Below are positions 1 through 35,658 of a stretch of DNA of 35,658 nt, in pieces (position 1 is the first letter of the stretch; every line of letters starts with the position of its first letter). Origin of the DNA: Polaromonas sp. (GTDB taxonomy: Bacteria > Pseudomonadota > Gammaproteobacteria > Burkholderiales > Burkholderiaceae_C); contig NZ_JABBPF010000018.1 of assembly GCF_012927415.1 (NCBI RefSeq), positions 1 through 35,658 of the forward strand, written 5' to 3'. Under the pieces are notes generated by a model. That model did not search any database, was not told the origin of the DNA, and worked only from the letters and a program-made list of their open reading frames with translations. The translations under genes and the position numbers were made by a program.

Positions 1-210
1 CGGCAGCGCTGCCATGGCCTTGCGCAACACGGGAAAGTGCGCCACCGTGCCGGCCATGCCAACGTAGCTCGTACCCGCCGGGGTATCGACCTTGAAAATC
101 TTGCTATTGACCTCGAAACGGTGACTCAGGCGCGTGTCCCCGAAGGTCACCAGGGTATCGGCTGCCATGGCCACCTGCCCTGCTTTCTTCACGACCACCA
201 GAGTGGTCAT
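1..210 (-). CDS. Proteasome/HslV-like Ntn hydrolase (BPH type), 5' part only
   Basis: This is the first 70 codons of a gene whose 3' part lies beyond the left edge. The product begins MTTLVVV, so removal of Met would expose an N-terminal Thr, the nucleophile of proteasome-type peptidases. Counting from that Thr, Asp falls at position 17 in an AADT motif, as in HslV (AGDG), and a Lys at position 36 can play the part of HslV Lys33 if there is a three-residue insertion. The spacing fits an Ntn hydrolase that would form a self-compartmentalised peptidase. No hslU-like ATPase is visible here. It resembles the orphan group called BPH (betaproteobacteria proteasome homologue) more than canonical HslV, but that choice is an inference from 70 residues and from taxonomy. 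The gene lies 121 bases downstream of aceF on the same strand. Confidence 0.72.
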   Translation of the reverse strand, partial: MTTLVVVKKAGQVAMAADTLVTFGDTRLSHRFEVNSKIFKVDTPAGTSYVGMAGTVAHFPVLRKAMAALP

Positions 211-331
211 GACCAGGACTTCTCAGGTGAAACGCTCCGACCAGGCGATCGCAACGAACGGCAATTCCGTTCAAATTCAGCCGCCTCTTGGGGCCGCAAG
301 CTACATGAAGTGACAAGCGCCGGCGCCATAT

Positions 332-2017
332 TCACAAAAGCACGCGGCGAAAATCTGCCAGGATCTGGCCCAGGAAGGCATTAAACCGGGCAGCGGCAGC
401 GCCGTCGATCACACGGTGATCCCAGCTCAGCGAGAGCGGCTGCATCAGGCGCGGCTGGAAAGCCTTGCCATCCCAAACGGGCTCGATCCGACTTTTGCAG
501 ACCCCCAATATAGCCACCTCGGGCGCATTGATGATGGGTGTGAAATAACGCCCGCCAATGCCGCCAAGCGACGAAATGGTGAAGCATGCGCCCTGCATGT
601 CGGCCGGACTGAGCTTGCCATCACGCGCCTTTTTGGCCAGTTCGCCCATCTCCTGCGAGATCTGCACGATGCCTTTCTTATCGGCATCCTTGATGACAGG
701 CACCACCAGACCGTTGGGCGTGTCAGCGGCAAACGCGACGTTGAAATACTGCTTGAGCACCAACTGATCGCCGTCAAGCGAAGCGTTGAACTGGGGAAAT
801 TTCTTTAGTGCAGCCACCGATGCCTTGATCAGGAAAGCCAGCATCGTGATCTTGACACCTGACGTCTCGTTTTCCTTGTTCATCTGCACACGGAAGGCTT
901 CCAGTGCGGTGATGTCGGCATCGTCATGGTTGCAGACGTGCGGAATCATCACCCAGTTTCGGTGCAGGTTGGCGCCGCTGATCTTCTTGATACGCGACAT
1001 GTCCTGACGCTCGACCGGGCCAAACTTGGCGAAATCAACCTTTGGCCAAGGCAGCAAACCCAATGCCTCACCGCCGCCCGAGGCCGCCGGAGCAATGGCG
1101 GTCTGGGCTTTTGTCTGGGCGGCACCGGCCATCACCGCTTGGGTAAAGCTCTTCACGTCGGTTTCGGTAATCCGTCCCTTGGGGCCGCTCCCCTTGACTT
1201 CAGCCAGCGGCACGCCCAACTCGCGGGCAAATTTGCGTATTGAAGGAGAGGCGTGCGGCAAATTGCCTTGTGGCGCCGCGGGCTCATGAGCCGGCATCGC
1301 AGCAGGCGCTGACGCTGGAGTCACAGGCGCGGATGCTTCGGCGGCGGCGGGTGTCGAGGCAGCCGGTAACGATGCCACCGCAGAGGCTGCCTCTTTCTGC
1401 GCCGGAACACCAATGACCGCAGCGGAGCCTTCCAGGATGGCCAGCAAATCCCCGATATTGACGATGTCGCCCAACTTGACCTTAAGCTCCTTGAGTACAC
1501 CGGCGTGGCTGGAGGGGATTTCCATGGAGGCCTTGTCGGACTCCACCGTGATCAGCGACTGCTCAGCCTTGATGGTGTCACCCGCCTTGACCAGCACCTC
1601 GATTACGGAGACGTCCTTGAAGTCGCCGATATCAGGCACGCGCACTTCAGTTGTGCCGCTGACGATGGCCGGGTTAATTGCCGCTGTGGGCGCTGACGCT
1701 GCTGGCTGAGTGGGGATTTGCCGGGCCGGTGCCGCTTGCGCAGGCGCTGCAGCAGGTGAGGCTGGTGCAGCGCCTGCGCTTTGCACTTCCAGCGTCAGCA
1801 CCACCGAACCCTGTTTGACCTTGTCATCGAGCCTGACCTTAAGTTCCTTGACCACGCCTGCATGGCTGGAGGGAATTTCCATCGAAGCCTTGTCGGACTC
1901 CACGGTAATCAACGATTGCTCGGCCGCCACGGTATCACCCGGCTTAACCAGCAATTCAATCACCGTTACTTCATCGAAATCCCCAATGTCGGGGACTTGA
2001 ATTTCTACCAATGCCAT
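332..2017 (-). CDS. aceF: Pyruvate dehydrogenase E2, dihydrolipoyllysine acetyltransferase
   Basis: The 561-residue E2 core subunit of the pyruvate dehydrogenase complex moves the acetyl group from lipoamide to CoA. It has two lipoyl domains, each with the motif ESDKASMEIP. The lipoylated lysines are K43 and K162. Ala/Pro-rich linkers follow each domain. A peripheral subunit-binding domain lies at about 260-300 (SPSIRKFARELGV). The C-terminal catalytic domain ends with the DHRVIDG active-site motif (His about 534). The start at 2017 gives MALVEIQVPDIGDF and has a GGAGA ribosome site just upstream; the frame stays open for 16 further codons that lack family similarity. The gene lies 19 bases after aceE, so the two are surely co-transcribed. 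No lpd (E3) gene follows within the window. Confidence 0.95.
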   Translation of the reverse strand: MALVEIQVPDIGDFDEVTVIELLVKPGDTVAAEQSLITVESDKASMEIPSSHAGVVKELKVRLDDKVKQGSVVLTLEVQSAGAAPASPAAAPAQAAPARQIPTQPAASAPTAAINPAIVSGTTEVRVPDIGDFKDVSVIEVLVKAGDTIKAEQSLITVESDKASMEIPSSHAGVLKELKVKLGDIVNIGDLLAILEGSAAVIGVPAQKEAASAVASLPAASTPAAAEASAPVTPASAPAAMPAHEPAAPQGNLPHASPSIRKFARELGVPLAEVKGSGPKGRITETDVKSFTQAVMAGAAQTKAQTAIAPAASGGGEALGLLPWPKVDFAKFGPVERQDMSRIKKISGANLHRNWVMIPHVCNHDDADITALEAFRVQMNKENETSGVKITMLAFLIKASVAALKKFPQFNASLDGDQLVLKQYFNVAFAADTPNGLVVPVIKDADKKGIVQISQEMGELAKKARDGKLSPADMQGACFTISSLGGIGGRYFTPIINAPEVAILGVCKSRIEPVWDGKAFQPRLMQPLSLSWDHRVIDGAAAARFNAFLGQILADFRRVLL

Positions 2018-2036
2018 GTTGTTGTCTCCGATTGCT

Positions 2037-4736
2037 TCAGTCTTTGACGAGTGATACGTCGGCAACTTTGGCTACCGGGATTGCGCCCTCTTCACTCAGC
2101 GCCTTCAGGGCGGCAACAACGATGTAATGGCGGTTAACTTCAAAGTGCTCGCGCAGCTTGCTGCGGAAGTCGCTCCGGCCAAAACCATCGGTACCCAACA
2201 CCTTGTATGTGCGACCCTTTGGAATAAAGGAGCGTATCTGCTCGGCAAATGCTTTCATGTAATCAGTCGAGGCCACCACAGGACCGGTGTGCTTTTCAAG
2301 TTGCTCGCCCACAAAGGACAGCCGGGGTGCCTCCGCCGGATGCAGCAGATTCCACCGCTCGGTGTTCTGGCCGTCGCGGGCAAGTTCATTGAAGCTTGGG
2401 CAGCTCCATACGTTGGCAGCGACACCCCACTCTTTCTCCAGCAATTCCTGCGCCGCAATGGATTCGCGCAAGATTGTTCCAGAACCCAGTAACTGCACTC
2501 TCGGCGTGAGTTTGGAGCCTTCCTTGCAAAGGTACATGCCCTTGATGATCTGCTCTTCGGTACCCGCCTTCAGGCCGGGCATGGCATAGTTTTCATTCAG
2601 CAGCGTAATGTAGAAGTACACGTTTTCCTGCTTTTCAACCATGCGTTTGAGGCCATGGTGCAGTATGACGCCGACTTCATGCGCAAAGGTTGGGTCATAG
2701 CTGACGCAGTTGGGGATCGTGCTCGCCATGATATGGCTGTGACCGTCTTCATGCTGCAAGCCTTCGCCATTCAGCGTGGTACGACCCGAAGTGCCGCCAA
2801 GCAGGAAACCGCGCGCCAGCATGTCGCCAGCTGCCCACGCCAGATCGCCGAAACGCTGAAAGCCGAACATCGAGTAATACACGTAGAACGGGATCATGAT
2901 CCGGTTGTTCGTGCTGTAAGAGGTAGCCGCAGCAATCCAGCTGCACATGCCACCCGCCTCGTTGATGCCCTCCTGAAGTATCTGGCCTTTCTTGTCTTCT
3001 TTGTAGTACATCACCTGGTCTTTATCGACCGGGGTGTATTGCTGGCCAGCGGGGTTGTAGATGCCGATCTGGCGGAATAAACCCTCCATGCCAAAAGTGC
3101 GCGCTTCGTCAACAAGAATGGGAACCACGCGCGGGCCCAAGGCCTGGTCACGCAGCAACTGCGTGAGAAAACGCACGTAGGCTTGCGTGGTGGATATTTC
3201 ACGGCCTTCGGCAGTGGGCTCGAGCACGGCCTTGAATGTTTCCAGGGAGGGTACTGTAAAGCTCTCGTCAGCCTTGGTCCGGCGCTCCGGCAGGTAACCT
3301 CCCAAGGCTTTGCGCCGCTCGTGCAGATACTTCATCTCCGGCGTGTCGTCAGCCGGCTTGTAAAACGGAATATCTGCCAGTTGACTGTCGGGAATCGGGA
3401 TGTTGAAGCGGTCACGGAACAACTTGATGTCTTCGTCTCCAAGCTTCTTGGTCTGGTGAACATTGTTTTTTCCCTCGCCGATCTTGCCCATGCCAAAACC
3501 CTTTACGGTCTTGATCAGCAACACGCTAGGCTGGCCCTTGTGATTGACGGCGGAGTGAAACGCCGCATACACTTTTTCGGAATCATGGCCGCCGCGGCGC
3601 AGGTTCCAGATGTCGTCATCGCTCATCTTGGCGACCATCTCCAGCGTGCGCGGGTCGCGCCCAAAGAAATTTTTGCGCACGTAAGCACCGTCGTTGGCCT
3701 TGAAGGATTGATAGTCTCCGTCGTTGGTATCCATCATGATCTTGCGCAAAATTCCCTCCTTGTCCCGTGCAAGCAAAGAATCCCAGCTACTGCCCCAGAG
3801 CAGCTTGATCACGTTCCAGCCACTGCCACGGAACTCACTCTCCAGTTCCTGGATGATCTTGCCATTGCCGCGCACCGGGCCATCCAGCCGCTGCAAATTG
3901 CAGTTAATGACAAACACCAGATTGTCAAGGTTTTCTCGTGCCGCCAGACCGATCGCTCCCAAGGACTCCACCTCGTCCATTTCACCATCGCCGCAAAACA
4001 CCCAGACCTTGCGATTTTCGGTATTGGCAATACCTCGGGCATGCAGGTACTTGAGGAAGCGCGCCTGGTAAATCGCCATAAGCGGCCCAAGGCCCATGGA
4101 AACTGTCGAGAATTGCCAGAATTCAGGCATCAGCTTTGGGTGCGGGTAGCTCGACAGGCCCTTGCCACCGACTTCCTGACGGAAGTTAAGCAACTGCTCT
4201 TCGGTCAGGCGACCTTCTAAATAAGCACGCGCATAAATTCCTGGGGAAGAGTGCCCTTGGATATAAAGGCAATCGCCACCGTGATTTTCACTTTCAGCAT
4301 GCCAGAAATGATTGAAGCCAGCGCCAAACAGGCTGGCCAGCGAGGCAAAAGAGCCAATATGCCCACCCAGATCGCCTCCATCGGCCGGATGCAACCGATT
4401 GGCCTTGACCACCATGGCCATGGCATTCCATCGCATGTAGGAGCGCAGACGCTTTTCAATCTGGATGTTGCCTGGACAACGCTCCTGCTGGTCTGCCTCG
4501 ATGGTGTTGACATAGCCGGTGTTTGCAGAAAAAGGCATGTCTATGCTTTTCTGGCGGGCATGCTCGAGCAGTTGCTCCAAAAGGAAGTGCGCGCGCTCGG
4601 GGCCTTCACTTTCAATCACAGCAGAGAGTGCATCCATCCACTCACGGGTTTCCTGGGAATCTTTATCCAGCACGTCGGCAACGGCGCTCAAATTGGGGGC
4701 ATCGGTCTGGGTGGTCTCGTTTGGATTGGCAGCCAT
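2037..4736 (-). CDS. aceE: Pyruvate dehydrogenase E1 component, homodimeric type
   Basis: This 899-residue, thiamine-diphosphate-dependent E1 decarboxylates pyruvate and reductively acetylates the lipoyl groups of AceF. The cofactor motif begins at GDGEMDE (about 249-255) and ends with the NCNLQRLDGP segment (about 278-287). The N-terminal half carries the conserved HPADGGDLGGHIGSF block, typical of the single-chain E1 found with aceF in proteobacteria (E. coli AceE has 887 residues). The start at 4736 is preceded by CAGGAGACAAAAA, a good ribosome site; the frame is open for 38 more codons upstream, but these look like leader, not protein. It is the first gene of the aceE-aceF operon and is transcribed divergently from the two-component genes. 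Confidence 0.96.
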   Translation of the reverse strand: MAANPNETTQTDAPNLSAVADVLDKDSQETREWMDALSAVIESEGPERAHFLLEQLLEHARQKSIDMPFSANTGYVNTIEADQQERCPGNIQIEKRLRSYMRWNAMAMVVKANRLHPADGGDLGGHIGSFASLASLFGAGFNHFWHAESENHGGDCLYIQGHSSPGIYARAYLEGRLTEEQLLNFRQEVGGKGLSSYPHPKLMPEFWQFSTVSMGLGPLMAIYQARFLKYLHARGIANTENRKVWVFCGDGEMDEVESLGAIGLAARENLDNLVFVINCNLQRLDGPVRGNGKIIQELESEFRGSGWNVIKLLWGSSWDSLLARDKEGILRKIMMDTNDGDYQSFKANDGAYVRKNFFGRDPRTLEMVAKMSDDDIWNLRRGGHDSEKVYAAFHSAVNHKGQPSVLLIKTVKGFGMGKIGEGKNNVHQTKKLGDEDIKLFRDRFNIPIPDSQLADIPFYKPADDTPEMKYLHERRKALGGYLPERRTKADESFTVPSLETFKAVLEPTAEGREISTTQAYVRFLTQLLRDQALGPRVVPILVDEARTFGMEGLFRQIGIYNPAGQQYTPVDKDQVMYYKEDKKGQILQEGINEAGGMCSWIAAATSYSTNNRIMIPFYVYYSMFGFQRFGDLAWAAGDMLARGFLLGGTSGRTTLNGEGLQHEDGHSHIMASTIPNCVSYDPTFAHEVGVILHHGLKRMVEKQENVYFYITLLNENYAMPGLKAGTEEQIIKGMYLCKEGSKLTPRVQLLGSGTILRESIAAQELLEKEWGVAANVWSCPSFNELARDGQNTERWNLLHPAEAPRLSFVGEQLEKHTGPVVASTDYMKAFAEQIRSFIPKGRTYKVLGTDGFGRSDFRSKLREHFEVNRHYIVVAALKALSEEGAIPVAKVADVSLVKD

Positions 4737-4980
4737 TTTTGTCTCCTGAGTAACACTAGTTAACCTGCGCCGAAGCTCTTTGAGCCAACACAGGTTGAAG
4801 TTGATGGGATGTTTTAAACGTAAATTAGATTTAAGTCTCCAGTTTCTCATAATTTTTTTTTAATTTCAAATTGTGCATTTGAATTTCACATCATAAAAAA
4901 AGCAGGGGAATAATGTTTGCTGCAGCGGACGAGATAAAAGGTCTGCGATCTTTTGCCGTCATGAACCTGAATGAATCAGG
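4737..4980. promoter_or_regulatory. AT-rich divergent regulatory region between aceE and histidine kinase gene
   Basis: This 244-base gap separates two divergent operons and is far richer in A and T than its surroundings, especially 4800-4910. It must hold promoters for both sides, but I cannot assign -35/-10 pairs with confidence. An inverted repeat at 4865-4883 (TTCAAAT, five bases, ATTTGAA) could be an operator and is listed separately. The part next to aceE carries its ribosome site (CAGGAGA near 4742-4748). Confidence 0.6.
4865..4883. promoter_or_regulatory. Inverted repeat, candidate operator
   Basis: TTCAAAT and ATTTGAA are perfect 7-base arms separated by TGTGC. Two more A-T pairs lie outside a single mismatch on each side. 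The site sits in the middle of the AT-rich aceE/kinase intergenic region, where a dimeric regulator could touch both promoters. It does not match the E. coli PdhR site. AT-rich DNA produces such palindromes by chance, so the operator role is an inference. Confidence 0.35.
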
Positions 4981-7602
4981 ATGGGTGCGGGGCGGCGTCA
5001 GGCATCTCACTTAAACTTCATGTTGCTGCCTATGCCCCAACAACCACTTCCATCCGTCGCCGAAGTTACCGCGCCTTCTATACCGCTGGCCCTGTGGCGC
5101 CGCTGGTGGCGCAAACAGTCGCCCTCGAGGCAGGACCGTTTCATAACGCTGGGACCGCTCTTTGCCGTCGTGCTTTTACACGCCCCCGTGGTAGCGGCGT
5201 TTGGCTACCTGCGCAATGAAGAGATAGACCGGGAGCAGCCAGCGGTCACCCGCGATGTGGAATACGCCCAACAGCGGCTGCGCCTGCGCCTGCTGGAGCG
5301 CCAGGAGCAACTCATGCGCATTGGCCGGGACATCTCCAACAAGGAGATCGACACCGACGAATTCATCAGCCAGGCCGAATCGCTTGTCAACCAGTACCCG
5401 GAGCTGATGGCCGTGACCTGGGTGGACAGCAAACGGCGTGTCAAGGTGTCTTATGTCTCACCAAGCGCCAACGCCAGCCAGCTGCGCGCTGCAGGCGAGC
5501 AACTTAAGGTGGGTGAAACCGATGGCACCTTTGGCTTGGCGAAAGACCTGCGGCAACCGGTTTACTCTCGTCCGCTGATTGGCAAAGAAAACAATGGCTA
5601 CAACGCGCCTACCCTGCAGCTGCAAGTGCCACTGGATGATCAGGGCAAATTTTCCGGCGTCATCATGGGTGAATATTCAATTGACGGGTTGCTGCGCTTT
5701 GGCGTGCCGACCGAGGTCACGGCCAAGTACGCGGTAGCCCTGATCGACGACAAACAGGTGCTGCTGGCCGGCAACCTGCCGCCCGTTCGCAAAGGGGCAG
5801 CCCGCCTTTTACCATGGGCCGAGGGGGCAGCCAAATACGAAATCCCGGTCTCGCCGGTGGGCAATGGCTTGCTGATACGGGCCGAGGGCTACCGCGCGTC
5901 TCTGGGCGTAGTGGGAAGCGGTTTCTTCTGGCTGGTCAGCGCACTGAGCGCCCTGACCGTCTGGATGCTTTTGGGCACCTGGCGCCACACCCGGCGCCGC
6001 GTACAGGCCCAGCAGGCATTGATTTCAGAAACCAACTTTCGCCGCGCGATGGAAAACTCCATGCTCACCGGCATGCGCGCACTGGACCTGCAGGGGCGGA
6101 TCAGCTATGTCAACCCGGCTTTCTGCCAGATGACCGGCTTGAGCGAGAGCGAACTGGTAGGCAGCACTGCGCCCTTCCCCCACTGGCCCGAGTCCGAGTT
6201 CGAGACCCTGATGGCGCGGCTGGATGACGAGTTGCACGGAAGAACGCCACCGGGCGGCTTCGAGGTCCGGGTCAAACGCAGAAACGGCGAGATTTTTGAT
6301 GCCCGCATGTATGTGTCGCCACTCATTGATCCGCGCGGCCAGCAAACCGGCTGGATGACTTCCATGACCGACATCACCGAGCCCAAACGTATTCGCGAGG
6401 AGCTGTCGGCCTCCTATGAACGCTTCACCACCGTGCTCGAAGGGCTGGACGCGGCCGTGTCCGTGGCACCGCTGGGCAGCGAGGAGCTGCTCTTTGCCAA
6501 CAGGTTGTACCGGTCCTGGTTTGGCGCGGAAGTCTCGGGGCATGTGAAACTGATTGCCCAGGCGGGCGTTCCAGCCGTGGCACCTAACGAGGACGCGCTG
6601 GACGCAGTAGACAGTCTTGCTGGTTTCCCCACCGACACGCTGACCACCGCCCTAACCGCCAACGCCGAAATCTTTGTGCCCGAGCTGGCGAAATGGCTGG
6701 AAGTGCGTTCGCGTTACCTCACCTGGGTAGATGGCCGGCTGGCGCAGATGTTGATTGCCACCGATATCTCGCCACGGCGCCATGCTGAAGAGCAGGCGGC
6801 CCAGCAAAACGAGCGAGCCCAGACGGCCAGCCGCCTGATTACCATGGGCGAAATGGCTTCCAGCGTGGCCCACGAGCTGAACCAGCCGCTGACAGCGATC
6901 AACAACTACTGCAACGGCATGGTGTCACGCATCAAGGACCAGAAAATCAGTAACGAGGATCTGTTGATCGCGCTCGAAAAAACCGCCCGGCAGGCCTGGC
7001 GTGCTGGCCAGATCATCCAGCGCATCCGGTCATTCGTGAAGCGCAGCGAACCCAACCGCACATCGTCGGAAGTCGCCACGATTGTCAGCAACGCGATGGA
7101 ACTGGCTGAAATTGAACTCAGGCGCCATCATGTGAGGTTGAGCCACTACATCGCGGCACGTTTACCCAAAATCATGGTCGATCCGATCCTCATCGAACAG
7201 GTACTTATCAACCTGATGAAAAATGCTGCCGAGTCGATTGCCCACGCGCAGCGCTCCACCGCCCAGCGCAGCGTTGAACTGCGCGTGGTGCCCAAAACCA
7301 TCGACGAGCAGAACGTGGTCGAATTTTCCGTATCGGATACTGGACGCGGCCTGTCCCCCGAGGTCATGACCCGCCTGTTTGAAGCGTTCTATTCCACCAA
7401 GGTTGAAGGGATGGGAATCGGGCTGAAGCTTTGCCGCAGCATTGTTGAATCGCACCAGGGAAGACTGGAGGCGGTGAACCTCTACAATAGTGATGAAGTT
7501 GTCGGGTGCCGGTTTACCTTCTGGATTCCCGTAGCACCCCTGTTTTCAGCAGATGCGGCTGCTACCGATTACATAGTGACCAAGGATGCTGGCGCTCACT
7601 GA
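4981..7602 (+). CDS. Membrane sensor histidine kinase with PAS domains
   Basis: This sensor of up to 873 residues is built like DctS/FixL-type kinases. Residues about 55-78 form a first membrane segment. About 79-305 form a periplasmic sensor region that looks like a double-Cache fold, and about 306-334 form a second membrane segment. A PAS domain follows at about 352-470 and a second, more divergent PAS at about 478-600. The HisKA box SSVAHELNQPLTAI puts the phosphorylated His at 631. The ATPase domain has the N box (NLMKNAAES, about 744-752), G1 (DTGRG, 786-790) and G2 (GMGIGL, 810-815). The start is uncertain: ATGs at 4981, 5020 and 5032 are all in frame and none has a good ribosome site. 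The regulator gene follows after 48 bases. Its ligand is unknown; a dicarboxylate or other organic acid is only a guess from the architecture. Confidence 0.9.
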   Translation: MGAGRRQASHLNFMLLPMPQQPLPSVAEVTAPSIPLALWRRWWRKQSPSRQDRFITLGPLFAVVLLHAPVVAAFGYLRNEEIDREQPAVTRDVEYAQQRLRLRLLERQEQLMRIGRDISNKEIDTDEFISQAESLVNQYPELMAVTWVDSKRRVKVSYVSPSANASQLRAAGEQLKVGETDGTFGLAKDLRQPVYSRPLIGKENNGYNAPTLQLQVPLDDQGKFSGVIMGEYSIDGLLRFGVPTEVTAKYAVALIDDKQVLLAGNLPPVRKGAARLLPWAEGAAKYEIPVSPVGNGLLIRAEGYRASLGVVGSGFFWLVSALSALTVWMLLGTWRHTRRRVQAQQALISETNFRRAMENSMLTGMRALDLQGRISYVNPAFCQMTGLSESELVGSTAPFPHWPESEFETLMARLDDELHGRTPPGGFEVRVKRRNGEIFDARMYVSPLIDPRGQQTGWMTSMTDITEPKRIREELSASYERFTTVLEGLDAAVSVAPLGSEELLFANRLYRSWFGAEVSGHVKLIAQAGVPAVAPNEDALDAVDSLAGFPTDTLTTALTANAEIFVPELAKWLEVRSRYLTWVDGRLAQMLIATDISPRRHAEEQAAQQNERAQTASRLITMGEMASSVAHELNQPLTAINNYCNGMVSRIKDQKISNEDLLIALEKTARQAWRAGQIIQRIRSFVKRSEPNRTSSEVATIVSNAMELAEIELRRHHVRLSHYIAARLPKIMVDPILIEQVLINLMKNAAESIAHAQRSTAQRSVELRVVPKTIDEQNVVEFSVSDTGRGLSPEVMTRLFEAFYSTKVEGMGIGLKLCRSIVESHQGRLEAVNLYNSDEVVGCRFTFWIPVAPLFSADAAATDYIVTKDAGAH

Positions 7603-7650
7603 AAACTTTGCAAAAAGTTCACTGAAAAAAGTTTACGAAGAAAGTACCGC

Positions 7651-8277
7651 ATGAGCTTGATTCCCAAAAAAGGTACGGTCTATGTCATTGACGACGACGA
7701 GGGCGTACGCGACTCCCTGCAATGGTTGCTTGAAGGCAAGGACTATCGGGTGCGCTGCTTTGACTCGGCAGAGACCTTTCTGAGCCGCTACGACGCACGC
7801 GAAGTGGCCTGCCTGATTGTCGATATTCGCATGGACGGCATGACCGGCCTGGAACTGCAGGATCGCCTGGTCGAGCGCAAGTCGCCCCTTCCCATCGTTT
7901 TCATTACCGGCCATGGCGATGTACCCATGGCCGTGGACACGATGAAAAAGGGGGCCATGGATTTCATACAGAAACCCTTCCAGGAGGAAGCGCTGCTCAG
8001 CTTGGTTGAGCGCATGCTGGAACAGGCCAAGGACGCCTTCAGCGACCACCAGCAATCCGCCAGCCGCGACGCCCTGCTCGCCAAGCTCACCTCGCGCGAA
8101 GCGCAGGTACTGGAGCGCATCGTTGCCGGCCGCCTGAACAAGCAGATCGCCGACGACCTGGGCATCAGCATTAAGACAGTGGAAGCGCACCGCGCCAACA
8201 TCATGGAGAAGCTCAACGCCAACACGGTGGCTGATTTGCTCAAAATCGCCCTGGGCTCCAGCGCCCCGAAAGCCTGA
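7651..8277 (+). CDS. FixJ/NarL-type response regulator (receiver plus LuxR HTH)
   Basis: This 208-residue protein is the likely partner of the kinase just upstream. The receiver domain has the acidic cluster DDD at 14-16, the phosphoacceptor Asp at 58 (LIVDIRMDG), Thr86 and Lys108 in the QKPF motif. The C-terminal LuxR-type helix-turn-helix spans about 145-203 and includes the recognition region [17 protein letters not shown]. That layout is the FixJ/DctR/TtrR type of transcriptional activator. The target genes are not known; the divergent aceEF operon and the kinase operon itself are the nearest candidates. A hairpin terminator derived from a dispersed repeat follows the stop codon. Confidence 0.94.
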
Positions 8278-8284
8278 GCCTTTA

Positions 8285-8345
8285 ATTGCTATTTTTTTTA
8301 TAGCTGCTTCTGCCCGTAGTCCCTGGACTAGCGGGCATTTTTACT
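8285..8345 (+). repeat. Dispersed Comamonadaceae-type short repeat (copy A), intergenic
   Basis: The left part is TTGCTA, eight T, ATAGC, a short palindrome (GCTAT...ATAGC). The right part is a hairpin with arms TGCCCG-T-AGTCC and GGACT-AG-CGGGCA, followed by TTTTTAC. A sequence of the same length and layout, about two-thirds identical by eye, lies inside the NAD(P)HX repair gene at 34631-34689, and another that aligns without gaps lies at 15671-15721. From memory, short elements of this form are very common in Polaromonas and Rhodoferax genomes, but I could not search for them. Confidence 0.65.
8311..8344 (+). terminator. Hairpin terminator after the two-component operon
   Basis: The stem TGCCCG-T-AGTCC / GGACT-AG-CGGGCA has a two-base loop and is followed by a run of five or six T. 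It begins about 34 bases after the response regulator stop and ends just before folD. It forms the right half of the dispersed repeat at 8285-8345, so the repeat seems to serve as the terminator. Confidence 0.6.
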
Positions 8346-8359
8346 TGAAAAGCCGAAAA

Positions 8360-9229
8360 ATGACAGCCCAATTGATTGATGGCAACGTTTTGTCCAGGCA
8401 ACTGCGTACCGAAGTTGCCCGGCGCGCCGCGGCCCTGCGCCAGCGCGGCGTCATTCCAGGCCTTGCCGTGATACTGGTTGGTGAAAATCCCGCCAGCCAG
8501 GTATACGTGCGCAACAAGGTCAAGGCCTGCGAAGACAGCGGCGTGCATTCGGTACTGGAGCGCTACCCGGCGACTTTGAGCGAAACCGATTTGCTGGCGC
8601 GCGTCGATGCCCTGAACAAAGACCCGGCGATTCACGGCATTTTGGTCCAGCTTCCGTTGCCGGCGCATATTGATGCGCAAAAAGTCATTGAAGCGATTTC
8701 GCCTGCCAAAGATGTGGACGGGTTCCACGTTGCCAGTGCCGGCGCACTGATGGTCGGCCAGCCCGGCTTTTGGCCCTGCACGCCATACGGCTGCATGAAG
8801 ATGCTGGAAAGCATAGGCTACGACTTGCGCGGCAAACATGCCGTGGTCATCGGCCGCAGCAACATAGTCGGCAAGCCCATGGCACTGATGTTGCTGCAAA
8901 AAAATGCCACCGTGACCATTTGCCACAGCGCTACTTCGGACCTCAAGGCCATGACGCTGCAGGCCGACGTGATCGTGGCAGCGGTGGGCAAGCGCAAAGT
9001 GCTGACCGCCGACATGGTCAAGCCGGGCGCTGTCGTCATAGACGTCGGCATGAACCGCATCCCGGAAGGCGAGCCTGGCGAAGGCAAACTCTGCGGCGAT
9101 GTGGATTTTGAGGGGGTAAAGGGAGTAGCTGGCTACATCACCCCCGTGCCTGGCGGTGTCGGTCCGATGACCATCACCATGCTGCTGGTGAACACGCTGG
9201 AAGCAGCTGAACGCAGCCACGCAATTTAA
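8360..9229 (+). CDS. folD: Methylenetetrahydrofolate dehydrogenase/cyclohydrolase
   Basis: This 289-residue bifunctional enzyme interconverts 5,10-methylene-, 5,10-methenyl- and 10-formyl-tetrahydrofolate with NADP in the cytoplasm. Visible motifs are the substrate-binding/catalytic segment [13 protein letters not shown] (the conserved Lys lies in it), [10 protein letters not shown], the nucleotide-binding [15 protein letters not shown], and the C-terminal signature [15 protein letters not shown]. The start is set at the ATG at 8360, giving MTAQLIDGN, which matches the usual N-terminus; a TTG five codons upstream also opens the frame. It probably has its own promoter, since a repeat-type terminator lies immediately upstream. 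It converges with the DUF4149 gene, leaving 57 bases between. Confidence 0.96.
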
Positions 9230-9286
9230 GCAACAGCGTCGAAATGCAGACGCGGGCGGAAAACCGGCTTCTGCCTAGCCCAAACC

Positions 9287-9721
9287 TTAATTATTTGCGC
9301 CAGAACGCGAAGCCAGCCGCCAAAGCGTGAAAGCAGCGCACAGCCATTGCCCCAGGTACATCGCGCTTCCCAAACCATGCCAGAACCTGAGGTCGCTGCC
9401 CAAAGTCCGGGCATTGACGATGCGAGGCGCAATGCCAAACTCGACAAGCAAGGCCAGCAACAGGCCGGCCACGACATACTTCATCGCTGAACTGAGATAG
9501 GGCGCAAGAACGGCATCATCCTTCTTGTTAAACACCATCAGAAGCAACATGGCACAGCCAGTGCCCAACCATGTTTGCGCGGTGAACAGTTTGGCTGCCA
9601 TGGCACCTGCAGCCGAAGGGCTCCCCATATTCATGAACAGCATCGGCACGACGACAAAACCCAAACCGGTCAGGCTACCCCACCAGAGCGCGGCCAAAAA
9701 AAGGCCCAACCTTGCTCTCAC
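9287..9721 (-). CDS. DUF4149 family small membrane protein
   Basis: This 144-residue protein has four predicted membrane segments at about 5-29, 46-64, 82-98 and 120-136. It belongs to the DUF4149 (TMEM205-like) family by its LWWGSLTGLGFVVVPMLF opening and overall layout. Its function is unknown. The start is GTG at 9721: the frame is closed by a TGA seven codons upstream and there is no ATG before the conserved segment. It lies downstream of greA on the same strand with a 121-base gap. In betaproteobacteria a DUF4149 gene beside greA is a common arrangement, which supports the call but does not explain the function. Confidence 0.82.
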   Translation of the reverse strand: MRARLGLFLAALWWGSLTGLGFVVVPMLFMNMGSPSAAGAMAAKLFTAQTWLGTGCAMLLLMVFNKKDDAVLAPYLSSAMKYVVAGLLLALLVEFGIAPRIVNARTLGSDLRFWHGLGSAMYLGQWLCAAFTLWRLASRSGANN

Positions 9722-9842
9722 GAGCGGTTTCTGCTTGTCTCAGGCACCGGATCAACCGGCGACCGCAGAACGACTCGAAGGACCACCAACTTGTCGGGGA
9801 AACAACGTAGTATTCGAAGCGAAAAGCTTGGCGGCAACATCT

Positions 9843-10319
9843 TCAGATGTAGCTTACGCTCACGATTTCATAGCGCTTGATGCCACCCGGCGCTTGCACT
9901 TCAGCGCTATCGCCCTCGTCCTTACCAATCAAAGCGCGGGCAATCGGCGACCCGATGTTGACTAGGCCCAACTTGATGTCAGCCTCATCCTCACCGACTA
10001 TCTGGTAAGTCACACTGTCGCCAGTGGCTTCGTCTTCGAGTTTGACAGTCGAGCCAAACACGACACGGGTTCCGGCTTCGAAAGTGGATGGGTCAATGAT
10101 CTGGGCTGCGGACAGCTTGCCTTCAACCTCCTGGATGCGGCCCTCAATAAAACCCTGGCGGTCTTTGGCGACTTCGTACTCGGCGTTTTCGCTCAAATCG
10201 CCCTGGGCGCGCGCTTCAGAAATTGCATTAATGACCCAAGGGCGCTGAACCGTTTTTAAGTTGTGCAATTCGGCCTTGAGCTTTTCTGCGCCGCGCTTGG
10301 TAATGGGAAGGGTTGTCAT
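9843..10319 (-). CDS. greA: Transcription elongation factor GreA
   Basis: This 158-residue cleavage factor enters the secondary channel of RNA polymerase and stimulates cutting of backtracked RNA. The N-terminal coiled coil carries the acidic tip motif GDLSENAEYE, with D41 and E44 at the same positions as in E. coli GreA. The C-terminal FKBP-like domain ends in the usual VQAPGGIKRYEIVSV. The start at 10319 (MTTLPITKRG) has AGGA about nine bases upstream; ten more upstream codons are open but would run through the leader hairpin. It lies downstream of carB with a 118-base gap holding two hairpins. Confidence 0.96.
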   Translation of the reverse strand: MTTLPITKRGAEKLKAELHNLKTVQRPWVINAISEARAQGDLSENAEYEVAKDRQGFIEGRIQEVEGKLSAAQIIDPSTFEAGTRVVFGSTVKLEDEATGDSVTYQIVGEDEADIKLGLVNIGSPIARALIGKDEGDSAEVQAPGGIKRYEIVSVSYI

Positions 10320-10341
10320 GTTTTTGTCCTGCAAATGCGAA

Positions 10342-10367
10342 GCCGCCACCAGTCACCTGGCGGCGGC
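10342..10367 (-). promoter_or_regulatory. Strong hairpin in the greA leader
   Basis: The stem GCCGCC-A-CCAG / CTGG-C-GGCGGC is ten base pairs with one internal A-C mismatch and a four-base loop (TCAC). It ends about ten bases before the greA ribosome site. No U-run follows on the greA strand, so it does not look like a plain intrinsic terminator. A role in attenuation, mRNA stability or processing of a carB-greA transcript is possible. Confidence 0.5.
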
Positions 10368-10437
10368 CTATTAAATCGACGTAGACTTTAGTTTAATGCA
10401 AATCGGATGAACTGGACGAAGGGGTTTGACCCCCTCC

Positions 10438-13672
<3,235 letters not shown>

Positions 13673-13680
<8 letters not shown>

Positions 13681-14869
13681 TTTTCTTCTCCGCAGCCTGT
13701 TCCATCAACGCCGTGAAGCGATCGAACAAATATGAAATATCGTGGGGTCCGGGCGATGCTTCAGGGTGGCCCTGGAAACAGAACGCCGGCTTGTCGGTGC
13801 GTGCCAATCCTTGCAGCGTGCCGTCGAACAGGCTGATGTGGGTCGACCGCAGGTTGGCGGGCAACGTTTTTTCATCCACCGCAAAACCGTGGTTCTGGCT
13901 GGTGATGCTGACGCGGCCCGTGTCGAGGTCTTTCACCGGATGATTGGCGCCGTGGTGGCCGAACTTCATCTTGAAGGTTTTGGCGCCACCGGCCAGCGCC
14001 ATGATCTGGTGGCCCAGGCAGATGCCGAAAGTCGGGATGCCGGTTTCTATCAGCTCGCGAACCGCTTCAATGGCGTAGTCGCAAGCCTGCGGATCGCCCG
14101 GGCCGTTGGCCAGGAAAATGCCGTCAGGCTGGAGCTTGAGCACATCTAGCGCAGAGGTTTGCGCCGGTACCACCGTGATCCGCGCACCGCGCTCGGCAAT
14201 CATGCGCAAGATGTTTTTCTTGACTCCGAAGTCATAGGCGACCACATGGAATTTTGGCGTGATCTGCACACCGTAACCCGGCTTGCCATTGCTGTTCAGC
14301 AGCTTCCACTCGGTCTGGGTCCATTCGTAGGTCTGCCTTGTAGAGACTACCTTGGCCAGGTCCAGTCCATCCATGCTGGGCGCCGCTTTGGCCGTCGCAA
14401 CGGCGTTGTCGATGGCCAACTGGCTGACGGCCTCGCCACGCGCCAGTGCCACGATGCAACCATTTTGAGCACCGTAAAGCCGCAGGTGACGCGTCAGCTG
14501 GCGGGTATCAACCCCTGCAATTGCGACGATATTTTCCTTGTCCAGATATTCGGCCAAGGTCATGGTCATGCGAAAGTTCGAGGCGATCAGCGGAAGGTCT
14601 TTGATGATCAGGCCAGCGGCATGAATCTTGCCGCTTTCGACGTCTTCGGCATTGATGCCGTAATTACCGATATGCGGGTATGTGAGGGTAACGATCTGCT
14701 GGCAATAGCTTGGGTCCGTGAGGATTTCCTGGTAGCCGGTCATGGCAGTGTTGAACACCACCTCGCCGATCGTGGAGCCAGCAGCTCCAATCGAATTGCC
14801 AACAAAGACCGTGCCGTCTGCGAGCGCCAGGATGGCGGGAGGGGAAATTCCCTTTAGAGACAAAAGCAC
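13673..14869 (-). CDS. carA: Carbamoyl-phosphate synthase, small (glutaminase) subunit
   Basis: This 398-residue glutamine amidotransferase hydrolyses glutamine and channels ammonia to CarB. The class I triad is visible: Cys284 in [10 protein letters not shown], with His368 and Glu370 in [12 protein letters not shown]. The N-terminal CPSase domain has the usual [21 protein letters not shown] block. I place the start at a GTG at 14869 (reads [12 protein letters not shown]), preceded by GGAGAACCCA; thirteen further upstream codons are open but would run back toward the leader stem. It is the first gene of carAB. Confidence 0.94.
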
Positions 14870-15007
14870 TGGGTTCTCCGGTTGTTTACGGTTCGCCCAA
14901 GCGTGCACAAAAAACGTCTCTTTAGACTTTTGCAGGCTGCTTTTGTGAGGGGGTTTGGCTTTGTATGCGCTTGGGCGAAGCTGTGTTTTGAAAAGCCATC
15001 GATTATA
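14870..15007 (-). promoter_or_regulatory. carAB promoter -10 and structured 5' leader
   Basis: On the minus strand a perfect TATAAT lies at 15007-15002 with no good -35 at the right distance. Transcription would begin near 14995 and give a leader of about 125 nt. The leader holds a perfect 12-base inverted repeat, TTCGCCCAAGCG (5' arm 14979-14968) and CGCTTGGGCGAA (3' arm 14903-14892), enclosing a 64-base loop. Within the loop is a small GTCT-AAAG-AGAC hairpin followed by a GTTTTTT tract, which looks like a weak terminator. The ribosome site lies just beyond the long stem. This suggests attenuation or another RNA-level control, but no known leader class is recognised. Confidence 0.5.
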
Positions 15008-15119
15008 GCTTGCTGAATATTGCCCCCACGCCTGTCGCTGCGTTTACTGCGTTGCTCTGCGAGGGCACTGACCTTCATTGACGCTGTCCGGCGCGGCGGT
15101 CGCGTCGACCTCCCGCTTT

Positions 15120-15920
15120 TTACCGGGCTGCGATCGGTTGCCGGGCCTGCGCGCTCGCATAGAGGCAGATGGCTGCTGCAGCGGCCACATTGAGTGACTC
15201 CTCGCCGCCGGGTTGCTCGATACAAACCTTCAAGTGCGCTCTGGCCATCAAATCGTCACTGACACCCTGCCCTTCATGACCCAGCGCCCAGGCGCACGGC
15301 ATGGGAATGGCCTGCTGGTGCAACGAACTGCCCTCGTGCGAACTGGTGACAACAATCGGCACCGACAGCGCCGCCAGTGCCTCAGGCTCGACACCTTCGA
15401 CCAGCCGCAGGGCAAAATGCGCGCCCATACCGGCGCGCAGCACCTTGGGCGACCACAGCGCGGCCGTTCCCTTGAGTGCTATGACCTGGCTGAATCCGAA
15501 GGCGGCGGCGCTGCGCAATATCGAGCCGACGTTCCCTGCATCCTGCACGCGGTCCAGAATGACTGACGCTGCATCTGCTTGTAGCTGGGCTGCAGGGGGA
15601 AGTTCCAGTACAAAGCCCATTCCTGCAGGCGATTCCAGGCCGCTAATCTCGGGCAGCAACGCGTCGGCAATCACTATGTTTTTTATAGCAGAAAGTGCCC
15701 ATTCTTGCTGGACATGAGGCCAAAAAGACGCCGAAAACACGGCCAGCAACGGTTTCAGGCCGCGTGCCAGCGCCGCACGGCACAAATGATCACCCTCCAG
15801 CCAGACCCGCGCCTGCTTGCGGTAAGCGGTGTTGTCTTGCGAAAGCTTGCGCAATTCCTTGATGAGGGCGTTGTCGCGCGAAGTGATATGGGTGACAGGC
15901 ACGGAAAACCCGCCGCTCAT
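15120..15920 (-). CDS. TrmH/SpoU family RNA 2'-O-methyltransferase
   Basis: This 266-residue SPOUT-fold enzyme is probably an rRNA 2'-O-ribose methyltransferase using S-adenosylmethionine. The N-terminal substrate-binding part opens with [15 protein letters not shown]. The catalytic domain has motif 1 ([21 protein letters not shown] region, about 143-163), motif 2 ([13 protein letters not shown]) and motif 3 ([19 protein letters not shown]). The exact RNA target cannot be read from sequence, so no symbol is given. The start overlaps the rnhB stop (ATGA), making it the last gene of the long superoperon. Residues about 67-84, between the two domains, are encoded by DNA resembling the dispersed repeat at 8285-8345 in the opposite orientation. 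Confidence 0.92.
15671..15721 (+). repeat. Repeat copy C inside the methyltransferase gene (decayed)
   Basis: Read on the plus strand this segment aligns without gaps to the intergenic copy at 8286-8336. Shared blocks are CTAT, a T-run ending in ATAGC, TGCCC and CTGGAC, all in the same spacing. About two-thirds of positions match by eye. Here it lies within a coding region and is translated from the minus strand without breaking the frame. Confidence 0.4.
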
Positions 15921-16534
15921 CGCAAAACCTCCGCAACCGGCGCAAAAGAACGCCGATGCTGCGGGCAGGCGCCGTGTTCACGCAAGGCAGCCAAGTGCTT
16001 TGCCGTGCCGTAACCCTTGTGTCCGGCAAAACCGTATTGCGGGTATTCGAGGTGAAACTCGGCGCACCAGCGATCACGGTACACCTTGGCCAGAATCGAA
16101 GCGGCCGAAATGGCTGGCACCAGCGCATCCCCCTTGACGATCGCCTCAGCAACCATCACCAGCGTTGGCAATCGGTTGCCGTCGACCAGCACCTTGTTGG
16201 GCTTAAGCCGCAGGCCCTCAACCGCCCGTTTCATGGCCAGCAGGGTGGCCTGTAAGATATTCAGCGCATCGATTTCTTCGACCGTTGCCAGCGCGATAGA
16301 GCAGCACAACGCCTTGGCCTGAATCTCGTCGTAAAGCTTTTCGCGCCGCAAGGCAGAGAGTTTTTTGGAGTCAGCCAGCCCCTTGATGGGATTCAAGTCA
16401 TCGAGAATGACCGCCGCCGCCACCACCGGCCCAGCCAGCGGCCCCCTTCCGGCCTCGTCGACACCGGCCATCAACCCGGAAGTTTCCCAGGAAAAAACCG
16501 TTTGCTCAAGTTTCAAGAATTTTCTGGATTGCAT
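15917..16534 (-). CDS. rnhB: Ribonuclease HII
   Basis: This 205-residue enzyme nicks RNA in RNA-DNA hybrids, notably at single ribonucleotides left in DNA. The conserved [15 protein letters not shown] opening supplies the catalytic D26 and E27; D118 (KVLVDGN) and the Asp in KVYRDRWC complete the acidic set. Length matches the family (E. coli 198). The start at 16534 ([11 protein letters not shown]) lies within the end of lpxB, giving a 29-base overlap; the frame is open for 67 more codons upstream, but those lie in lpxB coding sequence and are not RNase-like. No clear ribosome site is seen, so coupling to lpxB is likely. The stop overlaps the next gene (ATGA). Confidence 0.95.
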
Positions 16535-17705
16535 CGGCGGCCAGTCGGGAAGTGTCTCGCTGCAGATCTTCATGCAGCTGGGTAAAGCGTTGTTGGACGG
16601 CCACAATTTTGTCAGCTGCCGCAGATTTTGCCTCAATCCATTGCAGCAATGCCTGCGCCAGCGCTCGGGGTGTCGCCGCCTCCTGCAGCAACTCTGGAAC
16701 GACAAAATCCTGGCAAAGAATGTTGGGCAGGCCAACCCAGGGCTGTAACTGCTTGCGCCGCATGATCTGCCACGACGGCCAGTTCATGTTGTAGGCAATC
16801 ACCATTGGCCGCTTGAACAAGGCGGCCTCCAGGGTGGCGGTGCCGCTGGCGATCAGCGTGACATCACAGGCAGCCAGCACGGTATGCGACTGGCCTGCCA
16901 CAATCTGCACAGCAGAGCGGATGCCAGCTTCTTCGGCCAGCCGCTCGATCAGGCTTTTCAGCGCAGGAATCGCGGGAACTATGAATTGAATAGCTGGGTG
17001 TTCCCGTTTTACGATGGCTGCAGCCTGAAAGAACCGCATAGCCAGATATCGGATTTCCGACTTCCGGCTGCCTGGCAAAATGGCGACCACCGTGTCTTCG
17101 TCGGACAAACCCAGCACGCGCCTAGCCGCTTGGCGATCGGGGTGCAGTGGGATGACATTGGCCAGCGGATGGCCTACATAAGTCGCGGCAATACCGTGCG
17201 CAGACAGCAAGGCTGGTTCAAACGGGAAAATGCACAGCACATGGTCCACGCTGTGCTTGATTTTCTCGATGCGGTCGGCCCGCCAGGCCCAGATGGACGG
17301 ACAGACAAATTGAACTGTTTTGATACCTTCGGCCTTAAGCGCCGCCTCAAGACCCAGATTGAAATCAGGCGCATCGACGCCGATGAAAACATCGGGGCGC
17401 TGGCCAGGCCCATTTAAGAGCCGCTTTTTCAATTGGTTGCGGATGGCGAGGATTTCATGGTAGCGGCGCAGCACATCCAGACCGAATCCGTGCACAGCCA
17501 GTTTGTCGCTCGGCCACCAGGCCTGAAAACCGCGGCTCGCCATGTGCGCGCCGCCGATGCCGCGAGGCGCCAAGTCTGGCCAGCGCGCTTTGAGGCCGTC
17601 GAGCAACAGGCCCGCCAGCAGATCGCCCGAGGTTTCGCCGGCGACCATGGCGATGTCTGGCGCCACCTGACCACGAAGGCGCAAAGCAGTTGGTGCTGCC
17701 TGCAT
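16506..17705 (-). CDS. lpxB: Lipid-A-disaccharide synthase
   Basis: This 399-residue glycosyltransferase (family GT19) joins UDP-2,3-diacylglucosamine and lipid X into the lipid A disaccharide at the inner face of the cytoplasmic membrane. Recognisable blocks are [13 protein letters not shown], the SIWAWR segment ([18 protein letters not shown] region), [17 protein letters not shown] and [11 protein letters not shown]. The start at 17705 (MQAAPTAL) has TAGGACGG just upstream; a TTG six codons earlier would overlap lpxA and is less likely. It follows lpxA by seven bases and overlaps rnhB by 29. Confidence 0.96.
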
Positions 17706-17712
17706 CGCCGTC

Positions 17713-18525
17713 CTAGCGAACAATACCGCGCTGCGGCGAAGCGTGCTGTAAAAATGAAAGCATCATCTGCACGTCGGGCTCCGACTGCGGATGCTTTTGT
17801 GTCAATTCAGCGATTCGCAGCTTGGCCTGCTCCAGCGTCAGATTGTCGCGGTAAAGCGCCTTGTGCATGGCCTTGACGCCCGCAATCCGATCGACCGAAA
17901 AACCGCGCCGGCGCAGGCCTTCAAAATTCATCGACCGCGCTCCGGCCGGCTGACCCTGGCACATCACAAAAGGTGGCAGATCGGCCAGCAATACCGAAGA
18001 AACAGCGGTGAAACTGTGCGCGCCCACGCGCACAAACTGATGCACACCGGTAAAGCCGCCCAGGATCACCCAGTCGCCAATCTGCACATGGCCGCCCAAT
18101 GTCGTGTTGTTGGCAAAAATCGTGTTGTCGCCCACCACGCAGTCATGCGCGATATGCACGTAGGCCATGATCCAGTTGTCATTGCCCAGGCGCGTCATGC
18201 CCTGGTCTCCGGGGGAGCCGATGTTAAAGGTGCAAAACTCGCGGATGGTGTTGCGGTCGCCGATCACCAATTCACAGGGTTCCCCAGCGTATTTTTTGTC
18301 CTGGGGAATGGCGCCAAGCGAGTTGAACTGGAAAATCCGGTTGTCACGGCCGATTGTGGTGTGGCCTTCAATCACGCAGTGCGCACCAATGGTTGTGCCA
18401 GCTGCTATCCTGACATCCGGGCCGATCACCGTAAAAGGGCCCACGCTGACCGAACTGTCGAGTTGGGCAAAAGAATCGACAAGCGCGGTCGGATGGATGC
18501 CTGACAATGCAACTGACGAAGTCAT
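17713..18525 (-). CDS. lpxA: UDP-N-acetylglucosamine acyltransferase
   Basis: This 270-residue trimeric enzyme of the left-handed beta-helix type carries out the first step of lipid A synthesis, moving a 3-hydroxyacyl chain from acyl carrier protein to UDP-GlcNAc. Hexapeptide repeats run through the N-terminal two thirds ([21 protein letters not shown] and on). The catalytic His is H127 in [12 protein letters not shown], equivalent to E. coli H125. The C-terminal helical part contains [21 protein letters not shown]. The start at 18525 gives [17 protein letters not shown], the usual family opening, and leaves eight bases after fabZ. Confidence 0.96.
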
Positions 18526-18533
18526 GGCAACAC

Positions 18534-18974
18534 TCAACCAACCCTGCGCATAGTGCACATCAGTTCGGCTTCGCAAGCAATCTGCTCGCCGACCCTGGTG
18601 ACACCCTTGAACTTGAAAATACCCGCCTTCATACGCAGCAGCGACACATCCATGATCATCTGATCACCAGGCTCGACGGGTCGCTTGAAACGCGCACCGT
18701 CGATGCCGGCAAAGTAGTAAACGGTTTTGTCATCGGGCGTCACGTCCATCGTGCAGAAGGACAGCAAAGCCGCAGCCTGCGCCATGGCTTCGAGCATCAG
18801 GACGCCCGGCATCACGGGGCGATGCGGGAAATGACCCATAAAAAAGGGCTCGTTGATCGTGACGTTTTTAAGAGCCTTGATACATTTTCCAGGCTCGATC
18901 TCAAGCACCCGATCAACCAGCAAAATCGGATAGCGATGCGGTAACAACTTGAGAATCTGGTGAATATCCATCAT
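18534..18974 (-). CDS. fabZ: 3-hydroxyacyl-ACP dehydratase
   Basis: This 146-residue hot-dog-fold enzyme dehydrates 3-hydroxyacyl-ACP in fatty acid elongation, competing with LpxA and LpxD for the same acyl chains. The active site is plain: [21 protein letters not shown] contains His48 and Glu62. The opening [22 protein letters not shown] is typical. The start overlaps the lpxD stop by four bases (ATGA); a second ATG directly follows and could also serve. Its place between lpxD and lpxA is the usual proteobacterial order. Confidence 0.97.
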
Positions 18975-20038
18975 GATTTTTCTTCTGGGCTGGCCTGCAA
19001 CTGCAGGAGGGATTTTTCAGTATGTTTGAGTCGTTCACGCAAGGCGTAAAGTTGCTTGAGCGTGGCCGCGTTTTTTTCCCAGGCGGCATTGTCGTCGATG
19101 GGGAAGAGGCCGGTGTAGTGGCCGGGCTTCAAAATGGATCGGGTAACGATGGAAGCAGCTGACACATGCACGCCATCGGCCAGATGCAGATGGCCCAGAA
19201 CGATGGCGCCGCCACCGACGGTGCAATGCGCGCCTATCGTTGCGCTACCTGCCACGCCCGCGCAGCCCGCCATCGCGGTATGCTTTCCAACGCGCACGTT
19301 GTGACCAATCTGCACCAGGTTATCGAGCTTGACGCCATCTTCCAGCACCGTGTCCTGCAACGCACCCCGGTCAATGCAGGTGTTGGCGCCAATCTCCACG
19401 TCATCACCTATCCGGACGGCACCAAGCTGCTCAATCTTGACCCACCGTCCGCCGTTCGGAGCGAAGCCAAAACCGTCAGCACCAACGACCGCGCCCGGAT
19501 GAAGGATGCAACGCTCGCCGATGCTGCAGCCATCGGCGACGGTGACGCGCGCAGACAGGCGGCTTGCCGCACCAATGACGGCATTGCGTCCGATAACACA
19601 ATGCGCCGCGATGCGCGCGCCCTCGCCAATCACGGCGCCCTCCGCGATGCAGACAAATGCCCCGATAGCGACGCCGGACCCCAGCGTGGCACCAGGATCA
19701 ATCAACGCGCTGGGATGGATGTGCGCTTCCGAATCCGGGAAATGCTGACGTTTCCAGAATTGCGTCACCAACGCAAAGTAATAATAGGGGTCGTCCACAA
19801 CAATGCAGGCGCCACGGTTCACGGCGGCTTCTCGCGCAGAAGGCGCGACCACCACGCAACCCGCAGCAGACTGCGCAAGCTGGCTGAGATATTTCGGATT
19901 GCTGAGAAATGTCAGGTCGTGGGGGCCGGATGCCTCCAGGGTGGACAGATGCTCAATCTCCAGTTCCGGGTCGCCCACCAATTCAGCAGGGGCCTTGCCC
20001 GCCAGGGATTGAACAATAGCGGCTAGACGGAGCGTCAC
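18971..20038 (-). CDS. lpxD: UDP-3-O-acylglucosamine N-acyltransferase
   Basis: This 355-residue hexapeptide-repeat acyltransferase adds the N-linked 3-hydroxyacyl chain in lipid A synthesis. The N-terminal uridine-binding domain ([33 protein letters not shown]) precedes the left-handed helix. The catalytic His is H246 in [10 protein letters not shown], equivalent to E. coli H239. I choose a GTG start at 20038 (reads [12 protein letters not shown]), preceded by GGCGGGCGCA, because its N-terminus matches the family; a TTG 17 codons upstream that overlaps the skp stop is the alternative. It ends in a four-base overlap with fabZ. Confidence 0.94.
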
Positions 20039-20085
20039 ACTGCGCCCGCCATTTCCACGCTTGTTCGACTGCCGAACACCCGCGA

Positions 20086-20592
20086 TCAACGGCCGGCGTT
20101 CAGCGCCTTGATCACCTTGTCGGTGATATCGTGCTTGGGGTTAACGTATACCGATTCCTGCAGGATCAGGTCGTATTTTTCAGATTCGGCCAGCGTTTTA
20201 ACGACCTTGTTGGCACGTTCAATCACCTGCTGAAGTTCTTCATTCTTGCGGGCACTGAGATCTTCCTGAAATTCGCGACGCTTGGTCTGGAAGGTCCGAT
20301 CCTGATCGACCAGTTGCCGCTGACGCACGGTCCGCTGACTTTCTGCCAGTGTAGGAGCCTCTCGCTCGAATTTGTCAGACATCGTTTTCAACTGGGCACC
20401 AAGATCGGTCAGCTCTTTTTCGCGCTTGCTGAACTCCTGCTCCAGTTTGGTCTGGGCGGCCTTGGCCGAATTAGCTTCGCGGAAAATGCGGTCCAAATTG
20501 ACCACCCCCACCTTGAACTCTTGCGCACTGACGGAAAAGGCGGCCAGTGCAATAACAAGGCCCAAGGCGATTTTGTTTGAAAAGTTTTTCAT
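20086..20592 (-). CDS. skp: OmpH/Skp-family periplasmic chaperone
   Basis: This 168-residue protein holds unfolded outer-membrane proteins on their way to BamA. A cleavable signal peptide is clear ([23 protein letters not shown], cut before QEFKVG). The mature part begins [20 protein letters not shown] and then forms a long charged coiled coil (about 45-125), as in Skp's tentacles. It starts on the last base of the bamA stop (TAATG), so the two are translationally coupled, which fits their joint role. Confidence 0.93.
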
Positions 20593-22892
20593 TAGAAAGA
20601 GGTACCGATCTGGAATTGCAGGCGTTCGATTTTATCGCCTGCTTGTTTACGTAGAGGCACTGCATATGCAATGCGAAGCGGTCCGACGGGTGAAATCCAG
20701 CTGATGCCAAGGCCGGTAGAGGCTCTGAGGCCATCCGGACCACTCAGCTTGTAGCCATCCTTAAACACATTTCCGGCATCAACAAAACCGTATAAACGCA
20801 AGGTTCGGTCATTTCCCGCACCCGGGAACGGAGCGATGAGCTCTGCGTTGAGGGTCAGTTTTTTGGACGCGCCGACGGCCAGGTCTGAGGTGTCGCGGGG
20901 GCCCAGGGAGCCCTGCTGGAATCCGCGCACCGAGCCAAGACCACCCGAGTAATAGTTCTTGAAGAGCGGATAGGGCTGACCGTTAAGGCCCTTGCCCCAG
21001 CCCAACTCACCATTCAGGGCAACCGTGAATTGCTTGTTAATCGGTATATATTGCTGAATCTGGTAGTTGGCGCGTACAAATTTGATGTCGCCAGCAATGC
21101 CCCAGTCGCCGTAAACACGCTGATAACGCCCCGAGGTGGGCACCAGTGCGCTGTCCCGGCTGTCTCGCGACCATCCCACAGTCAGGGGAACGGAGTTGCT
21201 GGTGAAACCAAACTGTTTGGCGTAGTCCTGGTAACTGACGGGAAGGAGTGTTCCGGGCACGATCGTCAGGGATTCATAACCGGTGCCGAAATAAACCGTA
21301 TCCGTTTCTGTAAAAGGAACCCCAAAACGAATGCTGGCGCCTTTGGTTCTAAGCTGGTAGTCACCGCCCTGCCCACTCAGGGGCGTAGATGTGCGGTAGT
21401 AGACATCGATGCTCCGGGAAATCCCGTCAGCGGTAAAGTAAGGATCAATGGTGCTCAAAACAAGCTGGCGATTGGACCGGCTGGTGTTAACTTCAACGCC
21501 CAGATAGTTACCCGAGCCAAACACATTTTCCTGCTTGACGCCAAACATCAGGGAAACGCTGTCAGCACTCGAATAGCCGGCGCCGAGCTGCAGATTTCCT
21601 GTTGGCTTTTCAACCACGTTCACCGTCACATCGACCTGATCGGCGGTGCCCGCCACCTCTTGGGTATCTACATTGACTTCATTGAAGAAACCCAAACGGT
21701 CCACGCGATCACGGGAAAGGCGGATTTTGTCACCGTCGTACCAGGAGGATTCAAACTGTCGGAACTCGCGGCGCACTACCTCATCGCGCGTGCGGTTGTT
21801 GCCCGCCACATTGATGCGCCGCACATAAGCCCGGCGCGAGGGTTCGGCCTGTAGCACAAAGGCCACCCGATTGTTGACGCGGTCAATCTCGGGCGTAGCT
21901 TCCACTTTTGCAAAGGCAAAGCCAAAGGTTCCGAAATAGTCAGTAAACGCCTTGGTAGTTTGAGCCACCTCATCGGCGTTGTAGGGCTCTCCGGCCTTGA
22001 TCGCCACCAGCGACTTGAACTCTTCTTCCTTGCCGAGGTAGTTACCTTCAAGCTTGATGCTGGATACGACAAAACGCTCGCCTTCCGTAATATTGACCGT
22101 GACGGCAATGCTCTGTTTGTCGGGAGAAATAGCCACCTGGGTTGAATCGACCTTGAACTCAAGATAGCCCCTGGACAGATAGTAGGAGCGCAAAGTTTCG
22201 ATGTCCGCATTGAGTTTGGTGCGCGAATAACGGTCCGATTTTGTGTACCAGCTCAGCCAGCCGCCAGTGTTCAGGTCAAATAACCCCAACAGCGTTGATT
22301 CACTGAACACCTTGTTGCCGGTGATGTGAATTTCCTTGATTTTTGCGACATCACCTTCAACCACGCTGAAGGTCAGGTTCACGCGATTGCGCTCAATCGG
22401 TGTCACTGTCGTGAGCACTTCAACACCGTACAGACTCTTGTTGATGTATTGCCGCTTGAGTTCCTGCTCGGCCTTGTCTGCGAGCGCCTTGTCAAACGGC
22501 TGGCCGTCAGCAACGCCTGCCTCGCGAAGCGCCTTTTTCAGCACCTCCTTGTCGAACTCTTTGGTTCCGACGAAGTCCACGTCGGCAATCGTGGGTCGCT
22601 CCTCAACAATCACCACCAGCACGTCACCGTTGACCTCCAGGCGCACGTCCTTGAACAGGCCGAGTCCGAACAGGGCCCGGATTGCTGACGAACCCTTGTC
22701 GTCGCTGTAGGTTTCACCAACGCGAAATGGCAATGACGCAAATATGGTTCCGGGCTCTACACGTTGCAAACCCTCCACACGGATGTCGCGTACCGTGAAA
22801 GGATCAACCGCCCAGGCAGAATTGGCAACCAGCAAACCGGAGGCGATGGCGCAGACGGCGCGAACTTTTAATCGAGTGAATTGCTTTTGCAT
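20592..22892 (-). CDS. bamA: Outer membrane protein assembly factor BamA
   Basis: This 766-residue outer-membrane protein is the core of the BAM complex that inserts beta-barrels. A signal peptide ends at SAWA. Five POTRA domains follow in the first 420 or so residues, starting with FTVRDIRVEGLQRVEPGT. The C-terminal barrel (bacterial surface antigen domain) carries the conserved VRGFQQGSLGPRD loop (VRGF motif) and ends in Phe (QFQIGTSF), as needed for recognition by the complex. The start at 22892 (MQKQFTRLK) gives a normal signal peptide; eight upstream codons are open but overlap rseP. The gene follows rseP by 13 bases. Confidence 0.97.
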   Translation of the reverse strand: MQKQFTRLKVRAVCAIASGLLVANSAWAVDPFTVRDIRVEGLQRVEPGTIFASLPFRVGETYSDDKGSSAIRALFGLGLFKDVRLEVNGDVLVVIVEERPTIADVDFVGTKEFDKEVLKKALREAGVADGQPFDKALADKAEQELKRQYINKSLYGVEVLTTVTPIERNRVNLTFSVVEGDVAKIKEIHITGNKVFSESTLLGLFDLNTGGWLSWYTKSDRYSRTKLNADIETLRSYYLSRGYLEFKVDSTQVAISPDKQSIAVTVNITEGERFVVSSIKLEGNYLGKEEEFKSLVAIKAGEPYNADEVAQTTKAFTDYFGTFGFAFAKVEATPEIDRVNNRVAFVLQAEPSRRAYVRRINVAGNNRTRDEVVRREFRQFESSWYDGDKIRLSRDRVDRLGFFNEVNVDTQEVAGTADQVDVTVNVVEKPTGNLQLGAGYSSADSVSLMFGVKQENVFGSGNYLGVEVNTSRSNRQLVLSTIDPYFTADGISRSIDVYYRTSTPLSGQGGDYQLRTKGASIRFGVPFTETDTVYFGTGYESLTIVPGTLLPVSYQDYAKQFGFTSNSVPLTVGWSRDSRDSALVPTSGRYQRVYGDWGIAGDIKFVRANYQIQQYIPINKQFTVALNGELGWGKGLNGQPYPLFKNYYSGGLGSVRGFQQGSLGPRDTSDLAVGASKKLTLNAELIAPFPGAGNDRTLRLYGFVDAGNVFKDGYKLSGPDGLRASTGLGISWISPVGPLRIAYAVPLRKQAGDKIERLQFQIGTSF

Positions 22893-22905
22893 GAAATGGT
22901 TGGAG

Positions 22906-24285
22906 TTAGCCCACAAGCCGGGTTACATCATTGAAAAGGGCAATAGACATCATGCCCAGCAGGATAACAACGCCACCGCGCTGCAACCGGTCCATCCAGA
23001 CGTCAGATACGCCGCGACCGGTAACCCCTTCCCAAAGATAATACATCAGGTGCCCGCCGTCCAGAACCGGCAGCGGGAGTAAATTAAGAACCCCAAGGCT
23101 CACGCTGATGAGTGCGAGAAACACAAGGTAAGCTGACCAGCCAAGGCTTGCCGATTTGCCGGCGTAATCGGCGATCGTGAGTGGCCCGCTCAAATTTTTA
23201 AGCGAAGCTTCCCCGATCACCATTTTCCCCATCATCCGGAGCGTCAAAACAGATACTTCCCAGGTGTGCTTTGCACCCTGAACCAAACCCTCCAGAGGCC
23301 CGTAACGCACCATTACAAATTCAGGAGGCGCGCCGACAAAAGCGCCTATCCGCGGCATGAGGGTGCTGCCTTCCTGCTTGAGTTCAGGCGTGAGCTGCAG
23401 TTCCAGAGCCTGCTTGTTGCGCTGCACTTGCCAGGTTTGCGGTGCAGCCAAAGGCTTGGCGCTGCCACCCGCAGATGGCACAGAGCCACGGATGATTTCT
23501 CTAAGCTGCTGCCCGTCGACGACCGCGATGTTGCCCACACGCTGGACAACATCACCCGCCTGCAAACCGGCTTTTTGAGCAGCACTGCCCACCATCACGT
23601 CGCCTATCACGGGCTTTGTCCATGGTCCGGCAATGCCGATTTTTCGGAATAACTGCGCATCCGCTTCGGCGGCACCGAGCCGGCTGAGTTGCAACTGAAC
23701 GGTTCGTGAAGCGCCCTGGGTTTCACCGCCGAGCACAAGTTGTACGTCGCGGCCATCCAGGGCGCCCTGCGTGAGCCGCCAGCGCAGGTCCTCAAACGAG
23801 CGGACGGTCTCAAGCGCATCACCTTCGAAGGCAGCCTGCAAGACGGTTTCGTGACCGCGCAGGCCCGCGCTTTCGGCCAGTGAACCAGCCACCGGACTGG
23901 CCAGGATGGCCTTGGGTTCCTGCGTGCCGCTCCAGTTGACAACAGAATACAAAAGGACCGCCAGCAACAAATTGGCTATCGGGCCGGCCGCGACCACGGC
24001 TGCGCGGGACTTCAGCGGCTGGGTGTTGAAAGCCAGATGCCGCTCGGCCGCATCCACCGGCGCTTCCCGCTCGTCGAGCATCTTGACGTAACCACCCAGC
24101 GGCAGCATGCCGATGGCAAATTCGGTCGATTTGTTCTTGAGTCGCCAGGTGTAAACGGGTTTGCCGAATCCGATGGAAAATTTCAACACCTTGATGCCGC
24201 AGGCCACCGCCACCCGGTAATGGCCATACTCGTGCACGGCGATCAGGATGCCAAGCGCTACAACAAAAGCAAGCAATGTCAGCAT
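22906..24285 (-). CDS. rseP: Site-2 zinc metalloprotease RseP
   Basis: This 459-residue inner-membrane protease cuts anti-sigma factors within the membrane and clears remnant signal peptides. The first membrane helix bears the zinc motif HEYGH (18-22). Two PDZ-like regions lie between about 115 and 310. The third zinc ligand is Asp409 in LPVLDGGHL, followed by the last membrane helix. The start at 24285 (MLTLLAFVVALGILIAVHE) is the family start; the 25 open codons upstream lie inside dxr. It begins one base after the dxr stop. Confidence 0.96.
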   Translation of the reverse strand: MLTLLAFVVALGILIAVHEYGHYRVAVACGIKVLKFSIGFGKPVYTWRLKNKSTEFAIGMLPLGGYVKMLDEREAPVDAAERHLAFNTQPLKSRAAVVAAGPIANLLLAVLLYSVVNWSGTQEPKAILASPVAGSLAESAGLRGHETVLQAAFEGDALETVRSFEDLRWRLTQGALDGRDVQLVLGGETQGASRTVQLQLSRLGAAEADAQLFRKIGIAGPWTKPVIGDVMVGSAAQKAGLQAGDVVQRVGNIAVVDGQQLREIIRGSVPSAGGSAKPLAAPQTWQVQRNKQALELQLTPELKQEGSTLMPRIGAFVGAPPEFVMVRYGPLEGLVQGAKHTWEVSVLTLRMMGKMVIGEASLKNLSGPLTIADYAGKSASLGWSAYLVFLALISVSLGVLNLLPLPVLDGGHLMYYLWEGVTGRGVSDVWMDRLQRGGVVILLGMMSIALFNDVTRLVG

Positions 24286-24286
24286 G

Positions 24287-25474
24287 TCAAAGTTCCAGAT
24301 TTTTCGCGATTCGGGAGGCAACGATGCGCGCTTGGGCATCGATGGCAAGCAGACTTTCAAAGTCGTTCACTTCAGAAACAGCAACAGCGCTCAAAGTTGC
24401 ATGGTTTACATGATGAATATGGTCAAACCTGATTCGCTTGTCAAGAAAAGCGGCGACGGCCACCTCGTTTGCGGCATTGAGCACCGCCGTGCTTCCGACG
24501 GGCGCATTCAGCACCTCCCAAGCGAGCGGCAAACCCGGAAACCGGAGGTCATCAGGCAGCTCGAAGGTCATGCTGGTCATGGATTTGAAGTCCAGCGCTT
24601 TGGCGCCGGAGCTGATCCGGTCCGGCCATGCCAGGCCGTAGGCAATGGGCACACGCATGTCAGGCGTCCCCAGTTGCGCCACTACCGAAGTGTCGCGGTA
24701 TTGCACCATCGAGTGGATGATGCTTTGTGGGTGAATCACCACCTCGATTTGCGCTGGTGTCAAACCAAAAAGGTATTTGGCTTCAATGACTTCCAGCGCC
24801 TTGTTCATCATGGTCGCCGAATCGACCGAAATCTTGCGGCCCATCACCCAGTTCGGATGCGCGCAGGCTTCGTCCGGGGTGACCTGGCGCAGGCTACCCG
24901 GCTCGCGGGTGCGAAACGGACCGCCCGAAGCGGTCAGTATGATTTTCTCAACCCGTTGAGGCCAGGTCGCAGGGTCCTCGGGCAAGGACTGGAAAATAGC
25001 GGAATGTTCGCTGTCAATCGGCAGCAGCTGCGCACCACCGGCGCGCACAGCCTGCATGAACACATCGCCTCCCACCACTAACGCTTCCTTGTTGGCCAGC
25101 AGAAGACGTTTACCCGAGCGCGCCGCTGCCATGCACGGCCTCAAGCCGGCAGCCCCCACAATGGCGGCCATCACGGTGTCCACCAACTCGTGAGACGCTA
25201 TCATTTCAAGAGCGCTCTCTGCCGATAGAACCTGGACAGGAAGGTTGTTTTCCTTTATTTTCTCAGCCAGAAGGCGGGCGTGGGGCTCGCTCACCATCAC
25301 GGCATAGCGGGGTTTGAAATGCCTGCACTGGGCCAGCATCAAATCAACCTGGAGCGCGGCGCTGAGCGCAAATACCTCAAAACGCTCGGGATGGCGGGCA
25401 ATGACGTCCAGCGTGCTGACCCCTACGGACCCCGTGGAACCGAGGATGGTGATGCGCTGTTTCTGGATGGTCAT
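24287..25474 (-). CDS. dxr: 1-deoxy-D-xylulose 5-phosphate reductoisomerase
   Basis: This 395-residue enzyme converts DXP to 2-C-methyl-D-erythritol 4-phosphate with NADPH, the committed step of the MEP isoprenoid pathway that supplies the UppS substrates. The NADPH fold opens with ITILGSTGSVGVSTLDV. The metal/substrate residues lie in PIDSEHSAIFQ, and SVDSATMMNKALEVIEA is the catalytic-loop block. Length equals E. coli Dxr (398). Codons for about residues 75-93 overlap a stretch (25196-25250) that aligns without gaps to the dispersed repeat, but the protein there is only about one residue longer than E. coli Dxr as I recall it. Confidence 0.97.
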   Translation of the reverse strand: MTIQKQRITILGSTGSVGVSTLDVIARHPERFEVFALSAALQVDLMLAQCRHFKPRYAVMVSEPHARLLAEKIKENNLPVQVLSAESALEMIASHELVDTVMAAIVGAAGLRPCMAAARSGKRLLLANKEALVVGGDVFMQAVRAGGAQLLPIDSEHSAIFQSLPEDPATWPQRVEKIILTASGGPFRTREPGSLRQVTPDEACAHPNWVMGRKISVDSATMMNKALEVIEAKYLFGLTPAQIEVVIHPQSIIHSMVQYRDTSVVAQLGTPDMRVPIAYGLAWPDRISSGAKALDFKSMTSMTFELPDDLRFPGLPLAWEVLNAPVGSTAVLNAANEVAVAAFLDKRIRFDHIHHVNHATLSAVAVSEVNDFESLLAIDAQARIVASRIAKNLEL

Positions 25475-25497
25475 GAATCAAGAGTACGGGCTAAAAC

Positions 25498-26328
25498 TTA
25501 CAGGCTGACCAGCATCATGGCCAGCGGCAACGTCGGCAGCAAGGCATCAACGCGGTCCAGCACGCCACCGTGGCCTGGCAGCAATCCACTGGAGTCTTTC
25601 ACGCCGGCGCTTCGTTTTACCAGCGATTCGACGAGGTCACCCACCACGCTCATGGCGGCCAGAAAAACAACGGCCAGCAACATCACGGCGAGGCTATGAC
25701 GCTCAGCCAAACGGCTGTACAGCGTCTCGCTCCCCAGAAAAACCCAGGCCAGCGACAACATCACGACGCCGGCCATGCCACCCCAAACGCCCTCCCAGCT
25801 TTTGCCCGGGCTGATGGACGGCGCCAGCTTGCCCTTGCTGAAGCGGCCACCAAATGCGCGCCCGGCAAAGTAGGCAAAGATGTCGGCGACCCAGACCAGC
25901 ATCAGCACAGACAGCAGGAACTCGACGCCCACGATGCGCGCCTGCGCAATGGCCAGCCAAGCCAGCCAAAGCGCTATCACGCCACCGGCCACGCGCAGGA
26001 GCTTGGGAATGCGCGGCCAGCCGACGACGCCAGAGCGCAAGAGCCAGCCACCAGCAAGCACCCAGGCCGCGCCAGCCGTTGCCCAAAAAACGGGAAGTGA
26101 CATTTCCAGCAGACCGCCATACCAAGCCACCGCGCAGGCCAGGACACACAGCAGAGATAACCCGATTGAGGCCATGCGCCCCAAGGCATTGAGTCTTCCC
26201 CATTCCCAGGCACCAGCGGCAATCAGCACCAGGGCCAGCGCGGTGAAAGGCGTTGGCGTTCTGTAAAAAAGTGCCGGAAGCAAAATTGCCAGCAGGACAA
26301 TGGCCGTGATGACACGCTGTTTAAGCAT
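25498..26328 (-). CDS. cdsA: Phosphatidate cytidylyltransferase
   Basis: This 276-residue integral membrane enzyme makes CDP-diacylglycerol from phosphatidate and CTP, the precursor of all phospholipids. It has about seven or eight hydrophobic segments. The family signature is near the C-terminus: S-LVKRSAGVKDSSGLLPGHGG followed by VLDRVDAL, with the conserved K-D and D-R-x-D residues. The start ATG shares its last base with the uppS stop (TGATG overlap), implying coupling. The dxr gene begins 23 bases after its stop. Confidence 0.95.
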   Translation of the reverse strand: MLKQRVITAIVLLAILLPALFYRTPTPFTALALVLIAAGAWEWGRLNALGRMASIGLSLLCVLACAVAWYGGLLEMSLPVFWATAGAAWVLAGGWLLRSGVVGWPRIPKLLRVAGGVIALWLAWLAIAQARIVGVEFLLSVLMLVWVADIFAYFAGRAFGGRFSKGKLAPSISPGKSWEGVWGGMAGVVMLSLAWVFLGSETLYSRLAERHSLAVMLLAVVFLAAMSVVGDLVESLVKRSAGVKDSSGLLPGHGGVLDRVDALLPTLPLAMMLVSL

Positions 26329-27056
26329 CAGGCAACCTTTTCCTTATGGCGATGGTTTTGACCACCAAGCTGTGCCGAAGTCTGTCCGAACCGGCGCTCA
26401 CGGGCGCGGAACACGGCAATCGCCTCATCCAGCGCGGCCTCATCAAACTCGGGCCAGAGCTTGTCGGAAAAATGCAGTTCGGAATATGCCGCCTGCCACA
26501 ACAAAAAATTGCTGATACGCAACTCGCCGCCGGTACGAATTAGCAAATCCGGGTCAGGCACATGAGCCAGCGCCATGGCCCGGTCCAGCGACTGCTCCGT
26601 GATGACCTCGCCCCGGCTGGCAAGTTTTTGTGCTGCCTGGGCAATATCCCAGCGACCACCGTAGTTAAAACATACATTGAAGATGAGGCGCTGGTTGTTG
26701 GAAGTGCCGAGTTCAGCCTGCGCCAGTCCATCCTGGACTTTCCCGGATAGCCGCTGGCGATCTCCCACGAAGTGGAGCTGCACACCCTGCGCGTTCAGCG
26801 TGGGCACTTCCCTGGCCAGCGCAAATACCAGCAGATCCATCAGGCCGGAGACTTCTTCAGAAGGCCGATTCCAGTTTTCAGAGGAAAAAGCAAACACCGT
26901 CAGCACTGCGATTCCGCGTTCAAGGCAAGCCTTGACGCAGCGGCTCAGCGAATCAACACCCTGCTTGTGGCCTGCGATTCGAGGCAAAAACCGTTTGGTG
27001 GCCCAACGGCCATTGCCATCCATGACGATGGCCACGTGGTGCGGAAGCTGGCTCAT
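26328..27056 (-). CDS. uppS: Undecaprenyl diphosphate synthase (cis-prenyltransferase)
   Basis: This 242-residue enzyme extends farnesyl diphosphate with eight isopentenyl units to make the lipid carrier for peptidoglycan and O-antigen. The catalytic MDGNGRWA motif is near the N-terminus (Asp13). The GHKQGVDSL segment and the C-terminal LLIRTGGELRISNFLLWQAAY signature region are also typical. The start at 27056 (MSQLPHHVAIVMDG) is the family start. The frame stays open for 37 codons upstream without similarity. The longer opening would almost reach frr. Confidence 0.96.
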   Translation of the reverse strand: MSQLPHHVAIVMDGNGRWATKRFLPRIAGHKQGVDSLSRCVKACLERGIAVLTVFAFSSENWNRPSEEVSGLMDLLVFALAREVPTLNAQGVQLHFVGDRQRLSGKVQDGLAQAELGTSNNQRLIFNVCFNYGGRWDIAQAAQKLASRGEVITEQSLDRAMALAHVPDPDLLIRTGGELRISNFLLWQAAYSELHFSDKLWPEFDEAALDEAIAVFRARERRFGQTSAQLGGQNHRHKEKVA

Positions 27057-27182
27057 GGCGACGCTTAACCGAACCTTGGAGACTGCGCTGCCCACTGAAT
27101 GCAGTGCCGGGCCGACCCGAGCAGCTTCAGCGTCAGATTGGCGCAGCGCAGTACAGGAAATGACCAACCTGAGACCACTGTT

Positions 27183-27743
27183 TCAGACCGCCATGATGTC
27201 TTGTTCCTTGCCGCTGACCAGCTTGTCAACATCGGCAATGAAACGATCGGTGAACTTCTGAATCTCGTCCTGGGAACGGCGTTCATCATCCTCAGAAGCA
27301 AGTTTGTCCTTGACCAGTTTCTTGACCCCGTCATTGGCATCTCGGCGCAGGTTGCGGATGGCAACCTTGGCATGCTCGCCTTCGGCCCGTACGACTTTGG
27401 TCAATTCCTTGCGGCGCTCCTCGGTCATCGCTGGCATGGGCACGCGAATCAGGTCACCCTGAGACGCCGGATTGAGCCCCAGATCGGAATCGCGAATGGC
27501 TTTTTCGATCTTGGCACCCATGCCTTTTTCCCATGGCGAAACGCTGATGGTGCGCGCATCGAGCAAGGCGACATTGGCGACCTGGCTGATCGGCACCATG
27601 GAGCCGTAGTAGTCCACCTGCACGGTATCGAGCAAGCCCGGGTTGGCACGCCCAGTCCGGATTTTCGTCAGGTTGTGCTGGAACGAATCCAGGGACTGCT
27701 GCATTTTCTGCGCTGCCTGCTGTTTGACCTCAACAATGCTCAT
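27183..27743 (-). CDS. frr: Ribosome recycling factor
   Basis: This 186-residue protein splits post-termination ribosomes together with EF-G. The whole length matches the family (E. coli 185), with the conserved [37 protein letters not shown] and [18 protein letters not shown] blocks. The start at 27743 is preceded by CAGGAGATTCGAC, one of the clearer ribosome sites here. It sits between pyrH (84-base gap) and uppS (126-base gap). Confidence 0.98.
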
Positions 27744-27827
27744 GTCGAATCTCCTGATGACTATGTTGAAAAAAGTGCAATGACTGCCATCGGTGCTGTG
27801 CGGGCAAGAGCAGCGCTCATCGCCGAG

Positions 27828-28538
27828 TCACACGTGAACCAGGGTTCCTTCGTCCTCGCCCTGCACCACGCGCTTGAGCGCACCATGCTTGAAAATACTG
27901 AATACCTTGAGCGGCAACTTCTGGTCGCGGCACAAGGCAAACGCAGTTGCATCCATGACTTCGAGATTTTTGCCCATCGCTTCGTCAAAAGTGATGCTGG
28001 TGTAACGCGTGGCGGACGGATCTTTCTTGGGATCCGCCGTGTAGACACCGTCGACCTTGGTCGCCTTCAGAACAATTTCAGCACCGATTTCGGCGCCGCG
28101 CAGTGCTGCCGCCGTGTCGGTGGTAAAAAATGGATTTCCGGTTCCGGCAGCAAAAATAACTACCTTGCCTTCTTCAAGATATTGCAAGGCTTTGGGCCGA
28201 ACATAGGGCTCCACCACGCGCTCAATCGCGATGGCCGACATGACGCGGGCAATCAGGCCCGCCTTGTCCATGGTGTCTCCCAAAGCCAGCGCGTTCATGA
28301 CGGTTGCCAGCATGCCCATGTAGTCGGCCGTGGCCCTGTCCATGCCGACCGAGCCGCCGGCAACCCCGCGAAAGATATTGCCGCCGCCAATCACCACCGC
28401 CACTTCGACACCCATGCGGGTGACTTCGGCAATCTCTTCGACCATGCGCACGATAGTCGCCCGGTTGATGCCAAAGGCATCGTCCCCCATCAAGGCCTCA
28501 CCTGACAGTTTTAACAAGATTCGCTTGTAGGCTGGCAT
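27828..28538 (-). CDS. pyrH: Uridylate kinase
   Basis: This 236-residue hexameric kinase of the amino acid kinase family phosphorylates UMP to UDP. The opening [21 protein letters not shown], the [10 protein letters not shown] nucleotide loop and the [18 protein letters not shown] segment are diagnostic. It is controlled allosterically by GTP and UTP in relatives. No good ribosome site is seen before 28538. It follows tsf by 68 bases. Confidence 0.97.
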
Positions 28539-28606
28539 GGGTTGGCTTTCGTGGTTGGGGTGATTTTGAGGTTTTTGGGACCGGCCTTCCGGCTGAACAC
28601 AAAGGC

Positions 28607-29527
28607 TTAAGCGCCTTTGGCGGCAGCAACCTGGGCAGCGACTTCAGAAGCGAAGTCGTCTACTTTCTTTTCAATGCCTTCGCCAACCACGTAGAGCGTA
28701 AAGGACTTGACTGCTGTGCCCTTTTCCTTAAGCATCTGTTCAACCGTCTGCTTGTCGTTCTTGACGAAAGTCTGATTGTGCAGGCTGACTTCCTTCAGAT
28801 ACTTCTGGACGCCGCCCTCGACACGCTTGGTCACGATTTCAGCGGACTGAACCTGCTTGCCTGCCGCTTGAGCGACAGCCGCATCTTCAGCGGCCTTGGC
28901 AGCAGCCACGGAACGCTCCCTGGCGACCAGCTCGGCCGGCACATCAGCGCTGGACAGGGCCACAGGCTTCATCGCCGCAACATGCATGGCCACATCTTTG
29001 GCGGCTGCTTCGTCACCGTCAAATTCGACCACCACGCCGATACGCGTGCCGTGCAGGTAAGAAGCCACGGAACCACTCGCGAAACGTTTGAAGCGGCGAA
29101 CACTCATGTTCTCGCCGATCTTGCCGATCAGGCCTTTACGCACGTCTTCCACGGTCGGCCCGAAACCGTCCATGGTGAGCGGCATGGCACCGAGAGCGGC
29201 GACATCAGCCGGATTGTTCTTGACAACACCTTCGGCGACTGCGTTGGTGAAAGCCAGAAAACTGTCGTTCTTGGTGACAAAGTCGGTCTCGCAATTGATT
29301 TCAACCAAGGCAGCCACACCGCCTTCGCTATGAAAAGCCACCACGCCTTCAGCTGTCACGCGAGAAGCGGCCTTGCCGGCTTTACTGCCAAGCTTGACGC
29401 GAAGGATTTCTTCAGCTTTTTCAAAATTGCCTTCAGCTTCCGTAAGCGCCTTTTTACACTCCATCATGGGCGCGTCGGTTTTAGCGCGCAGTTCAGCGAC
29501 CATGCTTGCGGTAATTGCCATTGCCAT
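28607..29527 (-). CDS. tsf: Translation elongation factor Ts
   Basis: This 306-residue protein is the nucleotide exchange factor for EF-Tu. The N-terminal UBA-like part ([20 protein letters not shown]) and the core signature [15 protein letters not shown] are clear. I take the ATG at 29527, with GGAG nine bases upstream; an ATG two codons later would give MAITAS, closer to relatives, but its ribosome-site spacing is too long. A hairpin terminator lies between rpsB and tsf. Confidence 0.97.
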
Positions 29528-29612
29528 TTTTTGATTCTCCGTTTTGTCGTGTTCACATCGGGGGCGCTACTGCACAACGCATAACGCAGACCCTTCATAT
29601 CGTTGACTTGTG

Positions 29613-29639
29613 AAAAAGGGGCTACGCGAGCCCCTTTTT
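29613..29639. terminator. Hairpin terminator/attenuator between rpsB and tsf
   Basis: AAAAAGGGGCT, ACGCG, AGCCCCTTTTT form an 11-base perfect stem with a five-base loop and A- and T-runs at the ends, so it can work in both directions. It lies in the 138-base gap after rpsB. Placed here it would lower readthrough from rpsB into tsf and the rest of the superoperon, as an attenuator between these two genes is known to do in E. coli. The role here is inferred. Confidence 0.85.
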
Positions 29640-29665
29640 CGCGTCTGGCGCAGCGCCAAAAATCA

Positions 29666-30418
29666 TCAGGCTGCCGCGTTTTCCACTTCTACAAATTCAT
29701 CCGAACCTTCGGCTGAAACAGCCTTGACAACTTCGTTCATGGCGCTGGCACGGCCTTCTATCACTGCGTCGGCAATGCCGCGAGCATACAAAGCAACCGC
29801 CTTTGAAGAGTCATCGTTGCCAGGAATCACGTAGTCAATGCCAATCGGGGAATGGTTGGTATCAACAACGCCGATAAGCGGAATACCCAGCTTCTTGGCT
29901 TCCAAGACCGCAATTTTATGAAAACCCACGTCGATCACGAAAATCGCATCAGGCAGGGCAGTCATATCCTGAATGCCGCCGATGTCTTTTTCAAGCTTTT
30001 CGATTTCACGCTTGAAGGTAAGCTGTTCTTTTTTGCTGATCGTGTCAAGGCCGGCTTCTTGTTGAGCCTTCATCTCCTTGAGGCGCTTGATGGAAGTCTT
30101 GACGGTCTTGAAATTGGTCAGCATGCCCCCCAGCCAGCGCTGGTCGACATAAGGAATACCGGCACGCTGGGCTTCAGCGGCGACAGTTTCGCGCGCCGTG
30201 CGCTTGGTGCCGACCATCAGGATGGTGCCGCGATTGGCCGTCAGCTGTTTGGCGAACTTCATCGCATCCTGGTACATCGGCAGCGATTTTTCCAGGTTGA
30301 TGATGTGAATACGGTTGCGGTGACCAAAAATGAACGGGGCCATCTTGGGATTCCAGAAACGGGTCTGGTGACCGAAGTGGACGCCGGCGTCCAGCATTTC
30401 ACGCATGTTTGTCGACAT
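29666..30418 (-). CDS. rpsB: 30S ribosomal protein S2
   Basis: This 250-residue small-subunit protein matches S2 throughout: [35 protein letters not shown], and the [25 protein letters not shown] region. The start at 30418 (MSTNMREML) has TTGGAGTTATTT upstream; four extra upstream codons are open but spoil the spacing. It is the first gene of the sixteen-gene superoperon. Its 5' leader is structured (see the leader entry), as expected for a gene that S2 controls in other bacteria. Confidence 0.98.
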
Positions 30419-30566
30419 AAATAACTCCAAAGGTTGTGTCTAAAATCAGCGCTTATCACCCGGAACGATTTCCGGACAACACCTTGAGTGGCTGACTTGC
30501 GATTTACCCTGCCAACAACGGAAATCGTCGTTCACAAAGCCCGCAGAGTATAACACCCCCCATTTC
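30419..30566 (-). promoter_or_regulatory. rpsB promoter and structured leader
   Basis: On the minus strand a -10 TATACT lies at 30552-30547, with CTGGCT at 17 bases as a poor -35 inside the first codons of the divergent amidase gene. The leader of about 120 nt can form a local hairpin CCGGAA-ATCG-TTCCGG (30475-30460) close to the ribosome site. It can instead pair the ten bases ACGATTTCCG (30528-30519) with CGGAAATCGT (30474-30465). The two pairings share bases and exclude each other. Autogenous control by S2 is known in gammaproteobacteria; its form here is not established. Confidence 0.5.
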
Positions 30567-31928
30567 ATGAGCCAGCCAAGCCCCCTGCCCTCCTTTAGCA
30601 CTATCGACGCCACCCGCCAGGCCATTCGGAGCGGTCAGGTCCGGCCTAAGGAAATTCTTGAACGCGCCGCCGCCGTCGCCCGGAGCGACGCCTGCCGTCA
30701 CGTCTTCATGCCAGCCGTGAGTCTGGAACCGTTATCAGCGAGGCCGAAAGAGGCCTTCAACCAAACGTCCCAGTCACTGGCCGGGATTCCCGTCTCGGTC
30801 AAGGACCTTTTTGACGTCGCTGATCAGATAACCACAGCCGGTTCGACCGTATTGGCGGGCGCGGACCCGGCGCGGGCCGACTGCCCGGCCGTGGCGAGAC
30901 TGCGAGCAGCAGGCGCCGTAGTGACCGGACGCACCAACATGGTCGAGTTCGCTTTTTCGGGTGTGGGCATCAACCCGCATTACGGCACACCGGTCAATCC
31001 GGCCGACACCCTGATTGAGCGCATTCCCGGCGGCTCCTCATCGGGAGCTGCCGTTTCGGTTGCCACGGGCGCCGTTTTAGCGGCATTGGGGTCTGACACA
31101 GGCGGCTCCATCCGCATTCCGGCGGCGCTGTGCGGCATCGTCGGTTTCAAAAGCACGGCGCGTTTGGTGCCGACAACCGGCGCGGTGCCGCTGTCAACCA
31201 GCTTGGACACGGTCTGCGCGCTGACACGGTCGGTCCGAGACGCCATTACCGTGCACGAGGTTCTGGCGGCGCGCGGCGTGCAACTCGCGGGCAAGCCGCT
31301 GTCGTCCTGCAGGCTGGCGCTGGCACGCACGCAGATGCAGGATGACCTGGATGACACAGTGGGCCAGGCCTTCGAGCACAGCGTGCAGGTATTACGCCGG
31401 GCGGGCGCCCAGATCGAAGAAATTCCCCTTCATGAAATAGGCGAACTGGCCGGCATCAATGCGACTGGCGGCCTGTCGGCGGCCGAGAGTTTTGCCTGGC
31501 ACCGGATGCTGATTGCCCAACACCAGGCAGAGTACGATCCGCGCGTGGCAATGCGCATCCTGCGGGGCGCCGACATGAGTGCCGCCGACTACATTGACTT
31601 GTTGGCCGCGCGCAGGGACTGGATTGCCCGCATGGAGACGCGCCTGCATGGTTTTGACGCGGTGCTGTCGCCGACTGTGCCTCTTGTGGCGCCGGCGATT
31701 GCCCGCGTGTTGACCGACGATATCGAATTTTTCCGCATCAACGGACTTTTGCTGCGAAATACCTCGGTGGTTAACATGCTGGATGGCTGTGCAATTTCGC
31801 TGCCCTGTCATGCGCCAGGCCAGCTTCCAGTCGGCCTGATGCTCTGGCATTCTGCCCTTCAGGACGACGCCGTACTTGACCTGGCGCTCCAGGTTGAGAC
31901 CGCACTTGCCCGGTCACTACAAAAATGA
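30567..31928 (+). CDS. Amidase signature family hydrolase
   Basis: This 453-residue enzyme belongs to the amidase signature family, with the Ser-cisSer-Lys triad in place: Lys79 (PVSVKDLFDV), Ser157 in GGSSSGAA and Ser181 in DTGGSIRIPAA. It hydrolyses some amide bond, but the substrate cannot be told; it is shorter than GatA, and no gatB or gatC gene is nearby. The start at 30567 follows a short gap shared with the rpsB promoter. A repeat-like sequence covers the stop codon. It stands on its own or heads a loose group with the D-amino acid dehydrogenase, which fits nitrogen or amino acid catabolism only weakly. Confidence 0.9.
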   Translation: MSQPSPLPSFSTIDATRQAIRSGQVRPKEILERAAAVARSDACRHVFMPAVSLEPLSARPKEAFNQTSQSLAGIPVSVKDLFDVADQITTAGSTVLAGADPARADCPAVARLRAAGAVVTGRTNMVEFAFSGVGINPHYGTPVNPADTLIERIPGGSSSGAAVSVATGAVLAALGSDTGGSIRIPAALCGIVGFKSTARLVPTTGAVPLSTSLDTVCALTRSVRDAITVHEVLAARGVQLAGKPLSSCRLALARTQMQDDLDDTVGQAFEHSVQVLRRAGAQIEEIPLHEIGELAGINATGGLSAAESFAWHRMLIAQHQAEYDPRVAMRILRGADMSAADYIDLLAARRDWIARMETRLHGFDAVLSPTVPLVAPAIARVLTDDIEFFRINGLLLRNTSVVNMLDGCAISLPCHAPGQLPVGLMLWHSALQDDAVLDLALQVETALARSLQK

Positions 31929-31972
31929 TAGCAATCAATGTCCGTCAAATATTGACTGGCAGCGTGTTTTAC
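31925..31972 (+). repeat. Possible repeat copy D at the amidase stop codon
   Basis: ATGATAGC is followed by a hairpin (CC-GTCAA, ATA, TTGAC-T-GG at 31942-31959) and then GTTTTAC. This resembles the right half of the element at 8285-8345, which also ends in a T-run and AC. The amidase stop codon lies in its first bases. It may act as a weak terminator. Similarity is low and the call is tentative. Confidence 0.3.
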
Positions 31973-32037
31973 ACATAAATAATGAATTACATGATTTTTC
32001 ACTTTGCGTTGATGGTCCCCCTGCCCGGCAGTAAACC

Positions 32038-33297
32038 ATGAGGGTCGCAGTGATCGGAGCAGGCATCATCGGCATCACCACCGCTTATGAGCTGGCGATG
32101 GATGGCCACGAAGTCACCGTGATTGAGCGAAGGGGCGCTGCAGCGGAGGAAACCAGCTTTGCCAACGCCGGTATCGTTGCACCTGGCTACATCGCCCCCT
32201 GGGCCGCGCCCGGCATGCCTGGCAAGGTTCTTGGCTACCTTTTCAGGCGTCATGCGCCGGTCAAGCTGAGCCTGCCGCTGTCGCGCCAGCATCTGGCCTG
32301 GATGTGGCAATGGCTACGCGCCTGCGAACTCGAAACCTACCTGGCCAATCGTTCGCGCCTGCAGCGGCTGGCTTTTTACAGCCGTCAAAGGCTGCATCTG
32401 CTGACGGCCGAGCGGGAGCTGGAATACGAACGCAGTCAGGGATACATGGTGCTGCTGCGCTCTGAAAAAGATATCAAGCTGATGCAGCCTGGCCTGCAGG
32501 CGCTGCGGGAAGCGGGGGTTGCGTTCAGTCAGGTAGATGCCGATGAGACCCACAAGATCGAGCCCGCGCTCAACCCTGACACCCCGTTGCTGGGTGCGGT
32601 GTATTTACCCGATGATGAAGCGGCCAACTGCCGCCAGTTTGCGCTGCTGCTAAAGAACGAAGCCCAGGGCATGGGCGTTAATTTTGAGTTCAATACGACT
32701 GTAGTCCAGTTAGATCGGGCACAACCAGCTACTCTCTTCATAGCGGGCAGCGAACTGCCATTTGCCTTTGACCGTGTTGTGATGTGCGCCGGACTGGCAT
32801 CTGCCGAACTCCTCAAGCCGCTGGGCCTGAAAATCCCCATGATCGCGGTTCATGGCTATTCCATCACCGCGCCGATTCGTGAGCCGCTGAATGCACCGCG
32901 CGGCGCGCTGATGGACGAGCGTTACAAAGTGGCTATTTCCAGGCTCGGCAACCGCATTCGCGTGGACGGGAGCGCAGAAATCGGCGGCTCGCTGGAACAC
33001 AGGCGGGAATCCTCCATCAGCACGCTGTACAAAGTTTTGCAGGACTGGTTTCCAGGCGCAGCACAGCTTTCAAGCGCCAGCGGCAGTGTGCAGATATGGA
33101 AAGGCGCGCGACCCATGTTGCCGGACGGCCCCCCGATTATCGGCAACAGCGGCCTGCCAGGTCTCTGGCTCAATCTGGGCCATGGTTCCAGTGGCTGGGC
33201 GCTGAGTTGTGGCAGCGCGCGCGCGCTGGCAGACCTGATGGCCGGAAAGCCACCCGAAATCGACATGGAAGGATTCGATATGGGTCGTTTAAGGTGA
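32038..33297 (+). CDS. dadA: D-amino acid dehydrogenase (DadA-like FAD oxidoreductase)
   Basis: This 419-residue flavoprotein of the DAO family probably oxidises D-amino acids to 2-oxo acids, passing electrons to the respiratory chain. The FAD site is the opening MRVAVIGAGIIGITTAYELA. The SFANAGIVAPGYIAPWAAPG block and the C-terminal WLNLGHGSSGWALSCGSAR segment are typical of DadA, and length is close to E. coli DadA (432). No alanine racemase (dadX) gene is adjacent. The substrate is inferred from the family. It starts 109 bases after the amidase. Confidence 0.88.
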   Translation: MRVAVIGAGIIGITTAYELAMDGHEVTVIERRGAAAEETSFANAGIVAPGYIAPWAAPGMPGKVLGYLFRRHAPVKLSLPLSRQHLAWMWQWLRACELETYLANRSRLQRLAFYSRQRLHLLTAERELEYERSQGYMVLLRSEKDIKLMQPGLQALREAGVAFSQVDADETHKIEPALNPDTPLLGAVYLPDDEAANCRQFALLLKNEAQGMGVNFEFNTTVVQLDRAQPATLFIAGSELPFAFDRVVMCAGLASAELLKPLGLKIPMIAVHGYSITAPIREPLNAPRGALMDERYKVAISRLGNRIRVDGSAEIGGSLEHRRESSISTLYKVLQDWFPGAAQLSSASGSVQIWKGARPMLPDGPPIIGNSGLPGLWLNLGHGSSGWALSCGSARALADLMAGKPPEIDMEGFDMGRLR

Positions 33298-33436
33298 GTG
33301 CGTTGCGGGCCGTGTCAGACGTCCTTGTCCTACATTGTTTGTTGCCGGCGCCCGTGTCAATAGTCAACGCACAACGCTAAGGTACGGTCAACCCGGCGTT
33401 TTGCACCGGACAATTCATTTTTTGACTGGAAAACCG

Positions 33437-33940
33437 ATGGGAATGCTTAGTTTTATCAAGGAAGCAGGTGAAAAACTGTTCGGGCGAGGCGATGCCAAAA
33501 CAGCCCAGGAAGCGGTTGAGGCCAGCCCCACCCCTGAGAACGTGGCAGCGTTGAGCAAAGTGGCCGGCAATGCCATAGAAACCTACATCAAGAGCATGAA
33601 CCTGAAAGTCGAATCGCTGGCGATCAGCTTCGACGCACCCACCGCAACGGTCACCGTTGCGGGCATTGCGCCAGACCAGGCCACCCGGGAAAAAGTGCTG
33701 TTGTGCTGCGGCAATGTGGCCAATGTTGCCGCGGTCAACGACATGATGACGGTGGCTGACAGCGCGCCAGAATCGCAGTGGTACACCGTGGCAAGCGGCG
33801 ACAACCTGTCAAAGATCAGCAAACAGTTCTACGGCACGCCAAACAAGTATCCGCAGATTTTTGAGGCCAACCAGCCCATGCTGACGCATCCGGACAAGAT
33901 TTATCCAGGCCAGCTGTTGCGGATCCCGGCTGACATCTGA
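33437..33940 (+). CDS. BON-LysM protein, potassium-binding Kbp (YgaU) type
   Basis: This 167-residue protein matches E. coli Kbp/YgaU in layout: an opening MGMLSFIKEAGEKLFG, a BON domain (about 43-107) and a C-terminal LysM domain (about 115-163) ending PDKIYPGQLLRIP. The E. coli protein is cytoplasmic and binds K+, and no signal peptide is seen here either. It is slightly longer than the 149-residue E. coli form, mainly between the opening and BON. The start at 33437 fits the family; a second ATG two codons later is possible. The frame is open for 34 upstream codons of unrelated sequence. A good terminator follows. Confidence 0.88.
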   Translation: MGMLSFIKEAGEKLFGRGDAKTAQEAVEASPTPENVAALSKVAGNAIETYIKSMNLKVESLAISFDAPTATVTVAGIAPDQATREKVLLCCGNVANVAAVNDMMTVADSAPESQWYTVASGDNLSKISKQFYGTPNKYPQIFEANQPMLTHPDKIYPGQLLRIPADI

Positions 33941-33972
33941 CGGGTGGCACCTGCCCACACGGCATCATTGAT

Positions 33973-33995
33973 AAAACCCGGTTCGCCGGGTTTTT
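33973..33995 (+). terminator. Intrinsic terminator after the BON-LysM gene
   Basis: AAAACCCGG, TTCG, CCGGGTTTTT: a nine-base perfect stem with a stable TTCG tetraloop and a T-run. It starts 33 bases after the stop codon and ends about 95 bases before the next gene. Confidence 0.88.
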
Positions 33996-34090
33996 GCGTT
34001 CTATTCTGGATGACTGCTTTCCGTTGCGGGGAATTCTAAAAGTCATCCCTTAAATAGGCTGACAGCGCCGCTAACGCTGACAATCATCCA

Positions 34091-35635
34091 ATGCAAAAAA
34101 TCTCCAGCGATTTCAGCCAGCCGCTTTACAGGGTGGCCACGACGCGCCAGATAGAGCGGCGGGCTGCGGCAGTCCTGCCGCCACACACGCTGATGCAGCG
34201 CGCCGGGCTGGCAGTAGCCCGGCTGGCGCTGGCGCTGGTGCCCAACGCCGGGCGCATCTGGATTGCCTGCGGACCGGGCAACAATGGCGGCGACGGATTT
34301 GAGGCAGCGCTGCATCTGCATCAGTGGGGCAAGGAAGTCGTCGTGACCTGGACTGGCCTCGCCGCAGGGAAGGACCAGTTGCCGCCTGATGCCCACGCCG
34401 CGCGGCAGCGCGCCCTGACGGCGGGCGTGCCAATGGCGGCCGAGCCGCCAGAGTCGTTTGACTTATGCATCGATGCCCTGCTGGGCATGGGTGCCACGCT
34501 GGATCCGGCACGGCCGAACACGGCGCAGATGCAGCGCTGGCTGGACCTGATGCAGGCCAGCGACGCGCCACTGCTCTCCGTTGATGTGCCAAGCGGACTG
34601 GACGCCGACAGCGGGTTCACAAGACGGAAATTTGCTATTAAATCAATAGCTTCTTATGCCGATAAAACGTGGATCAGGCCCACTTTTACCTTAAGTTTGC
34701 TGACATTGAAAGCCGGTCTGTTCACCGCCAGCGGAAAAGACTTCGCCGGTGAAGTGTGGTTTGACCAGCTCGGCGTCGAGTTCCCGGCCAGCGTGCCCGA
34801 CGCCTGGCTACTGGGCTCTGATCGCGCCGGCCAGCCAGCTAAAATGCAGGCTGCGCAAGCCAGTCACAAGGGCAGCTTTGGTGATGTTGCCGTGATTGGC
34901 GGCCAGTCCACTGCCACTTCCGCCACGCACATGACTGGCGCAGCCCTGCTGGCTGCCCGCGCTGCGCTGCATGCCGGGGCAGGCCGGGTTTTCGTGGCCT
35001 TGCTGGGCACCGATGGCCCCCGCGTGGACGCCCAGCAGCCGGAACTCATGTTCCGCGCGCCGGAAGCGCTGGATTTGAAAAAACAGGTCGTCGTGTGCGG
35101 CTGCGGAGGCGGGGAAGCGGTAAAAGCCGTCATCGCCAGGGTGCTTTCCTCGGCCACGCGGGCCGTCCTGGATGCGGATGCGCTCAATGCCATTGCGACG
35201 GACCCGCAACTGCAAACCCAGCTGAAAGCCCGCCATGGACGCGGATACAGCACCGTGCTGACCCCCCATCCGCTGGAAGCCGCGCGCCTGGGAGGAATGA
35301 CGGCCGCAGCCGTGCAAGCCGACCGGCTCGCCACAGCCGAGCAACTCGCCCAGCGCTTTCAATGTGTGGTGGTGCTAAAGGGTTCAGGAACTGTCATCGC
35401 CGGCCCGGGGCAGACCAGCATGATCAACTCAAGCGGCAATGCCTTGCTGGCAACTGCAGGCACGGGCGATGTGCTGACAGGCATGATAGCGGCCTGCCTG
35501 GCGCGTGGAATGAATGATTTTGAGGCGGCGTGCTGTGCAGTATTCACCCATGGCCACCGGGCCGAGATTTGGGCAATCGATTGCCCCGGGCAGACCCTGA
35601 CGGCATCAGCATTGGCCACCTGCGAGACCTGCTAG
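34091..35635 (+). CDS. nnr: Bifunctional NAD(P)HX epimerase/dehydratase
   Basis: This 514-residue metabolite-repair enzyme restores hydrated NADH and NADPH. The N-terminal YjeF-type epimerase domain has the ACGPGNNGGDGFEAA loop (about 59-73) and SVDVPSGLDADSG (163-175). The C-terminal ribokinase-like dehydratase begins near KGSFGDVAVIGG and has LTPHPLEAARL and the catalytic NALLATAGTGDVLTGMIAA block. The odd part is residues about 181-200, just after the epimerase core. They are encoded by a copy of the dispersed repeat, and the linker there is about a dozen residues longer than in E. coli Nnr as I recall it. The frame is intact, so the gene is probably functional. Confidence 0.93.
   Translation: MQKISSDFSQPLYRVATTRQIERRAAAVLPPHTLMQRAGLAVARLALALVPNAGRIWIACGPGNNGGDGFEAALHLHQWGKEVVVTWTGLAAGKDQLPPDAHAARQRALTAGVPMAAEPPESFDLCIDALLGMGATLDPARPNTAQMQRWLDLMQASDAPLLSVDVPSGLDADSGFTRRKFAIKSIASYADKTWIRPTFTLSLLTLKAGLFTASGKDFAGEVWFDQLGVEFPASVPDAWLLGSDRAGQPAKMQAAQASHKGSFGDVAVIGGQSTATSATHMTGAALLAARAALHAGAGRVFVALLGTDGPRVDAQQPELMFRAPEALDLKKQVVVCGCGGGEAVKAVIARVLSSATRAVLDADALNAIATDPQLQTQLKARHGRGYSTVLTPHPLEAARLGGMTAAAVQADRLATAEQLAQRFQCVVVLKGSGTVIAGPGQTSMINSSGNALLATAGTGDVLTGMIAACLARGMNDFEAACCAVFTHGHRAEIWAIDCPGQTLTASALATCETC
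34631..34689 (+). repeat. Dispersed repeat copy B inside nnr, in frame
   Basis: The segment runs TTTGCTATTAAATCAATAGC, then TTCTTATGCC, a short variable part, GTGGATCAGG, and ends CACTTTTAC. It has the length and block order of the intergenic copy at 8286-8345 and matches about two-thirds of its bases by eye. It encodes FAIKSIASYADKTWIRPTF in the nnr frame. The repeat carries no stop in this frame, which explains why the gene tolerates it. Confidence 0.6.
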
Positions 35636-35658
35636 ACCAGTACCATCATTCCGCTTTG

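Follow-up and report, generated by a model that had tools for sequence, protein, structure and literature searches.

Short palindromic repeats known as RPE occur both between genes and, in frame, within 19 conserved protein genes, and coding palindromic repeats of this sort are found in Rickettsia and in some other bacteria, in the account given in PMC2229807. They are usually viewed as tolerated selfish DNA. Over-representation of the dispersed palindrome HIP1 in cyanobacteria may reflect methyltransferase-linked selection, as discussed in PMC4390886, a precedent for tying a dispersed palindrome to a DNA-reading enzyme. The DNA uptake sequences of the Neisseriaceae form species-level dialects, as described in PMC3630211. 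PMC3110155 gives counts of the Beta-proteobacterial repeat element (BRE) for Polaromonas and further Comamonadaceae, with some copies lying in coding sequences, and REP/REPIN sequences are described in PMC3116915 as small palindromic repeats that are mostly extragenic.

Here we analyse a dispersed repeat of a Polaromonas genome (G000) on the basis of a window of 35,658 nucleotides, contig C164 of an assembly of 3.65 Mb in 219 contigs. A first-pass annotation of this window had noted that 59 bases within nnr resembled an intergenic repeat at 8286-8345, and had read them as a short mobile repeat which inserted without breaking the frame and was kept as a surface loop. The features concerned are the following.

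34091..35635, + strand: nnr, bifunctional NAD(P)H-hydrate epimerase/dehydratase (PF03853, PF01256; TIGR00196/TIGR00197; 2ax3)

34616..34687, + strand: extended nnr linker, residues 176-199, between the SGLDADSG and TLSLLTL motifs (Nnr codon alignments)

34628..34698, + strand: repeat copy within nnr (covariance model R1, 44.5 bits)

34634..34650, + strand: palindromic core GCTATT-N5-AATAGC, read in frame as A-I-K-S-I-A (sequence, translation, and a core kept in 107 of the genome's own copies)

8282..8353, + strand: intergenic copy between what we take to be a regulator gene and folD (R1 65.4 bits; pattern match)

32038..33297, + strand: open reading frame of an FAD-dependent oxidoreductase, which we take to be DadA-like, holding a third copy (PDB matches to glycine oxidases)

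32679..32757, - strand: third, decayed repeat copy, antisense in the DadA-like gene (R1 21.1 bits, E 1.5e-4 in the window)

By analogy, the closest in kind to this repeat appear to be the Rickettsia palindromic elements, since it is likewise both intergenic and in frame (22 of 126 copies lie in coding-like frames). It nevertheless differs from RPE as described in PMC2229807 in being about 65 bases long instead of 105-146 and in having no long full-length hairpin; furthermore, it belongs to another bacterial family, has dialect-like in-gene copies and occupies at least one site without added residues. In the genomes searched it is limited to one family of its order. It resembles the Neisseriaceae uptake sequences in its dialects but is far longer and rarer, whereas HIP1 has 8 bases and a high frequency, and the account in PMC4390886 that we drew on does not include inserted residues. 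BRE, by its description in PMC3110155, is about 90 bp long with a mean GC of 69% in Bordetella, in contrast to the approximately 28-50% GC of full-length copies here, and our R1 model matches nothing in 78 genomes of other families. Unlike REP/REPIN sequences, the repeat is little associated with a RAYT locus and its own copies are much diverged.

A core pattern, TTGCTATTN{0,10}ATAGCTNCTT, has 10 matches in this genome, both window places among them, and is present in 52 of the 81 genomes of a genus search, while the reversed pattern gave 0 matches in this genome and in all 81. The R1 covariance model, of 72 positions, was built from 35 copies chosen by this core, none of them from nnr, and gave 145 matches at E<0.01 among the best 150 of 1677 candidates in this genome, placing an AT-rich sequence of about 65 bases at 145 places at least. 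Conservation among 107 own copies is sharply uneven by column: the patches GCTAT, ATAGC, C--T, GGAC/GGGC/GCGC and ATTT, of which GCTAT/ATAGC forms the core palindrome, are separated by near-random columns, and the outer model columns 1-4 and 71-72 carry little information. At E<=1e-5, R1 matches were found in 44 of 61 genomes of the genus and in 51 of 150 genomes (47 of 141 genera) of a family sample, with top per-genome counts of at least 81 and at least 33, respectively. No match was found in 78 genomes of other families in an order sample, in which this genome was the sole match and the one other genome drawn from the same family had none. The repeat is a family-specific dispersed sequence, and we did not find a description of it in the literature searched, the scope of which excluded most subscription papers.

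The DNA between the SGLDADSG and TLSLLTL motifs of nnr reads TTTGCTATTAAATCAATAGCTTCTTATGCCGATAAAACGTGGATCAGGCCCACTTTTACC, and its core codons GCT ATT AAA TCA ATA GCT encode AIKSIA as residues 182-187, so that the proposed in-frame reading is borne out. The segment agrees with the intergenic repeat at 40 of 61 alignment columns, a likeness that exceeds chance: it scored 13, against a maximum of 6 over 5027 other 59-mers of the window taken at every 7th position, none of which scored as high. Once the family had been built and window and genome scanned, the nnr copy scored far above coding DNA, with an E of 2.5e-13 for the window and of 2.6e-11 for the genome, where it ranks 30th of 150, which confirms the earlier observation that the segment is a copy of the repeat. 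The closest named Nnr among the matches listed is a protein from a Polaromonas MAG, at 67% identity.

The interpretation as a mobile insertion kept as a loop was only partly supported. A repeat copy does lie in frame, but signs of mobility in the form of near-identical copies, a clean empty/filled pair or target duplications were not seen. The low AlphaFold2 confidence at the site (residues 166-227 with pLDDT <50) is as expected of a flexible loop, although the model is poor in this region in general. Nnr may tolerate the repeat copy as such a loop.

The linker between the SGL and SLLTL motifs was indeed longer, as the first-pass annotation had stated: it has 39 codons here and 27-37 in 15 genomes of the same genus with no more than two model matches, 27-28 in eight of these. 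A usable nnr was available in 50 of 61 genus genomes, and its site was called repeat-like above a threshold of 16.2, the maximum over 159 coding control windows. Repeat-like nnr sites were found in 30 of 34 genus genomes with at least 10 matches and in 0 of 16 with fewer (Fisher 1e-9, kinship ignored); in these 16 genomes the motifs are 27-37 codons apart, and the same residues in homologues of repeat-poor genomes, which would have spoken against an insertion, were not encountered. G024, G042, G001 and, as a borderline case, G028 have repeats in the genome but no repeat-like nnr site.

An insertion private to this genome and absent from its neighbours, which the first-pass annotation had named as supporting evidence, was not supported. 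Sites resembling the repeat are present in nnr throughout the genus, as well as in several genera besides it. Outside the genus they are clear in L094, L095, L096, L098, L099, L104, L108, L110, L118 and L016 and barely so in L105. A repeat-like nnr site is absent from 5 of the 13 genomes outside the genus that do bear the repeat (L093, from this genus, left out). On a tree of 102 Nnr proteins from which the insert was excluded, the repeat-like state required 16 changes, compared to 33 for shuffled labels, a distribution which could reflect either an ancient state with many losses or several gains.

A similar association was seen in a gene which we take to encode a CCA nucleotidyltransferase, where the site is repeat-like in 22 of 24 genus genomes with at least 10 matches and in 0 of 6 with fewer. 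The stretch is wholly missing in G005, G051 and G054, and in G003, G024, G031 and G041 the extra residues are kept in GC-rich codons. The repeat core was observed to lie over the RRDLTIN[SA]IA motif of this enzyme (L292-L321), whose residues are therefore spelled in repeat codons in repeat-bearing genomes. Upstream of this gene (L307, L308, L312, L313), G016 and G056 carry a copy at a shared position, which G038 retains in decayed form, and G024 also has a copy upstream of it; this points to vertical inheritance. In NadE (L322-L351), the linker length, judged by eye, is equal in about 20 of 30 rows across the family, and linkers of equal length were seen to consist either of repeat-like DNA (antisense) or of GC-rich codons.

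The repeat is accompanied by extra residues in nnr and CCA, but not in the DadA-like gene. In all 23 same-genus rows the stretch of this gene that covers the repeat is 27 residues long, with a range of 26-30 outside the genus, and an alignment to 6pxs_A has only a 2-residue gap there. This constant length means that the repeat is in place without insertion. The repeat score of the site rises with the copy number of the genome (rho 0.61, n=22), and among the 23 same-genus rows GGAC is present in this genome alone, TGGGCT or TGGGCC in 9 and neither in 13. The site at 32679-32757 was also seen to be written in AT-rich codons and to be repeat-like in many genomes of the genus and in one other genus (L110).

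In order to describe copies within genes, we used a set of 126 copies, obtained from 152 matches by removing those shorter than 40 bases or overlapping a better match; one place is counted twice in it (L134, L178), and about 24 weaker own-genome matches were left out. Open frames with coding-like codons on both sides bridge 22 of these copies, compared to 1334 of 1921 control positions, so that the repeat avoids genes even though about one copy in six lies in one. Eight of the in-gene copies are sense and 14 antisense, one of them with two possible frames; one of the 22 cases (L222) has no recognisable core and may be a false case. The exact reading A-I-x-x-I-A, which the palindromic core makes available on either strand, occurs in 14 of them. 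Repeat-bearing proteins include uroporphyrinogen-III synthase, RmlD, sigma-54, PurK, NAD synthase, a DAO-family oxidase, CCA nucleotidyltransferase, PseG, acetoacetate-CoA ligase, a Nif3-like protein and a DNA glycosylase, and presumably also PutA, BioC and ThiL. A PutA-like frame (L123, G000:C60) was found to be bridged by two repeat copies, 920 bases apart. The gene neighbours of 98 other copies, a set from which copies with short flanks were dropped and which includes one in-gene copy (L123:1501-1572), are co-directional in 60 cases, convergent in 23, divergent in 7 and undetermined in 8.

The copies of this genome are diverged much as column shuffling would make them (standard deviation of pair identity 0.062 versus 0.055), with a maximum pair identity of 0.839, slightly over the shuffled range of 0.758-0.806, and no near-identical pair among 107. 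Nearest-copy identity is 0.695 for in-gene copies (n=15) and 0.730 for the others (n=92), and of the 30 column pairs with the strongest correlation 22 are no more than 4 columns apart. Taken together, these values give no sign of recent duplication or of conversion from a donor copy, to which copies within genes lie no closer than the rest do; we rejected recent conversion. A single search for an empty site, made upstream of a LysM gene, found none. A structured RNA was likewise rejected: the palindrome is invariant in the 35 model copies, which were themselves picked by the core, the own copies show no base-pair covariation, in-gene copies occur on both strands and the window has no Rfam match at the gathering score.

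The codons of the nnr insert are unlike those of the remainder of the gene. ATA accounts for 29 of 54 isoleucine codons in the insert versus 47 of 413 elsewhere in nnr, and GCT for 79 of 170 alanine codons versus 255 of 3127. Extra conservation of synonymous codons was detected in one of eight repeat-bearing sets, an nnr set (p=0.006, uncorrected); the remaining four nnr sets and all three CCA sets showed none. Each site carries 59 bits of information, whereas 15.6 would be needed to mark 150 places, an excess which suggests common descent of the copies.

The variable patch differs by genome, being GGAC here, GGGCT in G013 and GCGCA in G023 and G036; these dialect types were named by eye, and G047 and G060 were joined to G013 from one printed copy each. 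For each in-gene copy, we scored the 3' half against weight matrices made from the remaining copies of each genome; the matrices of other genomes comprised copies of whatever location, genic or intergenic, that of G000 included further in-gene copies, and G045, with 5 copies, was omitted. A genome of matching type gave the best fit in 6 of 6 cases for nnr and 5 of 5 for CCA, and strictly the own genome did so in 3 of 6 and 3 of 5, respectively. For nnr, the true assignment had a median rank of 3 among 120 permutations, and for CCA a median rank of 2 among 24. The nnr copy of this genome has GGATC, near but not exact GGAC. GGAC is present in 12 of the 15 full-length in-gene copies of this genome and in 80 of the 92 remaining full-length ones (13 of 16 and 79 of 91 after moving one in-gene copy). 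A genome-wide shift from TGGGCT to TGGACT was rejected as a cause, with counts of 157 and 91 in 238 kb here versus 175 and 109 in 249 kb of relatives. Contrasts independent of phylogeny number one in the genus and four in all, of which about three are concordant and none opposed, which is not significant; the changes of dialect may amount to two events, which were observed in two or three genes.

Retention of GGAC within genes, together with the ATA and GCT codons, fits sites held by recognition of the conserved patches better than it fits dead insertions. We consider it likely that nnr acquired, long ago, a dispersed sequence which belongs to one bacterial family and which has been kept there as DNA. 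The nnr copy would have been acquired in the ancestor of the genus or earlier and would now be held by a process acting on DNA, most likely a putative trans-acting factor which recognises the repeat sites; where the recognised sequence shifts in a lineage the sites would shift too, within and between genes, and where the system is lost they would decay to ordinary GC-rich coding sequence. That such a factor holds the in-gene copies of the dispersed repeat is a proposition we find evenly balanced. Its fuller version, in which a recognition sequence of Comamonadaceae type, about 65 bp long and present at about 150 places, has dialects that track a putative DNA-binding or uptake factor and can be written into genes at constant length, is put forward more tentatively, as one that may well be wrong. 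Support for maintained sites is weak once phylogeny is corrected for. Should a repeat that spans many genera, and that is carried by sigma-54, NAD synthase, the CCA-adding enzyme, PurK and Nnr, have in-gene copies resembling the current dialect of the genome, something besides selection on the protein would be acting on the DNA of these genes.

A selfish palindromic element of RPE type offers the most serious competing account, possible though in our view rather unlikely: a non-autonomous element would have inserted long ago in tolerant loops, frame-breaking copies would have been removed and the in-gene copies would be fossils. The palindromic core, the in-frame copies in conserved genes and the longer linkers of nnr and CCA are all as expected of such an element, as are the depletion in genes, the excess of convergent over divergent neighbours and the information per site, which is more than a mark needs. 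Fossils, however, should neither follow lineage dialects nor retain ATA and GCT codons. Near-identical copies are absent in this genome, the NadE linkers are of equal length in most rows, the copy upstream of CCA is common to G016 and G056 and decayed in G038, and one copy had no blastn match to plasmids or phages, a weak test at such divergence. The DadA-like site, at constant length, and the dialect-like in-gene copies in nnr and CCA fit simple mobile insertion poorly. Because residues are gained or lost with the repeat in nnr and CCA and the information per site is high, a mobile origin followed by maintenance through the putative factor is possible. The repeat may also account for odd low-GC loops in annotated proteins.

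We consider it improbable that the repeat is a DNA uptake sequence, whose copies, genic ones included, would by analogy be kept in lineage dialects by the preference of a competence receptor and by recombination. Dialects are known for uptake sequences (PMC3630211), and Verminephrobacter, which like Polaromonas belongs to the Comamonadaceae (PMC3110155), is reported in PMC4212676 to take up DNA in a way that hints at sequence specificity. The repeat, however, has about 150 copies of about 65 bases, compared to the thousands of copies of 9-11 bases in the accounts of uptake sequences we drew on, and the longer linkers in nnr and CCA also speak against it. A ComEC-type domain was found in 27 of 30 genomes whatever their repeat content, and ComEC is thus no discriminator.

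A REP/REPIN population driven by a RAYT transposase is more doubtful still, and we rejected it. Y1_Tnp matches were obtained in 30 of 30 genus genomes searched, but these include repeat-poor genomes, so that presence of the domain does not track copy number; of 20 stretches around Y1_Tnp genes, each 2.4-3.5 kb long, one contains the repeat, and this genome has no near-identical copies. Chance or codon-driven resemblance of the nnr segment to the repeat, for which an AT-rich stretch of low complexity in a loop might be invoked, can be dismissed as next to impossible, being refuted by the model scores in window and genome, the 5027-position comparison and the reversed-pattern controls of 0.

A minor observation concerns the Y1_Tnp matches themselves. 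The best match of this genome (L372, G000:C99:33430-33666), in a frame of 241 amino acids, is the weakest among the 30 genus genomes, at 28.6 bits, and the genome with the weakest match is also the GGAC-dialect genome among those with printed copies, which may be a coincidence.
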